From positions 62,001 through 126,000 of the forward strand of contig NZ_JANHOI010000002.1 of assembly GCF_026930205.1 (NCBI RefSeq): a stretch of 64,000 nt of DNA, read 5' to 3'. The notes beneath the pieces were generated by a model that was given only the letters and a program-made list of their open reading frames with translations, ran no database searches and was not told the origin of the DNA. The stretch is from Bartonella sp. 220B. GTDB lineage: Bacteria > Pseudomonadota > Alphaproteobacteria > Rhizobiales > Rhizobiaceae. The position numbers and the translations under genes were made by a program. How positions within the stretch are numbered: position 1 is the first letter of the stretch; every line of letters begins with the position of its first letter. This document shows, in pieces, positions 1-64,000 of this stretch.

Positions 1-416
1 TGTGGATGAACAGCAACGCGGCTTGCTGCTAAAATATTAGCCGGTCCATCAGCGCCTGCTTCACAAGGTATGCGCATAGCACCCGTTATAACGAGCGGTT
101 CTGCTTTATCCCAATAAAGGGAAAGAAAAAAAGCAGTTTCCTCCAGTGTATCAGTACCTTGGGTTAACACAATACCTTCTGCACCAGCTTTTATTTGTTG
201 TGTTGCCCACTCTATGATTTCAAAAAGGATCTTAAAAGATAAAGATCCACTCGGTAATTGTGTTAATGTTTGCGCATGAATATGAGCAACTTTATTTAAA
301 TCGGGAACACTTTTGATGAGAATATCTGAGGTTAATGTTGGTTGCATTTGGCCAAAATTGTCGGCCGCCATTGCAATTGTTCCTCCCAATGTTCCTATGG
401 CTATTTTTTTCATCAT
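1..416 (-). CDS. ansA: L-asparaginase, N-terminal part (runs off the window)
   Basis: About 138 N-terminal residues are present; the 3' part lies beyond base 1. The protein would hydrolyse L-asparagine to aspartate and ammonia. Both halves of the asparaginase active site are visible: GGTIA at residues 11-15, whose Thr is the usual nucleophile, and QGTDTLEET near residue 90, which carries the second catalytic Thr-Asp pair. The Thr-motif starts only about 10 residues from the N-terminus, with no room for a signal peptide, so a cytoplasmic enzyme is likely. Two adjacent ATG codons (416 and 413) could both start. The gene diverges from hslV across about 200 bp. The family is clear; the symbol is by analogy, as I cannot see the C-terminal half. 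Confidence 0.85.
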   Translation of the reverse strand, partial: MMKKIAIGTLGGTIAMAADNFGQMQPTLTSDILIKSVPDLNKVAHIHAQTLTQLPSGSLSFKILFEIIEWATQQIKAGAEGIVLTQGTDTLEETAFFLSLYWDKAEPLVITGAMRIPCEAGADGPANILAASRVAVHP

Positions 417-621
417 TTTTCCTTTAAAAGACGCAAACTATTTACAAAAACTATTTAGCAACAATTTGCATTGATAACAATGATATCATTTTTTTATTTC
501 AATAAATTGAATTGTGCTGAATCATTGTGTTTTGCAGTGTATGTTCTTAAATAAAGACAATAGTGATTGGATTTTACATTTGATGAAAAGAAAACAATAT
601 TAAGAATAGAGGTCAATATTA

Positions 622-1194
622 ATGAGTTTCCTTATGGAAGAACATAAACCAGACATAATGTATGGTACAACTATTATTACTGTACGAAAAGGTGGCAAAG
701 TTGTGATGGCTGGTGATGGACAGGTATCACTTGGGCAAACGATTATGAAAGGCAATGCACGCAAAGTTCGTCGTATTGGCAAAGGTGGAACAGTTATTGC
801 TGGTTTTGCAGGTGCTACGGCGGATGCTTTCACTTTATTGGAAAGATTGGAAACGAAGCTTGAGCAATATCCTGATCAGCTTATGCGTGCATGTGTAGAA
901 CTTGCAAAAGATTGGCGAACAGACCGCTATTTGCGTCGTCTTGAAGCAATGATGCTGGTAGCTGATAAGAAAATAACTTTAGCGTTAACAGGGCTGGGTG
1001 ATGTTTTAGAGCCAGAAGATGGTGTTATGGCAATTGGTTCTGGAGGCAATTTTGCTCTTTCGGCTGCTCGAGTACTTATGGATATGGACTTGGATGCAGA
1101 AACCATTGCTCGTAAGGCTATGGATATTGCCGCTAAAATTTGTGTTTATACCAATGATCATTTTACGATTGAAACATTGGATGCAGAATTATAA
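622..1194 (+). CDS. hslV: ATP-dependent protease peptidase subunit HslV (ClpQ)
   Basis: Peptidase subunit of the HslUV cytoplasmic protease, a proteasome-like N-terminal threonine hydrolase. The sequence has a 15-residue propeptide ending in Gly, then [19 protein letters not shown], which is the mature HslV N-terminus with catalytic Thr16. The length of 190 residues is slightly above the usual 175-185 because of the propeptide. A GAGG Shine-Dalgarno sits about 10 bases before ATG 622. An inner ATG at 634 would shorten only the propeptide. hslU follows after 20 bases, the standard two-gene operon, so co-expression of peptidase and unfoldase is expected. Confidence 0.97.
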
Positions 1195-1214
1195 CTTTAG
1201 AGAAAGCTATTTGA

Positions 1215-2525
1215 ATGTGTGTTGTATTTTCCCCTCGTGAGACTGTTTCTGAACTTGATCGTTTTATTATTGGCCAAGATGATGCCAAACGTTCTGTTGC
1301 TATTGCATTGCGTAATCGGTGGCGTAGACAACAGCTTGATGGTCCTATGCGTGAAGAGGTTATGCCAAAAAATATCTTGATGATAGGGCCAACAGGTGTT
1401 GGTAAAACAGGTATAGCGCGTCGATTAGCAAAACTTGCTGGAGCGCCTTTTGTTAAAGTAGAAGCGACTAAATTTACAGAAGTTGGTTATGTAGGACGTG
1501 ATGTTGAGCAAATTATTCGTGACCTTGTTGAGATTGCTATTTCTCTTGTGCGTGAAAAAAAACGAGAGGAAGTTAAAGTAAAGGCACACGTTAATGCTGA
1601 AGAGCGCGTTTTAGATGCTCTTGTTGGAAAGACGGCAAGTCCGGCTACTCGTGATAGTTTTCGCAAAAAATTGCGTGAAGGTGAATTAGATGAGAAAGAG
1701 ATTGAAATTGAAGTAGCCGATAATAACAGCAATAGTGCTTCGACTTTTGATATTCCGGGGATTCCTGGTGCGCAAATGGGAATTATGAATTTGTCAGATA
1801 TTTTTGGAAAAATGGGAGGACGTACAAAGGTCCGCAAAACGACAGTAAAGGATGCTTTTAAACCTCTCATGGATGATGAATCTGAAAAGCTTCTTGATCA
1901 AGATCAAATTATACAAGAAGCACTCCGTGTTACGGAAAATGATGGAATTGTTTTTATCGATGAGATTGATAAAATCGCAACCAGAGATGGTGGAGCAAGT
2001 GCGGCTATTTCGCGTGAGGGTGTTCAACGGGACCTTTTGCCTCTGGTTGAAGGAACAACAATTGCTACAAAGTATGGTCAAGTCAAAACCGATCATATTC
2101 TTTTTATTGCATCAGGTGCGTTTCATGTTTCTAAGCCATCTGACTTATTGCCAGAACTTCAAGGACGTTTACCCATTCGCGTAGAGTTAAATGCTCTCAC
2201 AAGGGAAGATTTACGACGTATTCTAACCGAACCTGAAGCCAGTTTGATTAAGCAATATATTGCTTTAATGGCAACGGAAGAGGTTCATTTAGAAATTACT
2301 GATGATGCGATTGATGCTTTAGCGGATATTGCTGTAGATTTAAACGCAAGGATTGAGAATATCGGGGCACGCCGTTTGCAAACGGTGATGGAACGCGTTT
2401 TAGATGAGATTTCTTTTACAGCACCAGATAGAGCCGGAACATCCTTTAAAGTTGACGCTGCTTATGTAAGACAATCTATAGGTGAGCTTGCTTCTGATAT
2501 CGATCTTTCACGTTTTATTCTTTAG
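1215..2525 (+). CDS. hslU: ATP-dependent protease ATPase subunit HslU (ClpY)
   Basis: AAA+ unfoldase that feeds substrates to HslV. The N-terminus ([16 protein letters not shown]) is the HslU signature. Walker A is GPTGVGKT near residue 60 and Walker B is VFIDEID near residue 245. Between them lies the charged, variable I-domain (about residues 110-240), rich in Lys/Glu. The C-terminus ends DLSRFIL, the short hydrophobic tail that docks into HslV. At 436 residues it is full length. It follows hslV directly, and its stop is 20 bases from the end of the convergent rsmC-like gene. Confidence 0.97.
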
Positions 2526-2547
2526 AGTTATTGCTTATTTTCGTCTA

Positions 2548-3543
2548 TCAGCGTGCTTCTATAATTTTGAAACCATGGGCTTTTTCATGTATCAATACTG
2601 TGCGAAAAATGTCCCTTAACAATGTCTCATAAGGCAGGTGGCGGTTAGCAACAAGAAGCAGATTGCCACCTGGCTTTAGGTATTTTGCAGCCTTTATAAT
2701 AAAATGCTGTCCTAATGAAATGTCTGTTGTTTGTTGTGTGTGGAATGGTGGATTGGAAATGATGGTATCATATAGGTCTGTGATCGGTTCACACACGAGA
2801 TCATGCCAATAAAAATGAATCGGACAAGAAGCCGCTTTGTGTTTAAGGTGTTGTTTAGCTGCATTCAAAGCGTTGTAGTCGGCTTCATAGAGGTCAAGAG
2901 CTGTTAATTTTTTACTTTGTTCGAGAGCAGCGTAAGAAAGAAAACCCCAACCAGCACCAAAATCCGCAGTTTTTCCTGAAATAATTTTGCGCATATGGAA
3001 AGCAAGAGCGGCAGATCCCGGATCAATACGGCCGTGTGAAAACATGCCAGAAGTGGTCTGAAATTTATTTTCAAAAGTGAGCGGTGGTGAGCGCAATTGT
3101 GCAATATGCTGTCTCTCTATTTGTTGTGGAACTTGAAGCCAGAAGACCAGTCCATGGTTTTTAGACAATTTATCGGTAACGGGAACAAATGTTTTAACCC
3201 ATTTCATCATTGAGGAAGCGCCGGCAGTTTTATTTCCACCGATAATAATCCATCCACCAGGTTTGACGCATTCTAATAAATCAAGAAAACAATTTTGGTT
3301 AAAACCACGATATTTGCTCAAATGTAAAAGTGCACCATCATAGGTGAAGGTTCTATCTATTTGGGGAGCACAATGAAATTGAGCATTGGCAAATTTTAAA
3401 AAATCCGGTCGCCAAGAGGTTATAATTTTCAAATTTTTTGCCCACTCTGGAGCAGGAATTTCCGTTAAACCAAAACCCAACCAAGATTGACTTGGATTGG
3501 GAAGAGGGAGGCTATGTTTTTTAAAAGGTAAAAACAGCAACAC
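2548..3543 (-). CDS. rsmC: class I SAM-dependent methyltransferase, RsmC-like (16S rRNA guanine-N2)
   Basis: A two-domain RsmC/RlmG-type protein of about 331 residues. The C-terminal half carries the SAM-binding motif (ADFGAGWGFLSYAAL) and the catalytic ISNPPFH motif typical of N2-guanine RNA methyltransferases. The N-terminal half is a degenerate methyltransferase-like domain containing GGWIIIGGNK. The first possible start is TTG 3558, but that codon lies inside the stem/U-tract of the pnp terminator. GTG 3543, with AAAGAG six bases upstream, is the better start, and no earlier ATG exists in frame. The gene lies downstream of pnp on the same strand and converges on hslU. The exact target base (G1207 in Escherichia coli for RsmC) is inferred from the family. 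Confidence 0.8.
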   Translation of the reverse strand: MLLFLPFKKHSLPLPNPSQSWLGFGLTEIPAPEWAKNLKIITSWRPDFLKFANAQFHCAPQIDRTFTYDGALLHLSKYRGFNQNCFLDLLECVKPGGWIIIGGNKTAGASSMMKWVKTFVPVTDKLSKNHGLVFWLQVPQQIERQHIAQLRSPPLTFENKFQTTSGMFSHGRIDPGSAALAFHMRKIISGKTADFGAGWGFLSYAALEQSKKLTALDLYEADYNALNAAKQHLKHKAASCPIHFYWHDLVCEPITDLYDTIISNPPFHTQQTTDISLGQHFIIKAAKYLKPGGNLLLVANRHLPYETLLRDIFRTVLIHEKAHGFKIIEAR

Positions 3544-3556
3544 ATATAGCTCTTTC

Positions 3557-3598
3557 AAAATAAAATGCCATTCTAATATGAGGATGGCATTTTATTTT
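3557..3598 (-). terminator. intrinsic terminator after pnp
   Basis: A 15-bp perfect inverted repeat (AAAATAAAATGCCAT and its complement) with a 12-base loop, ending in a T-run on the minus strand. It lies 17 bases after the pnp stop. The distal arm ends just before the RsmC-like start region, so it should separate pnp from that gene. Confidence 0.8.
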
Positions 3599-3614
3599 TC
3601 GATAAGAAGGCAAA

Positions 3615-5750
3615 TTACCCTTCTTTTACTGGATTATCATTTGTAATTTCTTTACCGGTTTGTTGATCGATGATTTTCATTGATAACCGGACTTTACCAC
3701 GCTCATCAAAGCCCATTAATTTGACCCAAACTTTATCACCTTCTTTAACAACGTCTGTTGTTTTTGTGACGCGTTGTGATGCGAGTTGAGAGATGTGAAC
3801 GAGTCCATCACGTGAGCCAAAGAAGTTTACAAATGCACCGAATTCTGCAGTTTTCACAACTGTTCCTTGGTAGATAGCACCAACTTCAGGTTCATCAACA
3901 ATGGAATGAATCCAGCGTTTTGCTGCTTCAATGGTTTTAGCATCGGCAGAAGCAATTTTAATTGTTCCATCATCTTCAATATTGATTTTTGCTCCAGTTT
4001 GTTCAACGATTTCTCGAATAACTTTACCACCAGAACCAATAACATCCCGAATTTTATCAACAGGAATGTTCATCACTTCGATGCGCGGAGAAAATTCGCT
4101 GAGTTCAGCACGGGCACTGGTTAAAGCTTTAGCCATTTCATTAAGAATATGGATTCGACCACTTTTAGCTTGCTCGAGTGCGATTTTCATAATTTCTTCG
4201 GTAATACCATCAATTTTGATATCCATTTGCAAGGCGGTAATACCATTTTCTGTTCCTGCTACTTTGAAATCCATATCTCCGAGATGATCTTCATCTCCTA
4301 AAATATCAGACAACACAGCAAAGTGTTCCCCTTCTTTAATCAAGCCCATAGCAATACCTGCGACAGGGCGTGCCAAAGGAACACCGGCATCCATAAGAGC
4401 AAGTGAAGTGCCGCAAACGGTTGCCATGGAGGAAGATCCATTGGATTCAGTAATTTCTGAGACAGCACGAATTGTATAGGGGAAGGATTCTTTTGTTGGC
4501 AACATAGGATGAATTGCACGCCATGCTAATTTTCCATGCCCAATTTCGCGACGTCCAGGAGAGCCAAGACGCCCTGTTTCTCCTACGGAAAATGGTGGAA
4601 AATTATAATGGAGGAGAAATGTTTCCTTATACATACCTGTTAAGGAGTCAACATATTGTTCATCCTCACCCGTTCCTAGTGTTGCAACAACAATTGCTTG
4701 TGTTTCTCCACGCGTAAAAAGTGCGGATCCATGCGTACGGGGTAAAATACTCACTTCTGATTGAATGGGGCGTACTGTTGAAAGGTTTCGCCCATCAATA
4801 CGCTTTTGGGTATCAAGAATGTTCCAGCGAACAATTTTTGCTTGCAACTGTTTGAAAACGGTTGAAATTTGGTCTGCACTAAATTTACATTCCTCGTCTG
4901 TTTCTGGCATAAATTTGTTGGTGATTTCCGTTTTTATGGCATCAATTGCAGCATAACGTTCTTGTTTATCTGTAATAGTATAAGCTTTTCGTATATCCTC
5001 TTCAGCCATTTCCCGCATGACTTTTTCAAGATCAGAAAGATCTTCGGGAACAAAATCGCGTGGGTCTTTTGCAGCAACTTCGGCAAGCTTGATGATAGCA
5101 TCAAGAACGGGTTGAAGGCCTTTGTGCCCAAACATAACGGCACCCAACATGATGTCTTCCGGCAATTCATGTGCTTCTGATTCAACCATCAACACAGCGC
5201 TTTCAGTTCCTGCTACAACAAGATCAAGTTTTGATTCTGGCATTTCATCGATATGAGGATTGAGAACATATTGTCCGTTACAATATCCGACACGAGCACC
5301 AGCAATGGGGCCCATGAAAGGAACACCTGATAAGGTCAATGCGGCAGAAGATGCAATCATTGCAAGGATATCGGGATTATTCTCAAGATCATGCTGTATA
5401 ACGGAAACAATGACTTGTGTATCATTTTTATATCCATTGGCGAAGAGGGGGCGAATTGGGCGATCAATCAAACGTGAAATCAAAGTTTCATTTTCGGTTG
5501 GTCTGCTTTCCCGTTTTAAATAACCGCCGGGTATTCTACCAACAGCATAAGATTTTTCTTGATAATTAACGGTAAGTGGAAAAAAGTCTTGGTCTGGTTT
5601 TGGACTTTTTGCTGATACAACGGTTGCTAAGACAATAGTTTCTCCGTAGGTAGCAATCACTGCACCATCAGCTTGACGGGCTATTTTTCCTGTTTCAATG
5701 GTGAGTGGCCGCCCAGCCCATTCAATTTCTATCTTGTGCGTTTTGAACAT
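3615..5750 (-). CDS. pnp: polyribonucleotide nucleotidyltransferase (PNPase)
   Basis: Phosphorolytic 3'-5' exoribonuclease of mRNA decay and a degradosome component. At 711 residues it shows the full family architecture: a first RNase PH domain (about 12-140), an all-helical linker, a second RNase PH domain (about 320-460) with [15 protein letters not shown] containing the catalytic Asp residues, a KH domain with [13 protein letters not shown] (about 560), and a C-terminal S1 domain ([18 protein letters not shown], about 640). The start ATG 5750 has AAGGAT eight bases upstream. It follows rpsO, the usual rpsO-pnp arrangement, but a terminator hairpin and about 250 bp separate the two here. 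Confidence 0.98.
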
Positions 5751-5955
5751 TTTTTATCCTTAATGACCAGTGTTCATATTTTTAAGTGCTCGCACTCTGA
5801 TTTTGCGGAGCATATTTTAAAGCTATGGGCAAGACAACGAGACACTTCTGTTTATTCGCGAGAAGAGAGAAGTAAATCGCAATTTAAAGACGAAGCAACG
5901 AGCAATCCTGCCCCATGATGATTATTCGCCAGTTTTTAACTAAAACCAGTAATGA

Positions 5956-5994
5956 AAAATGGGCGGCTTTTTAGAAAGACCACCCACCCATTTT
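5956..5994 (-). terminator. terminator downstream of rpsO
   Basis: On the minus strand AAAATGGGTGG and CCGCCCATTTT form an 11-bp stem (one G-U pair) around a 17-base loop, followed by further T residues. It starts 5 bases after the rpsO stop. Some read-through to pnp would be consistent with the usual rpsO-pnp co-transcription. Confidence 0.7.
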
Positions 5995-5998
5995 CCTT

Positions 5999-6268
5999 TT
6001 AGCGGCGCAAACCTAACTTCCTAATAAGTGTCTGATAACGATTTTGGTCAACTCCTTTCAGGTAATCAAGAAGACGACGACGTTGGGAGACCATCTTCAA
6101 AAGACCACGACGAGAATGGTTATCCTTTTTATGAGATTTAAAATGGTTCGTTAAGTTAGAAATACGTTCAGAAAGTACAGCGACCTGTACTTCTGGTGAT
6201 CCTGTATCACCGACTTTATTTGCGTATTCTGCAACAAGAGCTTGTTTACGTTCAGCTGTAATCGACAT
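5999..6268 (-). CDS. rpsO: 30S ribosomal protein S15
   Basis: Primary 16S rRNA-binding protein of the small-subunit platform. The 89 residues match the universal S15 length, and the signature segments are visible: [17 protein letters not shown], the [19 protein letters not shown] helix-loop-helix, and RRRLLDYL near the C-terminus. An AAGGAT ribosome-binding site precedes ATG 6268. It lies between truB and pnp in the conserved order truB-rpsO-pnp, although here an MFS gene on the other strand separates it from truB. Confidence 0.98.
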
Positions 6269-6586
6269 CGTATTATCCTTTCAAAAAATAAAGAAACAAA
6301 AGTCACCCATAGCCGAGATGTCGTTCAGCAAGGGTCTATGAAGAAACCAGAAGAGTTGAAAGCTCTCACCTGCTTTAGCGTTTATATAGGAAGGCGAGTT
6401 AAAATACTAGTCCTTAAAAGCATCTTGAAAACCTTCTTTAGAGAAAGGAGTTTGTTTTGAAATATTGATTTTAAGAGAATTTTATGAGAACTTTTAAAGA
6501 ATTATGCATTCTTTTGATACAAAGATGACTGCTTTATAGAGTGTGTGTGGTAAGAAAAGCGATAAATATCGATTAAGAGGCAAAAG
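6269..6586. other. divergent intergenic region rpsO / MFS gene
   Basis: About 320 bp containing the rpsO promoter/leader on one side and the MFS gene promoter on the other. rpsO leaders often carry a translational operator, but I could not identify a specific fold. No convincing ORF: the open frame across 6242-6460 has no ribosome-binding site and no recognisable motifs. Confidence 0.5.
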
Positions 6587-8215
6587 ATGCAGAGCATTGC
6601 AACATTAAAACTTTTTCATAATTCGGTATTTCGAAATTTGTGGTCATCCACTCTTATTTCTAATTTAGGGGGGCTTATTCAAGCTGTAGGAGCAGGTTGG
6701 TTAATGGCGTTGATAAGTTCTTCGCACTCCATGGTTGGACTTGTTCAAAGCGCTACCACATTACCACTTGTGATGTTTTCTCTGATGGCAGGGGCATTAG
6801 CTGACAATTTTAATCGGCGCCAAATTATGTTGTGTGCCCAGATTATAATGATGGTTATATCCATGAGTTTAGCTATTTTATCCTATATCGGCTTTTTAAC
6901 ACCAGGGCTTCTTTTATGCTTTACGTTTTTGATTGGGTGTGGAACAGCCTTTTATAATCCTTCTTGGCAGGCAACAATAGGAGACATTGTGAGCAGGGAA
7001 AATATTCCTGCTGCTGTGAGTTTAAACAGTGTTGGCTTTAATTTGATGCGTAGTGTTGGTCCTGCTATTGGCGGTGCTATTATTGCAACTCTGGGTGCAG
7101 CCGCAGCCTTCTTATTTAATGCGATAAGTTACATTCCTTTAATTGGTGCTTTGTTTTTCTGGAAACCGAGCTATGAAAATAACAGATTGCCACGCGAAAG
7201 GCTTTTAGGAGCTGTTTCAGATGGTTTGCGTTATGTTGCGATGTCACCTAATCTTCTCAGTATTATGGTGAGGGCATTCCTTTTTGGTATTGGAGCGATT
7301 TCGATTTTGGCACTCTTACCAATTGTTGTACATAAAATTCTTGGAGGAAGCGCTCTTCTTTATGGAACATTGCTTGGGTGTTTTGGTCTTGGAGCTATGA
7401 CGGCTGGTATGATTAATTCATCTGTACGGCGTTTTTTTCGTTTAGAGACGATTATTGCAAGTTCATTTACTGGTTTTGCCTTTTCTTGCTTTTTTTTAGC
7501 AATGAGCCGTTCATTAATTGTAAGCCATATTGCTTTGTTTCCTGCAGGCTTATGTTGGGTTTTGGCATTGTCTTTATTTAATACATCTGTACAGCTTTCT
7601 ACACCGCGTTGGGTTGTTGCACGTGCTTTAGCGCTTTATCAAACAGCATCTTATGGAGGAATGGCAATTGGAAGCATAATTTGGGGTGTTTTGGCTGATG
7701 GTTATTCTCCTACCGTTGCTTTGAGTGTTTGTTCTCTTTTCTTGGTTTTTGGAGCCCTTGCGGGGATAAAGTTTAGAATTCAGGAAATACCTCAAATAGA
7801 TTTGGATCCGCTTGATCATTTCAGAGAACCAGAGCTTTTACTTGACTTAAAAGCACAAAGTGGTCCGATTATGATTATGATCGATTATCAAATTCATGAA
7901 AATGATCTCGAAGAATTTCTCAAAGTGATGACACGTCGTCGCCATATTCGTTTACGTGATGGCGCTCGCCAATGGGTTCTCTTACGAGACCTTGAAAGAC
8001 CTGAATATTGGACAGAAGTTTATCATATGCCAACATGGGTAGATTATTTACGCCATAATCACCGTCGCATAAAAGCAGACGCAGAGGTGAATAAGCTTCT
8101 GCGTCATTTAAATCGTGCACCTGATGGGATAAGAGTTCACCGCATGATTGAGCGGCAGACAATACCACAAGCCAATGAGATGCTTTTAAAGTCCTCTGCT
8201 GATCAATTACCTTAA
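6587..8215 (+). CDS. MFS exporter with C-terminal monooxygenase-like (ABM) domain
   Basis: A 542-residue inner-membrane protein. Residues about 10-400 form a twelve-segment major-facilitator fold of the EntS/MFS_3 type; ADNFNRRQIM after the second segment is the family loop motif. Residues about 425-530 are soluble, and IMIMIDYQIHENDLEEFLKV plus HMPTWVDYLRHNHR resemble a dimeric alpha-beta barrel (antibiotic biosynthesis monooxygenase-like) domain. This fusion is known in proteobacterial MFS_3 proteins. ATG 6587 has AAGAGG eight bases upstream. It stands alone, transcribed against both neighbours. Substrate unknown; siderophore or drug export is possible but not shown. Confidence 0.85.
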   Translation: MQSIATLKLFHNSVFRNLWSSTLISNLGGLIQAVGAGWLMALISSSHSMVGLVQSATTLPLVMFSLMAGALADNFNRRQIMLCAQIIMMVISMSLAILSYIGFLTPGLLLCFTFLIGCGTAFYNPSWQATIGDIVSRENIPAAVSLNSVGFNLMRSVGPAIGGAIIATLGAAAAFLFNAISYIPLIGALFFWKPSYENNRLPRERLLGAVSDGLRYVAMSPNLLSIMVRAFLFGIGAISILALLPIVVHKILGGSALLYGTLLGCFGLGAMTAGMINSSVRRFFRLETIIASSFTGFAFSCFFLAMSRSLIVSHIALFPAGLCWVLALSLFNTSVQLSTPRWVVARALALYQTASYGGMAIGSIIWGVLADGYSPTVALSVCSLFLVFGALAGIKFRIQEIPQIDLDPLDHFREPELLLDLKAQSGPIMIMIDYQIHENDLEEFLKVMTRRRHIRLRDGARQWVLLRDLERPEYWTEVYHMPTWVDYLRHNHRRIKADAEVNKLLRHLNRAPDGIRVHRMIERQTIPQANEMLLKSSADQLP

Positions 8216-8635
8216 AGATAAGGGGAGAATTATACAGGAAGTTTATTTTTATGGAATGAATTTGTTAATATGGACAGAAGAAAAAAGAGATATTTCAATG
8301 AGCACTTTATGCCGTTGGTAAGTTGAGGATAGATTTCTGTTGAATAAACAGTCGAAGATTATAAGTGTTGTATTTTATTTAAACTCAAGCCTTTCCCATT
8401 CTATAAAATTTTCTTAACACTAAAGATATGCACGTATATCCAGTAATGATCAGAAATAATTTAAAACAACAAAAACAAATTCTTGTGCTTTTTTATTTAT
8501 AACAAGAAAAGGTTCGACTTATGCATACCTCACGAATTGAGGATTGATATGGATTATCATAAAAGGGTAAAGCAATGAAAAAAGCTTCTTCGTTTGATTG
8601 ATATAAAGAATATCTTTTTAAGAGGCTGTTATGAA
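8216..8635. other. intergenic region without recognised gene
   Basis: About 420 bp between the convergent MFS and truB genes. AT-rich, with several stops in every frame. No terminator of clear strength and no RNA gene recognised. Confidence 0.5.
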
Positions 8636-9595
8636 TCAAATTGTGAAAATCCGCTTTGGTTTGAACAAGCTTTTATCGAGAGAGCCTATAGCAAGAAGTT
8701 GGCCTTTGTAGATGACACAAACCTCATCTTCATCAAGAGGTACCTCGTGATGACAAAGAGGTATAGGAATGCCCATCATGACCCGCTGTGCTTGGGTTTC
8801 GCTAAGGGTGTAATGAGAGAGGCAATCCAGTGCGGCGCCTGTTTCAATTAAAAGTGCATCAAGTGTTGAAAAGTTTCTTTTGGAAGAAGTATCATTCTCA
8901 TTTGTTGCATTTTTTTCCAGTGCTACCGCTTTTAATTCGTCCCATGTGATAAGATCATCTTCGCCAAAGGGAGCCACTGCGATACGTCTTAAATCAGCAA
9001 TATGCCCATAACAACCAAGATCACGTCCCATATCGCGCGCTAAGGAGCGCACATAGGTTCCTTTTCCGCAGGTTATTTCAAAGAGTGAACAATCTTTGTT
9101 AGGATTTTCTATTAATTTAAAAGTTTCTATTTCCACTTGGCGCGGTGGAATGTCAACAATCTCACCTTCTCGGGCTAGATCATAGGCGCGGTTACCAGAA
9201 ATTTTAATTGCCGAAAATTGTGGAGGTGTTTGTAAAATAACACCTGTATATTGAGGAAGAAGAGCGAGTATCTCTTCTTGTGTTGGACGTTTGAGAGATG
9301 TTTTTGTTATTTCCCCCTCGAGATCGTCTGTTAAACGCTCTTCTCCCCAAGCGATTTGAAAACGGTAGGTTTTGGTACCTTGCATCACATAAGGTACGGT
9401 TTTAGTTGCTTCGCCCAATGCAATAGGTAGGAGACCAGAAGCAAGAGGATCCAGTGTCCCTGCATGTCCTGCTTTTTGTGCATGAAAGAGCCATTTGATT
9501 TGTGAAACAGCTTCTGTTGATCTCATTCCATTTGGTTTATCAAATATGACCCAGCCAGAAACAGAACGGCCTTTTCTTTTATGTTGCCGTGCCAT
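8636..9595 (-). CDS. truB: tRNA pseudouridine(55) synthase TruB
   Basis: Makes pseudouridine 55 in the T-loop of tRNAs. The catalytic segment [23 protein letters not shown] carries the invariant Asp. [16 protein letters not shown] near the N-terminus and [12 protein letters not shown] are also TruB signatures, and a C-terminal PUA-like region follows. The start at ATG 9595 (MARQHKRKG) gives 319 residues and has GAGGAT seven bases upstream. The longer frame to 9619 would overlap rbfA without a ribosome-binding site. It lies 4 bases after rbfA and is the last gene of the nusA-infB operon. Confidence 0.96.
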
Positions 9596-9599
9596 ATTT

Positions 9600-10007
9600 C
9601 TAATCCTCAAGCTTATCACTATGGTGAAGATCGCGGGCTACCTCAGGTGAGCGAAGCAGGGTATCAATTTTTAAAAAATTATCAAAACTACTATCAAGTC
9701 GAAAACGCAGTTCAGGCATATATTTCATTTGACGCAATGCGTGACTAATTTCTCCACGGATAAAACGGCTATGTTTATTGAGGATATCAACGACACAATC
9801 ATAAGACGCATTTTTGAGAGTGCTGAGGGGAGAAATAAAGCAGGTAGCAATTTTTAAATCTGGTGACATGCGTACTTCAGAGACAGAAATCACCATATTT
9901 TTCAAGACATCATCAAGTAAAACACCGCGCTGTAGTACATGGGATACTGCGTGGCGCACTTGTTCTCCTACTCTGAGTTGCCGTTGTGATGGCCCTGCAT
10001 TTTTCAT
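9600..10007 (-). CDS. rbfA: 30S ribosome-binding factor RbfA
   Basis: Cold-shock ribosome maturation factor that binds the 30S subunit near the 5' helix of 16S rRNA. The protein has 135 residues with the RbfA KH-type core: [22 protein letters not shown] at the N-terminus and [20 protein letters not shown] in the middle, then [16 protein letters not shown]. It sits between infB (126 bp upstream) and truB (4 bp downstream), the usual infB-rbfA-truB order. Confidence 0.95.
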
Positions 10008-10133
10008 CGAAATTTTATCCTTGTTACAATTACTTTTCTTTTGATCATCTTAAAAGATTTAAAAAGAACGAAGCACTTGCACATAAACCCCAATAACTTT
10101 TTTCATTTTTAGGAATAAAGCCATTGGATTATT

Positions 10134-12656
10134 TTATAATGTGCGATTAATATGTTCGATGCGGAAAGTTTCAATGATGTCTCCTGCGCGCATGTCTTCA
10201 TAGTTTTCAAATGCTATTCCACATTCTTGACCACTTTGCACTTCATTGACTTCATCTTTAAAGCGTTTGAGTGTTTTCAGTTTCCCTTCGTGAATAACAA
10301 TATTATCACGGATAAGGCGAACACCAGCTCCCCGTTCTATTTTACCTTCTGTAACACGACATCCAGCAACTTTTCCGATTTTGGTGATATTAAAGACTTC
10401 TAGAATTTCAGCATTACCAAGGAAAGTTTCACGCTGTTCTGGTGAGAGTAACCCTGACATAGCGGCTTTTATATCATCAACAAGATCGTAGATGATGTTG
10501 TAATAGCGAATTTCAATTCCTTGTGTTTTAGCACAATCACGCGCTTGTTTATTGGCGCGAACATTAAAGCCAATCACAGCTGAGTTAGAGGCTTCCGCAA
10601 GAGAAATATCACTTTCAGTGATACCACCCGCGCCAGAATGCACAATGCGTGCACGAACTTCTTCATTTCCTAGCTTTTCTAATGCTGAAGCGATCGCCTC
10701 AATTGACCCTTGTACATCACCTTTAATAATAAGGGGAAACTCTTTAACACCAGTGGTTTGTAACCTCGTCATCATTTGTTCAAGAGAACCACGAGAACCC
10801 GTTTGTCGGGCTACAGCTTTATCACGTGCTAACCGCTGGCGGTATTCCGCAATTTCGCGTGCTTTTGCTTCATGCGTGACAACAGCAAATCTGTCACCAG
10901 CTTGTGGTGTTCCTTGCATACCTAAAATTTCAATGGGTGTAGAGGGAAGCGCTTCTTTAATATGGCGTCCATGGTCATCAATCAAAGCGCGTACGCGTCC
11001 CCATTCATTGCCGGCAACAATAATATCAGAAGGGTGCAACGTTCCTTTTTGAACGAGAACCGTTGCAACAGATCCACGTCCTCGATCCAGTTTAGCTTCA
11101 ATGACGACGCCTTCTGCTGTTCGTTGAGAATCTGCTTTTAAATCAAGAATTTCAGCTTGAAGAAGAATAGCTTCGAGAAGTTTATCAAGATTTTGACCGG
11201 TTTTAGCAGAAACTTCGACTTCTAAAGTTTCTCCACCCATGGTTTCAACAAACACTTCATGTTGTAGAAGTTCTGTGCGTACTTTTTGAGCATTAGCAGC
11301 TGGTTTATCAATTTTGTTGATAGCAACAATAATGGGCACACCAGCTGCTTTAGCATGATTGATTGATTCAATTGTTTGCGGCATGACACTATCATCAGCA
11401 GCTACAACGAGAACAGCAATATCTGTAACACGCGCTCCACGAGCACGCATCGCTGTGAAGGCGGCATGTCCAGGTGTGTCAATAAAGGTAATTTTTTGAC
11501 CATTTTGTTCCACTTGATAAGCACCAATATGTTGTGTGATTCCACCTGCCTCACCAGAAACAACATTTGCTTTCCGAATAGCATCAAGAAGAGAAGTTTT
11601 TCCGTGGTCGACATGGCCCATAATTGTTACGACAGGCGGACGTTGACGCATTTTTTGTGGATTATCAGCGACATTAAAGATGCCTTCTTCTACGTCAGAT
11701 TCTAGAACACGTTTAACAGTATGACCGAATTCAACAGCGATAAGTTCAGCAACATCGGCATCAATAATATCGCCCGGTTTCATCATTTGTCCCTGTTTCA
11801 TGAGGAATTTAATCACATCAACAGAGCGTTCAGTCATACGCTGTGCAAGTTCTTGAATCGTAATAGTTTCAGGAAGAACAACCTCACGAGAAATTTTTTC
11901 TCTCGGTTCTTGGTTTTGTGCACGTTTAAATTTCTCCTGTCTGCGACGCATTGCAGCCATTGAACGTCCACGCGCGCTCCCTTCTTCATCCAGAGCACTA
12001 TTAAGAGTTAGCTTCCCACGGCGTCGTTCATCAGCACCTTTTACAACTTTAGGTGCACGCACTTCTAATTTAGCAGGGTTCACACGTCGGCTATGTCGAT
12101 CATCTTCTTTATTTTCATCTACTTTACGTTTTTCGATGACAGTTGTATTTTTAGATGGAATAGGGATATCAATTGGTTCTACGAAAGAGGGAATGGAAGG
12201 AGGAGGTGGAGTCTGTTCTGGTAGACTTTCTTCTTCTTGATGTATTTCTGTTTCTTGAATTGACTGCTGCAAACTTTCTTCACGTTCTTTTGCTCGTCTT
12301 GCTTCTTCTTCGGCTTGTTCACGTGTTATTTTTTCTTGGATATGTGCTTCTTCTAATGCACGAAGTCTTGCTTGCATTTCAGCAGATGAAAGATTGCTTT
12401 TAGCGACGGGCTTCTGAGGTTTTGCTTCTTCGAATCGCGGTTTAGAACGTTGAGAAGCTACATGGGGCTTTGTAATTGGCTGTTGTATTTCAACTCTTTC
12501 GTCAGGACGCGTGATTTTGCGCCGTTTGGTTTCGACAACTACAGCCTTTGTACGGCCATGGCTGAAATTTTGTTTGACCGTACCTGTTTCTAGGACTGAC
12601 CGTTTTAAGGTTAGTGTCCTCTTGACTGTTATCTTGTCGTTATTCTTTTCACTCAT
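10134..12656 (-). CDS. infB: translation initiation factor IF-2
   Basis: GTPase that brings initiator tRNA to the 30S subunit. It has 840 residues. Residues about 1-330 form a charged, low-complexity N-terminal region with a Glu/Arg-rich coiled coil, followed by an IF2-N domain ([20 protein letters not shown]). The G domain has [14 protein letters not shown] (G1), DTPGHAAF (G3) and NKIDKP (G4). Domain II and the C-terminal fMet-tRNA-binding domains follow. Its start overlaps the ylxR stop by 4 bases (ATGA), implying translational coupling within the nusA operon. Confidence 0.98.
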
Positions 12657-13288
12657 TGTACTTCCTTCACGGCTTGTGCCGTTTTTTCACCAGGCTTGCT
12701 GTGCGTGTCATCACGATAGGCGAGCAGTTTATGTATCGTTTTGAGAAATCCTTCAGCAGCTTTGGTATCCAATAAGGCCGCATGCATAACAGGATTAGCA
12801 CCAAAAGCCACCCGCATTTCATCACTTGTGAATAAAGATATGGTTTTTATCTTTCGATTTGTTTGTTGTTGTATTGTATGAATGGCTTGTGCAATTTTTC
12901 GTTTTCCATCTTCTGTAGCTTCTTTAGCGTGAAGCACGAGAAGAGTTTGGCCCGAACGGATAGCTGCATCAACTTTTGTTGCTCCCATGACAATCGCACC
13001 TGCTTTTCGCGCCATGGAAAGGCTTGAAAGAGTGGACTTTAGCAAAAGTGTATCAACAATATGCGCAAGATTTTGTGCAACCTCAACATCTGTTTTAAAT
13101 TTTTTCTTAAAAGCGTTTTGTTTGATTGCTGTTTCAATGGCGGAATGGCGAGCAGAAACCCAAACGCCACGCCCAGGCAAATTGGATTTAAGATCAGGGA
13201 CAATTTGATTATTAGGACCAATAACAAAACGGATCAGCGTTTCGGCTGAAGCATTTTTTCTTGTCACAATGCAGGTCCGTTCATTCAT
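12653..13288 (-). CDS. YlxR/DUF448 plus L7Ae-like RNA-binding protein
   Basis: A 211-residue fusion found between nusA and infB in Alphaproteobacteria. Residues 1-75 match the YlxR (DUF448) fold: [19 protein letters not shown] and [16 protein letters not shown]. Residues about 90-190 match an L7Ae/L30e-type RNA-binding domain ([21 protein letters not shown], a typical kink-turn-binding helix). It starts immediately after the nusA stop and overlaps infB by 4 bases. A role in RNA binding or transcription-translation coupling is inferred from context; the biochemical role is not settled. Confidence 0.88.
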
Positions 13289-14920
13289 TTAAATTGTATC
13301 CACGTCCAAATTATCACTTTTTTCATCTTTTGCAGAATTTTCATTTTCTGCAGGAGTTTCTGTAACAAGATCAGCTTTGTCTATCCAACCTGCTTGCACA
13401 CGTGCAGCTAAAACCATAGCTTCTGCATCAGCACGTGTAATATCAAATGGGGTCAGTATACCAGAAAAACTCTGTGTTTGACCTTCTTTACGTTCTCTCC
13501 AGCCAACCAAATCATCGACTGCATAACCAGCAAAATCTTCTACTGTTTTTATACCATCCTCGCCAATAGCAACCAACATAGCACTTGTCAGTCCAGGAAT
13601 TGTTAGCAATTCATCAGAAACACCGAGCTCTTTGCGTTTTTCATCAAGCTCTTTTTCTTTATGTTCAAGATATTCGCGTGCACGGCTTTGGATTTCAGTA
13701 GCAGTTTCATGATCAAAACCATCAATGGAAGCAATTTCTTCGAGATCAATATAGGCGATTTCTTCGATGGAAGAAAAACCCTCTGATGCCATAACTTGCC
13801 CAATCATCTCATCAACGTCTAAGGATTCCATAAACAGTTTACTGCGTTCAGTAAATTCTTTTTGACGGTTTTCAGATTCTTCCTGTTCCGTTAAAATATC
13901 AATATTCCATCCTGTTAATTGAGAAGCTAAGCGAACATTTTGTCCACGACGACCAATGGCAAGACTGAGTTGGTCATTAGGTACGACAACTTCAATACGT
14001 TCCGCATCTTCATCGAGAACAACTTTCGAAACTTCAGCGGGCTGTAGTGCATTGACAATAAATGTTGCAGCATCAGGAGACCAAGGAATAATATCAATTT
14101 TTTCACCTTGTAATTCTGCAACAACAGCCTGAACACGGCTTCCTCGCATTCCAACACATGCTCCAACAGGATCAATGGAACCATCGCGTGAGACAACAGC
14201 AATTTTAGCACGAGAACCTGGATCGCGGGCAACGGACTTAATTTCTATAATACCATCATAAATTTCTGGTACTTCCATAGTGAAAAGTTTCACCATAAAT
14301 TGAGGATGTGTACGTGAAAGGAAAATTTGCGGACCACGTGATTCACGGTGTACATCATTGACAAAGGCACGAATACGATCTCCATAGCGGAAAGATTCAC
14401 GTGGAATTAATTCATCACGGCGCACGATAGCTTCACCACGACCCAAATCAACGATAACATTGCCATATTCCACACGCTTTACTGTACCAGAAATAATTTC
14501 ACCAATTTTATTTTTAAATTCTTCGTATTGCTGATCACGCTCTGCATCACGTACCTTCTGGACAATCACTTGTTTAGCGGATTGCGCTGCGATACGTCCA
14601 AAGTCCATAGGAGGTAAAAGATCAGCAAAAAAATCACCAATTTTTGCATCCTCTTGGCGTTTGAGTGCATCGGTCAAAGTAATTTCAGTTGTATAATCTT
14701 CAACAATATCAACAATTTTAAGCAGGCGTTGTAATTTAATTTCACCTGTTTTGGAGTTTATTTCAGCACGGATATTGGTTTCTTGACCATAACGAGAACG
14801 TGCTGCTTTCTGAATAGCATCAGCCATTGCAGAAATAACAATTTCACGATCAATTGACTTTTCACGTGCAACAGCATCTGCAATTTGCAGAATTTCAAGC
14901 CTGTTAGCGCTTGTAGCCAT
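13289..14920 (-). CDS. nusA: transcription termination/antitermination factor NusA
   Basis: RNA polymerase-binding elongation factor. The start at ATG 14920 (MATSANRLEIL) has a strong AAGGAG seven bases upstream. The longer frame to 14962 adds an Arg-rich stretch without a ribosome-binding site and was rejected. The 543 residues contain the N-terminal polymerase-binding domain, S1 (about 135-200), two KH domains with CVGMRGSRVQAVVAELQGEKIDII and LAIGRRGQNVRLASQLTGW, and C-terminal helix-hairpin-helix repeats (TIPGLTSAMLVAIGEDGI). It follows rimP by about 50 bp. Confidence 0.97.
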   Translation of the reverse strand: MATSANRLEILQIADAVAREKSIDREIVISAMADAIQKAARSRYGQETNIRAEINSKTGEIKLQRLLKIVDIVEDYTTEITLTDALKRQEDAKIGDFFADLLPPMDFGRIAAQSAKQVIVQKVRDAERDQQYEEFKNKIGEIISGTVKRVEYGNVIVDLGRGEAIVRRDELIPRESFRYGDRIRAFVNDVHRESRGPQIFLSRTHPQFMVKLFTMEVPEIYDGIIEIKSVARDPGSRAKIAVVSRDGSIDPVGACVGMRGSRVQAVVAELQGEKIDIIPWSPDAATFIVNALQPAEVSKVVLDEDAERIEVVVPNDQLSLAIGRRGQNVRLASQLTGWNIDILTEQEESENRQKEFTERSKLFMESLDVDEMIGQVMASEGFSSIEEIAYIDLEEIASIDGFDHETATEIQSRAREYLEHKEKELDEKRKELGVSDELLTIPGLTSAMLVAIGEDGIKTVEDFAGYAVDDLVGWRERKEGQTQSFSGILTPFDITRADAEAMVLAARVQAGWIDKADLVTETPAENENSAKDEKSDNLDVDTI

Positions 14921-14967
14921 CAATTTTCTCCTTCTTTGTGCCACTCGACGGGCATTTCCCAATGATA

Positions 14968-15594
14968 TTAGTTCTTGTATTGTGATGTCTTTTTCGAGAC
15001 ATGAGAATTATCTTCGGGAATTAATTGTTGACTTAAATCTTTATTTTTTTTCAATGCGTCGCGAATAAGTTCATCGGTAAGGACCAAATGCGCGTTTATA
15101 ATATCACAAAAGGGGATAGAGGTATACATAGCTTCTCCATACGCGGCTTTATCAGCGTTTAAAATAAATCCGTCTTCTGTGACATTTGTAAGTGTTCCAC
15201 GAAATTTTCGGCGCCCATCAATTGTTGTTTTGGTTTCAATTTTTGCAAGATGCCCCTGCCAATGAAAAAAGTCAGATCTCCTTACTAGTGGACGATCAAT
15301 ACCAGGAGATGAAATTTCTAAGTGATATTTGCGTTCAATAACATTTTGTACATCCAAGAGGGGAGAAACAGTGCGACTAACAGTTTCACAATCTTCCACG
15401 GTCATAGAGCCGTCTGCGCGTTCAATCATAATCTGAAGAGTTAAACCATTCAGGCCAAGCAGTTTCACACGAACTAAACGAAAACCTAATGGTTTAAGCA
15501 ATGGCAAGACAAGAGCAGCAACATGTGCCTCAACGCCATTTTCTTCAAAAAGACGAGGTTCGTCAAGAACGCTTATTTTTTCAGTTTCGTTCAT
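14968..15594 (-). CDS. rimP: ribosome maturation factor RimP
   Basis: Needed for 30S subunit maturation. The core shows LLKPLGFRLVRVKLLGLNGLTLQIMIE, then VEDCETVSRTVSPLLDV and LEISSPGIDRPLVRRSDF, which is the RimP signature. The open frame extends to 15669, but the family normally begins shortly before this core, so I place the start at ATG 15594 (MNETEKIS), giving 208 residues. ATG 15612 or 15618 are also possible and none has a strong ribosome-binding site. It is the first gene of the rimP-nusA-ylxR-infB-rbfA-truB operon. Confidence 0.9.
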   Translation of the reverse strand: MNETEKISVLDEPRLFEENGVEAHVAALVLPLLKPLGFRLVRVKLLGLNGLTLQIMIERADGSMTVEDCETVSRTVSPLLDVQNVIERKYHLEISSPGIDRPLVRRSDFFHWQGHLAKIETKTTIDGRRKFRGTLTNVTEDGFILNADKAAYGEAMYTSIPFCDIINAHLVLTDELIRDALKKNKDLSQQLIPEDNSHVSKKTSQYKN

Positions 15595-15745
15595 ATATTT
15601 TGTCCAAGTCATTTTCATCAGTTTTATGACATTAAAAAAGAGCGGGTCCAACGTCCCACTCCTCATCATAAGACCAAGAATTTAGATACTGATACTCTTA
15701 AATTCAAAACTTTTCAAGTTGTTTATAAGAAAGGCGTTTTATGAT

Positions 15746-16447
15746 TTATTTTTTGATAAAGGTAAGATAGGTAGGTGTCCGCCCTTCGCGGAGAGCTTTT
15801 TCTTCATAACGTGTTCTTAACCATAGCGGATAAGGAGTTTTCCAATCCTTAGAGGTTTCTGCTTCCCACTCAAAATGATTATGCTGTGCACAATGGTAGA
15901 GGGTCCAGTTTACATAATCATCTATGTCGCTAGCAAAGCGAAATTTTTTACCGGTTTTAAGAACACGAGCGAAACGATTCAGATTTTTTATGTTAATGAA
16001 ACGTCTTTTCCAATGCTTTTTTTTAGGCCATGGATCAGGATAGAAAAGATCTATCCCATCAAGTGATGTATTTGGAAGCCAATCAAGAAGATGTGTAGCG
16101 TCGTCATCATAAAGGCGAATATGGTTTTGATACTGTTTATGCTGTTCAAGAGACAATAACATTTTTGCCATACCATTGATAAAGGGCTCGATACCAATAA
16201 AACCAGTTTGTGGAAAATGGTCCATTTCATGAAGTAAATGTTCACCTCCACCAAAACCAATTTCCAGCCGGACCTCTGTTACTTTATCGCAAAATAGGGA
16301 TGTTAAGTCGAGGGGTGAAGGGGTGTTTAAATCAATCTTAAAAGTTGGAAGAATCGTATTTATACGTGCAAGTTGACTGTTTCTTAGTCGCTTTCCTTGT
16401 CGGCGACCAAAGAAGGCTTCACGCATACGTATATTATGCTCAATCAT
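15746..16447 (-). CDS. trmB: tRNA (guanine-N7-)-methyltransferase TrmB
   Basis: Methylates G46 of tRNAs using SAM. The 233 residues carry the TrmB motifs [13 protein letters not shown] (SAM site), [29 protein letters not shown] (catalytic PDPWPKK) and [11 protein letters not shown] at the C-terminus. The start ATG overlaps the metK stop by 4 bases, so the SAM-synthesising and SAM-using genes are translationally coupled. Confidence 0.96.
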
Positions 16448-17712
16448 GGTACTTTAATCATTTTTTGAAGAGTTTCAATAAGATCAGTTTTTTCCCATGA
16501 AAATGAACCATCAAGTTGTGGCTTACGTCCAAAATGACCATAGGCGGCTGTTTTTGTATAAATAGGTTTATTGAGGTCAAGATGTTTTCTAATGCCAGTG
16601 GGTGAAAGGTCCATTATTTTGCGAATAGTTGCTTCGATAATTTTCTCATCGACTTTTCCTGTTCCATGGAGATTAAGATAAATAGATAAGGGTTGTGCAA
16701 TGCCAATTGCATAAGAGAGTTGAATGGTGCATCGATCTGCTAAATCAGCGGCAACAATATTCTTAGCGAGATAGCGTGCAGCATAAGCTGCAGAACGATC
16801 GACTTTTGTCGTATCTTTGCCTGAAAAAGCGCCTCCACCATGAGGAGCTGCACCTCCGTAAGTATCAACAATAATTTTGCGTCCCGTTAATCCAGCATCA
16901 CTTTGAGGACCTCCAATAACAAATTTTCCTGTTGGGTTAATGTACCAGCTGCATTGATCAGAAATGGGGATATCATGCAAAGCTTGACGAATATAAGGTT
17001 CAACCACTGTACGTACTTTATTGGAATCCCAACTTTCATCTAAATGTTGTGTTGAAAGAACGATAGAGGTTACCTCTATAGGTTTTCCATTTTTATACCG
17101 TATTGTTATTTGGCTTTTGGCATCTGGTCCTAATTTTCCAGTCTCTCCTTCATTTTTATGGCGGGCCGTAGCAAGAAGTTTAAGAATTTTATGCGCATAA
17201 TAAATAGGTGCAGGCATGAGTTCAGGTGTTTCACGGCAAGCATATCCAAACATAATACCCTGATCACCTGCACCTTCTTCACCATGCCGGTCCCTGGCGT
17301 TATCAACGCCGCGTGCAATATCAGTTGATTGAGGGCGTAGAAGAACATCGATTTTAACAGTTTTCCAATGGAAACCGGCTTGTTCATACCCAATTGCACG
17401 AATAGCACGACGCGCTACTGCACGAAAACGAGTAGGATTAATGAGTGGGCAACCAGTTTCATCGTAGATGAGTTCTTTATTTCTATCTCTTTTTAAAAGT
17501 GTATCAGGAACACGCACTTCACCAGCGATCACAACGCGGTTTACGCTTACTAAAGTTTCACAAGCGATTCGCACAATCCATGGATCTGTACCGGTTTTTT
17601 GTGCTTCTTTATAAATCATATCAACGATTTCATCAGAAATACGATCACAAATTTTGTCAGGATGACCTTCCGATACCGATTCACTCGTAAAAAGATAATC
17701 TTGATGCGGCAT
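16444..17712 (-). CDS. metK: S-adenosylmethionine synthetase
   Basis: Makes SAM from ATP and methionine. Signature blocks are present in order: [16 protein letters not shown] at the N-terminus, [12 protein letters not shown] near residue 120, and [19 protein letters not shown] near 265. The start at ATG 17712 ([11 protein letters not shown]) has AAGGAG six bases upstream and gives 422 residues. The longer frame to 17739 was rejected. This alphaproteobacterial type is somewhat longer than the 384-residue Escherichia coli enzyme. It overlaps trmB and lies downstream of the PhrR-type regulator. Confidence 0.97.
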
Positions 17713-17770
17713 AGGAACTCCTTCAAAAAAGAAAACCAACAGTTATGAATTGCCTATTAAAGTTGCTCCT

Positions 17771-17792
17771 ATTTGCCAAGACAATGGCAAAT
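17771..17792. promoter_or_regulatory. perfect inverted repeat upstream of metK
   Basis: ATTTGCCA, six bases, TGGCAAAT: an 8-bp perfect dyad 59 bp before the metK start and 51 bp after the regulator gene's stop. No T-run follows on the minus strand, so it is a weak terminator candidate. An operator or leader hairpin is equally possible. Confidence 0.5.
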
Positions 17793-17842
17793 CGTCAATG
17801 CTGATTTATAAGATAACTGAGAGAAAAGATATCATTTTTATT

Positions 17843-18256
17843 TTATAGCTTATTTGTCATATCTTCTTCAGAAAGTGCTTTTGCCAAATCAATAATTTTT
17901 CGGCGCACTTTAGCATCAGATATATTCGTAAAAGCACGCATGAGTTGGATTCCTTCACTGCTAGAGCAAAAATCCATAAAATCATTATCGCTTTCAGCGA
18001 AGCCTTCTGCATGTTGTGTATGAAGGCCTTTATCAAAAAAATAAGAAACCGGAACATCCATAATTTCTGCAATTGCTTGAAGACGACTTGCACCAATACG
18101 ATTTGTACCTTTTTCATATTTTTGGATTTGCTGGAAAGTGATGCCTAGCTTTTCACCGAGTTTCTCTTGAGTCAGTCCTAAAATATTACGACGTAAACGA
18201 ATACGGGTTCCAACATAGACATCTATAGGATCGGGTTTTTTTCTAGTTTCAGTCAT
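17843..18256 (-). CDS. HTH XRE-family transcriptional regulator, PhrR/PraR type
   Basis: A 137-residue regulator with an N-terminal Cro/C1-type helix-turn-helix (RIRLRRNILGLTQEKLGEKL, then GITFQQIQKYEKG and RIGASRLQAIAEIMDVPVSYFF). The C-terminal 60 residues are acidic with a short helical tail. The start at ATG 18256 has AAGAG about 8 bases upstream; the frame to 18280 has none. Rhizobial genomes carry this regulator next to lnt (actA) and metK, where the Sinorhizobium homologue phrR is acid-induced. Regulation here is not known. Confidence 0.85.
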   Translation of the reverse strand: MTETRKKPDPIDVYVGTRIRLRRNILGLTQEKLGEKLGITFQQIQKYEKGTNRIGASRLQAIAEIMDVPVSYFFDKGLHTQHAEGFAESDNDFMDFCSSSEGIQLMRAFTNISDAKVRRKIIDLAKALSEEDMTNKL

Positions 18257-18402
18257 AATGCAACTCTTTATTTCCAGCATTCTGCTTCTAAACCAACATC
18301 AGATTTATGTGAGGTTGGTTTATCATATAATTAAAATAATATGTAACATTTTTTCCCAATATTACCGGTATGCGCAACACAATACTGCAATTGGGCATTT
18401 GA

Positions 18403-20037
18403 TCACTTAAATTGTTTTGTAGAACCAAAACCAATACGGCATAATAACATAAGAATGAATAAGATAAAAGTAGTGAATATTCTATATTCATTGCTTCCTA
18501 CAGGAGTAATGGGTAATGGGATTTGTGTATCAAGAGTGCCAACAGCATTCTGTCGGAGAGCTACAACGATTCGTCCATAAGAATCAATAACCGCTGATAT
18601 TCCATTATTGGCTGCTCGGATAATGGGAATTCCCAGTTCAATTGCACGAAGCTGTGCTTGTTGAAGATGTTGATATGGTCCAGGTGTTGCACCGAACCAT
18701 GCATCATTTGTAACATTAATAATTGCTTGTGGAGGGGGGCCTTCAAAAGTCATTTCATTGGGAAATATGACTTCATAGCAAATTAGAGGTAGATAGGAAA
18801 AACCGTTTGGCATCGTGATGGTTTTTCGCACACTGGCAGCGCTATATCCACCAATGTTATCAGCAAGAATACGTAATCCAATTTTTTTCAAGAAGTTCTC
18901 ATAGGGAAGATATTCACCAAAAGGCACTAAGTGAAGTTTATCAGAAGTATTTAAAATATCACCTTCAGCATTGATGGTTGCAATTGTATTAAAATATTGT
19001 GTTTGTGCATGAGAAGGATTGTCATTGGTGCGTATAGCACCAATAATAGCCCATTGTTGGGGCTTTAGAAGAGAGGCAATGCGCATTGTTGTATCAGAGT
19101 TCTTATCGAGAAGGTAAGGAATAGATGCTTCAGGCCATATGATAAAGTCTGGTTCTGGATTTTTTCCAGCTGTTGGTATTGCACTCAGATTCATATGCGT
19201 TTCGAATATAGCTTCTCGTGTAGTATTGTTTAGTTTTATGTCTTGCGGGATAGAAGGTTGAACAATGCGCACCCAATAATTGCTTTTTGGGTAATCAGCT
19301 GTGTTTGGCATGCTATTGAGGCGGTAAAATCCAAAGCCACTGTGGACGAATATAAGCGATAAGCAGAGAAAAAGTGCGGTTTTCTTTTTTTCGTTTGTTA
19401 ATAAAACTGCTGGTAAACTGTAGACTAAAACAGCAAGAATATTCATTCCGTAAAGTCCAACGATTGCATCGGATTGCATGAGCATAGGGGTTGGCATCGC
19501 TGTATAGCCAAGAGAATTCCATGGAAATCCTGTGAATAAGAATGCACGCAACCACTCTGCCAATCCTAGCGCAAAAGCTAAGACAAAAAAGCGTGCTATT
19601 CCTTTTGTCCATAATAAACTGACAATAAAACCAGAAAAAAACCAATAAAGAGAAAGGTAGAGGGGAGGGCCTAAAATGGCAAACGGCACTGCCCAACCAA
19701 AAGAAACCGGATCAGTTAATAAAGCATTACACAACCACCAAAGGCTGCAAGTAAAATAACTAAAACCAAAGATTCCACAGCTTAGAGCGTAGGTAAGAAA
19801 GCGCTTTTTATTATTCTGGATAGTATGGATTGAGTCAAGGAGAACAATAAAGAGGGGAAAAGTTAAAAAGCACAGAGGTGTCAAATAAAAAGGTGGAAGT
19901 GCAAAAGAAGTAAAGGCACCACAGAGAAACACCCACATTTGTCGCTTCCAGCCAGTAACAGAAAACAAGAAAAGTGTAAAATTGCTGAGAAAGGTTTGGT
20001 TATTTTTTAGGGGTGGCATTGTTTTCAAAATTTTCAT
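18403..20037 (-). CDS. lnt: apolipoprotein N-acyltransferase
   Basis: Inner-membrane enzyme that adds the third acyl chain to bacterial lipoproteins. The 544 residues start with about six hydrophobic segments, followed by a periplasmic nitrilase-type domain. The catalytic triad is readable: Glu in IIWPEASIPYLL, Lys in DKLHLVPFGEYLPYE, and Cys in PLICYEVIFPNE. A last membrane helix ends the protein. Its first 38 bases overlap the end of corC, so coupling is likely; ATG 20019 is an alternative start. Window lipoproteins such as those at 46209 and 61435 would be substrates. Confidence 0.95.
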   Translation of the reverse strand: MKILKTMPPLKNNQTFLSNFTLFLFSVTGWKRQMWVFLCGAFTSFALPPFYLTPLCFLTFPLFIVLLDSIHTIQNNKKRFLTYALSCGIFGFSYFTCSLWWLCNALLTDPVSFGWAVPFAILGPPLYLSLYWFFSGFIVSLLWTKGIARFFVLAFALGLAEWLRAFLFTGFPWNSLGYTAMPTPMLMQSDAIVGLYGMNILAVLVYSLPAVLLTNEKKKTALFLCLSLIFVHSGFGFYRLNSMPNTADYPKSNYWVRIVQPSIPQDIKLNNTTREAIFETHMNLSAIPTAGKNPEPDFIIWPEASIPYLLDKNSDTTMRIASLLKPQQWAIIGAIRTNDNPSHAQTQYFNTIATINAEGDILNTSDKLHLVPFGEYLPYENFLKKIGLRILADNIGGYSAASVRKTITMPNGFSYLPLICYEVIFPNEMTFEGPPPQAIINVTNDAWFGATPGPYQHLQQAQLRAIELGIPIIRAANNGISAVIDSYGRIVVALRQNAVGTLDTQIPLPITPVGSNEYRIFTTFILFILMLLCRIGFGSTKQFK

Positions 20038-21019
20038 TTTCTGGAATGCGAAAAATGCGCAACCGCTTAATCCGGCGTTTATCAGCTTCTAAAATACGAA
20101 ATCGATAGCCGGGAACAGCTTCAACGACTTCACCTTTTTCAGGAATACGGTCAAGAATAGAGACAATTAAACCACCAATGGTGTCAACGTCATCACCATA
20201 TTCTCCTACGATAAAATCAGGACCAAGAGCTTCCTCTACATCTTCTAGTTCGGTTCTTGCATCAACAAGCCATTTGTTATTGGGTTCACGCACGATAGCA
20301 TTGTCTACATTGTCATGTTCATCTTCGATATCACCAACGACTAATTCGACAATATCTTCCATAGAAACGAGACCATCTGTGCCACCGTGTTCATCAATAA
20401 CGAGAGCCATCTGTGTTCGTGTCGTTTGCATACGTGTTAATAATTTGCTTGCTAGCATGGAACTAGGAACAAAGAGAACTGTTCGAATCAAATCCAATTC
20501 ACCGATTGGAGTGTGTAGATCCGTATGATTTAACTGGAGTGAATCAAATTTCTGCTCGGTTTGGGTTGAGTTAACAATAAAACGAGTCATGTAATTAAGA
20601 ATATCGCGGATATGGATCATTCCTCGTGGATCATCTAAAGTTTCAGCATAAACAGGTAGGCGAGAATGTCCAATTTTCGCAAAACATTTAAGAGCTTCTC
20701 CAAGCGAGGCGTTTATTTCTAATGCTTCAATTTCAGAACGTGGAATCATAACATCATCAACGCGTGCTTCACGCAAACGTAAAATATTATGTAGCATAGT
20801 ACGTTCTTCAGGTGAGAAGAGAGTTGTATCTTTTTCGTTGTTAGTATTGAGTGCAACGGTTAAATCATCGCGCAATGACTTATAATTACGGCCACGTAAA
20901 AACGAAAACAAATGATTCAGTAGGGAGTTTTTTTCTGGATGATGTATCTGTTGAGAGGCATGTTCTTCACTGTGAGAAGATATCTGATTGTTACTTGGTG
21001 TATTTATTTTGTTTGCCAT
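20000..21019 (-). CDS. CorC/HlyC-type CBS-domain protein
   Basis: A 339-residue cytosolic protein. The first 55 residues are low-complexity and polar. DVMIPRSEIEALEINASLGEAL begins a pair of CBS domains (about 90-215, including VIDEHGGTDGLVSMEDIVELVVGDI), followed by the CorC/HlyC C-terminal domain ending GYRFRILEADKRRIKRLRI. The protein lacks the membrane DUF21 part of larger relatives. It lies between ybeY and lnt, the common bacterial ybeY-corC-lnt order. A role in divalent metal homeostasis or membrane integrity is the family suggestion, not proven. Confidence 0.9.
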   Translation of the reverse strand: MANKINTPSNNQISSHSEEHASQQIHHPEKNSLLNHLFSFLRGRNYKSLRDDLTVALNTNNEKDTTLFSPEERTMLHNILRLREARVDDVMIPRSEIEALEINASLGEALKCFAKIGHSRLPVYAETLDDPRGMIHIRDILNYMTRFIVNSTQTEQKFDSLQLNHTDLHTPIGELDLIRTVLFVPSSMLASKLLTRMQTTRTQMALVIDEHGGTDGLVSMEDIVELVVGDIEDEHDNVDNAIVREPNNKWLVDARTELEDVEEALGPDFIVGEYGDDVDTIGGLIVSILDRIPEKGEVVEAVPGYRFRILEADKRRIKRLRIFRIPENENFENNATPKK

Positions 21020-21118
21020 AATTTTGAAATCTTCAAACTTTCTTTTTATAATAGAGACATAAGAGGTTTTAAATTGTATGATGGCGATAGCGATTTAAGA
21101 AGGCTTATTTTTATCATT

Positions 21119-21595
21119 TTAAGATAATTCAGTATAGGGGTTTTTTATGGAAAGCTTTTGAAGGATTTCTCTTTCAAGCTTTTCCATGTGATGCGCTTCG
21201 TCATCTGTTTCATGGTTATAGCCAAGCAGATGGAGTAAACCATGAACAATCATATGCGCCAAGTGATCCTGAAATAATTTTCCTTCTTTTTTTGCTTCAA
21301 GCGCAACAGTTTCTTGTGCAATAATGATATCACCAAGCATAGGTCCAGGAGGATCTCCAGCTTTAAGTGGATAAGCAGGAAAGGATAACACATTCGTGGG
21401 TTTGTTTTTATTACGCCATTGCGCGTTGATCTGTGCCATATGTTTGTTATCCGTAAAAAGAAGACTGATTTCGCTTATAACATTGTCCAATGAAACATGA
21501 TGCATTGTTGTTTTTAATATTTTTTCAGTGATATTATAAAGTGTTTTCTCATCATTCCATCCAGAGCTCTCAACGGTTATATCAATAGTAATCAT
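21119..21595 (-). CDS. ybeY: endoribonuclease YbeY
   Basis: Single-strand endoribonuclease acting in 16S rRNA 3'-end maturation and ribosome quality control. The zinc site [21 protein letters not shown] contains the three His ligands (HGxxHLxGYxH). [12 protein letters not shown] is the other family motif. The length of 158 residues is normal. The start is 12 bases after the phoH stop, so the phoH-ybeY pair is probably co-transcribed. Confidence 0.96.
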
Positions 21596-21607
21596 GACAA
21601 ATCAAAC

Positions 21608-22717
21608 TCACTTTTTTGATGAAGCGCTTGAGGATGGTGTTTCTTGAATTTGTATAGCAGAATCATGATCATAAGCACGGACGATAGCGGTAACAAGGGG
21701 ATGGCGCACAACATCTTTTTCATTGAAGCGAATAATGACAATATTTTCTACGTGTGAGAGAATGCGTATTGCTTCGATTAAACCTGATTTTTGTCCGCTA
21801 GGCAAATCAATTTGGCTTACATCACCGGTGATGATCATACGTGTTCCTTCACCAAGACGTGTGAGGAACATTTTCATTTGCATAGGGGTGGTATTTTGGG
21901 CCTCATCAAGAATAACAGCAGCATGGGTAAGTGTTCGCCCGCGCATGAATGCAAGAGGAGCAATTTCTATGACACCAGAAGCTAGAATGCGCTCTACTTT
22001 CTCAGCAGGCATCATATCATAAAGGGCATCATAAAGTGGACGTAAATAGGGGTCAACTTTTTCTTTTAGGTCTCCAGGAAGAAAGCCCAGATGCTCTCCA
22101 GCTTCAACGGCAGGACGTGAGAGAATAATTCGTTCAATAATACCACGCTCCAAAAGCATTGCAGCATGAGCAACAGCGAGGTATGTTTTGCCTGTTCCTG
22201 CTGGTCCTACACCGAATACAAGTTCGCTATGTTCCATTGCACGTATATAAGCATCTTGTGTCGGAGTTCGAGCATGGATTGTTTTTTTATGGGTACTTAA
22301 TCGTGCAGCGATAGTTTTTTTCGTAGGTTGGGGTGTTGTGGAGGTTTCTTGCTGTTTTTGTAGCAAATTTGCCATGGCAATCACTCCTTCTGTATCTGAT
22401 AAAGTGAGCTCTTGATGTGTTTTGGCGCGTTCATAAAGCTGCTGTAATACATATTCCGCGCGTTTTATAGCGGAAATAGTTCCACAGATGAGAACTTCAT
22501 TTCCACGTGGATGAATACTGAGTCCGAGTTTTTGTTCGATATAAACAAGATTTTCGTTGAGTTTACCAAAAACTACTTTCGCATCTCTATTATTTTCGAA
22601 AATTAAAACAATATGCTTCACATCTTGTGTGCTTGCTTTTCTGAAAATACGCGTATTTTCAGGGTTAGCATTTATTTTTTCCTTAACGCGCTTTCCTTTT
22701 TCGGTTGAAGCTTTCAA
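21608..22717 (-). CDS. ybeZ: PhoH-family ATPase (YbeZ)
   Basis: A 369-residue PhoH-like ATPase and partner of YbeY. The N-terminal about 100 residues hold a KH-like segment (GNEVLICGTISAIKRAEYVL). The ATPase part has Walker A GVGPAGTGKTYLAVAHA, LSRPAVEAGEHLGFLPGD and Walker B AVILDEAQNTTPMQMKMFLTR. The start codon is TTG at 22717, preceded by a good AGGAG seven bases upstream; no ATG lies nearby in frame. Probable helicase-like RNA function, inferred from the family. Confidence 0.93.
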   Translation of the reverse strand: MKASTEKGKRVKEKINANPENTRIFRKASTQDVKHIVLIFENNRDAKVVFGKLNENLVYIEQKLGLSIHPRGNEVLICGTISAIKRAEYVLQQLYERAKTHQELTLSDTEGVIAMANLLQKQQETSTTPQPTKKTIAARLSTHKKTIHARTPTQDAYIRAMEHSELVFGVGPAGTGKTYLAVAHAAMLLERGIIERIILSRPAVEAGEHLGFLPGDLKEKVDPYLRPLYDALYDMMPAEKVERILASGVIEIAPLAFMRGRTLTHAAVILDEAQNTTPMQMKMFLTRLGEGTRMIITGDVSQIDLPSGQKSGLIEAIRILSHVENIVIIRFNEKDVVRHPLVTAIVRAYDHDSAIQIQETPSSSASSKK

Positions 22718-22888
22718 CCTATTCTCCTGTATTCACATAAATTTTGCACATTTTCTTGAAAAAACTTTATAAAAAACAATTTTTCTATGCATAAAGCATA
22801 AAGTGCAAGCTTTAGATGTAATCATTTTCCTCAAAAATAAAAGGTTTTTTTTGAAGCCTATGTTGTATACAAAGTATGAAAGGCATAT

Positions 22889-24265
22889 CTACACATTTGC
22901 TATTTCACCGACAAAACTGTTTGAGCTTACGTCTTTAATATGAATTGTTATCACAGTGCCTGTAGAGGACTCTGTATCTACGGCAACAGGTAAAAGCCAA
23001 GGAGAACGACCTACCATTTGTCCCGAATGACGCCCAGCTTTTTCAATGAGAACATCAGTTGTTTGACCAATTTTAGAACGTAAAAATGCATTTTGCTGTT
23101 CAAGAAGAAGCACTTGTAAATGTTGAAGCCGAGCATCTTTTACAGTTTCATCAACATGATTTTTCATTGTTGCCCCAACTGTTCCAGGTCGCGGTGAATA
23201 TTTGAAAGAATAGGCTGAACTGTATTGTACTTGTTTAATAAGTTTAATAGTTTCTTCAAAATCTTCATCTGTTTCTCCTGGAAATCCTACAATAAAGTCA
23301 CCTGAAAAAGCAATATCAGGTCGCGCGGTACGAATTTTTTCGATAAGCTGAAGATAATGAATGCTTTTGTGTTGGCGGTTCATTGCTTTTAAGATACGAT
23401 CTGAACCTGATTGAACAGGAAGATGCAGGTAAGGCATTAATATATCAAGGTCTCGGTGAGCGGCAATAAGGCTGTCATCCATATCTCGCGGGTGGCTGGT
23501 TGTGTAACGGAGACGCTTTAAACCATCCAATTTGGCAAGGTGATAGAGAAGGTCGCCAAGGCGCCAAGTTTTTCCATTAGCACTTTGTCCATGCCAACCA
23601 TTTACATTTTGTCCAAGCAGCGTAATTTCTTTGACACCGGCTTCAATGAGTTGGCGTGCTTCCTCAGTAATTTGCTCGACAGATCGTGATATTTCGGCAC
23701 CGCGTGTGTAAGGAACAACACAAAAAGTACAAAATTTGTCGCAGCCTTCCTGCACTGTTAAAAATGCACTCACGCCTCGTTTTCTTACAGCGCGTTTATT
23801 ATGAGGTGGTAAGTGAGCAAATTTATCTTCAACAGCATAATCTGTTTCGATAACTTTTTTTCCTTGTTTGGCTTTTTTTAACAAGTCTGGCAACCGATGA
23901 TACATTTGCGGACCAATAACGAGGTCTACTGTTGGAGCACGGCGCAAAATTTCACTTCCCTCAGCTTGTGCTACACAACCAGTTACGCCGACCATCAAAG
24001 GCTTATCAGGTGTTCTTTCTTGACGCATCACACGTAAACGTCCAAGATCAGAATAGAGCTTTTCTGCTGCTTTTTCACGAATATGGCAGGTATTAACAAG
24101 AATAAGATCAGCATCATTTGGTGTTTGTGTCGTAACATAACCTTGTGAATGGAGACTATCAGTCATTCGCTGGCTGTCATACACATTCATTTGACACCCA
24201 TAGGTTTTGATAAAAACCTTTTTAGGTGTAACTGGAGGCGTATTTTTAGGATTTACTTTATTCAT
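22889..24265 (-). CDS. miaB: tRNA-2-methylthio-N6-dimethylallyladenosine synthase MiaB
   Basis: Radical-SAM methylthiotransferase that modifies A37 of tRNAs. Domain order is visible: an N-terminal UPF0004 domain with [21 protein letters not shown] and GCVAQAEG (three Cys for the auxiliary 4Fe-4S cluster), a radical SAM core with [17 protein letters not shown] (CxxxCxxC), and a C-terminal TRAM domain. The 458 residues are full length. It heads a minus-strand run after rimI and tsaB. Confidence 0.97.
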
Positions 24266-24296
24266 GATGCATGTTTAAATGTTTTTCACGCAGATC

Positions 24297-24791
24297 TCAA
24301 TCTGTTTGCTTAAAAGTTTTTTGCATAATGATTGCATCTGTGCGGCTATTTTTTGACTGGTAGTAAGCAGGTCGTTTAGCAACTTTTTGAAATTCGAAAT
24401 GTTGATAAAGGTTTAAAGCAGAGAGATTTGTTTCTTCTACTTCCAAGAACAGTTTTATAGCGCGTTCGTGGTGAAGATGGCGGAGTGTGCTATCGATAAG
24501 CAAGGTACCAATTCCTTTTCGACGAAAATGAGGGTGAACAGCAATTGTGATAATTTCTGCTTCATCTAGAATGAGACGGCATAGACAAAAGCCTAATATT
24601 TGATTTGGTTGACCAATGAAGGAGGCTTTGTATCCGAAAATAGAGTGATCTGTTAAGAAATTATCAAAAGCTTGTTTTTCCCAAGCAGGGGTAAAACAAT
24701 GCTGATGAATTTGGTGGAGGGAAGCACTATCATCGGCTTGGAGGAGAGCAATCCAAAAATGTTTTTTTATCAATGAAAATTTAAACATCAT
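24297..24791 (-). CDS. rimI: ribosomal-protein-alanine N-acetyltransferase, RimI type
   Basis: A GNAT acetyltransferase of 164 residues. The acetyl-CoA loop is IAVHPHFRRKGIGTLLIDSTLR (residues about 80-100), and EVEETNLSALNLYQHFEFQ is the typical RimI C-terminal block. By family it acetylates the N-terminus of ribosomal protein S18. The ATG overlaps the tsaB stop by 4 bases; tsaB-rimI pairing is common in bacteria and supports the assignment. Confidence 0.9.
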   Translation of the reverse strand: MMFKFSLIKKHFWIALLQADDSASLHQIHQHCFTPAWEKQAFDNFLTDHSIFGYKASFIGQPNQILGFCLCRLILDEAEIITIAVHPHFRRKGIGTLLIDSTLRHLHHERAIKLFLEVEETNLSALNLYQHFEFQKVAKRPAYYQSKNSRTDAIIMQKTFKQTD

Positions 24792-25471
24792 TTTTTACGT
24801 GGTAAAATAAAACCTGTTTGTTGTTTTGCATCAGCATTGCGTAAATAGAGTGGACGGGGTGGATTTTGTGGCTTTTTGTTTGCGGCAAGGTGGGCATAGT
24901 TTACAATATCAGCTGCTTCGCAGAGGGTTTTATTTTGCACAATTGTTTTGTTTACTTTATTCTTTTTTATGTATAGCGCAATGATATCAGCTGCTGGACC
25001 GGTTAATGTCGTTTGCTGTGGTAAATCTTTGATAATATTTTCAATTGTTTTTAAGCCAGGCGCCCCTAAAGGTGTAAGATCTTCATTAAAGTTTTGATAA
25101 TAGAACATGTCTCTTCCAGCTTCAATAACAACAGAGATTGCTGAGGTAGTATTTTTGTTGCTTGTCTGTGCCGCTAATGCTTCCATTGCACTGATACCAA
25201 CAGCTGGTATTTTGAGTGCGAGTGCCAAAGCTCTTGCTGTTGAAACACCTACACGCACACCGGTGAAGGATCCAGGTCCAATATTGACAGCAATGCGATC
25301 AACCTGATTAAGAGGCATATTAGCTTGGTCAGTTACTTGTGCAATGTATCCAATCAGTTTTTCAGCATGTCCTTTATTCATGCGTTCGCTGATGCGGGCA
25401 ATGACAGATTTATGACGAAGGAGTGCAACAGCGCAATAAATTGAAGCAGTGTCTATAGCAAGGATAAGCAT
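24788..25471 (-). CDS. tsaB: tRNA threonylcarbamoyladenosine biosynthesis protein TsaB
   Basis: Non-catalytic partner of TsaD in making t6A37 of ANN-decoding tRNAs. The 227 residues begin LILAIDTASIYCAVALL (ASKHA fold) and contain IAVNIGPGSFTGVRVGVSTARALA, the TsaB hallmark. The C-terminus ends PRPLYLRNADAK, also typical. It overlaps rimI by 4 bases. Confidence 0.94.
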   Translation of the reverse strand: MLILAIDTASIYCAVALLRHKSVIARISERMNKGHAEKLIGYIAQVTDQANMPLNQVDRIAVNIGPGSFTGVRVGVSTARALALALKIPAVGISAMEALAAQTSNKNTTSAISVVIEAGRDMFYYQNFNEDLTPLGAPGLKTIENIIKDLPQQTTLTGPAADIIALYIKKNKVNKTIVQNKTLCEAADIVNYAHLAANKKPQNPPRPLYLRNADAKQQTGFILPRKK

Positions 25472-25566
25472 AAAATATTCTCATTTAATGTGATAAAAGA
25501 CCACTGTATTTTCAGTCCCTGTTTGTTTTGTTGATGTGTTGCACAACATTTTAAAAAGATGCAGAT

Positions 25567-26730
25567 TCAAAACATTATATGATTCAATTCAATTAATTTT
25601 ATCATAATAAGACTGCAGGCAGTAAGAATGAGTATGGAGCAGGTTGAAACTAAAATAACACGCCATCCTGCTTTTTTTAATGATCGGACATCAACGCCTA
25701 ACCCCAAAGCTGCCATTGAAATGACAGTGAACAACTGAGCAATAAATCTAATGGGGATGAGTGTGGTTTCAGGCATAAGATTGCTGGAGCGGATCAACAT
25801 CATGATAATAAAACCAATGATAAACCATGGAACAAGAGTGTGCCAACGCAAACGCGTTTGTGCCGATCGATGGTAAAGAATTGATAAAGCAAAAATAAGA
25901 GGACCTAACATAAGAACGCGCACCAATTTAACAACTGTTGCAATTTGAACACTTATAAAAGAAACAGATGCCGTAGCTGCTAAAACCTGTGGTACAGCAT
26001 ACACCACCATACCCGCAAGAACACCATATTGGCTAAAGGATAGATTGAGGAGTGGATGTAAAAAAGGGAGGAATAAAATAATAAGAATACCCAAAAGAGC
26101 GGTAAAAGCAATTGATGCTGCTATTTCCTCATGTTTTGCTTTAATGACAGGTGCAACGGCGACGATAGCCGAATTACCACAAATAGCATTTCCACAAGCA
26201 ACGAGCATTGCTAAATGTGAAGAAAGCCCAAAAAGTCGACCGATAGAAAAACTCATAAGGATGGTGATGAATATTACAAATATAATACTAGCAAGTAAAC
26301 TCCAACCCGCTGAAAAAACAGCATGTATGCTAATGCTTGCCCCTAGAAGAACAATAGCAAATTCAAGCAGTGTTTTTGCACAAAAAGTTATACCTTTTTG
26401 AAAATATGTTGGTAAAGCAAAGCAACTACGTATAATCGATCCTAAGAGAATTGCTAAAACAAGATTCTCGAGCCATGCTTGTCCCAAAAGTTGTTTTTCT
26501 ATAACTTCTATACCATACGCTAAGATTGATATCAGTAAACATACCAAGATACCAGGACCAAAGTCGTTTAAAAGGGAGAGATTTTTCTTTATCAATTTAA
26601 GACTTTGCCCCAAAGGAATGATAGTGTCAAATAAGAGCAGTGATAGCAAAAAAAGTGAGAAGAACAAAGAGAAAAAAGTTTTAAAGATTTGTTCTTGCTT
26701 GTAAGGCTGCGGCCAAGGTTCCATCATCAA
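25567..26730 (-). CDS. YeiH-family putative anion (sulfate) exporter, membrane protein
   Basis: A 387-residue polytopic inner-membrane protein with about ten hydrophobic segments. Family marks of the YeiH (Cons_hypoth698) group are [38 protein letters not shown] and [18 protein letters not shown]. The predicted start overlaps the end of recR by 50 bases; a later start in the hydrophilic N-terminus cannot be excluded. Sulfate export is the family label and has little direct support. Confidence 0.82.
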
Positions 26731-27286
26731 GATAATCTAATTCACCTCCTACAGGCACTCCATGGGCAAGCCGGGTTACTTTAATTGAAAAGTTGGAAAG
26801 CTGGTCTGTGATGTAGTGAGCTGTTGTTTGTCCTTCAACAGTGGCATTAACAGCTAAAATAATTTCTGTAATTGAGTTTTTTACAACACGCTGTACTAGG
26901 GGGGCAATGTTAAGTTCATCTGGGCCTATTCCATCTAAGGGAGAGAGTCGTCCACCCAAGACATGATAACGGGCTGCTAAAGTTTTTGCACGCTCAAGAG
27001 CCCACAGATCAGCAATATCCTCAACAACAATAATTGTTGTATCATCGCGGCGGGGATCTGTGCAAATGGAACAGGGGTCAGTTGTATCGACATTCCCACA
27101 GACAGAGCAAATACCGACTTTTTCTACAGCTGCTTGTATCGCTGTTCCTAAAGGTTCCAATAAGGATTCCTTTTTTTTAATGAGGTGAAGTGCAGCACGA
27201 CGTGCTGAACGTGGACCAAGACCTGGTATTCGTGCTAAAAGCTGAATGAGACGCTCAATTTCAGGTCCTGCAATATATTTAGACAT
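26681..27286 (-). CDS. recR: recombination mediator RecR
   Basis: Loads RecA with RecFO at gaps and ends. The start at ATG 27286 ([13 protein letters not shown]) has GGGGGAT about six bases upstream and gives 201 residues, the family norm; the frame to 27313 was rejected. The helix-hairpin-helix [19 protein letters not shown], a four-Cys zinc site ([16 protein letters not shown]) and a Toprim domain ([15 protein letters not shown]) appear in order. It sits in the classic dnaX-ybaB-recR cluster. Confidence 0.96.
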
Positions 27287-27323
27287 ATGTTTATCCCCCG
27301 AGATTAAATGCAATCCGGTTCAT

Positions 27324-27647
27324 TTAGAGTGGCAGTTTTAAACCCGATGGGAGCGGCAGCCCTGCTGTTATACTTTTGGTTTTTTCTTCTATAGCTGTTT
27401 CGATTTTTATTTTAGCTTCATGGTGAGCTGCTACAATGAGATCTTCAAGAATTTCAGCTTCTTCAGGATTGAGTAATGAAGGATCAATTTGAATCGCCAC
27501 TATAGCATTTTTGCCGTTTAAGGTGATGCTGACAAGACCACCGCCTGCAGAGCCAATGGCTTGCATATTCGCCATTTCCTCTTGAATTTGCTGCATTTTT
27601 TCTTGCATTTCCTTGGCTTTTTTCATCATGTTCATCATGTTACGCAT
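27324..27647 (-). CDS. YbaB/EbfC nucleoid-associated protein
   Basis: A 107-residue YbaB/EbfC-family DNA-binding protein. The N-terminal helix is Met/Lys/Gln-rich ([21 protein letters not shown]), followed by [21 protein letters not shown] and [15 protein letters not shown]. It lies between dnaX and recR, 14 bases after dnaX, in the conserved three-gene cluster. Confidence 0.95.
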
Positions 27648-27661
27648 AGAAATGGGTATCC

Positions 27662-29602
27662 TTATTCATCATTGATATCACTTTCGTTTTTTAAAGTATC
27701 AGCATTTTTAAAGGTATTGGGGAGCAAATCAAGATCGTGTTCTTGTTTATTCAAGCGAATATCGACAATTTTTGCTTCTGGAAAATGGTTGAGTATTTTT
27801 GCAATATCGGGATCTGTTTGTGCATTAGAAAAAAGAGTCTTTTGGATAGCCACATTTTCTTCTTGTAGAGTTGGCCCCCCTCCTTCATTAACAAAAGTTA
27901 TAGTCCAACGTTTTTTTGTCCATTGGAAAAGTACTTTTTCGATATTACGGGCAAGTGAAAGAGGAGCGTTTTCAGCAAGTCTTAAGGTAATATGTCCCGG
28001 TTTAAAAGAAACAGGGTGAACAAATTCTTTAAAAAAAATTTTGAAAGAATCATCATTATATTGTTCAGCTAATTTAACAATATCGTGCAAAGAATTAATA
28101 ATGATGGGTTGCGCTTCAGTCATCTCTTTTACTTCTTGCACTGATGAATGCGATAAATCTGCAATATCTTTAGAAAGTGCAACAGATGGAGAAGTTTCAA
28201 AAGCTTTTGTTTTTTCAAGGGTGTTTGTGTTTTCAAGATGTAGAGTTTTGACTGAATCTTTTCGTTGTAAAGAGTGGTCTAATTGGTTGTCAAACGGTGT
28301 TTTTATAGCGGATTGATTTTGTGATGTGTTTGAAATATCTAGGACAGAAGAGGTACAGACAGCTGTTTCTTTTGTCGTATTATTTACATTTGTGGATTCT
28401 TGATGCGAAGCATTTGAAACAATTGTGGGGGGTGTTTTTTCTTGGGCAAGCTTTTTCAAAGTTTCATCAAGCGTTGGTAGATCAGCAGTATGTGCAAGAC
28501 GAATAAGTAACATTTCGGCAGCTTGGAGGGGATGTGCGGTTTGACTAACTTCTTGTAAGCCTTTGAGCAACATTTGCCAGTTTCGAGATAAAACAGGGAT
28601 GGAAAGTTTTTTTGAAAACTCTAGGCTTCTTAAACGTTCTTCTTCAGAAAGCGAGAGATTTTCAACTATCTCTGGAGTAAAACGTAGACGTGTAACCAGA
28701 TGATTAAAATCGGCCAATTCTGTCAATATAGTAAGAGGATCAGCGCCTGCATCATATTGGCTGCGTAATTCATGCAATGCCTCTACAACCTTGCCTTTCA
28801 TAATGAATTCAAAGAGATCAATGATACGTGCTTGATCGGCTAATCCTAACATGACGCGCACTGCAATGGCACTAACCTTGCCATGGCTATGCGCAATTGC
28901 TTGATCAAAAATGGACAGTGCATCACGTACAGAGCCTTCAGCAGCGCGAGCAATCATAGAGAGCGCTTGCTCTTCTACTTCTACGTTTTCATATTTTGCA
29001 ATTTGGCGCAAATGCGCAACCAAGACTGCTGATTCAATGCGCCGAAGGTCAAAACGCTGGCAACGTGAAAGGATTGTAATAGGAACTTTACGAATTTCTG
29101 TTGTTGCAAAAATAAATTTGACATGCGCTGGTGGTTCTTCAAGTGTTTTCAACAAGCCGTTAAATGCTTGCGTTGAGAGCATATGCACTTCATCAATAAT
29201 ATAGACCTTATAGCGTGCAGAAACAGGGCGGTAACGTATTTGTTCAATAATTTCACGAATATCATCAATACCTGTATGTGAAGCTGCGTCCATTTCTATA
29301 ACATCGATATGGCGTCCTTCAATGATTTGCGTGCAATGTTCACCGAGTGTATCCAATACAGTTGTTGGTTGGTTAATATCTTTAGTTTTGTAGTTGAGCG
29401 CCCGTGCCAAAATACGCGCTGTTGTGGTTTTACCCACTCCACGAATTCCTGTGAGCATCCACGCTTGTGCAATGCGCCCTGTTTCAAAGGCATTTGTAAG
29501 GGTACGCACCATTGCCTCTTGACCAATAAGATCAGAGAAATTCTGAGGTCGATATTTGCGGGCAAGAACACGATAGGTTGTTTCTACCGGCGTATTTTTC
29601 AT
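27662..29602 (-). CDS. dnaX: DNA polymerase III subunit gamma/tau
   Basis: Clamp-loader ATPase of the replicative polymerase. I start it at ATG 29602 ([20 protein letters not shown]) rather than TTG 29614, because it gives the usual N-terminus with GGA about 9 bases upstream: 646 residues. Walker A is [14 protein letters not shown], Walker B/DExx is [11 protein letters not shown], and the sensor is [20 protein letters not shown]. The zinc-ligand cluster of Escherichia coli DnaX is absent; only one Cys (GEHCTQ) lies in that region, as I recall for rhizobial DnaX. A polar tau-like C-terminal third follows. Confidence 0.95.
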
Positions 29603-29834
29603 CAACGATTCCAACTTTGAAGCTCTTTATGGTACATTCCAATAATACAAAGGCACAGATTAACACTGTACATTAATATAAAAGGATTTTTTCTCAATCA
29701 ATTTATTTTTTGAAAGAACAGGACAATTTGCTTAAAGAGAGCCAAATTTCTTCTCTGCTTATACACAACGTTCCTTTAAAAATTCAAAATGCTTCACCAA
29801 AAAATGATAAAGATATGATTTACTTGATAATAAA

Positions 29835-29930
29835 GGAGGCTGGTACAATGACCCGTACCAAAACTCGTTGGGGCTGCTTCTTTCCAGACCTGACCCAGTT
29901 GGCGAGCAGTTCGTCCACCACCAACCTCCC
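29835..29930 (-). ncRNA. ffs: small signal recognition particle RNA (4.5S RNA)
   Basis: About 96 bases on the minus strand. The conserved apical domain GGTCAGGTCTGGAAAGAAGC matches the universal SRP RNA domain IV (symmetric loop and GGAA tetraloop region). The ends close perfectly: 5' GGAGGTTGGT pairs with 3' ACCAGCCTCC over ten base pairs (one G-U). The location just upstream of dnaX fits the conserved ffs-dnaX neighbourhood. It pairs with Ffh in co-translational membrane targeting. The precise 5' and 3' ends are estimated from the closing stem. Confidence 0.93.
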
Positions 29931-30708
29931 AATCTCATATTGTCGATTTAAAATGAAAAATCAAGCTAAGAAACAAAAAAATATGACAAGAGCGATAAAG
30001 AAATTTTCTTTTGAGTTAAACTTATACCATAAACAATCAATAGGATGAAAATTCATTAACTTTCATTGAGAGAGTGCATCATATATTATTAAATATGAAC
30101 AAAAGTTTTTATTTTTTACAAGATTAAGGAGATGTTAATTAACGAAGATCTGTTTTGGAGTTTTTTGGCAGGAATATGCATTTTGGGGGAAATATTTTAA
30201 AATGATGAAAAGTTTTCAACAATCAAAACGAGAGATTTAACATACAGGTTATTGAATAAATTGAAATTAGAAAATTGGGGGGAAAATAGTGTTACCAAAG
30301 AGCATATTCCCTATATTACATCACTTTCAATAACGGACGGGACGGATCTTTAACAGTCCGAAAATACGCCTCATTGACTTAAATGTTCGCTCTATAGCGG
30401 TCAAGACTTGAAAACTGAAAAGCAAAGCCGAGTTTTTTTGATGCGATTAAACTATCAAGCGGATTGAATATTTTTATGAAAAATTGCTCTGATGTTCTGA
30501 TAATGAAACAATACAAAATACAATTGGCTGCAAGAGTTACTCAATATTTAATTTTCCGCAATTTCGTTTGAATAGTTTGATTTTGTTAAACAAAACACAA
30601 ACGTCCCTTTAAAAAACAGGCATTGATAGCTTACTCTGCCCGATTTAAAAAAGCTCACTTCAACAATTACAGAAATCTATACAAATTTAAATGCTTTTGG
30701 AAAGACTA
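29931..30708. other. gene-poor region, possibly with a decayed coding fragment
   Basis: About 780 bp. The first part should hold the ffs promoter. At about 30340-30460 on the minus strand short protein-like stretches (for example LTAIERTFKSMRR in one frame, NEAYFRTVKDPSRPLL in another) suggest a degenerate gene, perhaps a transposase end, but this is weak. The rest is AT-rich without recognised features. Confidence 0.35.
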
Positions 30709-31116
30709 TCAATCGTAATCCCCTGTATCACAATTTGTTCCAATAATTCTTTTCTTAGTAACATTTTTAAAAACATAATTCCCTGACGGAGGGAAGCTTA
30801 CAGTGAGAGATTTTACACCTTTAAGCCTAAAAATTTGATGTTTTTTATTATGTGTTATTTTCTTCTCATCATCAGCAACAATTTTTAACTTTTCTAAGTC
30901 AGAAGGGGAAGAGTAAGATAAAGTAAAAGACGCTCTCTTGGGCTTAAATATTTTACAAGAGTATTCAACACCGTGATGCATCTTATCGGGTGTGCCAATC
31001 TTAGCACTTTCACCTGGCGCAAAATCCCATTCTTTTTCACCAAATCCAGCAAACGCAACACTGGAGTAAACAAGAATATTGGCAGCTAATAATCCTTGAC
31101 TGAAAATTTTTTTCAT
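30709..31116 (-). CDS. small secreted protein of unknown function
   Basis: A 135-residue protein with a clear Sec signal peptide (KK, then a hydrophobic GLLAANILVYSSVAFAG with an AFA-G cleavage site around residue 23). The mature part is Lys-rich, about 112 residues, with two Cys (in EYSCKIF and GTNCDTG) that could form a disulfide, and beta-rich looking segments (SFTLSYSSPS, SLTVSFPPSGNYVF). I do not recognise the family. ATG 31116 is preceded by AAGGGAAAAA. It stands alone between two long non-coding stretches. Periplasmic or extracellular location is inferred. Confidence 0.75.
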   Translation of the reverse strand: MKKIFSQGLLAANILVYSSVAFAGFGEKEWDFAPGESAKIGTPDKMHHGVEYSCKIFKPKRASFTLSYSSPSDLEKLKIVADDEKKITHNKKHQIFRLKGVKSLTVSFPPSGNYVFKNVTKKRIIGTNCDTGDYD

Positions 31117-31504
31117 TTTTTTCCCTTTTGTTCTAAAATATGATTAATGATAAATCAGTTTTTGTAAATAGAAAAGATCAAATCTATAAAGCAAAAAGCG
31201 GGGTGCAACTGTACTTTGCAGCTTTATAAAAATGATTTTGAGCATTTCTTGAGTTCTAAACAATCAAAAGCAGTTTGATGTATTCTGAGAGAAATTTAAA
31301 TTATTTAATGACCTTATTTAGAAGGTTTATAGTTACTCTTTTAAAATAAAATCGAATAAAGATTATATCTTTTCTCCAAGGGCTCTCTTTTGTATGGGGG
31401 AGATGGGGAGCCAAAGGAAATTATGAATTGTTATTTATGGTGTTTTTTGTCTATGCTTAGATTGTATTCTTTGTTGTCCACAAAAATAGACAATTAATTG
31501 TTCC
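31117..31504. other. intergenic region without recognised gene
   Basis: About 390 bp upstream of the small secreted protein gene and downstream of pheA. AT-rich; no RNA gene, repeat or convincing terminator was recognised. Confidence 0.45.
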
Positions 31505-32368
31505 TCATAGATGTGCTGTTCGATCATTTTGAGCAGGATAAATACCGATAATGCGCCATTCAGCAGAGAAGAAAGCGAGTTCTTCTAGAGCAAGTTTCAT
31601 CATAGGCTCTTCAGGATGCCCCTCAATATCAACGAAGAATTGTGTTGCATTGAAATTTCCACCAATTTGGTAGCTTTCTAATTTTGTCATATTAATACCA
31701 TTTGTGGCAAATCCCCCTAGAGTTTTATAAAGGGCAGCTGGTACATTGCGCACACGAAAAAGAAGACTTGTGATGATCTTTTCGCCATTTTGGGGTTTTG
31801 GTATATGTTTTTGAGAACGCGAAAGAATGACAAAACGCGTAATATTATGAGGACTATCTTCAACATTTTTTTCAAGAATATCAAGTCCGTAGAGATCAGC
31901 GGCGATCAGAGGAGCTAAGGCTGCTTGTGAACGTTTTGCATCATTTTTAATCAATTTTGCGGCTCCAGCTGTGTCAGCAGAGGTAACAGGTATCCAGCCA
32001 TGATTGCGTATAATTTTACGGCATTGTGCAAGGGCATGTGTATGGCTATGTACGGTTTTAATTTCTTCAAGCGTAACACCGGGTAAAACCATGAGTTGAA
32101 AATGAATAGGTAAAAAATATTCACCAATAATATAAAGGGATGATTGCGGTAAGAGGTGATGAATATCCGCAACGCGCCCAGCAAGAGTATTTTCAATAGG
32201 AATCATAGCAAGATCAGCTTGTCCACTTTCTACAAAGTTGATGGCATCTTCAAAAGTAGTACAGGGTACAGCATCCATCTTGGGAAACAGTTTGGAGCAA
32301 GCAATATGAGAATTTGCACCATATTCTCCTTGAAAAGAGATTTTATTAGTTTTTTTAAGTGTTTTCAT
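31505..32368 (-). CDS. pheA: prephenate dehydratase
   Basis: Converts prephenate to phenylpyruvate in phenylalanine synthesis. A monofunctional enzyme of 287 residues with no chorismate mutase domain. The catalytic domain has [33 protein letters not shown] and the [10 protein letters not shown] motif (catalytic Thr-Arg-Phe). A C-terminal ACT domain (about 195-275) begins [15 protein letters not shown]. Its allosteric ESRP-like segment reads LESYQIGG, as I recall for rhizobial enzymes. It overlaps kdsB by 4 bases. Confidence 0.95.
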
Positions 32369-33096
32369 GCTAAAATCTTACGGACTCTTTCAAGATCATG
32401 TTGTGTATCGACGCTTAAGGGAATGGTATCGACTATTTCTACATCAATACGCATATTATGTTCTAATGCGCGTAATTGTTCAAGTTTTTCACGTTGTTCG
32501 AGGGGAGAGGGGGTAAGCGCCACAAATTTTTCAAGTGCCTCGCGGCGGTATGCGTAGATTCCAATATGATGAAAAAGGGGGCCTTCTCCATAAGGTGCTG
32601 TTGTGCGGGTAAAATAAAGAGCACGAAGGCGATTTTGAGAAAGCGGTGTCCCAATAATTTTGACGACATTGGGATTACTTTTTTCGTCTTCTTCAATGAT
32701 TTTGGCACCCAAAGTTGCGATATCGGTGAGATTGTTTTCTAGAGGGCGTAAAGTACTGATGATTTCATGAGGCATTATTGTTGGCAGATCACCTTGTAGA
32801 TTCAAAATTGTATTGTAGCGTTGTTCAGGATCAATACGTGTTAAAGCTTCATAAATGCGATCAGATCCAGATTTATGATCGTAAGATGTCATGATACATT
32901 CATGCCCATAAGTTGTTACAGCTTTAGCGATATTATTATTATCTGTTGCAACGAGAGTCCGCCCTATTGCAGCTTTTTTTGCTTTTTCAACAACATGAAC
33001 AATCATCGGTTTTCCGGCAATATCAGCAAGAGCTTTTTGGGGTAGGCGAGTTGATCCTATACGGGCAGGAATAAGAATAATAGGTTCAAGTGTCAT
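32365..33096 (-). CDS. kdsB: 3-deoxy-manno-octulosonate cytidylyltransferase (CMP-KDO synthetase)
   Basis: Activates KDO for lipopolysaccharide inner-core synthesis. The 243 residues start [21 protein letters not shown], the nucleotidyltransferase loop of KdsB, followed by [18 protein letters not shown] (metal-binding Asp) and [12 protein letters not shown]. It is upstream of and overlaps pheA by 4 bases, an arrangement I recall from other rhizobial genomes. Confidence 0.95.
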
Positions 33097-33200
33097 TTTA
33101 GCGTTCCCAATACCGTGTGTAATGCATTTATAATATTGTATGTTATAAGGAAAAAGCTTAAACTAAAAATGGTAATGAAACCGTGAACATTTGAGTTTTT

Positions 33201-33788
33201 ATGAATCGTCCGAGATTTGTTTATTTTATTTGTGCTTGTTTATGTGTGCTGGCTATTATTTGGGGAATTTCTATACTCAGTGATATAATCTATGATAATT
33301 CTCCATCGGTTCAACATCCTCATATAGTTACCAAGAATGACGTATCCAAAGAGAAGCAGCAGGTATCTGAGAGTTCTTTATCACTAAGAGATCGTCTTCA
33401 ACAAGGCAATCTTGAAAATGGGCGTAAAATTTTTCACCAATGTGCTATATGCCATACCTCTGGACGCAATGAATCTGGTCGTGTTGGTCCAGTGCTTTGG
33501 GATATAGTGAACCGTCCTTTGGCGGCGGCACCAAGCTTTGCTTATTCACGAGCATTGCGTGCAAATTCTCATCAAAAATGGGATTTTGTAACTTTAGATC
33601 GTTATATACAATCACCCCGTAAAGCGTTTCCAGGAACCATTATGTCTTTCCGTGGAATAAAAAATGATCAAGATCGTGCCGATCTTTTGCTTTATTTACG
33701 CAGTTTGTCTGATCATCCTGTCCCTTTGCCAATGGATAATAAAGAAAGCGAAAGAGATCAGACTAAAGATAAATTATTTCAAGAATAA
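33201..33788 (+). CDS. membrane-anchored class I cytochrome c
   Basis: A 195-residue cytochrome c of the CycM/c552 type. Residues 8-30 form an uncleaved signal anchor. A polar linker leads to the heme domain with CAICH at residues 81-85 and the probable axial Met148 in GTIMSFRG. ESGRVGPVLWDIVNRP and FAYSRALR are typical of membrane-bound alphaproteobacterial c-type cytochromes that pass electrons to terminal oxidases. A polar 30-residue tail ends the protein. It diverges from kdsB across about 100 bp, a conserved rhizobial neighbour. Confidence 0.9.
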   Translation: MNRPRFVYFICACLCVLAIIWGISILSDIIYDNSPSVQHPHIVTKNDVSKEKQQVSESSLSLRDRLQQGNLENGRKIFHQCAICHTSGRNESGRVGPVLWDIVNRPLAAAPSFAYSRALRANSHQKWDFVTLDRYIQSPRKAFPGTIMSFRGIKNDQDRADLLLYLRSLSDHPVPLPMDNKESERDQTKDKLFQE

Positions 33789-34683
33789 ACTATTTTAGAA
33801 AGAGATGTGATTGTTTTTTAGACTTGCATTTATAATGACAGTTTCAATCTATTTTCGTTGTATAGCAAGATTCACTACATAACATAAAATATGTAGATAT
33901 TTGAGTTTAATACGTTGGTTTATTATTGGCACACGGTGGTTTTCTATTATTAAAGAGTTTTCCATTAGAACTTTAAAATTTATGCAGTTCGTTCTGCTCA
34001 GAAAGCCCTTTTGTTTTCTTGTAATACATTGTTTATAAGCAGTTTTTTTATCAAGAATAAAAGTATATTACCAAAATTTATCCGGTAAAGTAATAGAGGG
34101 AAGGCGTTGAATTTGATACCCATTTAAAATTGTGATAAAGGTTCAGTTTGCATTTTCTCTTTAATTATTGGAATGTAATAAAATATACTTATGAGTGATT
34201 GAATCACAATAATCCAAGCAAGGTTGGAAAATACAAATATCAGGCAAAGCTCTATTGAGAGTTTTGTTTAAAAATAAAATCACTCTCATTTTTATCAAAG
34301 AAAGCAAGTAAAGAGTTGTGTTGTGGGGCATTTGAATTTTGTTGAAGTTAGCCGATTAAGGGTCATAGAAACGAAAGCTCGACAAAAACAGGTTTTATTT
34401 GTCGTTTGCGAATGCAAAAGAGAGTTTTATATGCATTAGGGTGTTTTCTATTTTTTAAGGAACTTTATGCATATTTTTATCAGAAGATACACGCTAGGTC
34501 ATATATAAAGCCTATTGACAATAATAATATGTTGTTTCAGGCTTCTTTCTGTTACATGAGTGATGAATTAATGGAGATATTTAAGTTAAGGGAGCATTAC
34601 GTATCATATAGGCTTTAATTGATAAAAAAGATTCTTTTCTCTAGAATAGCTTTTGAGGGAGATGTTTTATTTAATTTGAATAC
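33789..34683. other. long gene-poor region before the microcin-like locus
   Basis: About 900 bp, AT-rich and full of stops. An open frame at 34406-34618 (70 residues) has no ribosome-binding site or recognisable motif. A short candidate leader ORF at 34467-34508 is listed separately. No RNA gene recognised. The low coding density resembles decaying DNA. Confidence 0.45.
34467..34508 (+). other. short ORF with good ribosome-binding site, possible relic leader peptide
   Basis: AAGGA five bases before an ATG that opens a 13-codon frame (MHIFIRRYTLGHI). Microcin C precursors are tiny ORFs just upstream of mccB, and this is the best-placed short ORF here. It lacks the C-terminal Asn that MccB enzymes adenylate and lies about 180 bp from the mccB start, so it is at most a decayed version. 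Confidence 0.2.
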
Positions 34684-35744
34684 ATGGGAATAATGGAACA
34701 GCAATGTATTTATAAAATACATCTGTTTTCTTATCTGTAAAGGGAACACATTTTTGGTGCCAGTTCAAAGAAGTTTGTTATCAATAAGAAAAAAGACTGG
34801 GGAAATTTTGTACTTCTCGCTGCACAATGGATTGAAAAAAAACGATAGAAGAAGCTCATAATTTGTTATCGCCAATCATGTTAAGAGAAGACTTTAACCG
34901 TTTAGCTTTTTCCCAACCATTTCCTTATGTTAGTAAAAACATCGGACAATATCTTCAATAATCGGTATTCGAGAAATCATTTTCATTATCAAAGTTACGG
35001 TATGAATCCAGAGTCCATTCAACGTATCCTTTTACAAGAAGTAGTAGTCATTTTAGGATGTGGAGGAATTGGTCATCATGTCTCAGCGATATTTGCGTCC
35101 TCTGGTGTGGAAAAATTAATTCTTGTCGACAATGATGTCATCGAGATAACCAATCTTACCAGACAAATTTTTTTACTGAACAAGATGTTGAACTTTCTAA
35201 GACAACTGTTCTCGGGTGTGAGTTGATACAAAGAAACAATCAAAGTGAGGTAAGTGAATTACAAATGTTGATCACTGTGAAAGAAGATATTAACAAACTG
35301 CCTAAAGCCGATTTGTGGATTATTTCTGCTGATGAACCTGAACATCTGGTACCATGGATAAACGAATGGTGTGTAAAAAATAAACAAGCTTATATTAATT
35401 CCAGCTATGTTAATGACATTGCTGTATTTGGACCCTTTTACATACCTGGAAAAACAGGTTGCTATGCATGTAGCTCATTCATAGGTAATCTCCCTGAAAA
35501 AAGCGATGGTTTAATCTATGAGGCTTGCGCTGCTATTAACAATAATTTTAAAGTTGCAACATTTCCTCCTGTGAATGCTCTTTCAGCTGCCATGTGTGCG
35601 AATGATGCTCTTAAATTTCTGGGGGGATATGGTGATCTACTTTCCGCAGATCGCCGCGTGGGGATATGGAGTAGCAAACTCTTTACAGAAGAGCGTTCCT
35701 TAAAAAAGAATCCTCATTGCAAAGTTTGTGGAACAAAGCAATGA
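34684..35744 (+). pseudogene. mccB: microcin C-type adenylyltransferase MccB, frameshifted
   Basis: Reading across frames restores a MccB-length protein of about 350 residues. The N-terminal peptide-binding part is followed by NNRYSRNHFHYQSYG, the ATP loop VVILGCGGIGHHVS, LVDNDVIE, NLTRQIF, YVNDIAVFGPFYIPGKTG, and the zinc Cys pairs CYAC and CKVC at the C-terminus. From memory these align closely with Escherichia coli MccB, more so than with MoeB or ThiF. Lesions: TAA at 34738, one A lost in the 8-A run 34835-34842, one A gained in the 5-A run 34935-34939, and one T lost in the 7-T run 35168-35174. The stop overlaps the next gene (ATGA). Confidence 0.85.
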
Positions 35745-36991
35745 ATAGACCTCGAACGCTTGCTATAACCTATGGATCTTACCATGCGATACGAATGCTA
35801 ATCGGTGTTTATCACGCCATTTTTCTGATGTCTATGGGGGTCACTCTTTCCCAATTGGCTTTGCTGCAAATCGCCTTTTCGGTAACTGTTTTGCTTCTTG
35901 ATTTTCCTTGTGCTGTTTTAGCTGACAGATATCGACGTAAATATTCAGTCACGGCTGGAGTTTTTATGACGGGAGTGTTTTATCTTCTCTGTCTTCAAGC
36001 TCCCAATATGACAGTGCTCATTGTTGCACAAATCCTCTATGCAGCAGGAATTTGCCTCATTGCCAGTGCCATTGACGGCTGGATTTACCATTCTCTAGGC
36101 AACAGACAAGACCATTTTTCGCATTATGCACATCTCTCTCACCAGATAAACTCTTTTGGTAGCATTATCAGTGGTATGATAGGAATTGCAACGATCTATT
36201 ATTCTGGGCAATATTTTATGGGATATATTATCTCAAGTTTGATGATGGGAATAATTTTTTGTATATTTCTTATTGTTCCTGAAGAAAAAGCATTTGTGGG
36301 GGACGGAACAAAAACAAAGACGATTTTGCAAAATGCTAAGGAAACGCTCTGGATATTTCAAAACACTGTAGGAGGAGCGTGGTTTATTTTGTTGATGTGC
36401 CTGTTTAGCGCTGGCATTCAGGTTATTTATCACTTCTGGCAGCCGATAATACTTTCAGGTGGAAAAATTGACCACCTCAACAGCTCGCAGATGTTAGTAC
36501 TCATGTTCTGCCATATCGGAACCTTCTCGGCTCAATATTTTTCCAATTCACTGATGTCAAAATATCACGTGTTTGATCAAAAATATAAAAACTCTATAAA
36601 GTGTTTCTCGTTTTTTTCTGCCCTTATGTGTATGGCTCTTTATTTTTTTGTCCATAGCAGTCAAATTATTGCGTCAATCATGGCATTTTCATTAATTCAT
36701 GGATTTATTTGTACTGTGCCGATAGGAGCAAAGAGTTTGTTTTTCTCAGAGCTTAACCAAAAACAAACCCAACATATTTCTGGCATTGTTGGTGCTGCAT
36801 CCTTTTGCGGAAGAATATTTTCAATAGCAACATTAAGCGTTATTTCATTTCTCCCTGCAAAAATTGCACCGTCTTATTACCTTTTATTACCAACTTTAAC
36901 TTTTTTCATGTGTGGTTGGGTTACTATCAAGTGGATGTCGCTTTCTGGTAAATCTATTTTGAAAAATATAAAAATGCACTTGAAAAAGTGA
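35741..36991 (+). CDS. mccC: MFS exporter, MccC-like
   Basis: A 416-residue major-facilitator transporter with about twelve membrane segments. The loop after segment two reads LDFPCAVLADRYRRKYS, a normal MFS motif A variant. The start at ATG 35741 (MNRPRTLAITYGSYHA) overlaps the mccB stop as ATGA; the frame from 35717 is only upstream read-through. In Escherichia coli, mccC follows mccB and encodes the pump that exports mature microcin C and gives partial immunity. The frame is intact although the partner is broken. Assignment rests on position and family; substrate inferred. Confidence 0.75.
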   Translation: MNRPRTLAITYGSYHAIRMLIGVYHAIFLMSMGVTLSQLALLQIAFSVTVLLLDFPCAVLADRYRRKYSVTAGVFMTGVFYLLCLQAPNMTVLIVAQILYAAGICLIASAIDGWIYHSLGNRQDHFSHYAHLSHQINSFGSIISGMIGIATIYYSGQYFMGYIISSLMMGIIFCIFLIVPEEKAFVGDGTKTKTILQNAKETLWIFQNTVGGAWFILLMCLFSAGIQVIYHFWQPIILSGGKIDHLNSSQMLVLMFCHIGTFSAQYFSNSLMSKYHVFDQKYKNSIKCFSFFSALMCMALYFFVHSSQIIASIMAFSLIHGFICTVPIGAKSLFFSELNQKQTQHISGIVGAASFCGRIFSIATLSVISFLPAKIAPSYYLLLPTLTFFMCGWVTIKWMSLSGKSILKNIKMHLKK

Positions 36992-37257
36992 TTGTTTCTG
37001 CAGCCTAATAGATTAGAAAAACGATTAAGATGCGTTTTATGCATGAAATAAGATAATCTCTTAACAGAATTTTCTATGTCGTAAATGACTAAATGAAGTG
37101 CATTGTAATCATCTGGAATTCTATACTGCTAAATTTGGGTTTATTGCATTGAAAACAGTTTCTAAGCTTTCTTTTTTGCTTTTACTCAAGAATGGAAAGA
37201 AAAGAATTTTTTCAAAAGAAGTGAGGATAGTAAAAAAGAGGAGATTATTGGTTTATT

Positions 37258-38265
37258 GAAATTTTACATGCAATTGATGGCTTTTTTCCCTGCTATGTTA
37301 TCCATATGTTTCTTCTCGTTGACAGAGATAGCCAATGACTCTCGCTCGCGCAATAATTCTCAAGCTACGCTTTATCTACTTGATGAACCAATATTTTCTC
37401 TTGATATAAGTATGCGGAGAAAAATCATTGATATTTTGTATAAGACATAATAGATAATAAGTTGATTTATAATGATAATTTACATATTTTGCATGTTGAA
37501 TTATCTCCTGAATATTATAAGATTTTCTTATCTTAAATCTTCTCATTTATTTGCACGTCATAAGCAGGGATGTTGTGTGGATAAAAACTTTAAAAAAGTA
37601 AAAATGCCTCTCATGAATGTTTTAATGAAAGAGCTATCGCAACATTGGGGGTTGATAAATAGAATGATAGCGCCGGTTTGCGTCTTCGCAAGTGAAAAGA
37701 GGATGGTACACAATGGCTTATAGCTATACTATCGGATTTCATTGTGAAATGAGTTTGGGTGCTTTAAGAAATGTTTCGTTAAAAAACCGTGAACTGGCAA
37801 CACAATGGTGTTTTGTTTTACGTGAGGGTTGTGATTTCATGAAAGAGTATGACAAACAAAAGCGTGAAAAGACACACAATCTCCATTATCTAAAAGATAT
37901 TGCTATAGATGCTTTGGAAAGCCGTAAAGTTGCATTAAAAGCTGATGATAAAGGTGGGAATTGACTTTCTTTACAACTTCATATCCTCCCTAAATAAGGC
38001 TATTGGTTTGTTTCAGAGATTACGCAAATCGGTATACACAATGTGTTCGTCCTCATTTACATACAAAAGCTACAACAACAGAAATGTTATTTTGTTTATA
38101 AGCCATGATTTGAAAATGATTAAAGGATTGATACATGAAGTGATTGTTAAGTATGGTAAAAAGATGGTTGAGTATGGTTCTGCTAGTTGTATTTTTTGTC
38201 CCCAAACTCTTTACAGGCAAACCTTGGTACCTTTCACATTTGCACTGGAGTCTGATTATTTATAG
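37258..38265 (+). pseudogene. relic of a peptide ABC-transporter ATPase (YejF-like), interrupted
   Basis: Fragments of one ATPase survive in mixed frames. From 37299, YPYVSSR, stop, QR, stop, PMTLARAIIL matches the usual YPHEFSGGQRQRIALARAL signature region. After a one-base shift comes LLDEPIFSLDISMRRKIIDILYKT (Walker B and D-loop). From about 38062 the reading resumes with NVILFISHDLKMIKGLIHEV (H-loop), then CPQTLYRQTLVPFTFALES, resembling YejF/DppF C-termini. About 600 bp with an unrelated ORF separates the halves, and the upstream Walker A part is lost. YejABEF imports microcin C in enteric bacteria, so the neighbour may be relevant. Specific assignment to YejF is tentative. Confidence 0.65.
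37692..37964 (+). CDS. hypothetical protein inside the ABC-ATPase relic
   Basis: An open frame of 90 codons from GTG 37692, or 83 from ATG 37713 (MAYSYTIGFHCEMSLG), which has AAGAGG about 10 bases upstream. The product is charged and helical-looking (MKEYDKQKREKTHNLHYLKDIAI), with no signal peptide or membrane segment. I do not recognise the family. It interrupts the ABC ATPase relic, so it may have arrived with an inserted segment; no flanking repeats were found. It may be a real small gene or a remnant. Confidence 0.4.
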   Translation: MKRGWYTMAYSYTIGFHCEMSLGALRNVSLKNRELATQWCFVLREGCDFMKEYDKQKREKTHNLHYLKDIAIDALESRKVALKADDKGGN

Positions 38266-38999
38266 GTAAAGACACTAAATTGTGCTGACAATCCATTATA
38301 AAGAAGAACTTTTCCTACTAATGGTTCACCAATATTTGTGATAAGTTTAATGACTTCCATGGCTTGGAGTGTTCCGATGACCCCTGGTATAATACCAACA
38401 ATTCCGTTTTCAGCACATGTTGGGAGAGTTCCTGGAGCTGGTGGATTGGGAAAGAGATCTCGATAGTGAGGATTATTGTCTTTATATGGCATGAGCACTG
38501 TCACTGAACCATTGAAACGCTCTACAGCACCACTTATTAAAGGTTTTTCACATTGGGCAGCATGATCAGCAAGCAGGTAGCGTGTGGCAAAGTTATCACT
38601 GCCGTCAACAATGATATCGTAGGCATTTAACAGTTTATCCACATTACTTTTATCTAAGCGTAGATTGTGTTTTTCAACCACAACATGGGGATTTATTTCT
38701 TTTAAAGTGGTTTTTGCACTCTCAGTTTTTTTTTGGTTAACCATGTTTGTTTTGTGTATCACTTGGCGTTGTAAATTGGAAAGTGAAACGATATCGTCAT
38801 CGACAATACCAAGTGTACCAACGCCGGCAGCAGCCAAATAGATGAGAACAGGAGCACCAAGTCCTCCGGCTCCAACAACAAGAATGCGTGCAGCTTTCAG
38901 TTTTTTCTGCCCCGCACCACCAATTTCGGGCATAATAATGTGACGTGCATAGCGTTCGATTTCCTCATGGCTTAATTTTGTATTTGCTTCTTGTATCAT
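38256..38999 (-). CDS. MoeB/ThiF/HesA-family adenylyltransferase
   Basis: An E1-like enzyme of 247 residues that adenylates the C-terminus of a ubiquitin-fold sulfur carrier (MoaD or ThiS). It has [17 protein letters not shown], the ATP loop [28 protein letters not shown] with catalytic Arg, and [12 protein letters not shown]. The C-terminal zinc Cys pairs of many MoeB proteins are missing. Without a visible moaD or thiS nearby, I cannot choose between molybdopterin and thiamin. It is convergent with the ABC relic, overlapping by 10 bases. Confidence 0.88.
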
Positions 39000-39086
39000 G
39001 AGTTCTCTCTTGTCATCGTTCTTTTAATGTTTACTAAGTTTATAGCATATAGACTAGTTTACTTTTCGTATAGGGAGGTTTTATTC

Positions 39087-40025
39087 ATGAAAATTGCCAT
39101 TCAGATGGATCACATTTCAACGATTCGCATTCAAGGAGATACAACATTTGCACTTGCCTTAGCAGCGCAAGAACGTGGGCATTCACTTTTTCATTATACA
39201 CCAGACCATTTATCGATGCGCGATGGTTGTATAATTGCACGATTAGAACCATTGAGGGTCCGTGATGAGGAAGGAAATCATTATGAATTAGGGGAGCCTG
39301 TACGTACAGAGTTAATGGATATGGACGTAGTCCTTTTACGTCAAGATCCGCCTTTCGACCTCAATTATATTACCACGACGCATTTGTTAGAACGCATTCA
39401 TCCTAAGACGCTTGTGGTGAATGATCCAGTATGGGTACGCAATAGTCCAGAAAAAATTTTTGTTACTGAATTTCCTGATTTAATGCCAGAAACATTAATT
39501 ACAAAAGATATTGCAGAAATAAGCGATTTTAGAGCGACATTTGGCGATATCATTCTTAAACCACTTTATGGCAATGGAGGAGCGGGTATTTTTCATTTAA
39601 AAAAGGATGATCGCAATTTAACTTCACTTTTGGAAATGTTTGCACAAATTTATCGTGAACCTTTTATTGTTCAGCGTTATTTAGATGCAGTACGAAAAGG
39701 GGATAAACGGATTATTTTGCTTGATGGTGCTCCTGTTGGCGCGATTAATCGTGTTCCAGTAGAAACAGATGCACGCTCTAATATGCATGTTGGAGGACGC
39801 GCGGAAAAGGTTGATTTTACAAAACGTGATTATGAAATTTGCGAACGCATTGGTCCAGCTTTAAAAGAACGTGGTCTTCTTCTTGTAGGGATTGATGTGA
39901 TTGGAGATTATATAACAGAAATTAATGTGACGTCTCCTACGGGTATTCGTGAAATTAAACACTTTGGTGGTGCAGATGTTGCCCATCTTTTTTGGGATGT
40001 TGTGGAATCCAAACGTTCAAATTAA
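39087..40025 (+). CDS. gshB: glutathione synthetase
   Basis: Joins gamma-glutamylcysteine and glycine with ATP. The start at ATG 39087 ([13 protein letters not shown]) has AGGGAGG about 8 bases upstream, giving 312 residues; the open frame to 38991 would overlap the divergent MoeB-like gene and was rejected. ATP-grasp motifs are present: [53 protein letters not shown], and [19 protein letters not shown] at the C-terminus. Confidence 0.96.
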
Positions 40026-40170
40026 ATTTATTTGAAGAGAGAATATTATTTTTTTAGAAAAATGATGAATGTTTCTTTTTTATATTTGTTATAATGCAAA
40101 TGTGAATTACAATTGAGATATTATATAATATAGGCAGAGAATTTTAATTTCTCTTCTAAGGAGTTTATAG

Positions 40171-41214
40171 ATGAACAAAGTGTTATCAGTTGGGATGGGA
40201 CTGATTTTGGCAATTATATTGACAAATGTTAGTAATGCGCGTGATCAAATACAGATAGCGGGTTCGTCTACAGTTTTACCTTATCAAAAGATTGTTGCTG
40301 AGACATTTGGAGAAACGTATCCTCATTTTAAAGTCCCGGTTATTGAATCGGGTGGAACAGGAGCTGGTATTAAAGAATTTTGCCGTGGTATTGGAGAGAA
40401 TACAATTGATATTGTTAATGCTTCACGGCCGATGAAGCCAAGTGAATTGCAGTCTTGTTTTGATGCTGGAGTAAAAGATGTAGAAGAAATACGCATCGGG
40501 TATGATGGTATCGTTTTTGCGACGGATATAAATGGTCCTGACTGGAAATTGCAGGCAGTGGATGTATATAAGGCACTTGCTGCTCAGGTTTTTGTAGACG
40601 GAAAATTGCAGCCAAATAAGGTTTCGAAGTGGAATGCAGTCAACAGTACTCTTCCTGAGTGGACGATAGCAGCTTATATTCCTGGAGAAAAGCATGGAAC
40701 ACGTGAAGTTTTTGAAGAAAAATTACTCTTTGTAGGCTGTAAAGCCAGCGGAGCAGTTGATGCGATGAAATCTTTGGGAATGGATGATAAGGCAATTCAT
40801 GCTGCTTGTGTTGCTGTACGTAAGGATGGAAAGGCTGTTGATATTGATGGGGATTATTCTGAAACCTTTGCGCGTCTGACTTCTAATAGAACAGCAGTTG
40901 GGGTTTTTGGTTTGTCTTATTATGAAAATAATGCTGATAAGTTAAAGGTTGCCCGTATTAATGGTTTTGCGCCAACCGTTGAAACGATTATACGTGGCGA
41001 ATATCCAGTTTCACGTCCACTTTTTTTCTACGTTAAGAAAGCACATCTAGGTATCATTTCAGGTTTGCGGGAATATATTGACTTTTTTCTTTCTGATCAA
41101 ATGATTGGTCCAGAGAGCCCTTTGGCTGAATATGGTTTGATTGCTGCTTCTGAAAAGGAGCGCCAAGCGCAGCGTTCTGCTTTTTCTGCTGGTAGAGTCA
41201 TGAGTTTGAAATAA
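40171..41214 (+). CDS. pstS: phosphate ABC transporter substrate-binding protein PstS
   Basis: Periplasmic phosphate-binding protein of the high-affinity uptake system. A Sec signal peptide covers about residues 1-23 (ending NVSNA). The mature protein starts IQIAGSSTVLPY with the Ser/Thr phosphate loop, and VIESGGTGAGIKEFCRG and DIVNASRPMK follow. The 347 residues are full length. AAGGAG precedes ATG 40171 by 9 bases, and a TATAAT-like box lies about 45 bp upstream. It opens the pstSCAB-phoU operon; phosphate-starvation control by PhoB is expected, but I could not fix a Pho box. Confidence 0.95.
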   Translation: MNKVLSVGMGLILAIILTNVSNARDQIQIAGSSTVLPYQKIVAETFGETYPHFKVPVIESGGTGAGIKEFCRGIGENTIDIVNASRPMKPSELQSCFDAGVKDVEEIRIGYDGIVFATDINGPDWKLQAVDVYKALAAQVFVDGKLQPNKVSKWNAVNSTLPEWTIAAYIPGEKHGTREVFEEKLLFVGCKASGAVDAMKSLGMDDKAIHAACVAVRKDGKAVDIDGDYSETFARLTSNRTAVGVFGLSYYENNADKLKVARINGFAPTVETIIRGEYPVSRPLFFYVKKAHLGIISGLREYIDFFLSDQMIGPESPLAEYGLIAASEKERQAQRSAFSAGRVMSLK

Positions 41215-41276
41215 TTTTCTAAATCCGCAGTATAGAAGTTTTCTATGGTGTTTTTTTATAAAAATTGAAAGACAAT

Positions 41277-42737
41277 ATGCGCATTTCCGTCATTCTTTTT
41301 CTTTTATTTTTTCTTGGATTTGTTGGCTTTTGTATTTCTTATATGCGAGTTCGTTCTCTTGAATACGCACAATACAAGATGCATTCTCGTGCGTATTATC
41401 ATGCGTGGTGGACATTTTTAATGACTGTGATTCCACCTCTTATTTTCTTAATTTTTTGGGATGGTGGGAGTGCAATTTATTTAGAGTATGATCTCTCTCG
41501 AGAAGTTGAGGCGTATAGTTCCCATATAACGGGGCTTGTGAATCATGATCTTATTTTGGAGATTATTCGAAATTTGATCAAAATGATTCATCACTTTGAT
41601 GGGGAGCTTGCTACGGCTTCGTATGAAGAAGTGCGAGCACAATTATTTGCAAAAGGGTTTGTTTTACCTCATGGGGCATCAGAAGATCTGTTAAGAAGAG
41701 CACAGTCATGGGTTTCTTCTTCTGAGAAGTTACAGTTCATTGGTCATGGTTTTCTTTTTGTTATTGCATCCTTTGGCTTTATCTTTGGAATAATACAAAT
41801 TGCTCCACGTCAGCGTGCGCGCAATAAGGTTGAATGTTTGATCGTTGTCGGGTTGGTTTGCGCATCTATAGTTGCGGTTGTAACAACAGTAGCCATAGCG
41901 CTTTCCATGTTTTTTCAAACGATCAGTTTTTTTCAATCTGTCCCCTTATCCAATTTCTTTTTTGGAACGGTTTGGGATCCACGTTTTTCGGCGAGTGGTT
42001 CGAGCAATACAGTAGGGCAATTTGGTCTTATACCACTCCTTGCTGGTACGCTTTATATTGCGCTTGTGGCAATGCTTTTTGCTGTTCCTATAGGGTTATT
42101 TTCGGCTCTTTATATGGCCGAATATGCTTCTACTCGATTACGATCAATAGTAAAGCCATTGTTAGAAGTGCTTGCTGGTATTCCAACCATTGTTTATGGT
42201 TTTTTTGCTTTGAAGGTTGTAGGGCCTTTTTTACGTGACCTCTCTATTTCTCTCTCTGGTGGTGTTGGTTTTATTATGGCCCAAAGTGTTTTAACAGCTG
42301 GAGTTGTGATGGGAATTATGTTGATACCTTTTGTCTCCTCTTTGTCGGATGATGTTATAACAGCTGTTCCACGCATTTTACGTGAAGGATCTTATGGTTT
42401 AGGAGCAACGCAATCTGAGACGATTAAGAAAGTGGTTATACCAGCGGCGCTTCCAGGAATTATGGGAGCAATTTTGTTGACAGCATCACGTGCAATTGGA
42501 GAGACAATGATTGTGGTTCTAGCAGCAGGTGTTGCCGCGAACTTAACACTTAATCCCTTTGAAGCAATGACCACGATGACAGTTAAGATTGTTAATCAAT
42601 TAACAGGTGATTTTGAGTTTAATTCTCCACAAACTCTTGTCGCTTTCGCGTTAGGGATGACACTCTTTATTATGACTCTTTTGATGAATATTCTTGCTCT
42701 TTACATTGTGCGTAAATATCGGGAACAATATGAATGA
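41277..42737 (+). CDS. pstC: phosphate ABC transporter permease PstC
   Basis: An inner-membrane permease of 486 residues, longer than the 319-residue Escherichia coli PstC. The extra N-terminal about 220 residues contain three hydrophobic segments and a polar domain, as in other rhizobial PstC proteins. The permease core from about residue 245 has PIGLFSALYMAEYAS and the EAA loop SYGLGATQSETIKKVVIPAALPGI. ATG 41277 is preferred over TTG 41265. The stop overlaps the pstA start (ATGA). Confidence 0.93.
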   Translation: MRISVILFLLFFLGFVGFCISYMRVRSLEYAQYKMHSRAYYHAWWTFLMTVIPPLIFLIFWDGGSAIYLEYDLSREVEAYSSHITGLVNHDLILEIIRNLIKMIHHFDGELATASYEEVRAQLFAKGFVLPHGASEDLLRRAQSWVSSSEKLQFIGHGFLFVIASFGFIFGIIQIAPRQRARNKVECLIVVGLVCASIVAVVTTVAIALSMFFQTISFFQSVPLSNFFFGTVWDPRFSASGSSNTVGQFGLIPLLAGTLYIALVAMLFAVPIGLFSALYMAEYASTRLRSIVKPLLEVLAGIPTIVYGFFALKVVGPFLRDLSISLSGGVGFIMAQSVLTAGVVMGIMLIPFVSSLSDDVITAVPRILREGSYGLGATQSETIKKVVIPAALPGIMGAILLTASRAIGETMIVVLAAGVAANLTLNPFEAMTTMTVKIVNQLTGDFEFNSPQTLVAFALGMTLFIMTLLMNILALYIVRKYREQYE

Positions 42738-44026
42738 ATGAAGATTTTCTTGTCTCTCGTCGCAATATTGGACTCAAACGTAGATATTGGGCTGAACGTC
42801 GTTTTCGAGCGTATGGTTTGATTGCTATTTTTATTGGTCTCTTTTTTTTATTTGCACTTTTATGGTCTATTATTAGTCAAGGCTATACAGCTTTTTTTCA
42901 AAGTGAAATGACATTATCGATTTATTTGGATGAGCGGGTCATTGATCCAAATGGTCAGCGTGAGGCAAATTCACAAGTTCTTATAACTGCTAATTATCCT
43001 CTGCTCGTACGGAATGCTTTGGTAAAAAAGCTTAATATAGATCAAAATGATCGAAATGCGTTGCGAGATGTTAATCGTATGTTTTCAAATGGTGTACGTG
43101 TTCAACTTCGTGAAATGGTGACAAAGAATCCAAAACTGATTGGAACAACGCAAAAAGTCAAAGTGTTAGCGGCAGCAGATGTTGATTCTGCTTATAAAGG
43201 ACAGATTGACTTGCATGTAGCGGAAAAAAACCGCAAAGTTTCTAATCGCCAAGTAGAATGGATAAAACGTTTAGCGCATGATGGCACGCTTTATAAAACA
43301 TTTAATTTTGGTTTTTTTACATTTGGTGCTTCAAGCCGCGCTGAAACTGCGGGATTAGGAGTTGCGATCATTGGTTCTCTTTACATGATAGCTATCGTTT
43401 TAGTAATTTCGCTTCCAATAGGGATAGCAACAGCTCTTTATTTGGAAGAATATGCACGCAAAAATAAATTCACAGATTTTATTGAGGTTAATATTAATAA
43501 TCTTGCAGCTGTTCCTTCGATTGTTTTTGGTCTTTTAGGACTTGCTGTTTTTGTTAATTTTTTTGGCTTACCACGTTCAGCTTCTTTTGTTGGTGGGCTT
43601 ATCTTGGCTCTTATGACTCTCCCTACCATTATTATTGCGACACGTTCTGCTTTGCGGGCTGTTCCTCTTTCTATTCGCGCGGCAGCTTTAGGGTTGGGGG
43701 CATCAAAAACACAAATGGTTTTTCATCATGTTGTCCCTTTAGCAGCCCCTGGTATTTTGACAGGCACAATTATTGGTGTCGCTCAGGCTCTGGGTGAAAC
43801 AGCCCCATTGCTTTTGATTGGCATGGTTGCTTTTGTTGTAAATATTCCTGCGACTCCAATGGAGCCAGCGACAGCTTTGCCTGTTCAAATTTTTATGTGG
43901 GCAGGTGAAGCAGAGCGTGCTTTTGTGGAAAAGACTTCGGGCGCTATCATTGTATTAATGATTTTTCTTGCAATCATGAATATTTCTGCTGTTTTTTTAC
44001 GTCGACGATTTGAGCGGCGCAAGTAA
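42734..44026 (+). CDS. pstA: phosphate ABC transporter permease PstA
   Basis: Second permease of the phosphate transporter, 430 residues. Residues about 45-190 form an extra periplasmic domain (DUF3333 type) between the first and second membrane segments. The core has PIGIATALYLEEYA and the EAA loop AALGLGASKTQMVFHHVVPLAAPGI. Coupled to pstC by a 4-base overlap. Confidence 0.94.
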   Translation: MNEDFLVSRRNIGLKRRYWAERRFRAYGLIAIFIGLFFLFALLWSIISQGYTAFFQSEMTLSIYLDERVIDPNGQREANSQVLITANYPLLVRNALVKKLNIDQNDRNALRDVNRMFSNGVRVQLREMVTKNPKLIGTTQKVKVLAAADVDSAYKGQIDLHVAEKNRKVSNRQVEWIKRLAHDGTLYKTFNFGFFTFGASSRAETAGLGVAIIGSLYMIAIVLVISLPIGIATALYLEEYARKNKFTDFIEVNINNLAAVPSIVFGLLGLAVFVNFFGLPRSASFVGGLILALMTLPTIIIATRSALRAVPLSIRAAALGLGASKTQMVFHHVVPLAAPGILTGTIIGVAQALGETAPLLLIGMVAFVVNIPATPMEPATALPVQIFMWAGEAERAFVEKTSGAIIVLMIFLAIMNISAVFLRRRFERRK

Positions 44027-44085
44027 CTTCAATAAAGCAATTACTTCGATAAGGTTTATGTTTTAAAGTAAGGTGAGTTTTTGTA

Positions 44086-44844
44086 ATGAAAATTAAAATG
44101 CGTGGTCAGGATGTAAAAGTTTTTTATGGGGAGAAAGCAGCACTGCATGGCATTACTCTTGATATTCCTGAACATCAGGTTACAGCTTTGATAGGTCCTT
44201 CAGGTTGCGGTAAGTCAACTTTTTTACGTTGTTTTAATCGTATGAATGATACGATTGAAGGTGCAAAAATAACGGGTCTTATTACCTTAGATGGGCAGAA
44301 TATCTATGACCATAGGATTGATGTTGTAGAATTGCGTGCTCGTGTTGGTATGGTTTTTCAAAAGCCGAGTCCTTTTCCAAAATCTATATTTGAGAATGTT
44401 GCTTATGGGCCACGCATTCATGGTTTGGTTAAATCGCGTGCAGAATTGCATGATGTTGTTGAAAGAAGTTTGAGGCAGGCTGGGTTGTTTGAAGAAGTAA
44501 AAGATCGTCTTGATGATGCAGGAACAAGTTTATCAGGAGGACAACAACAGCGTTTATGTATTGCACGTGCTATTGCAGTGAGTCCTGAAGTTATTTTGAT
44601 GGATGAGCCCTGTTCAGCGCTAGATCCAATTGCGACGGCGCGTATTGAAGAGCTTATCGATGCGTTACGAAAAAATTATACCATTGTTATTGTGACACAT
44701 TCTATGCAACAGGCAGCACGGGTTTCTCAATATACTGCCATGTTTCATTTGGGGCATTTGGTAGAAGTTGGTGCAACTGAAATGATTTTTACTTCACCAA
44801 AAGAACAACGTACGCAAGATTATATCACGGGGCGTTTTGGATAG
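44086..44844 (+). CDS. pstB: phosphate ABC transporter ATP-binding protein PstB
   Basis: ATPase powering phosphate import. The 252 residues contain Walker [20 protein letters not shown], the Q-loop [14 protein letters not shown] (the PstB-specific PFP), signature [14 protein letters not shown], Walker [14 protein letters not shown] and the H-loop [12 protein letters not shown] and SIFENVAYG are PstB hallmarks. It is 59 bases after pstA and 21 before phoU. Confidence 0.97.
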
Positions 44845-44865
44845 GCAAATTGAGGAGTATAAGAT

Positions 44866-45588
44866 ATGTCTAAGAACCATACTGTCCGTTCTTATGATGC
44901 AGAACTAAAATATTTGAAAGCAAGGATTACAGCAATGGGGTGCCATGCAGAACGCATGATTGAATGTTCTGTTGCATCAATTGTGTGTAGTGATCTTCAA
45001 CTTGCGACGGCAGTTATTGCTGATGATTTATTTTTAGATGAAGCAGAACGTGACATTGATGAAAAAGCGATTACCATTATTTGCAAACGTCAACCAATGG
45101 CTGTTGATCTACGTGAGATCATTGGTGCTATTCGTATTTCTTCTGATCTTGAACGGATTGGGGATATGGCCAAAAATATTGCTAAGCGAACGGTAGCACT
45201 TTCAGAAACGCGTCAATCGGCTGCTTTTTATCATGGGCTTGAAACAATTACAGCTTTAGCCCTCAATCAGTTAAAGGAAGTATTGAGCGCTTACACGAGC
45301 CGTTTATTGGAATGTGTTGACGCGGTACGTGAGCGTGATGGTAAAATTGATGCTTTATACACGTCTCTTTTTCGTGAGCTTCTAACATATATGATGGAAG
45401 ATGTACGCAATATTACGGTTTGTACGCATTTGCTTTTTTGTTTAAAAAATATTGAACGAATTGGTGATCATGTTACCAATATTGCAGAAATGCTGCATTA
45501 TATCATAACAGGTTACCATATGTCTTCTGATCGTCCTCGCGATGATCTTACCTATAAAGTTGGGGTGGGGGAGAAAAAAAGAGATTAA
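44866..45588 (+). CDS. phoU: phosphate signalling regulator PhoU
   Basis: Cytosolic regulator linking the Pst transporter to the PhoR sensor kinase. The 240 residues form two three-helix PhoU repeats with metal-binding signatures IRISSDLERIGDMAKNIAKR (first) and LKNIERIGDHVTNIAE (second). A GAGGAG-like ribosome-binding site precedes ATG 44866. It is the last gene of the pst operon; no phoB follows in the window. Confidence 0.95.
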   Translation: MSKNHTVRSYDAELKYLKARITAMGCHAERMIECSVASIVCSDLQLATAVIADDLFLDEAERDIDEKAITIICKRQPMAVDLREIIGAIRISSDLERIGDMAKNIAKRTVALSETRQSAAFYHGLETITALALNQLKEVLSAYTSRLLECVDAVRERDGKIDALYTSLFRELLTYMMEDVRNITVCTHLLFCLKNIERIGDHVTNIAEMLHYIITGYHMSSDRPRDDLTYKVGVGEKKRD

Positions 45589-46208
45589 ATTTTCTCTCAG
45601 CTATTAAAATCAGCTTTTTTTATGAAAGATAAAAACCATTAAGATACTTTCTTACAGCTTACAGTATGGTTGTATGTAAAGTATGCGAGGTATATTATAG
45701 GTAAACGTAAGAAACAATGTAGAAATTTTAGGTCAATATTGCGGCTTTTGAATTTTTCTTTTGGTAGATTTGCTACAGAGAGATATTGTCACCTGTTTAT
45801 TTTAGGGTGGAGGAAAAACTGCTTTCTGATTATTTTCTCAAATTTGTATTAAAGAGGATATGCGTATTTATTTTGTTATGCAGACAGCTTTAGTTTCATA
45901 ACTTTTGTATATGTAACTTTATTAGAATATTTTTAGAGGCATAATATTTTATCGCTCTTAAAGCGTGAGAAGCAATATTGCATAGCTATTTTCAAAATAA
46001 TAACAATATCGATTGATTAACAATTTTTTATTTTTTACTTAGCATAAATATAATATCTTTGAATGACTCCTTGTATTAAAATTTTACTAAGTTGTAACAA
46101 TTAACGGTATACTTTCTTAGAAGATACATATACAACATATGCAATCTATTCAAATTTTGAATGCTTTAAAGACGTAAAAAAATTGTGTTATATTAAGTGT
46201 TATATAAA
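45589..46208. other. intergenic region without recognised gene
   Basis: About 620 bp after phoU. An open frame at 45670-45852 has no ribosome-binding site or motif. The 3' part, rich in TAT/ATA, should hold the promoter of the SleB-type gene. No terminator of clear strength was found after phoU. Confidence 0.45.
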
Positions 46209-47060
46209 ATGAAAAAAAATTATTGGACTGTTTTTTTAATCTGTTTTCTAGTGCCATTTGTTATTGTGGGGTGTGCGACAGATCATTTTGGTGCTGGTAA
46301 AGTGAATGAAAATAAGAAGACAAAAACAGTGATGTATCCATTGACAGAGCGACAATGCCTGATGCGTGCAATGTATTTTGAATCCAATCGTACAAGCCGT
46401 GAAGGAATGATTGCTGTTGGAACTGTTGTGATGAATCGTGTTAATTCATCTGCTTATCCCAAAACGATTTGTGGTGTTGTTGGTCAGTACAAACAATTCG
46501 CTCCTGGTGTTTTAACGCGCCCTATGACGGAACCTGCTTCTGTTGCCCGTGTTAAGGAGGCCGCTGATGCTGTTTTACGCGGTGAACGCGATAAGAAACT
46601 GAAAAACGCTAAGTTTTTTCATACAGCAGGTTTATCTTTTCCTTATAAAAACATGCATTATGTTCGTGTTGCGGGGGGCAATGCTTTTTATGAAAAGCGT
46701 TCACGTAATGGATTGCTACAGGTTCCTTCTAACGATCGTCCTTATAATGTTGCTTATGCTTTTGCTCAAGAACGTTCTGGCAATATACCGAGTATCATGC
46801 ATGCAAGTTTAGCAAGTAAAGAAATAAAAGTAGAGGAAGAACACAATGTGTCTTCTTCGATAGAAGTCGCTCAGGTGAATAAAGTGCGTGCGACGTCTTT
46901 TGTTACAGTACAACTTAATAAAGTTCCTATTCCCGCAGATGCACCACATCGTGTGGGTCAGGAAGGAGAAAGCAAATCAATTGTAGCTTATACTATACCC
47001 TCATCAGATCAGTTAAATGCAATTGTTACAATGTTAGAAAAACCGTACATCAACAGATAG
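46209..47060 (+). CDS. SleB/CwlJ-type cell-wall hydrolase, lipoprotein
   Basis: A 283-residue envelope protein. The N-terminus is a lipoprotein signal (MKKNYW, hydrophobic stretch, lipobox VIVGC with Cys near residue 22). Residues about 50-165 form a hydrolase_2 (SleB) domain: RQCLMRAMYFESNRTSREG with the catalytic Glu, TVVMNRVNSSAYPKTICGVV and KFFHTAGLSFPYKN. The C-terminal 110 residues are Ser/Val-rich linker. ATG 46209 is preferred over GTG 46197. By family it cleaves peptidoglycan (lytic transglycosylase or amidase type not settled). Confidence 0.88.
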   Translation: MKKNYWTVFLICFLVPFVIVGCATDHFGAGKVNENKKTKTVMYPLTERQCLMRAMYFESNRTSREGMIAVGTVVMNRVNSSAYPKTICGVVGQYKQFAPGVLTRPMTEPASVARVKEAADAVLRGERDKKLKNAKFFHTAGLSFPYKNMHYVRVAGGNAFYEKRSRNGLLQVPSNDRPYNVAYAFAQERSGNIPSIMHASLASKEIKVEEEHNVSSSIEVAQVNKVRATSFVTVQLNKVPIPADAPHRVGQEGESKSIVAYTIPSSDQLNAIVTMLEKPYINR

Positions 47061-47091
47061 TTTTTTCACAGCCAAAGTAAGGATATTGGTA

Positions 47092-48339
47092 ATGGAGTTT
47101 GATATGTATGAGGCGATTTCGCCTGAAAAGCTTAATCGTCTTGCAGAAGTTACAGTAAAAGTTGGGTTAAATTTACAAGAGGGGCAGGATCTTATTTTAA
47201 CGGCTCCTGTTTCAGCATTACCACTTGTTCGGCGTATTGCATATCATGCTTATAAGATTGGTGCCGGCGTGATTACACCACTTTTTAGTGATGATATATT
47301 ATCGCTTACACGTTTTGAAAATGCACATACTGCGAGTTTTGATTGTGCACCTTCTTGGCTATATGAGGGAATGGCAAAGGGTTTTGGAAATGGAGCTGCA
47401 CGTTTGGCTATTGTTGGTGATAATCCTTTGCTTCTTTCCAATCAGGATTTTGATAAGATTGCCCGTTTAAACAAGGCTACGTCAATGGCTTATCAGCCTG
47501 CTCTCAAAAAAATATCGAATTTTGCCATGAACTGGTCAATTGTTGCTTATCCAACAGCAGGATGGGCTGAGGCGATATTCCCTTCTTTACCACTTAATGA
47601 AGCGATTAAGAAATTAGCGGATGCAATTTTTGCTGCTTCACGTGTTACAGAAGAGGATTCTGTGCATGCGTGGGGTATGCATAATGCAACTTTGAAGAAA
47701 CGGTCATCTTGGCTCAATGAGCAGCGCTTTTCTGCTTTACATTTTACAGGTCCAGGGACTGATTTAAGAGTTGGTTTGGCAGATGATCATGAATGGCATG
47801 GTGGTGCATCGGCGGCTCAAAATGGTGTTGTTTGCAATCCTAATATTCCGACAGAAGAAGTCTTTACCACTCCTCATGCGCATAAGGTTGAAGGTTTTGT
47901 TCGTTCGACAAAACCCCTTTCTTATCAAGGAACGCTTATTGATAATATTGAAGTACGGTTTGAAGCAGGGCGTATTATTGATGCACGTGCTTCAGCGGGC
48001 CAAGAGGTTTTGCAAAATATTTTGCAAAGTGATGAAGGTGCGAGTCGATTAGGAGAAGTTGCTCTTGTTCCACATTCTTCACCAATTTCTAAGAGCAACC
48101 TTCTTTTTTACAATACATTATTTGATGAAAATGCAGCATGTCATATTGCTTTAGGTCAATGTTATTCCAAATGCTTTTTAGATGGAGCATCATTGACGGC
48201 GGAGGAGATTGCAGCGCGTGGTGGTAATAAAAGTATGATTCATATTGACTGGATGATTGGATCTGGTGAAATCGATATAGATGGCATTGCACAGGATGGC
48301 ACAAAAGTTCCTGTATTTCGTAAAGGTGAGTGGGCTTAA
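47092..48339 (+). CDS. M29-family aminopeptidase
   Basis: A cytosolic metallo-aminopeptidase of 415 residues. Family M29 marks are LAEVTVKVGLNLQEGQDLIL near the N-terminus, TGPGTDLRVGLADDHEWHGG, NIPTEEVFTTPHAHKVEG (metal-binding Glu and His) and MIHIDWMIGSGEIDIDG at the C-terminus. ATG 47092, with AAGGAT about 8 bases upstream, is preferred to TTG 47086. It probably recycles peptides; substrate preference is unknown. Confidence 0.92.
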   Translation: MEFDMYEAISPEKLNRLAEVTVKVGLNLQEGQDLILTAPVSALPLVRRIAYHAYKIGAGVITPLFSDDILSLTRFENAHTASFDCAPSWLYEGMAKGFGNGAARLAIVGDNPLLLSNQDFDKIARLNKATSMAYQPALKKISNFAMNWSIVAYPTAGWAEAIFPSLPLNEAIKKLADAIFAASRVTEEDSVHAWGMHNATLKKRSSWLNEQRFSALHFTGPGTDLRVGLADDHEWHGGASAAQNGVVCNPNIPTEEVFTTPHAHKVEGFVRSTKPLSYQGTLIDNIEVRFEAGRIIDARASAGQEVLQNILQSDEGASRLGEVALVPHSSPISKSNLLFYNTLFDENAACHIALGQCYSKCFLDGASLTAEEIAARGGNKSMIHIDWMIGSGEIDIDGIAQDGTKVPVFRKGEWA

Positions 48340-48393
48340 TATTATCGTTTGCAATGGCACTTTGTTAGAAAATATGTAAATTAAAAAAGAGTG

Positions 48394-49269
48394 ATGCCCG
48401 AGCTTCCTGAAGTAGAAACCGTTCGTCGTGGGTTGGAGCCCGTTGTAACGGGTGCGAAGATTACCTCTGTCACACTTCACCGAAAGAATTTGCGGTTTCC
48501 TTTCCCTGAGGCGTTTTCTAAACGGCTTATAGGAAGGACAATTATAGAACTTGATAGACGTGCAAAATATTTATTGTTTCATCTTTCGCACAATGAAACG
48601 ATTTTAAGCCATTTGGGCATGTCAGGATCATGGCGTATAGAGGATGATCTTTTAGGAACAACATCTTCTGTTCCAGACAAACTTGTTAAGCATGACCACT
48701 TTGTCATGGATATTCAAGTAAAAGACGGCAAAGTTTATCACCTTATTTATAATGATGTTCGTCGCTTTGGCTTTATGCTTTTAGTTGAGACGGGCAGGCT
48801 TTATGAGCATCCACTTTTAAAGAAGCTAGGGCTCGAGCCGATGAGTAATGCGTTTTCTGGTCGTTATTTACAAAAGGCTTTTGTTAATAAAAAAATATCC
48901 CTTAAGGGAGTTTTGCTTGATCAGTCTATTGTTGCGGGTCTTGGAAATATTTATGTTTGCGAAGCGTTATGGCGTAGTCGTTTATCCCCGCAACGTGGCG
49001 CATTTACATTAGCGTTGAAAAATGTACGTGCACGTGAATTGGCAGATTCTTTAGCACAGAATATACGGGATGTAATTTCTGAAGCAATTTTGTCTGGTGG
49101 ATCTTCTTTACGCGATTATGTACAGGTAGATGGTTCTCTTGGTTATTTTCAACACGCTTTTTCGGTTTATGGACGCGAAGGAAAAGAATGTTTGCAATGT
49201 GGCACGCCTATTATACGCATTTTGCAGTTGGGGCGTTCAAGTTTTTACTGTTCACAGTGTCAAAAATGA
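48394..49269 (+). CDS. mutM: formamidopyrimidine-DNA glycosylase
   Basis: Base-excision repair glycosylase for 8-oxoguanine. Translation must start at ATG 48394 so that Pro2 becomes the N-terminal catalytic residue (MPELPEVETVRRGLEP); GTG 48391 was rejected. Lys in DRRAKYLLFHLS is the conserved beta-elimination lysine. DQSIVAGLGNIYVCEALWRS is the helix-two-turn-helix, and the C-terminal zinc finger has CLQCGTPI and CSQCQK. The 291 residues are full length. Confidence 0.97.
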   Translation: MPELPEVETVRRGLEPVVTGAKITSVTLHRKNLRFPFPEAFSKRLIGRTIIELDRRAKYLLFHLSHNETILSHLGMSGSWRIEDDLLGTTSSVPDKLVKHDHFVMDIQVKDGKVYHLIYNDVRRFGFMLLVETGRLYEHPLLKKLGLEPMSNAFSGRYLQKAFVNKKISLKGVLLDQSIVAGLGNIYVCEALWRSRLSPQRGAFTLALKNVRARELADSLAQNIRDVISEAILSGGSSLRDYVQVDGSLGYFQHAFSVYGREGKECLQCGTPIIRILQLGRSSFYCSQCQK

Positions 49270-49343
49270 AAGAGTTCTCTTGCAAAATTCTACGAGAGGC
49301 TTAAAGTCATACTGATAATTAATAAGGTTTGAGAGGTTTTTTT

Positions 49344-50738
49344 ATGCTTAATAAAGTACTAACACATCTTGATGATAATATAGAAAAGAGCCTTGAACGC
49401 CTTTTTTCTCTTTTGCGTTTTCAATCGATTTCAACGGATTCGGCTTATAAGGATGAGTGTCGTAAAGCGGCTGATTGGCTGGTAGAAGATTTAAAAACGA
49501 TAGGTTTTGAAGCTTCACGTCGAGATACACCAGGGCATCCCGTGGTTGTTGGGCATCATCCAGGACCTTCAGATGATTGTTTGCATGTTTTGTTTTACGG
49601 ACATTATGATGTTCAACCTGTTGATCCACTTAGCTTATGGGAAGATGATCCATTTGCACCTTCTTTAAAAGAGAGGGATGGAAAGAAAGTGATTTGTGCT
49701 CGTGGAGCTTCAGATGATAAAGGTCAAGTTATGACATTCATTGAAGCGTGTCGTGCCTATAAGAAAGAAACAGGACAGCTTCCTGTAAAAGTTACTATTT
49801 TATGTGAAGGCGAAGAAGAAAGTGCTTCTCCTTCTCTTGCTCCTTTTTTAAAAGCAAATAAAGATGAACTGAAGGCTGATTGCGCATTGGTTTGTGATAC
49901 GTCGATGTGGGATGCAAATACACCCTCTATTGCTCTTTCTCTTCGGGGGATTATGGCAGAAGAGATTACCATTACAGCTGCTAATCGTGATTTGCATTCT
50001 GGTGCTTTTGGAGGCGTAGCGGCCAATCCCATTCGTATTTTAACGAAGATTCTAGCAGGTCTTCATGACGAAAATAATAGGGTAACAATTCCTGGTTTTT
50101 ATGATGGTGTAGAAGAAACGCCTGCACATATTTTGCAATTATGGAATGCGCTTGATTGTAGTGCTGAAAGCTTTCTTGGTCCTATAGGGCTTTCTATTCC
50201 TTTTGGAGAAAAAGGACGCGGTCTCTTAGAGCAGATATGGGCGCGTCCTACAGCAGAAATGAATGGGATTAGTGGAGGCTACGAAGGGGAAGGGATGAAA
50301 ACGGTTATTGCGTCTCAGGCAAGCGCAAAAATATCGTGTCGTTTAGTCCATAAACAAGATCCAGAGAAAATACGTCAAGCTTTTCGTGATTATGTCCGCA
50401 GCGCGATACCTGCTGACTGTACGGTGACATTTAAGAATCACGGTTCTTCTCCAGCAATGCAGCTTCCCTGTGATTCATCCTTTATCAAGGCAGCAAAGGA
50501 TGCTTTGTCACAAGAGTGGGAAGTGCCTGCTGTATTAACAGGTATGGGTGGTTCGATTCCCGTTGTCGCAGATTTTCAGTCAATCCTTGGCATGGAAAGT
50601 CTTTTGGTTGGTTTTGCCTTGTCTGATGACCGTATTCATTCCCCTAATGAAAAATATAATCTCACATCATTTCATAAAGGGCAGCGATCTTGGGCACGTA
50701 TTCTTGCATCTTTAGCAAATAGGAGGGTAAATGACTGA
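49344..50738 (+). CDS. M20-family dipeptidase
   Basis: A zinc metallopeptidase of 464 residues. The metal and catalytic residues are visible: HYDVQPVDP (His and Asp), GASDDKGQ (bridging Asp) and LCEGEEESASPSL (catalytic Glu). The dimerisation domain has LHSGAFGGVAANP. ATG 49344 has GAGAGG seven bases upstream and is preferred to TTG 49329. The stop overlaps the RNase D-like gene by 8 bases. It belongs to the carnosinase/CPG2-like branch; the natural substrate is unknown. Confidence 0.92.
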   Translation: MLNKVLTHLDDNIEKSLERLFSLLRFQSISTDSAYKDECRKAADWLVEDLKTIGFEASRRDTPGHPVVVGHHPGPSDDCLHVLFYGHYDVQPVDPLSLWEDDPFAPSLKERDGKKVICARGASDDKGQVMTFIEACRAYKKETGQLPVKVTILCEGEEESASPSLAPFLKANKDELKADCALVCDTSMWDANTPSIALSLRGIMAEEITITAANRDLHSGAFGGVAANPIRILTKILAGLHDENNRVTIPGFYDGVEETPAHILQLWNALDCSAESFLGPIGLSIPFGEKGRGLLEQIWARPTAEMNGISGGYEGEGMKTVIASQASAKISCRLVHKQDPEKIRQAFRDYVRSAIPADCTVTFKNHGSSPAMQLPCDSSFIKAAKDALSQEWEVPAVLTGMGGSIPVVADFQSILGMESLLVGFALSDDRIHSPNEKYNLTSFHKGQRSWARILASLANRRVND

Positions 50739-51351
50739 GATCCGCGTTCATCAAGGTGATTTACCAAACTTAGAGAATTATCAAAGAGATTCTGTTGCGA
50801 TTGATACCGAAACTTTAGGATTACAACCATACCGAGATCGTTTGTGTGTTGTTCAGCTTTCTTCTGGAGATGGCACGGCTGATGTTATACAGATTGCGAA
50901 AGGGCAGAAGAGTGCTCCCAATTTGGTCAAATTGCTTGAAGATAAGGCCATCACCAAGATATTTCATTTTGGGCGTTTTGATCTTGCTATTTTAGCACAT
51001 ACATTTGGCATTATGCCTGAGGTAGTTTTTTGCACAAAAATTGCTTCGAAACTCACACGTACCTACACGGATCGTCATGGATTGAAGGAAATTTGTAATG
51101 AATTGCTCAATATAAATATTTCTAAACAGCAGCAATCTTCAGATTGGGCGGCAGAAACGTTATCACAGGCACAAATTGAATATGCGGCATCGGATGTGTT
51201 ATATTTGCATCGTTTAAAAGATATCTTTGAAGAACGCTTAAGACGTGAAGAGCGCGAAAATGTTGCAGAGGCATGTTTTCAATTCTTGCCTATGAGAGCA
51301 AAACTTGATCTTTTAGGATGGTCGGAGGTTGATATCTTCGCGCATAGCTGA
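50731..51351 (+). CDS. RNase D-like 3'-5' exonuclease (single domain)
   Basis: A 206-residue DEDDy exonuclease. The acidic residues are in VAIDTETLGLQPYRDRLCVV, FHFGRFDLAIL and IEYAASDVLYLHRL (Tyr and Asp). It is little more than half the length of Escherichia coli RNase D and lacks the HRDC domains, as in the short RND proteins of Rhizobiales. AGGAGG lies five bases before ATG 50731, inside the end of the M20 gene. Probably acts on tRNA or small RNA 3' ends; inferred. Confidence 0.9.
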   Translation: MTEIRVHQGDLPNLENYQRDSVAIDTETLGLQPYRDRLCVVQLSSGDGTADVIQIAKGQKSAPNLVKLLEDKAITKIFHFGRFDLAILAHTFGIMPEVVFCTKIASKLTRTYTDRHGLKEICNELLNINISKQQQSSDWAAETLSQAQIEYAASDVLYLHRLKDIFEERLRREERENVAEACFQFLPMRAKLDLLGWSEVDIFAHS

Positions 51352-51396
51352 GTTGATAAATTGGTTTTTAACCAGAATAAGAAGAGTCATTGATGT

Positions 51397-51437
51397 AACA
51401 AAACAAAAGCCCGTAGTGTACGGGCTTTTGTTTTGTT
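51397..51437 (+). terminator. strong intrinsic terminator
   Basis: A 17-bp perfect stem (AACAAAACAAAAGCCCG and its complement) with a seven-base loop and T-rich distal arm, 45 bases after the RNase D-like gene. As the stem is symmetrical with an A-tract, it could also work on the minus strand. Confidence 0.9.
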
Positions 51438-51945
51438 ATCTATTTTTATAAGAGTGTTTTATAATATCATTCTGATATAAAGAATGCTCTTTCATTTAAA
51501 AATTGAATAAAAATACATTTATAAATTCGTATTTTTTGTGTTTATAACTGCCTTTATTTTATTAAAGTTTACAGAAAAACAGAGTGCTTTATAAGGGGGT
51601 AAGAGTAGAAGATACATAACATTCACAGAGAAAGTTTTTTCTATGTGAATTATCAAATTTGCATTATCTATACGAAAAAAGATCTTTACTCAAAAAATGC
51701 ATTTGTAAACACCCATTTTGTTTGTTGTACAACTGAAAGCAAATTCTATTCTCATTGGTTATAAAGTCAGTGATTTCGGTATTGGTATAGCTAAAAAAAT
51801 CATTTTTTTAAAATTAAACTGCAACAAATTTTCATTTTTTAGGATTCTTAACTTTTTACCTATGAAGCGTATCATTTTCTATGGAAATTTGAAGTGAGGG
51901 CACTAGGTAAAACTCATTATGGATATTTTATAAGGAGTTAGATCT
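51438..51945. other. intergenic region without recognised gene
   Basis: About 510 bp, strongly AT-rich, between the terminator and the small secreted protein gene. The final part should hold that gene's promoter; AAGGAG precedes its ATG. Nothing else recognised. Confidence 0.45.
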
Positions 51946-52260
51946 ATGAACCTGAAATATTTTATTACAGCTTTTACTACTTTTGCTTCAATTTCTGTCG
52001 CTCAAGGAGCAAGTTTGATGGTTGCTCAAAAACTGAAGCAGAGTATATCTTCCGCTATTTCTTCGAAAGATTCTTTTTCTACTAAACAAGCTAGCAATAG
52101 TTTGTCTGAAATTATTCAAACGAATTTTTCTTGCATTGATAATGGTCAATGGAAAAAGGCGGTTAAGCTGGTACCTGTAGCGTCTTTTTCTAAACGAAAA
52201 GGACCTGGGAAGAAAAGAGGTCGGCCAAGTTTGTCTACGAGAGGTCCAATGAGTTATTAA
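51946..52260 (+). CDS. small basic secreted protein of unknown function
   Basis: A 104-residue protein with a signal peptide (MNLKYFITAFTTFASISVAQG, probable cleavage after VAQG or AQGA). The mature part is Ser/Lys-rich and ends in a strongly basic tail (KRKGPGKKRGRP, then STRGPMSY). KRGRP resembles an AT-hook core, which would be unusual in an exported protein and may be chance. AAGGAG lies 9 bases before the ATG. I do not recognise the family. It sits just before the hbp cluster without sharing its upstream motif. Confidence 0.7.
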   Translation: MNLKYFITAFTTFASISVAQGASLMVAQKLKQSISSAISSKDSFSTKQASNSLSEIIQTNFSCIDNGQWKKAVKLVPVASFSKRKGPGKKRGRPSLSTRGPMSY

Positions 52261-52982
52261 TAAGCAAAGCTGCACGTAGTTTTACTCTTGGTAATTTATG
52301 AAGTCTAAAGGAGGGGAGAAAGTAGGGTGCTAGGAGTGTAGATTTGCGCTTTTAGTTGTGTGGTCTGTTTGTGAGGAGAGAGAATGTATCTGATATAAAA
52401 TGAAGAGTATTCTATTTTAGTAAAAGGAAAGGTGTAAGAGCAATAAAGAGTTGCAGTATCGTGTGTTTGGAGAGGAATTGTTGTTTTTTTTTATTTTGGA
52501 AATTTTGTGCTGTGATGAGGAGTAGGATTGAGACTGATAAAGAGTATAAGATGATGGAGCTGTATAAAAAATAAATGCGTAAGGAGTTTTTAAAAGAGAA
52601 AAGAACTGGAATTATAAAGCTGCGGTGTTTTTTTTGCAGTATGTGTGGTTTTTGTGATGTTGTATGTGGAGAAGCACGCTTTCTTTTCAATTAAGAGAGA
52701 AATCTAAAAGGATAAATTATTGCATATGGGTGTGACAGTTGAAGCTGAAGATGATGTTCGTGGACAGTGGAGGGGGCATGCCGTATTTGGCAACAACCGT
52801 TAGAGCATGATTTTCATAGAGAATGCTGTTTAGATTTTGAATAAAATCCATAAAGAACAGCAGGAAATTTGAGTGAAAGGATTAATTTCTACGTTGGCAG
52901 AGCTTAAGAATTACCATTTATTATAGATCAAATGGCGGGAGGGAAGAGAGAGGGGGGCTTTTTGTTTTTTTTATGAGTGTAT
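52261..52982. other. gene-poor region before the hbp cluster
   Basis: About 720 bp. The plus strand is noticeably G-rich for this genome. A 25-codon frame at 52726-52803 (MGVTVEAEDDVRGQW...) looks protein-like but has no good ribosome-binding site and may be a gene remnant. The long minus-strand frame at 52412-52690 has no motif or ribosome-binding site. Confidence 0.4.
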
Positions 52983-53000
52983 CATTTTTACTACAGATAT
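52983..53000 (+). promoter_or_regulatory. shared hbp upstream motif, copy 1
   Basis: CATTTTTACTACAGATAT, 60 bp before the first hbp start. A CTATAT box follows with 18 bases between CTACAG and it, so the motif may cover the -35 region. Confidence 0.7.
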
Positions 53001-53059
53001 CTGTAGGATGGGCTCTATATGCAATCCTGTGTTCAAATATTCAGCTATGGAGAGAAATT

Positions 53060-53890
53060 ATGAATATGAAATGGTTAATAACAGCTTCTGCTTTCGCTTT
53101 TGTTTCAGCTTCAGCAGCACAGGCAGCAGATGTTATTGTTCCCTCTAATCCTACGCCTGTTGCACCGGTTGTTGTGGCGCCAACTTTTTCTTGGACAGGT
53201 TTTTACATTGGGGGGCAGATTGGTGGTTTTTCGAGTAAAACAAAAATGGATATTCTCAGTAATGGGAAAAATATTCCAGTAGATGATGACTTTTTGCCTA
53301 AATTATCAGGTTTTATAGGGGGACTGTATGCAGGCTCCAATATTGATATCGGCAATGGCCTTATTTTAGGTGTTGATACAGATATCATGTGGTCTGACAA
53401 AAGTGATACCAAAACGGGGGGAATATACGATATTGCTCGAAATCATGTGAATTATGTTACTAAGATGGTGAGGGACGCTGGTATTAAGATTAATGAAGAA
53501 ATCCAAGCTGGTGATAAACGCTCTAGCAGTTTCACTTTTAAGAAGAAGTGGACTGGTGCTACGCGGGTACGGATTGGTTTTGCTGCCGAACGCATTATGC
53601 CTTATATTGCTGGTGGTATTGCTTATACGCAGCTTCAAGATATTACATCGATATCAATAACCAGTAAGGATTCAGGCAAAGTCATAGCTTCTGGTAACTT
53701 GTTTGATGAAACAAAGACATTTGTTGGTTACACTCTTGGTGCAGGTGTTGATTTGGCAATGAGCAATAATGTCATTGTCCGCGCTGAATATCGTTACTCG
53801 GATTTTGGTAAAAAGAAATACTCAAACGATAAATATGAAACTTCTTACAAAACCAATGATTTTCGCGTTGGTGTAGCTTACAAATTTTAA
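53060..53890 (+). CDS. Hbp/Omp25-like outer-membrane protein, paralogue 1
   Basis: A 276-residue outer-membrane beta-barrel protein of the Bartonella hemin-binding family. The signal peptide ends ASAAQAAD (cleavage near residue 22). The first strand is SWTGFYIGGQIGGFSSK. Barrel strands follow at LILGVDTDIMWSD, KWTGATRVRIGFA, MPYIAGGIAYTQ, GYTLGAGVDLAM and AEYRYSDFGKKKY, and the C-terminal strand YKTNDFRVGVAYKF ends in the terminal Phe used for barrel insertion. The start at ATG 53060 has GGAGAGA upstream; the frame to 52973 runs through the regulatory motif and was rejected. By family it binds heme at the surface; the exact Hbp letter is not assigned. Confidence 0.9.
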   Translation: MNMKWLITASAFAFVSASAAQAADVIVPSNPTPVAPVVVAPTFSWTGFYIGGQIGGFSSKTKMDILSNGKNIPVDDDFLPKLSGFIGGLYAGSNIDIGNGLILGVDTDIMWSDKSDTKTGGIYDIARNHVNYVTKMVRDAGIKINEEIQAGDKRSSSFTFKKKWTGATRVRIGFAAERIMPYIAGGIAYTQLQDITSISITSKDSGKVIASGNLFDETKTFVGYTLGAGVDLAMSNNVIVRAEYRYSDFGKKKYSNDKYETSYKTNDFRVGVAYKF

Positions 53891-53973
53891 TATATTTGTA
53901 AATAAATCATTCAGAAGTTCTGTCTTTGGCGGAGCTTCTGTTGTTTTATGGCTATATTGTTACACGATTCAAT

Positions 53974-53999
53974 ATTATTACACATGATTATTACACATG
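53974..53999 (+). repeat. 13-bp tandem repeat with overlapping palindrome
   Basis: Two perfect copies of ATTATTACACATG. The second copy continues as the near-perfect palindrome ATTATT-A-CACATGTG-C-AATAAT (53987-54008). It lies about 85 bp after hbp paralogue 1. Confidence 0.7.
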
Positions 54000-54008
54000 T
54001 GCAATAAT

Positions 54009-54169
54009 GTTGCTTATTGATTGTGGTAAAGAGAAATTTTCAAAGGGTAAAGATGAAAGCTCTTATAACATCAATAATTTCTGTATATGTGATTGAAAAA
54101 TTTTAGTGCACACCTAGTTTATTAAGCAGCTCTCTCTTTGAATAGAGACTCCATTCTGTATGGCTGTAC
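54009..54169. other. rest of the intergenic region between hbp 1 and 2
   Basis: The 347 bp between the two genes hold the repeat/palindrome, this AT-rich stretch and the second regulatory motif. A TGAATAGAGACT segment here recurs (TGAATAGGGACT) before paralogue 3, a trace of the tandem duplication. No gene seen. Confidence 0.5.
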
Positions 54170-54188
54170 CATTTTTACCTACAGATAT
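54170..54188 (+). promoter_or_regulatory. shared hbp upstream motif, copy 2
   Basis: CATTTTTACCTACAGATAT, identical to copy 1 except for one inserted C; 50 bp before paralogue 2. The nearest CTATAT box is farther away (29 bases) than in the other copies. Confidence 0.65.
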
Positions 54189-54237
54189 TTTAGCGTGATT
54201 GCGCAGCATTGCACTATATGAATTAGGAGCGAAATTT

Positions 54238-55089
54238 ATGCATATAAAATATTTAATGATGACCCCTGTTATTGCTTTGATTTCAGCATCTGCGGCACAA
54301 GCTGCTGATATTGTAGTTCCACGTGAAGTTACATCTCATCGGGGAACATCTATTGTGTCTCCTTCTGCATTTTCTTGGACAGGGTTTTATCTGGGTGGTC
54401 AAGTTGGGCATTTTTCAAGTAAAGTTGAAATAACGGATTCTGGTAAGAAAAATGAGTTTTTTAGTAAAGATCAGACTCCTAAACCTTCAGGTTTCATGGG
54501 GGGCATTTATGCTGGTTCCAATATAGATCTTGGAAATAGCCTCATACTCGGGGTTGAAACAGATGCAGTTTGGGCTGATAAAGGAGATACAAAAACACTT
54601 TTTACAAAAGAGCTTGATGGTGATAGCATTGAGGATTTTAACATGGCGTTTACAGATGCTGGCATTAAGTTGGGTGACGCTGAAAAATTTGTAAAAGGCG
54701 ATACAGGATCATATGACTTTACTTATAAGGAAAAATGGTCTGGTGCCACGCGGGCACGGATTGGCCTTGCAGCTGCGAATTGCATTATGCCTTATATAGC
54801 TGGTGGTATTGCTTATGCACAAATGCAAGGTATTTCTACGGTTACTGGAACAAAAAAAACGATAGATAATAATCCAAGTAAAACAGTTACCGGTACTATC
54901 GGTGATAAAACAAAAATGATGGTTGGCTTTACCCTTGGGGGAGGGGTTGATTTTGCAATGACCGAGAATGTTTTGTTGCGTGCTGAGTATCGTTATTCAG
55001 ATTTTGGTAAAAAGAAATTCAAAGATGATGACGCTGAATTTAATTATAAGACCAACGATTTTCGCGTTGGTGTCGCTTATAAATTTTAG
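54238..55089 (+). CDS. Hbp/Omp25-like outer-membrane protein, paralogue 2
   Basis: A 283-residue paralogue with the same plan: signal peptide ending SASAAQAAD, SWTGFYLGGQVGHFSSK, LILGVETDAVWADKGDTKT, KWSGATRARIGLA, GGIAYAQMQG, and the C-terminal NYKTNDFRVGVAYKF. The main differences lie in the loop after TDAVWADKGD (residues about 120-165) and in the loop after GGIAYAQ, where TVTG motifs occur. AGGAG lies 8 bases before ATG 54238. One Cys (AANCIMPY) is unique to this copy. Closest in sequence to paralogue 3. Confidence 0.9.
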   Translation: MHIKYLMMTPVIALISASAAQAADIVVPREVTSHRGTSIVSPSAFSWTGFYLGGQVGHFSSKVEITDSGKKNEFFSKDQTPKPSGFMGGIYAGSNIDLGNSLILGVETDAVWADKGDTKTLFTKELDGDSIEDFNMAFTDAGIKLGDAEKFVKGDTGSYDFTYKEKWSGATRARIGLAAANCIMPYIAGGIAYAQMQGISTVTGTKKTIDNNPSKTVTGTIGDKTKMMVGFTLGGGVDFAMTENVLLRAEYRYSDFGKKKFKDDDAEFNYKTNDFRVGVAYKF

Positions 55090-55143
55090 CTCATTTATAA
55101 GGCAAATTATTCAGAAGTTTTATTTTTTCTGAGTTTTAGTTAT

Positions 55144-55169
55144 TTTCTGTGGCAATAGTGCCACAGAAA
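55144..55169 (+). terminator. hairpin after hbp paralogue 2
   Basis: TTTCTGTGGCA, loop ATAG, TGCCACAGAAA: an 11-bp perfect stem 54 bases after the stop. No T-run follows, so it may stabilise the 3' end or terminate weakly. Confidence 0.55.
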
Positions 55170-55356
55170 GCATATTATTGCATATTTGGAAAGTCGCTAA
55201 CTGTTGATTTTTGTAAAAAGGAATGTGTAGACAATAAGTTTAAATTTATCAGTAATATCAATAAGTTACAATTTTTTATAACTTGAAAGCTTTTTTATAA
55301 ACGAAATTGCTAGGAGGTCTTATTTTTGAATAGGGACTTTATTTCTATAACAGTGT
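55170..55356. other. rest of the intergenic region between hbp 2 and 3
   Basis: AT-rich, with the TGAATAGGGACT duplication trace near 55326. No gene seen. Confidence 0.45.
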
Positions 55357-55374
55357 CATTTTTACTACAGATTT
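55357..55374 (+). promoter_or_regulatory. shared hbp upstream motif, copy 3
   Basis: CATTTTTACTACAGATTT, 54 bp before paralogue 3. A TATAAG box follows 18 bases after CTACAG. Confidence 0.7.
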
Positions 55375-55427
55375 TCTTTATCTAGTCCTATAAGATATGC
55401 TTCATAAATAAATTAGGAGCAAAATTT

Positions 55428-56264
55428 ATGAATATAAAATCTTTAATAACGACTTCCGTTATCGCTTTGGTTTCAGCTTCTGCTGCACAGGCTGCTGATG
55501 TTGTCATTCCTCATGAAACTGCACCAGTTGTTACTGCCCCTGCATTTTCTTGGACAGGTTTCTATATTGGTGCCCAGATTGGTGGTTTTTCAAGTAAAGT
55601 TGAAATAACAAATCCGAAGACAGACAATAAAATTTTCGATAAAAAAGACACACCGAATCCTTCTGGTTTCATGGGAGGTATTTATGCCGGTTCTAACTTT
55701 GATCTTGGAAATAACGTCATTTTAGGTGTTGAAACCGATGCAGTTTGGGCTGACCGAGATGATACAAAACCAGTTTCTTCAGAAGTAATTGGAGAAGCTA
55801 ACCTTGCTGATTTTAAGGCTACTCTTACAAAGGCTAATGCCAAAGTGGCTTCAGGAAAAGAGATTGCTAAGATCACAAAAGACGACAAGCGTACATATAG
55901 TCATGCTTTAAAGGAAAAGTGGTCTGGTGCTACGCGGGTACGGATTGGTTTTGCAGCTGCTGATCACATTATGCCTTATGTTGCCGGTGGTATTGCTTAT
56001 GCGCAGTTGGAAGCTACCGATTCGGTTAAGGCAACGGAAGCGGCTGGTGGTGCAGAGATTGCTACTGCTAAATTGTTTGATAAAACAAAAACATTTGTTG
56101 GTTATACTATTGGTGGTGGCGTTGATTTCGCTATGACTGACAATGTTTTGTTACGTGCAGAATACCGTTATTCAGATTTCGGTAAAAAGTCCTTCGTGAA
56201 GGATAGTAACAAAATTAACTATAAAACCAATGATTTCCGTGTTGGTGTAGCTTACAAGTTTTAA
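55428..56264 (+). CDS. Hbp/Omp25-like outer-membrane protein, paralogue 3
   Basis: A 278-residue paralogue. Signal peptide ending SASAAQAAD; first strand SWTGFYIGAQIGGFSSK; then VILGVETDAVWADRDDTKP, KWSGATRVRIGFA, MPYVAGGIAYAQ, GYTIGGGVDFAMTDNVLL, AEYRYSDFGKKSF and the C-terminal NYKTNDFRVGVAYKF. The variable loop (about 115-165) is Ala/Lys-rich. ATG 55428 has AGGAG eight bases upstream. It is followed by a strong terminator. Surface heme binding is inferred from the family. Confidence 0.9.
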   Translation: MNIKSLITTSVIALVSASAAQAADVVIPHETAPVVTAPAFSWTGFYIGAQIGGFSSKVEITNPKTDNKIFDKKDTPNPSGFMGGIYAGSNFDLGNNVILGVETDAVWADRDDTKPVSSEVIGEANLADFKATLTKANAKVASGKEIAKITKDDKRTYSHALKEKWSGATRVRIGFAAADHIMPYVAGGIAYAQLEATDSVKATEAAGGAEIATAKLFDKTKTFVGYTIGGGVDFAMTDNVLLRAEYRYSDFGKKSFVKDSNKINYKTNDFRVGVAYKF

Positions 56265-56310
56265 TTGAGCGCAAAGCTTAAGCTATTAATACAAAATTAA
56301 TTACCTAAAG

Positions 56311-56341
56311 GCCCTGTCAAAGACAGGGCTTTTATTTTTTT
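56311..56341 (+). terminator. intrinsic terminator after hbp paralogue 3
   Basis: GCCCTGTC, loop AAA, GACAGGGC, then TTTTATTTTTTT: an 8-bp GC-rich stem and T-tract, 47 bases after the stop. Confidence 0.92.
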
Positions 56342-56351
56342 GTGAATGTGA

Positions 56352-56369
56352 CATTTTTGCTACAGATAT
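56352..56369 (+). promoter_or_regulatory. shared hbp upstream motif, copy 4
   Basis: CATTTTTGCTACAGATAT, one base from copy 1, 53 bp before paralogue 4. A CTATAT box follows 19 bases after CTACAG. It starts 11 bases after the preceding terminator, so paralogue 4 has its own promoter. Confidence 0.7.
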
Positions 56370-56421
56370 TTCAAAATAGATACACTATATATACACCGTT
56401 TTGGATATTTGGAGATATTTT

Positions 56422-58068
56422 ATGAATACGAAACGTTTAATAACGGCATCTATTTTTGCTTTGATTTCGGCTTCTGTAGCGCAAGCTGCTGATGTGATGG
56501 TTCCTCATCAGTCAACAAAAGCTTCTTCGTCAGCTTTTGTTGCTCCTACTTTTACATGGACTGGTTTTTACTTGGGTGGACAAGTTGATGGTTTTTCAAG
56601 TAAAGCGGATATGAGTATTGTTGGTAAGCACGAAACCACACCACTAAGTAAAGATTTATCCCCTAAGCTTTCAGGTTTTGAAGGCGGGATTTATGGGGGG
56701 GCTAATATTGATCTTGGTGACAACTTTGTTTTTGGTATCGATACGGATTTAATTTGGTCTGGACAAAAGCACACAAAGACTATCACTTTAGGTGCATCTG
56801 ACAATGCTGAAGTAAATAATTTAGTAGCAAGATCTAGAAGAACCGCACGGTCTCTAACAGGAAACGGAGGGGGTGTAGCAGGAGTACCAGGAGGAGTACC
56901 AGGAGGAGTACCAGGAGGAGTACCAGGAGGAGTACCAGGAGCAGGAGTACCAGGAGGCACAGGAGTCTCAGGAGCAGCACAAAAAAGCACGTCGTCAGCA
57001 TCAGGTAGTACAGCAGCGTTTTCTCAACTAGAGTTAACACAAGAACCGCAAGCGTTTGTTGGAGGGCGGCTAGTACCAACAAACGATACAGTACAACTTC
57101 AAGGTACAACACAATTACAAGTGCCAGCACCGCAGACAGAAGCTCTGCAGGCAGATTCAGCAAAAGTAACTCCAAAACAAACGGCAACTTCAGAGGGTTC
57201 AGTGGGTAGAACAGCAGCCTTATCAGCAGAAGCGACACCAGAAAAGCCGGCAACAGTGAAACCAGCAGATTCAGCTGCAACAATATCAGGGAGAGCAGAG
57301 GATTTAGTATCAGCAAAACCAGTGATATCAGAAGGACCAAAAGGAAGGCTATTATTGGCGAGGTCAGGATCAGAGGAAACAATACAGTCGTCCACATCGG
57401 TGTCAGCGAAACCAGCAGCTCTGCAGGCAGTTTCAGCATCGGATAATGGGGCAAGCAGAGTTGCTCATGGTCATTCTCATGGTGTACAGAATAGTGGTGG
57501 AGATCGTCCTCATGCACACAGTAGATCTCACGGTGCTGGTGCTAATCCACATGTTTCTCATCCGCATGGTGCAAACAACACGGCTGGACGTGATACACAA
57601 ATTACACACGCTTCGGATAAAAAGGCTGACAGTGTATATGGTGTAGAGCAGATGAGAAAAGTGGTCTCTGAACTTGGTTTGGAAAGAGACAGGGAAGTTG
57701 AAACTTTAAGTCATACTTTAAAACAGAATTGGTCTGGTGCAACACGGGTACGTATCGGTTTTGCTGCTGATCGCTTTATGCCTTATGTCGCAGGTGGTAT
57801 TGCTTATGCACAGCTTCAAGACACTGTATCAATATCATTTAAGAAAGAGGATGGAGGCGTCATTTCTTCTAAGAACTTAACCGATGAAACAAAGACGATG
57901 ATTGGTTATACTCTTGGTGGTGGAATTGACTTTGCAATTCTGGACAATGTTATTGTGCGTGCAGAGTATCGTTACTCAGATTTTGGTAAAAAGAAATTTG
58001 CCAAGGAAAAGTTTGAAATAAATTACAAAACCAATGACTTTCGTGTGGGTGTCGCTTATAAATTCTAA
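56422..58068 (+). CDS. long Hbp/Omp25-like outer-membrane protein with repeat- and His-rich insert, paralogue 4
   Basis: A 548-residue paralogue, about twice normal length. Signal peptide (SASVAQAAD), first strand (TWTGFYLGGQVDGFSSK), FVFGIDTDLIWSG and the C-terminal strands (NWSGATRVRIGFA to NYKTNDFRVGVAYKF) match the others. Between residues about 125 and 434, where siblings have a short loop, lies an insert. It begins with GVPG repeats (about 154-177), continues Ala/Thr/Ser/Glu-rich with A-ending codons, and ends in a His-rich part (HGHSHG, HAHSRSHG, HPHG, about 347-383). The insert falls between two barrel strands and should be surface-exposed. ATG 56422 has GGAGA upstream. His residues could bind heme or metal; inferred. 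Confidence 0.88.
   Translation: MNTKRLITASIFALISASVAQAADVMVPHQSTKASSSAFVAPTFTWTGFYLGGQVDGFSSKADMSIVGKHETTPLSKDLSPKLSGFEGGIYGGANIDLGDNFVFGIDTDLIWSGQKHTKTITLGASDNAEVNNLVARSRRTARSLTGNGGGVAGVPGGVPGGVPGGVPGGVPGAGVPGGTGVSGAAQKSTSSASGSTAAFSQLELTQEPQAFVGGRLVPTNDTVQLQGTTQLQVPAPQTEALQADSAKVTPKQTATSEGSVGRTAALSAEATPEKPATVKPADSAATISGRAEDLVSAKPVISEGPKGRLLLARSGSEETIQSSTSVSAKPAALQAVSASDNGASRVAHGHSHGVQNSGGDRPHAHSRSHGAGANPHVSHPHGANNTAGRDTQITHASDKKADSVYGVEQMRKVVSELGLERDREVETLSHTLKQNWSGATRVRIGFAADRFMPYVAGGIAYAQLQDTVSISFKKEDGGVISSKNLTDETKTMIGYTLGGGIDFAILDNVIVRAEYRYSDFGKKKFAKEKFEINYKTNDFRVGVAYKF
56881..56940 (+). repeat. five perfect 12-bp tandem repeats inside hbp paralogue 4
   Basis: GGAGTACCAGGA five times without a mismatch, and a sixth copy at 56944-56955 after GCA. 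Each unit encodes GVPG in frame, so copy-number change would alter loop length without breaking the gene. Confidence 0.98.
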
Positions 58069-58094
58069 TTTGTTGTAAAAATAAATTTTCAAGA

Positions 58095-58126
58095 GGCCCC
58101 ACTGATAGTGGGGCCCTTGTCTTTTT
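58095..58126 (+). terminator. intrinsic terminator after hbp paralogue 4
   Basis: GGCCCCACT, loop GAT, AGTGGGGCC, then a T-rich run: a 9-bp perfect GC-rich stem 26 bases after the stop. Confidence 0.92.
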
Positions 58127-58320
58127 AAGAAGAGTATTTTGGGGTTTTCTTTCTTGATTGTTTCATGGTAAAGCCTGAGAGCGTAATGATATATCTTCTT
58201 GATCACTGCTTAATACGAAAGGTTAGCTCGGCTTTCCCTATAGATCAAAAAACCAGAGTTGCAGGGTTCAGGGAAGTTATGCAAAAATGAATTCGTAAAA
58301 GTGGACAGGGATATTTCACA

Positions 58321-61236
58321 ATGACTGTGAAAAATGAAACAATAGATTATTCGAAAACTCTTTATTTACCGCAAACCAATTTTCCTATGCGTGCAGGGTT
58401 GCCGCAAAAAGAGCTTGAATTGATAGAGCGGTGGGAAAATATGGGGCTTTATACGCAATTGCGTCAACAAGCGAAAGACCGTTCACTTTACATTCTTCAT
58501 GATGGTCCGCCTTATGCAAATGGACATATTCATATTGGTCATGCTTTAAACAAAGTTTTAAAGGATGTGATTGTTCGTTCGTTCCAAATGCGCGGTTTTA
58601 ATGCAAATTATGTTCCTGGTTGGGATTGCCATGGGCTTCCCATTGAATGGAAGATTGAAGAGAAATATCGTGCACAAGGAAAAAATAAGGATGAAGTACC
58701 CCTTAATGAATTTCGTCAAGAATGCCGTGAATTTGCACAACATTGGATAACTGTTCAAGCTGAAGAGTTTAAACGCCTCGGCGTTATTGGAGATTTTAAG
58801 ACGCCCTATACCACAATGGCTTTTCATGCAGAAGCATGCATTGCCAGAGAGTTGATGAAATTTGCTCTGTCAGATCAGATTTATCGTGGCTCAAAGCCTG
58901 TGTTGTGGTCTGTTGTAGAGCGTACGGCTTTAGCCGAGGCAGAGATTGAATATCACAATCATGAGTCAGAGGTTATTTGGGTTAAGTTTCCTGTTCTTAA
59001 AACAGATTCTCATGATTTATATGGGGCTTATGTCGTGATTTGGACGACGACTCCTTGGACCATTCCAGGTAACCGTGCGGTGAGTTATTCGTCGCAGATT
59101 TCTTATGGTGTTTATGAAGTTGAAAGTGCGGAAAATGATTTCGGTCCTCAATATGGAGAAAAACTCCTTTTTGCTGATGTGTTGGCTATGAGCTGTGCAG
59201 AAAAAGCAAAACTTATTTTGAAGCGTTTACGCAGTGTTTCAGCGGATGAACTTAAAACACTTGTTCTTTCTCATCCACTTAAAGGTTTAGCTGGAGGATA
59301 TCATTATCAGATTCCACTGCTTGATGGTTCGCACGTAACAGAGAGCGCTGGTACAGGTTTTGTTCATACAGCGCCAAGCCATGGGCGTGAAGATTTTGAA
59401 ATTTGGAATGCTTATAAGCCTTTATTGGAAAAGGCGGGTATTGATTCGTCTATACCATTTCCTGTTGATGATGCTGGTTTTTATACGAAGGATGTGCCTG
59501 GTTTGGGTCCGGATCGCGAAGGGGGACCCGCACGCGTTATTGATGATAATGGAAAAATGGGAGATGCCAATAGAGAGGTTATTAATGCTCTCATTAAAGC
59601 GGATCGGTTGTTTGCACGTGGTCGTTTAAAGCATTCTTACCCTCATAGTTGGCGTTCAAAAAAACCAGTTATTTTTCGTAATACGCCACAATGGTTTATT
59701 TCAATGGATAAAGATCTTGGAGATGGATCAACTTTACGTAGCCGTGCTCTAGAAGCTGTTTCGATGACGCGTTTTGTTCCTTCTTCTGGTCAAAACCGTT
59801 TAGCTTCTATGATAGCAGATCGTCCGGATTGGGTTCTTTCACGCCAGCGCTCTTGGGGTGTTCCTATTTGTATTTTTGCTAATGAAGAGGGTGTCATTCT
59901 GAAAGATGAGTGCGTAAATGAGCGTATTTTACAGGCTTTTGAAGCGGAAGGAGCAGATGCGTGGTTTTCTGAGGGGGCGCGTGAGCGTTTTTTAGGGGCT
60001 CGTGCCCATGAGCCTTGGGTTCAGGTTTATGATATTCTTGATGTTTGGTTTGATTCTGGAGCAAGTCATAGTTTTGTGCTAGAAGATCGGGCTGATTTGA
60101 AATGGCCTGCCGATGTTTATTTTGAAGGATCGGATCAACATCGTGGATGGTTTCAGTCTTCTCTTTTGGAAAGCTGTGGTACGCGTACCTGCTCTCCTTA
60201 TAAGACGGTGATTACACACGGTTTTACTTTGGATGAGAATGGCAGGAAAATGTCTAAATCCTTAGGTAATACAGTTGTTCCACAAGAGATCATTAAAACA
60301 TCTGGTGCGGATATTTTTCGTCTTTGGGTTATGACAACGGATTATTGGGAAGATCAACGTTTAGGAAAAACAATTCTGCAAACAAATGTGGATTCATATC
60401 GTAAATTACGCAATGCAATTCGTTGGATGCTTGGGACATTGGCGCATGATGAAGGAGAAGAAATACCTTATTGTCAACTACCGGATCTTGAAAAATTTAT
60501 ATTGCATCGACTTTTTGAACTCGATCAATTGATTAATCGCGCTTATGATGAATTTGATTTCAAAAAGATTATGCGTACATTGTTAGATTTTTCAATTACT
60601 GAATTATCAGCATTTTATTTTGATATCCGTAAAGATTCTCTTTATTGCGATGCTCCTTCATCACCAAAACGTAAAGCTTCTTTGCAGGTTGTGCGTGAAG
60701 TTTTTAAGCGCATAGTAACATGGCTTGCTCCTATGTTGCCTTTTACGATGGAAGAGGCTTGGTTGGAGTATTATCCACAAAGTCAATCGGTGCATTTGGA
60801 ACAATTTTGCCCTGTGCGAGAGGAATGGCAGAACGGATCTTTGGCTGAACGTTGGAAAAAAGTTAAACAGGTTCGTAAGGTTGTGACGGGTGCTTTAGAG
60901 CTTGAACGTGCTAATAAGCGTATTGGATCATCTTTAGAAGCCGCTCCTATTGTTTTTATTTCTAATCCCGCTTTACTAGAGGCGTTAGAGAACTTGGATA
61001 TGGCGGAAATTTGCATCACCAGTGCTTTAACAATTAGTCAGGATGTAGCGCCTGCGGATGCTTTTACTCTGAGTGATGTTGAAGGTATTGGTGTATATCC
61101 AGAGAAGGCATTGGGAAAAAAATGTGCTAGGTCTTGGCGTTATACACAAGATGTTGGCAGTGATCCAGATTATCCTGATGTATCTGCTCGTGATGCGGCG
61201 GCGCTGCGAGAATTAAAAGTGCTTGGCAAGATTTAA
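58321..61236 (+). CDS. ileS: isoleucyl-tRNA synthetase
   Basis: Class I synthetase charging tRNA-Ile. The 971 residues carry [21 protein letters not shown] (HIGH motif), the large editing domain (CP1, about 200-410, with [16 protein letters not shown]), [13 protein letters not shown], and [10 protein letters not shown] (KMSKS). The anticodon-binding domain follows. The C-terminal zinc-binding Cys cluster of Escherichia coli IleS is absent, as I recall for alphaproteobacterial enzymes. AGGGA lies 11 bases before ATG 58321. It stands 250 bp after the hbp terminator. Confidence 0.97.
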
Positions 61237-61434
61237 TATTTTGAGACCAAGAGATAGGAATGCGAGGTTATAAAGAGCACTATTACGATTTAAATTCTGT
61301 CATTGATGCATATAGTCTTTTATGGTAAGGGTGAGACCCGTTATTTTTCGCGAGGGGGTGGTATGTGTAGATCAGATCTCCAGTAAATCGCGAGAAGATC
61401 GATGAATCATATACTTAGGGAAATGGGATAAGCA

Positions 61435-61968
61435 GTGAAAAAACGTGAAGTGGGAATATTGCCGATAAGCATTTTAGGCATGTGCTTTATTTTAACGGGG
61501 TGTGGTCTATCTGCTCCTACCTATGGTACAGATAAGCCGGTTTCATTACAGTTTTTTGAAGATGTTGCTAACCTTGCTTCACTAACACCGAAAAATGACA
61601 ACAGTCAGCTTGTTATGAAGCCTCATCCAAAACTTGTCATACCTGAACCCGGTTCGCGCAGATTTTTACCATTGCCACAGCAGGATAGTTCTTCTAAGAG
61701 AACAGCAGCATTGAAGCAATCCCGTGGTGGAAGTAGGCGGACTATTTTTTCTCAAAAAACATCATCAGTTAATGAGCATACTAGCACTGCCAGTTCAGAA
61801 AGTGTTTCACAGTTGAATGCTAAACAACGGCAGGAATATTTACGTCGTCAAAGAGCACAAGTTGGAAGCCCGAAATATCGTCGGTATCTCACTGAGCCAC
61901 CTTTAAGTTATCGTCAGCCGGCAAAGATTGCACCTGCTAGTCGATCAGAGGGAAAGACGAAGCATTAA
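61435..61968 (+). CDS. small lipoprotein of unknown function
   Basis: A 177-residue protein starting at GTG 61435, with GGGA about 9 bases upstream. The signal peptide has a lipobox (LTGC, Cys near residue 23), so the mature protein should be lipid-anchored. The remainder is polar, rich in Ser, Pro, Arg and Gln, without clear domains (QEYLRRQRAQVGSPKYRRYL near the C-terminus). Rhizobial genomes often have a similar low-complexity lipoprotein after ileS; function unknown. Confidence 0.8.
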   Translation: MKKREVGILPISILGMCFILTGCGLSAPTYGTDKPVSLQFFEDVANLASLTPKNDNSQLVMKPHPKLVIPEPGSRRFLPLPQQDSSSKRTAALKQSRGGSRRTIFSQKTSSVNEHTSTASSESVSQLNAKQRQEYLRRQRAQVGSPKYRRYLTEPPLSYRQPAKIAPASRSEGKTKH

Positions 61969-62081
61969 AAAAGCGTAAGAAAAGAGGTGCTCAAAAAGCA
62001 GACTCGGATGAAAAGAACAGCTATGACCAGAGAGTTCTGATATTTTTAGAGATGCGCTGCTATTAAGATGATGCATTGTTT

Positions 62082-62528
62082 TTAACACCGTTTTTGTGCG
62101 AAGAAGTCTTTAAGCAGTTGAGAGGCTTCTTTTTCCTTGAAACCAGAATAGATCTCAGGTTTATGGTGACAGGTTGGTTGCTGATAAAAGCGTGGTCCGT
62201 GTTCAATCGCGCCTCCTTTGGGGTCGCTTGTTGCGTAATAGAGACGCCGTATCCGTGCAAATGAAATGGCTGCAGCACACATAGCACAAGGTTCGAGCGT
62301 TACATATAAGTCACAATCAGGAAGTCTTTCGCTTTGGAGTCTTTCACAAGCCATACGGATTACGCGCATTTCCGCGTGTCCTGTAGGATCATATGGAGCT
62401 TTTATGGAGTTACCAGCACGTGCAATGATCGTTTCCCCGCGTGTGATAATGGCACCTACAGGAACCTCATCCTTTTTTTTCGCTTCTTGCGCTTCTAAGA
62501 GAGCTATTTCCATCGGTGTCAAAGTCAT
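62082..62528 (-). CDS. tadA: tRNA-specific adenosine deaminase TadA
   Basis: Converts A34 to inosine in tRNA-Arg(ACG). The 148 residues contain the zinc and catalytic motif GHAEMRVIRMA (HAE) and LEPCAMCAAAISFARI (PCxxC), plus VPVGAIIT at the N-terminus. ATG 62513 is an alternative start. It diverges from the rluB-type gene, a conserved alphaproteobacterial arrangement. Confidence 0.94.
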   Translation of the reverse strand: MTLTPMEIALLEAQEAKKKDEVPVGAIITRGETIIARAGNSIKAPYDPTGHAEMRVIRMACERLQSERLPDCDLYVTLEPCAMCAAAISFARIRRLYYATSDPKGGAIEHGPRFYQQPTCHHKPEIYSGFKEKEASQLLKDFFAQKRC

Positions 62529-62790
62529 CGTATTCTTTCGGCAGAAGTATAGGAAACCAAAAAGATTTTTCCATAAAGAAGACTGTTGTAAAATGAATGC
62601 ACTATGATCCTTTGAAAGGGGACCTTATTTTTTTAAGGTTTAAAACAAACTTGCAAGTAAACAAGTGTATTATTATTGCTAAAGGATAGCAAATGATAAA
62701 TGATTATGTTACTTCCCCTTTTGAGATAAGAGCTATAGTGCAGATAGGCGGTTTTTTGAACGTGCCGAAAGAGATTGGTGTAAAGAACAA

Positions 62791-64000
62791 ATGAAGGAAA
62801 ACGGTGAGAGTGAACGGATTGCCAAAAGATTAGCGCGTGCAGGGGTTGCTTCACGTCGTGACGCAGAAATGATGATTTTTGCAGGCCGTATTGTTGTGAA
62901 TGGTAAAGTTGTGACAACGCCTGCTTTTAATGTGACTCGCTCTGATATTATTAAAGTTGATGGTAAACCTTTGTCTCCTATAGAAAGAACGCGATTATGG
63001 CTTTATCATAAACCAGCGGGTCTTGTTACCACGCACCGTGATCCTGAAGGTAGACCAACAGTCTTTAGTAATTTACCGAAAGGAATGCCTCGTGTTCTTT
63101 CTGTAGGGAGGCTTGATATTAATACGGAAGGGCTTTTGTTGTTAACCAATGACGGTGGTTTAGCACGTATATTAGAGCTTCCTGTAACAGGATGGGTGCG
63201 TAAATATCGGGTTCGCGCTTATGGAAAAGTAAAACAGAGTGCACTTGATAATCTGAAAAATGGTATTGCGATTGATGGTATTTTTTATGGTTCGATTGAG
63301 GCATCGATTGAACGTGAACAAGGAACAAATCTATGGATTTCTGTAGCTTTGCGTGAAGGAAAAAATCGTGAAATAAAAAATGTTCTTGGTGCATTAGGAT
63401 TATCAGTTAATCGTTTAATTCGTATTTCTTATGGTCCATTTCAACTCTCTGATTTGGAAGAGGGAGCTGTTCGTGAAATAAAAGGACGGACGTTGCGTGA
63501 GCAATTGGGTGAGCGTTTAATTATGCAAGCTAATGCAGATTTTGACTCTCCTATTCTGAAGCCTTTTTCAAATTCTGCGGTTGTTGCAGAAAGACAAAGT
63601 GATAAAAATTTTGCTATCACCAAGGGGAGTTGGATTTTTTCGAGTGGAAGGGATGTGCAACACAGACAGCGAGGTGGTTCTGCTAAGCATAGTCAATCAC
63701 GATTGGGTACAACAACTGATGAGAAATTGATTCATAAGGATAAGAATGAGGAAAGAAAAACAGGGCGTATTTTGCCTCGTTCGCGCCATTCTAATGTTTG
63801 GATGGCGCCTGGTGCACGTCCGCACAGTGTGCGTAAGAGAGCTTCCTATAGTGAGGATAGCTCTCATGATTATAAAAGTAATTTGGTTGGCAAAAAATCT
63901 TTTCATAAAGGTAAGGAAAAGTCATCAGAAGTTCAGTTTCGGGAAGAACGAGACACTCGTTTTGATCAAAGACAGAGTAAAAAATCTTTCGGTAAGACGC
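62791..64000 (+). CDS. rluB: ribosomal large-subunit pseudouridine synthase RluB type, C-terminus beyond the window
   Basis: About 403 residues are visible and the frame is open at the right edge. Residues 9-60 form an S4 RNA-binding domain ([21 protein letters not shown]). The synthase domain has [21 protein letters not shown] and the catalytic Asp in [19 protein letters not shown]. From about residue 255 a long basic, Ser/Arg/Lys-rich low-complexity tail follows, which is typical of alphaproteobacterial RluB. It would modify 23S rRNA U2605 (Escherichia coli numbering). ATG 62791 has only a weak ribosome-binding site, and no better in-frame start exists upstream. Confidence 0.92.

Follow-up and report, generated by a model that had tools for sequence, protein, structure and literature searches.

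This locus raises the question of why a complete exporter gene should stand between a ruined biosynthetic gene and scraps of an importer. It lies in a stretch of 64,000 nucleotides from Bartonella sp. 220B (the window), in the interval between a cytochrome c gene (cytC) and a moeB-like gene, which we call site 1 (Table 1). A first-pass annotation had taken positions 34684 to 38265 for a decayed microcin C-type locus; the identity stands, but the true start lies earlier, with the mccA relic at 34599. We consider it probable that an mcc operon replaced the importer genes yejBEF here, and that a MccA-MccB-MccC system of microcin C type, with its presumed chemistry and immunity, is now decayed, its pump surviving. 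The cytC gene was matched in all 71 Bartonella genomes by genome search. Only the last part of the cytC-mccA interval also matched mcc loci at a second site (site 2), over about 50 bases in the window and about 90-135 bases in the site-1 relatives compared. An Rfam scan of 33700-38300 gave zero matches up to an E value of 0.1.

Table 1. Features of site 1 in the window, with positions counted from the first nucleotide of the window.
Feature	Position	Strand	Remarks
Cytochrome c gene (cytC), left anchor of site 1	33201..33788	+	Pfam Cytochrom_C 1.6e-7
cytC-mccA interval	33789..34598	.	Common to other site-1 loci
mccA relic	34599..34622	+	Aligned position and letters
mccB pseudogene, ThiF-like peptide nucleotidyltransferase	34687..35744	+	Several stops and frame changes, nearly full length recognisable
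mccC, intact 416-aa MFS exporter	35741..36991	+	ATGA overlap with mccB
yejF relic, piece of second ATPase domain	37297..37437	+	tblastn and blastn to L088/L084
Insertion in yejF relic, degenerate copy of dispersed phage-integrase fragment	37462..38082 (about)	+	
yejF relic, 3' end	38086..38262	+	66% over 56 codons, E 2e-15; YejF first NCBIfam hit
moeB-like gene, right anchor of site 1	38256..38999	-	NCBIfam MoeB 3e-101

The broken gene had been read as mccB in the first-pass annotation, and both of its pieces had much stronger matches to MccB than to ThiF or MoeB. The piece at 34927-35226 matched MccB in PDB at 5e-26, with ThiF as the best non-MccB match (2.4e-6). The piece at 35223-35744 (piece b) matched MccB at 4e-53, and its best non-MccB matches were LynD (0.009), TruD (0.02) and MoeB (0.1). 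The N-terminal part was recognisable upstream to about 34687, in two frames with stops in both, and alignment revealed two C-terminal CxxC pairs common to the window MccB and E. coli MccB. The idea of an ordinary MoeB/ThiF pseudogene, which might be suggested by the ThiF-fold family and the neighbouring MoeB gene, is refuted by E values of 4e-53 to MccB against 0.1 to MoeB, as well as by intact relatives that carry mccA upstream and mccC downstream, and we grant it practically no probability. A comparison with MoeB and ThiF had been proposed in that annotation, and MccB emerged as best by a wide margin. The window's own genome gave this single MccB match and no second one at E 0.001. Among the 61 genomes examined at the locus, mccB was intact in seven; the intact MccB of B. 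washoeensis is 46% identical to that of the E. coli plasmid.

The adjoining MFS gene likewise proved to be what it had been called, an exporter in mccB-mccC order. Its ATG (35741-35743) overlaps the mccB stop (35742-35744), its ORF is intact, and its product shares 43% identity over 96% of its length with the mccB-adjacent pump of E. coli plasmids. Among the plasmid matches listed, the E. coli and Salmonella pumps lie beside a ThiF-family gene; its kinship is thus with mcc homologues and not with unrelated exporters. A retained pump or immunity gene of predicted activity is the likely nature of mccC.

Where relatives have a long mccB frame, an ORF of seven codons directly precedes it. It encodes MDHRGFN in B. 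vinsonii berkhoffii, MDHIGFN in B. washoeensis and strain DB5-6, MDHLECN in B. queenslandensis, and MDHIFCN in strain ML69XJBT; Brenneria salicis and Pantoea brenneri have MDHSMNN. A scan for seven-codon frames starting with MDH or nearly so and ending with Asn found an MDHxxxN mccA in 10 of the 61 genomes, mostly with a Shine-Dalgarno-like stretch. According to a passage of PMC6495379, MccA is marked by an Asn at its C-terminus, a length of mostly seven residues, and a strong Shine-Dalgarno sequence. The mccA relic just upstream of mccB in the window, which had been missed earlier, is a frame of heptapeptide length that ends with Asn and a stop and has lost its start codon. Assignment to the microcin C type is given by MccB and the MccC pump, and by mccA through the relatives, the window itself holding a relic.

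Whether the operon is native to these bacteria was judged from its relatives. At E 1e-30, MccB was found in one of 397 genomes of the order, the window's own, with three Bartonella among the genomes listed. The closest MccB found outside Bartonella were those of Brenneria salicis (L038; 72% to window piece b) and Pantoea brenneri (L039; 71%), where GC is 39.5 and 42.9% in the mccBC part and 51.1 and 48.3% in the surroundings of the clusters. For these reasons a horizontal gain of the mcc operon is likely. The Brenneria and Pantoea clusters resemble the Bartonella operons in MccB and in the mccA peptide; they differ in that two further genes follow, which look to us like mccD and mccE, and in that no yej relic was recognised. 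The Bartonella loci tested for Brenneria mccD and mccE gave no match. The E. coli microcin C operon (mccABCDE and mccF, MccC7-type plasmids) has the same mccB-mccC order and the 46% and 43% identities noted above, whereas the window copy is dead except for mccC and occupies the importer's place.

The first-pass annotation had further counted YejF-like ATPase remains into the mcc locus. Their identity was upheld; their membership was not, since yejBEF is native to the site in many relatives. The interval from cytC to moeB holds an intact yejB-yejE-yejF in other Bartonella; 18 of the 61 genomes have all three genes intact there and no mcc. The window DNA matches intact Bartonella yejF at about 37297-37437 and 38086-38262, and the ORF at 37945-38262 has YejF as its first NCBIfam hit (6.4e-7, far below the family cut-off). 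For two intact yej operons, YejB scored above its NCBIfam cut-off, and YejE and YejF were first hits below theirs; the two intact YejF reached 744-769 bits with NF011713 against a curated cut-off of 834. The YejF-type double ATPase at the yej locus was identified through synteny and DNA matches. On this comparison, the YejF-like remains represent the 3' end of a yejBEF operon that belongs to the genus itself and that the mcc cassette displaced. That operon and relic formed one decayed production-plus-uptake cluster, as had been supposed from their adjacency in the window and the YejF-like character of the relic, is very improbable: intact cytC-yejBEF-moeB loci without mcc refute it, the site-2 mcc loci searched gave no match to the yejF relic, and no yej-like ORF was seen by eye in the flanks of the Brenneria and Pantoea clusters (the Pantoea contig piece being 7.6 kb long).

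The scars themselves record how the importer was lost. In G050 and G070 the yejF remnant starts about 300 bases past mccC, at the identical point of yejF. The alignment of the window with G070 runs across this junction, and a single replacement event is thereby indicated. A different scar, with the start of yejB retained, is seen in G064, and in G033 yej decayed in place; yej was thus lost more than once. Nine of the 13 site-1 mcc intervals were tested for remnants of yejB or yejE and none was found, the weak hits in these nine lying inside mccC (best E 0.002). Taken at the level of sequence, the gene identities, the displacement of yejBEF, the decay of mccA and mccB, and the intact state of mccC are established.

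On the proposed path, a three-gene microcin C-type operon, mccA-mccB-mccC, probably acquired horizontally, would have taken the place of yejBEF between cytC and moeB in an ancestor, leaving the 3' end of yejF. In the working state, MccB would have attached a nucleotide to the C-terminal Asn of MccA (MDHxxxN), and the peptide-nucleotide product would have been pumped out by MccC; this chemistry and the antibacterial activity are predicted from homology. Without YejBEF the likely entry gate would be gone, so that a producer would be protected from re-uptake, and importer loss together with MccC may have conferred immunity. In the window genome production is dead, with mccA startless and mccB broken, and mccC survives. 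E. coli producers of microcin C keep yejABEF, and importer loss is therefore not needed for production. In the E. coli work covered by a passage of PMC10924461, deletion of any of the four yej genes led to microcin C resistance, Yej being the route by which the compound enters these cells.

Bartonella may represent a different answer to self-protection, with the importer gone, at site 1 from the exact place that the operon occupies, and the MccF and MccG peptidase families not found. The self-immunity peptidases MccF-like S66 (PF02016) and MccG-like S51 (PF03575) had no match in any of the 71 genomes, and the same searches were positive in 6 and 10 of 14 control genomes, respectively. According to a passage of PMC9239234, such peptidases are not needed in minimal three-gene mcc operons. 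The loss also bears on peptidoglycan recycling: in the parts of PMC9790009 covered, YejBEF-YepA is the muropeptide importer of Agrobacterium, described for Rhizobiales, and YepA is reported only in B. henselae within the genus. This system is like the displaced operon in having YejB/E/F and a binding protein encoded elsewhere; of that operon the window keeps only 3' scraps of yejF. The binding protein that we take to be YepA and intact yejE occurred in one and the same set of 19 non-bee-type genomes, with fragments of the binding protein in G007 and G018; the window genome gave no match to this protein at E 1e-20. Bee-type is used here for the deep-branching Bartonella genomes, two of which, on inspection, carried an additional YejA-like gene at the cytC-moeB site.

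We examined how far this association extends across the genus. Of the 71 genomes, 61 were examined at the locus, and the other ten, judged by whole-genome search alone, gave no mcc match. Traces of mcc were present in 37 of the 61, at site 1 in 13 and at site 2 in 27, three having both. An intact cluster in the cytC-moeB interval of other Bartonella, which the first-pass annotation had proposed to look for, is present in G001, G050 and G070 as cytC-mccABC-moeB with all three mcc genes intact. Both yejE and yejF were intact in 23 of the 61, four of which have mcc (G011, G023, G024, G039); among the 38 that lost them, 33 carry mcc traces. Intact mccB and mccC with an Asn-ending mccA were found in G001, G032, G050, G064 and G070, and yejBEF is absent from all five. 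G023 has intact yejBEF together with intact mccB and mccC, and its mccA is no longer Asn-ending. G018 has mcc at site 1 and its sister G011 retains yejE and yejF, with yejB broken, a contrast that needs recombination or a second event.

A species tree was built from four genes next to the locus (54 rows, 12 open forks), seven of the 61 genomes being dropped for missing genes (G002, G003, G014, G019, G031, G056, G063). The mcc traces of all rows fell within one clade of 40 of the 54 (100/100), and shared ancestry appears to explain much of the joint yej-mcc distribution. A possible, though rather doubtful, alternative is that importer loss and mcc gain were unrelated, with ordinary genome reduction and a chance landing, and that mccC lasts by chance or through recombination with living operons. 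It draws on the five genomes that lost yej and have no mcc trace (G007, G019, G030, G035, G053), on a tree-aware independent-pairs test of yej loss against mcc presence that had three usable pairs and no power, and on conflicts between gene and species trees that indicate recombination, an intact mccB (G032) lying amid dead ones. Against it, yejEF was retained in 13 of the 14 rows outside the mcc clade and in 5 of the 40 inside, and constraint on mccC is seen throughout the pairs of lines with a common dead mccB.

The gene trees bear out the exchange between lines. The mccB tree unites the site-2 copies in a clade (100/99), with one copy of G018 on each side. The mccC tree does not separate the two sites cleanly: G036, G064 and G065 have site-2 copies that stand apart, G013 is unplaced, and the site-1 copy of G031 joins the main group from site 2. 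The second copies carried by G018, G050 and G052 do lie among those of site 2. The window falls beside G027 and G022 in the species tree and its mccC groups with G009, a difference which indicates that recombination moved the region.

The genus offers a natural experiment, in which the synthetase gene mccB is broken or gone in 30 of the 37 mcc-bearing genomes and the pump gene mccC is intact in 21 and broken in 16. Intact mccC was found in 15 of those 30, and in six of the seven genomes with intact mccB, the exception being G009. The mccB relics of G051, G054, G055, G066, G067 and G068 have a common set of frame-shifting indels, part of which is also seen in G017, G020 and G025 (with a large deletion besides in G017 and G025). 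Seven of these nine shared-lesion genomes have intact mccC (exceptions G055 and G020). In all 21 pairs of the seven, mccC omega (dN/dS) was 0.06-0.13 and neutral evolution was rejected (p <= 6e-10), the pairs not being independent. The mean distance among the seven mccB relics was 0.157, and the mccC distance was 0.028 at codon positions 1+2 and 0.176 at position 3. A single pair of the 21 (G017-G025) had greater divergence in mccC than in the relic. These alignments give a low mccC dN/dS among other Bartonella lines with a common dead mccB.

The simple reading is that mccC would have stayed useful after the death of mccB, with recombination as a caution. The mccC tree pairs G032, whose mccB is intact, with G068 as its sister (100/98) inside mccB-dead lines, and G051 is placed differently in the mccB and mccC trees. 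Recombination has thus swapped parts of the operon, and some of the constraint on mccC may reflect selection in donors whose operons were alive. The evidence is weaker for the window, where piece b of mccB still has an apparent constraint signal, so that mccB died recently there and the intact mccC alone proves no separate selection.

It is conceivable, if somewhat unlikely, that MccC was recruited to export something else and its link with microcin C is gone. The 15 genomes that have intact mccC and lack both intact mccB and yejEF speak for such recruitment, as immunity to imported microcin C would hardly be needed in them. The furthest-reaching form of our reading holds that an importer was swapped for a weapon at one site as a solution to self-poisoning, that the weapon decayed many times, and that selection kept MccC as an exporter acting on its own, for protection or in a newly acquired role. 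We put this forward tentatively and think it unlikely; if true, the retained MccC would be a surviving mark of past warfare between Bartonella. In the accounts covered, orphan bacteriocin immunity genes are similar in that a protective gene outlasts the weapon, whereas the Bartonella gene encodes an MFS pump of a peptide-nucleotide system whose protective role is putative.

The first-pass annotation had mentioned mcc-like clusters predicted in a Bartonella species and knew of no description of this decayed form with an importer relic; decay as such is already in print, a passage of PMC10949449 (citing Bantysh 2014 and Severinov 2007) reporting microcin operons in the genus that are inactivated in B. 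henselae and B. quintana. That passage concerns the same genus and kind of operon and is silent on yej displacement and mccC retention, on which the partly covered literature yielded no statement. MccB proteins also appear in a genome comparison, in the portion of PMC3910550 covered.

The yejF relic of the window is itself interrupted. No inverted repeats of at least 14 bases were found in the insertion (37462-38082) or in two other copies of the dispersed phage-integrase fragment, and two better preserved copies have the Pfam arm-binding and central integrase domains.

The mccA frame, which encodes the heptapeptide MDHxxxN where intact, has lost its terminal Asn at five of the Bartonella loci. 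The frames of L128 (genome G023), L109 (G021) and L057 (G031) are eight-codon forms, and those of L126 (G024) and L125 (G039) have a changed final residue. Outside the genus, Brenneria salicis and Pantoea brenneri have mcc clusters (L038 and L039) that encode the identical mccA peptide, MDHSMNN, although their MccC proteins are clearly divergent.

A separate locus with a ThiF gene and an adjoining MFS pump gene, lying outside the window, was observed in several Bartonella (L146 to L150). The nearest PDB match of the ThiF protein of the L147-type locus was MccB (1.5e-24 for L147) rather than MoeB (3e-17), and an AAA ATPase gene precedes the ThiF/MFS pair in L147, L148 and L150. These loci possibly represent another peptide-modifying system. 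In genome G036, one ORF fuses a methyltransferase to half of a ThiF domain, the C-terminal one, which resembles that of MccB, and this locus, L145, where an MFS pump is adjacent, may be a relic of a carboxymethyl-nucleotide type cluster.

Coordinates of the ThiF/MFS loci and of the repeat copy in the window
Feature	Sequence	Position	Strand	Genome
MFS pump and ThiF-methyltransferase ORF	L145	2303-5082	(-)	G036
ThiF and MFS pump	L147	2348-5386		
ThiF and MFS pump	L146	2387-4719		
Degenerate copy of ~620-base repeat	window	37462-38082		Bartonella sp. 220B

The insertion that splits the yejF relic is a degenerate copy of a dispersed repeat, which has matches in 43 of the 71 Bartonella genomes, with at least 8 matches per genome in 32 of these (about eight candidates per genome being the most that were scored). 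Six of eight other copies hold an ORF of 218-284 codons, and integrase arm-binding and central domains were recognized in two of the six. As for the displaced importer, a putative YepA binding protein was found in the same 19 non-bee-type genomes (bee-type denoting deep-branching Bartonella) as yejE; the remaining Bartonella may therefore be without the YejBEF-YepA route of muropeptide import.
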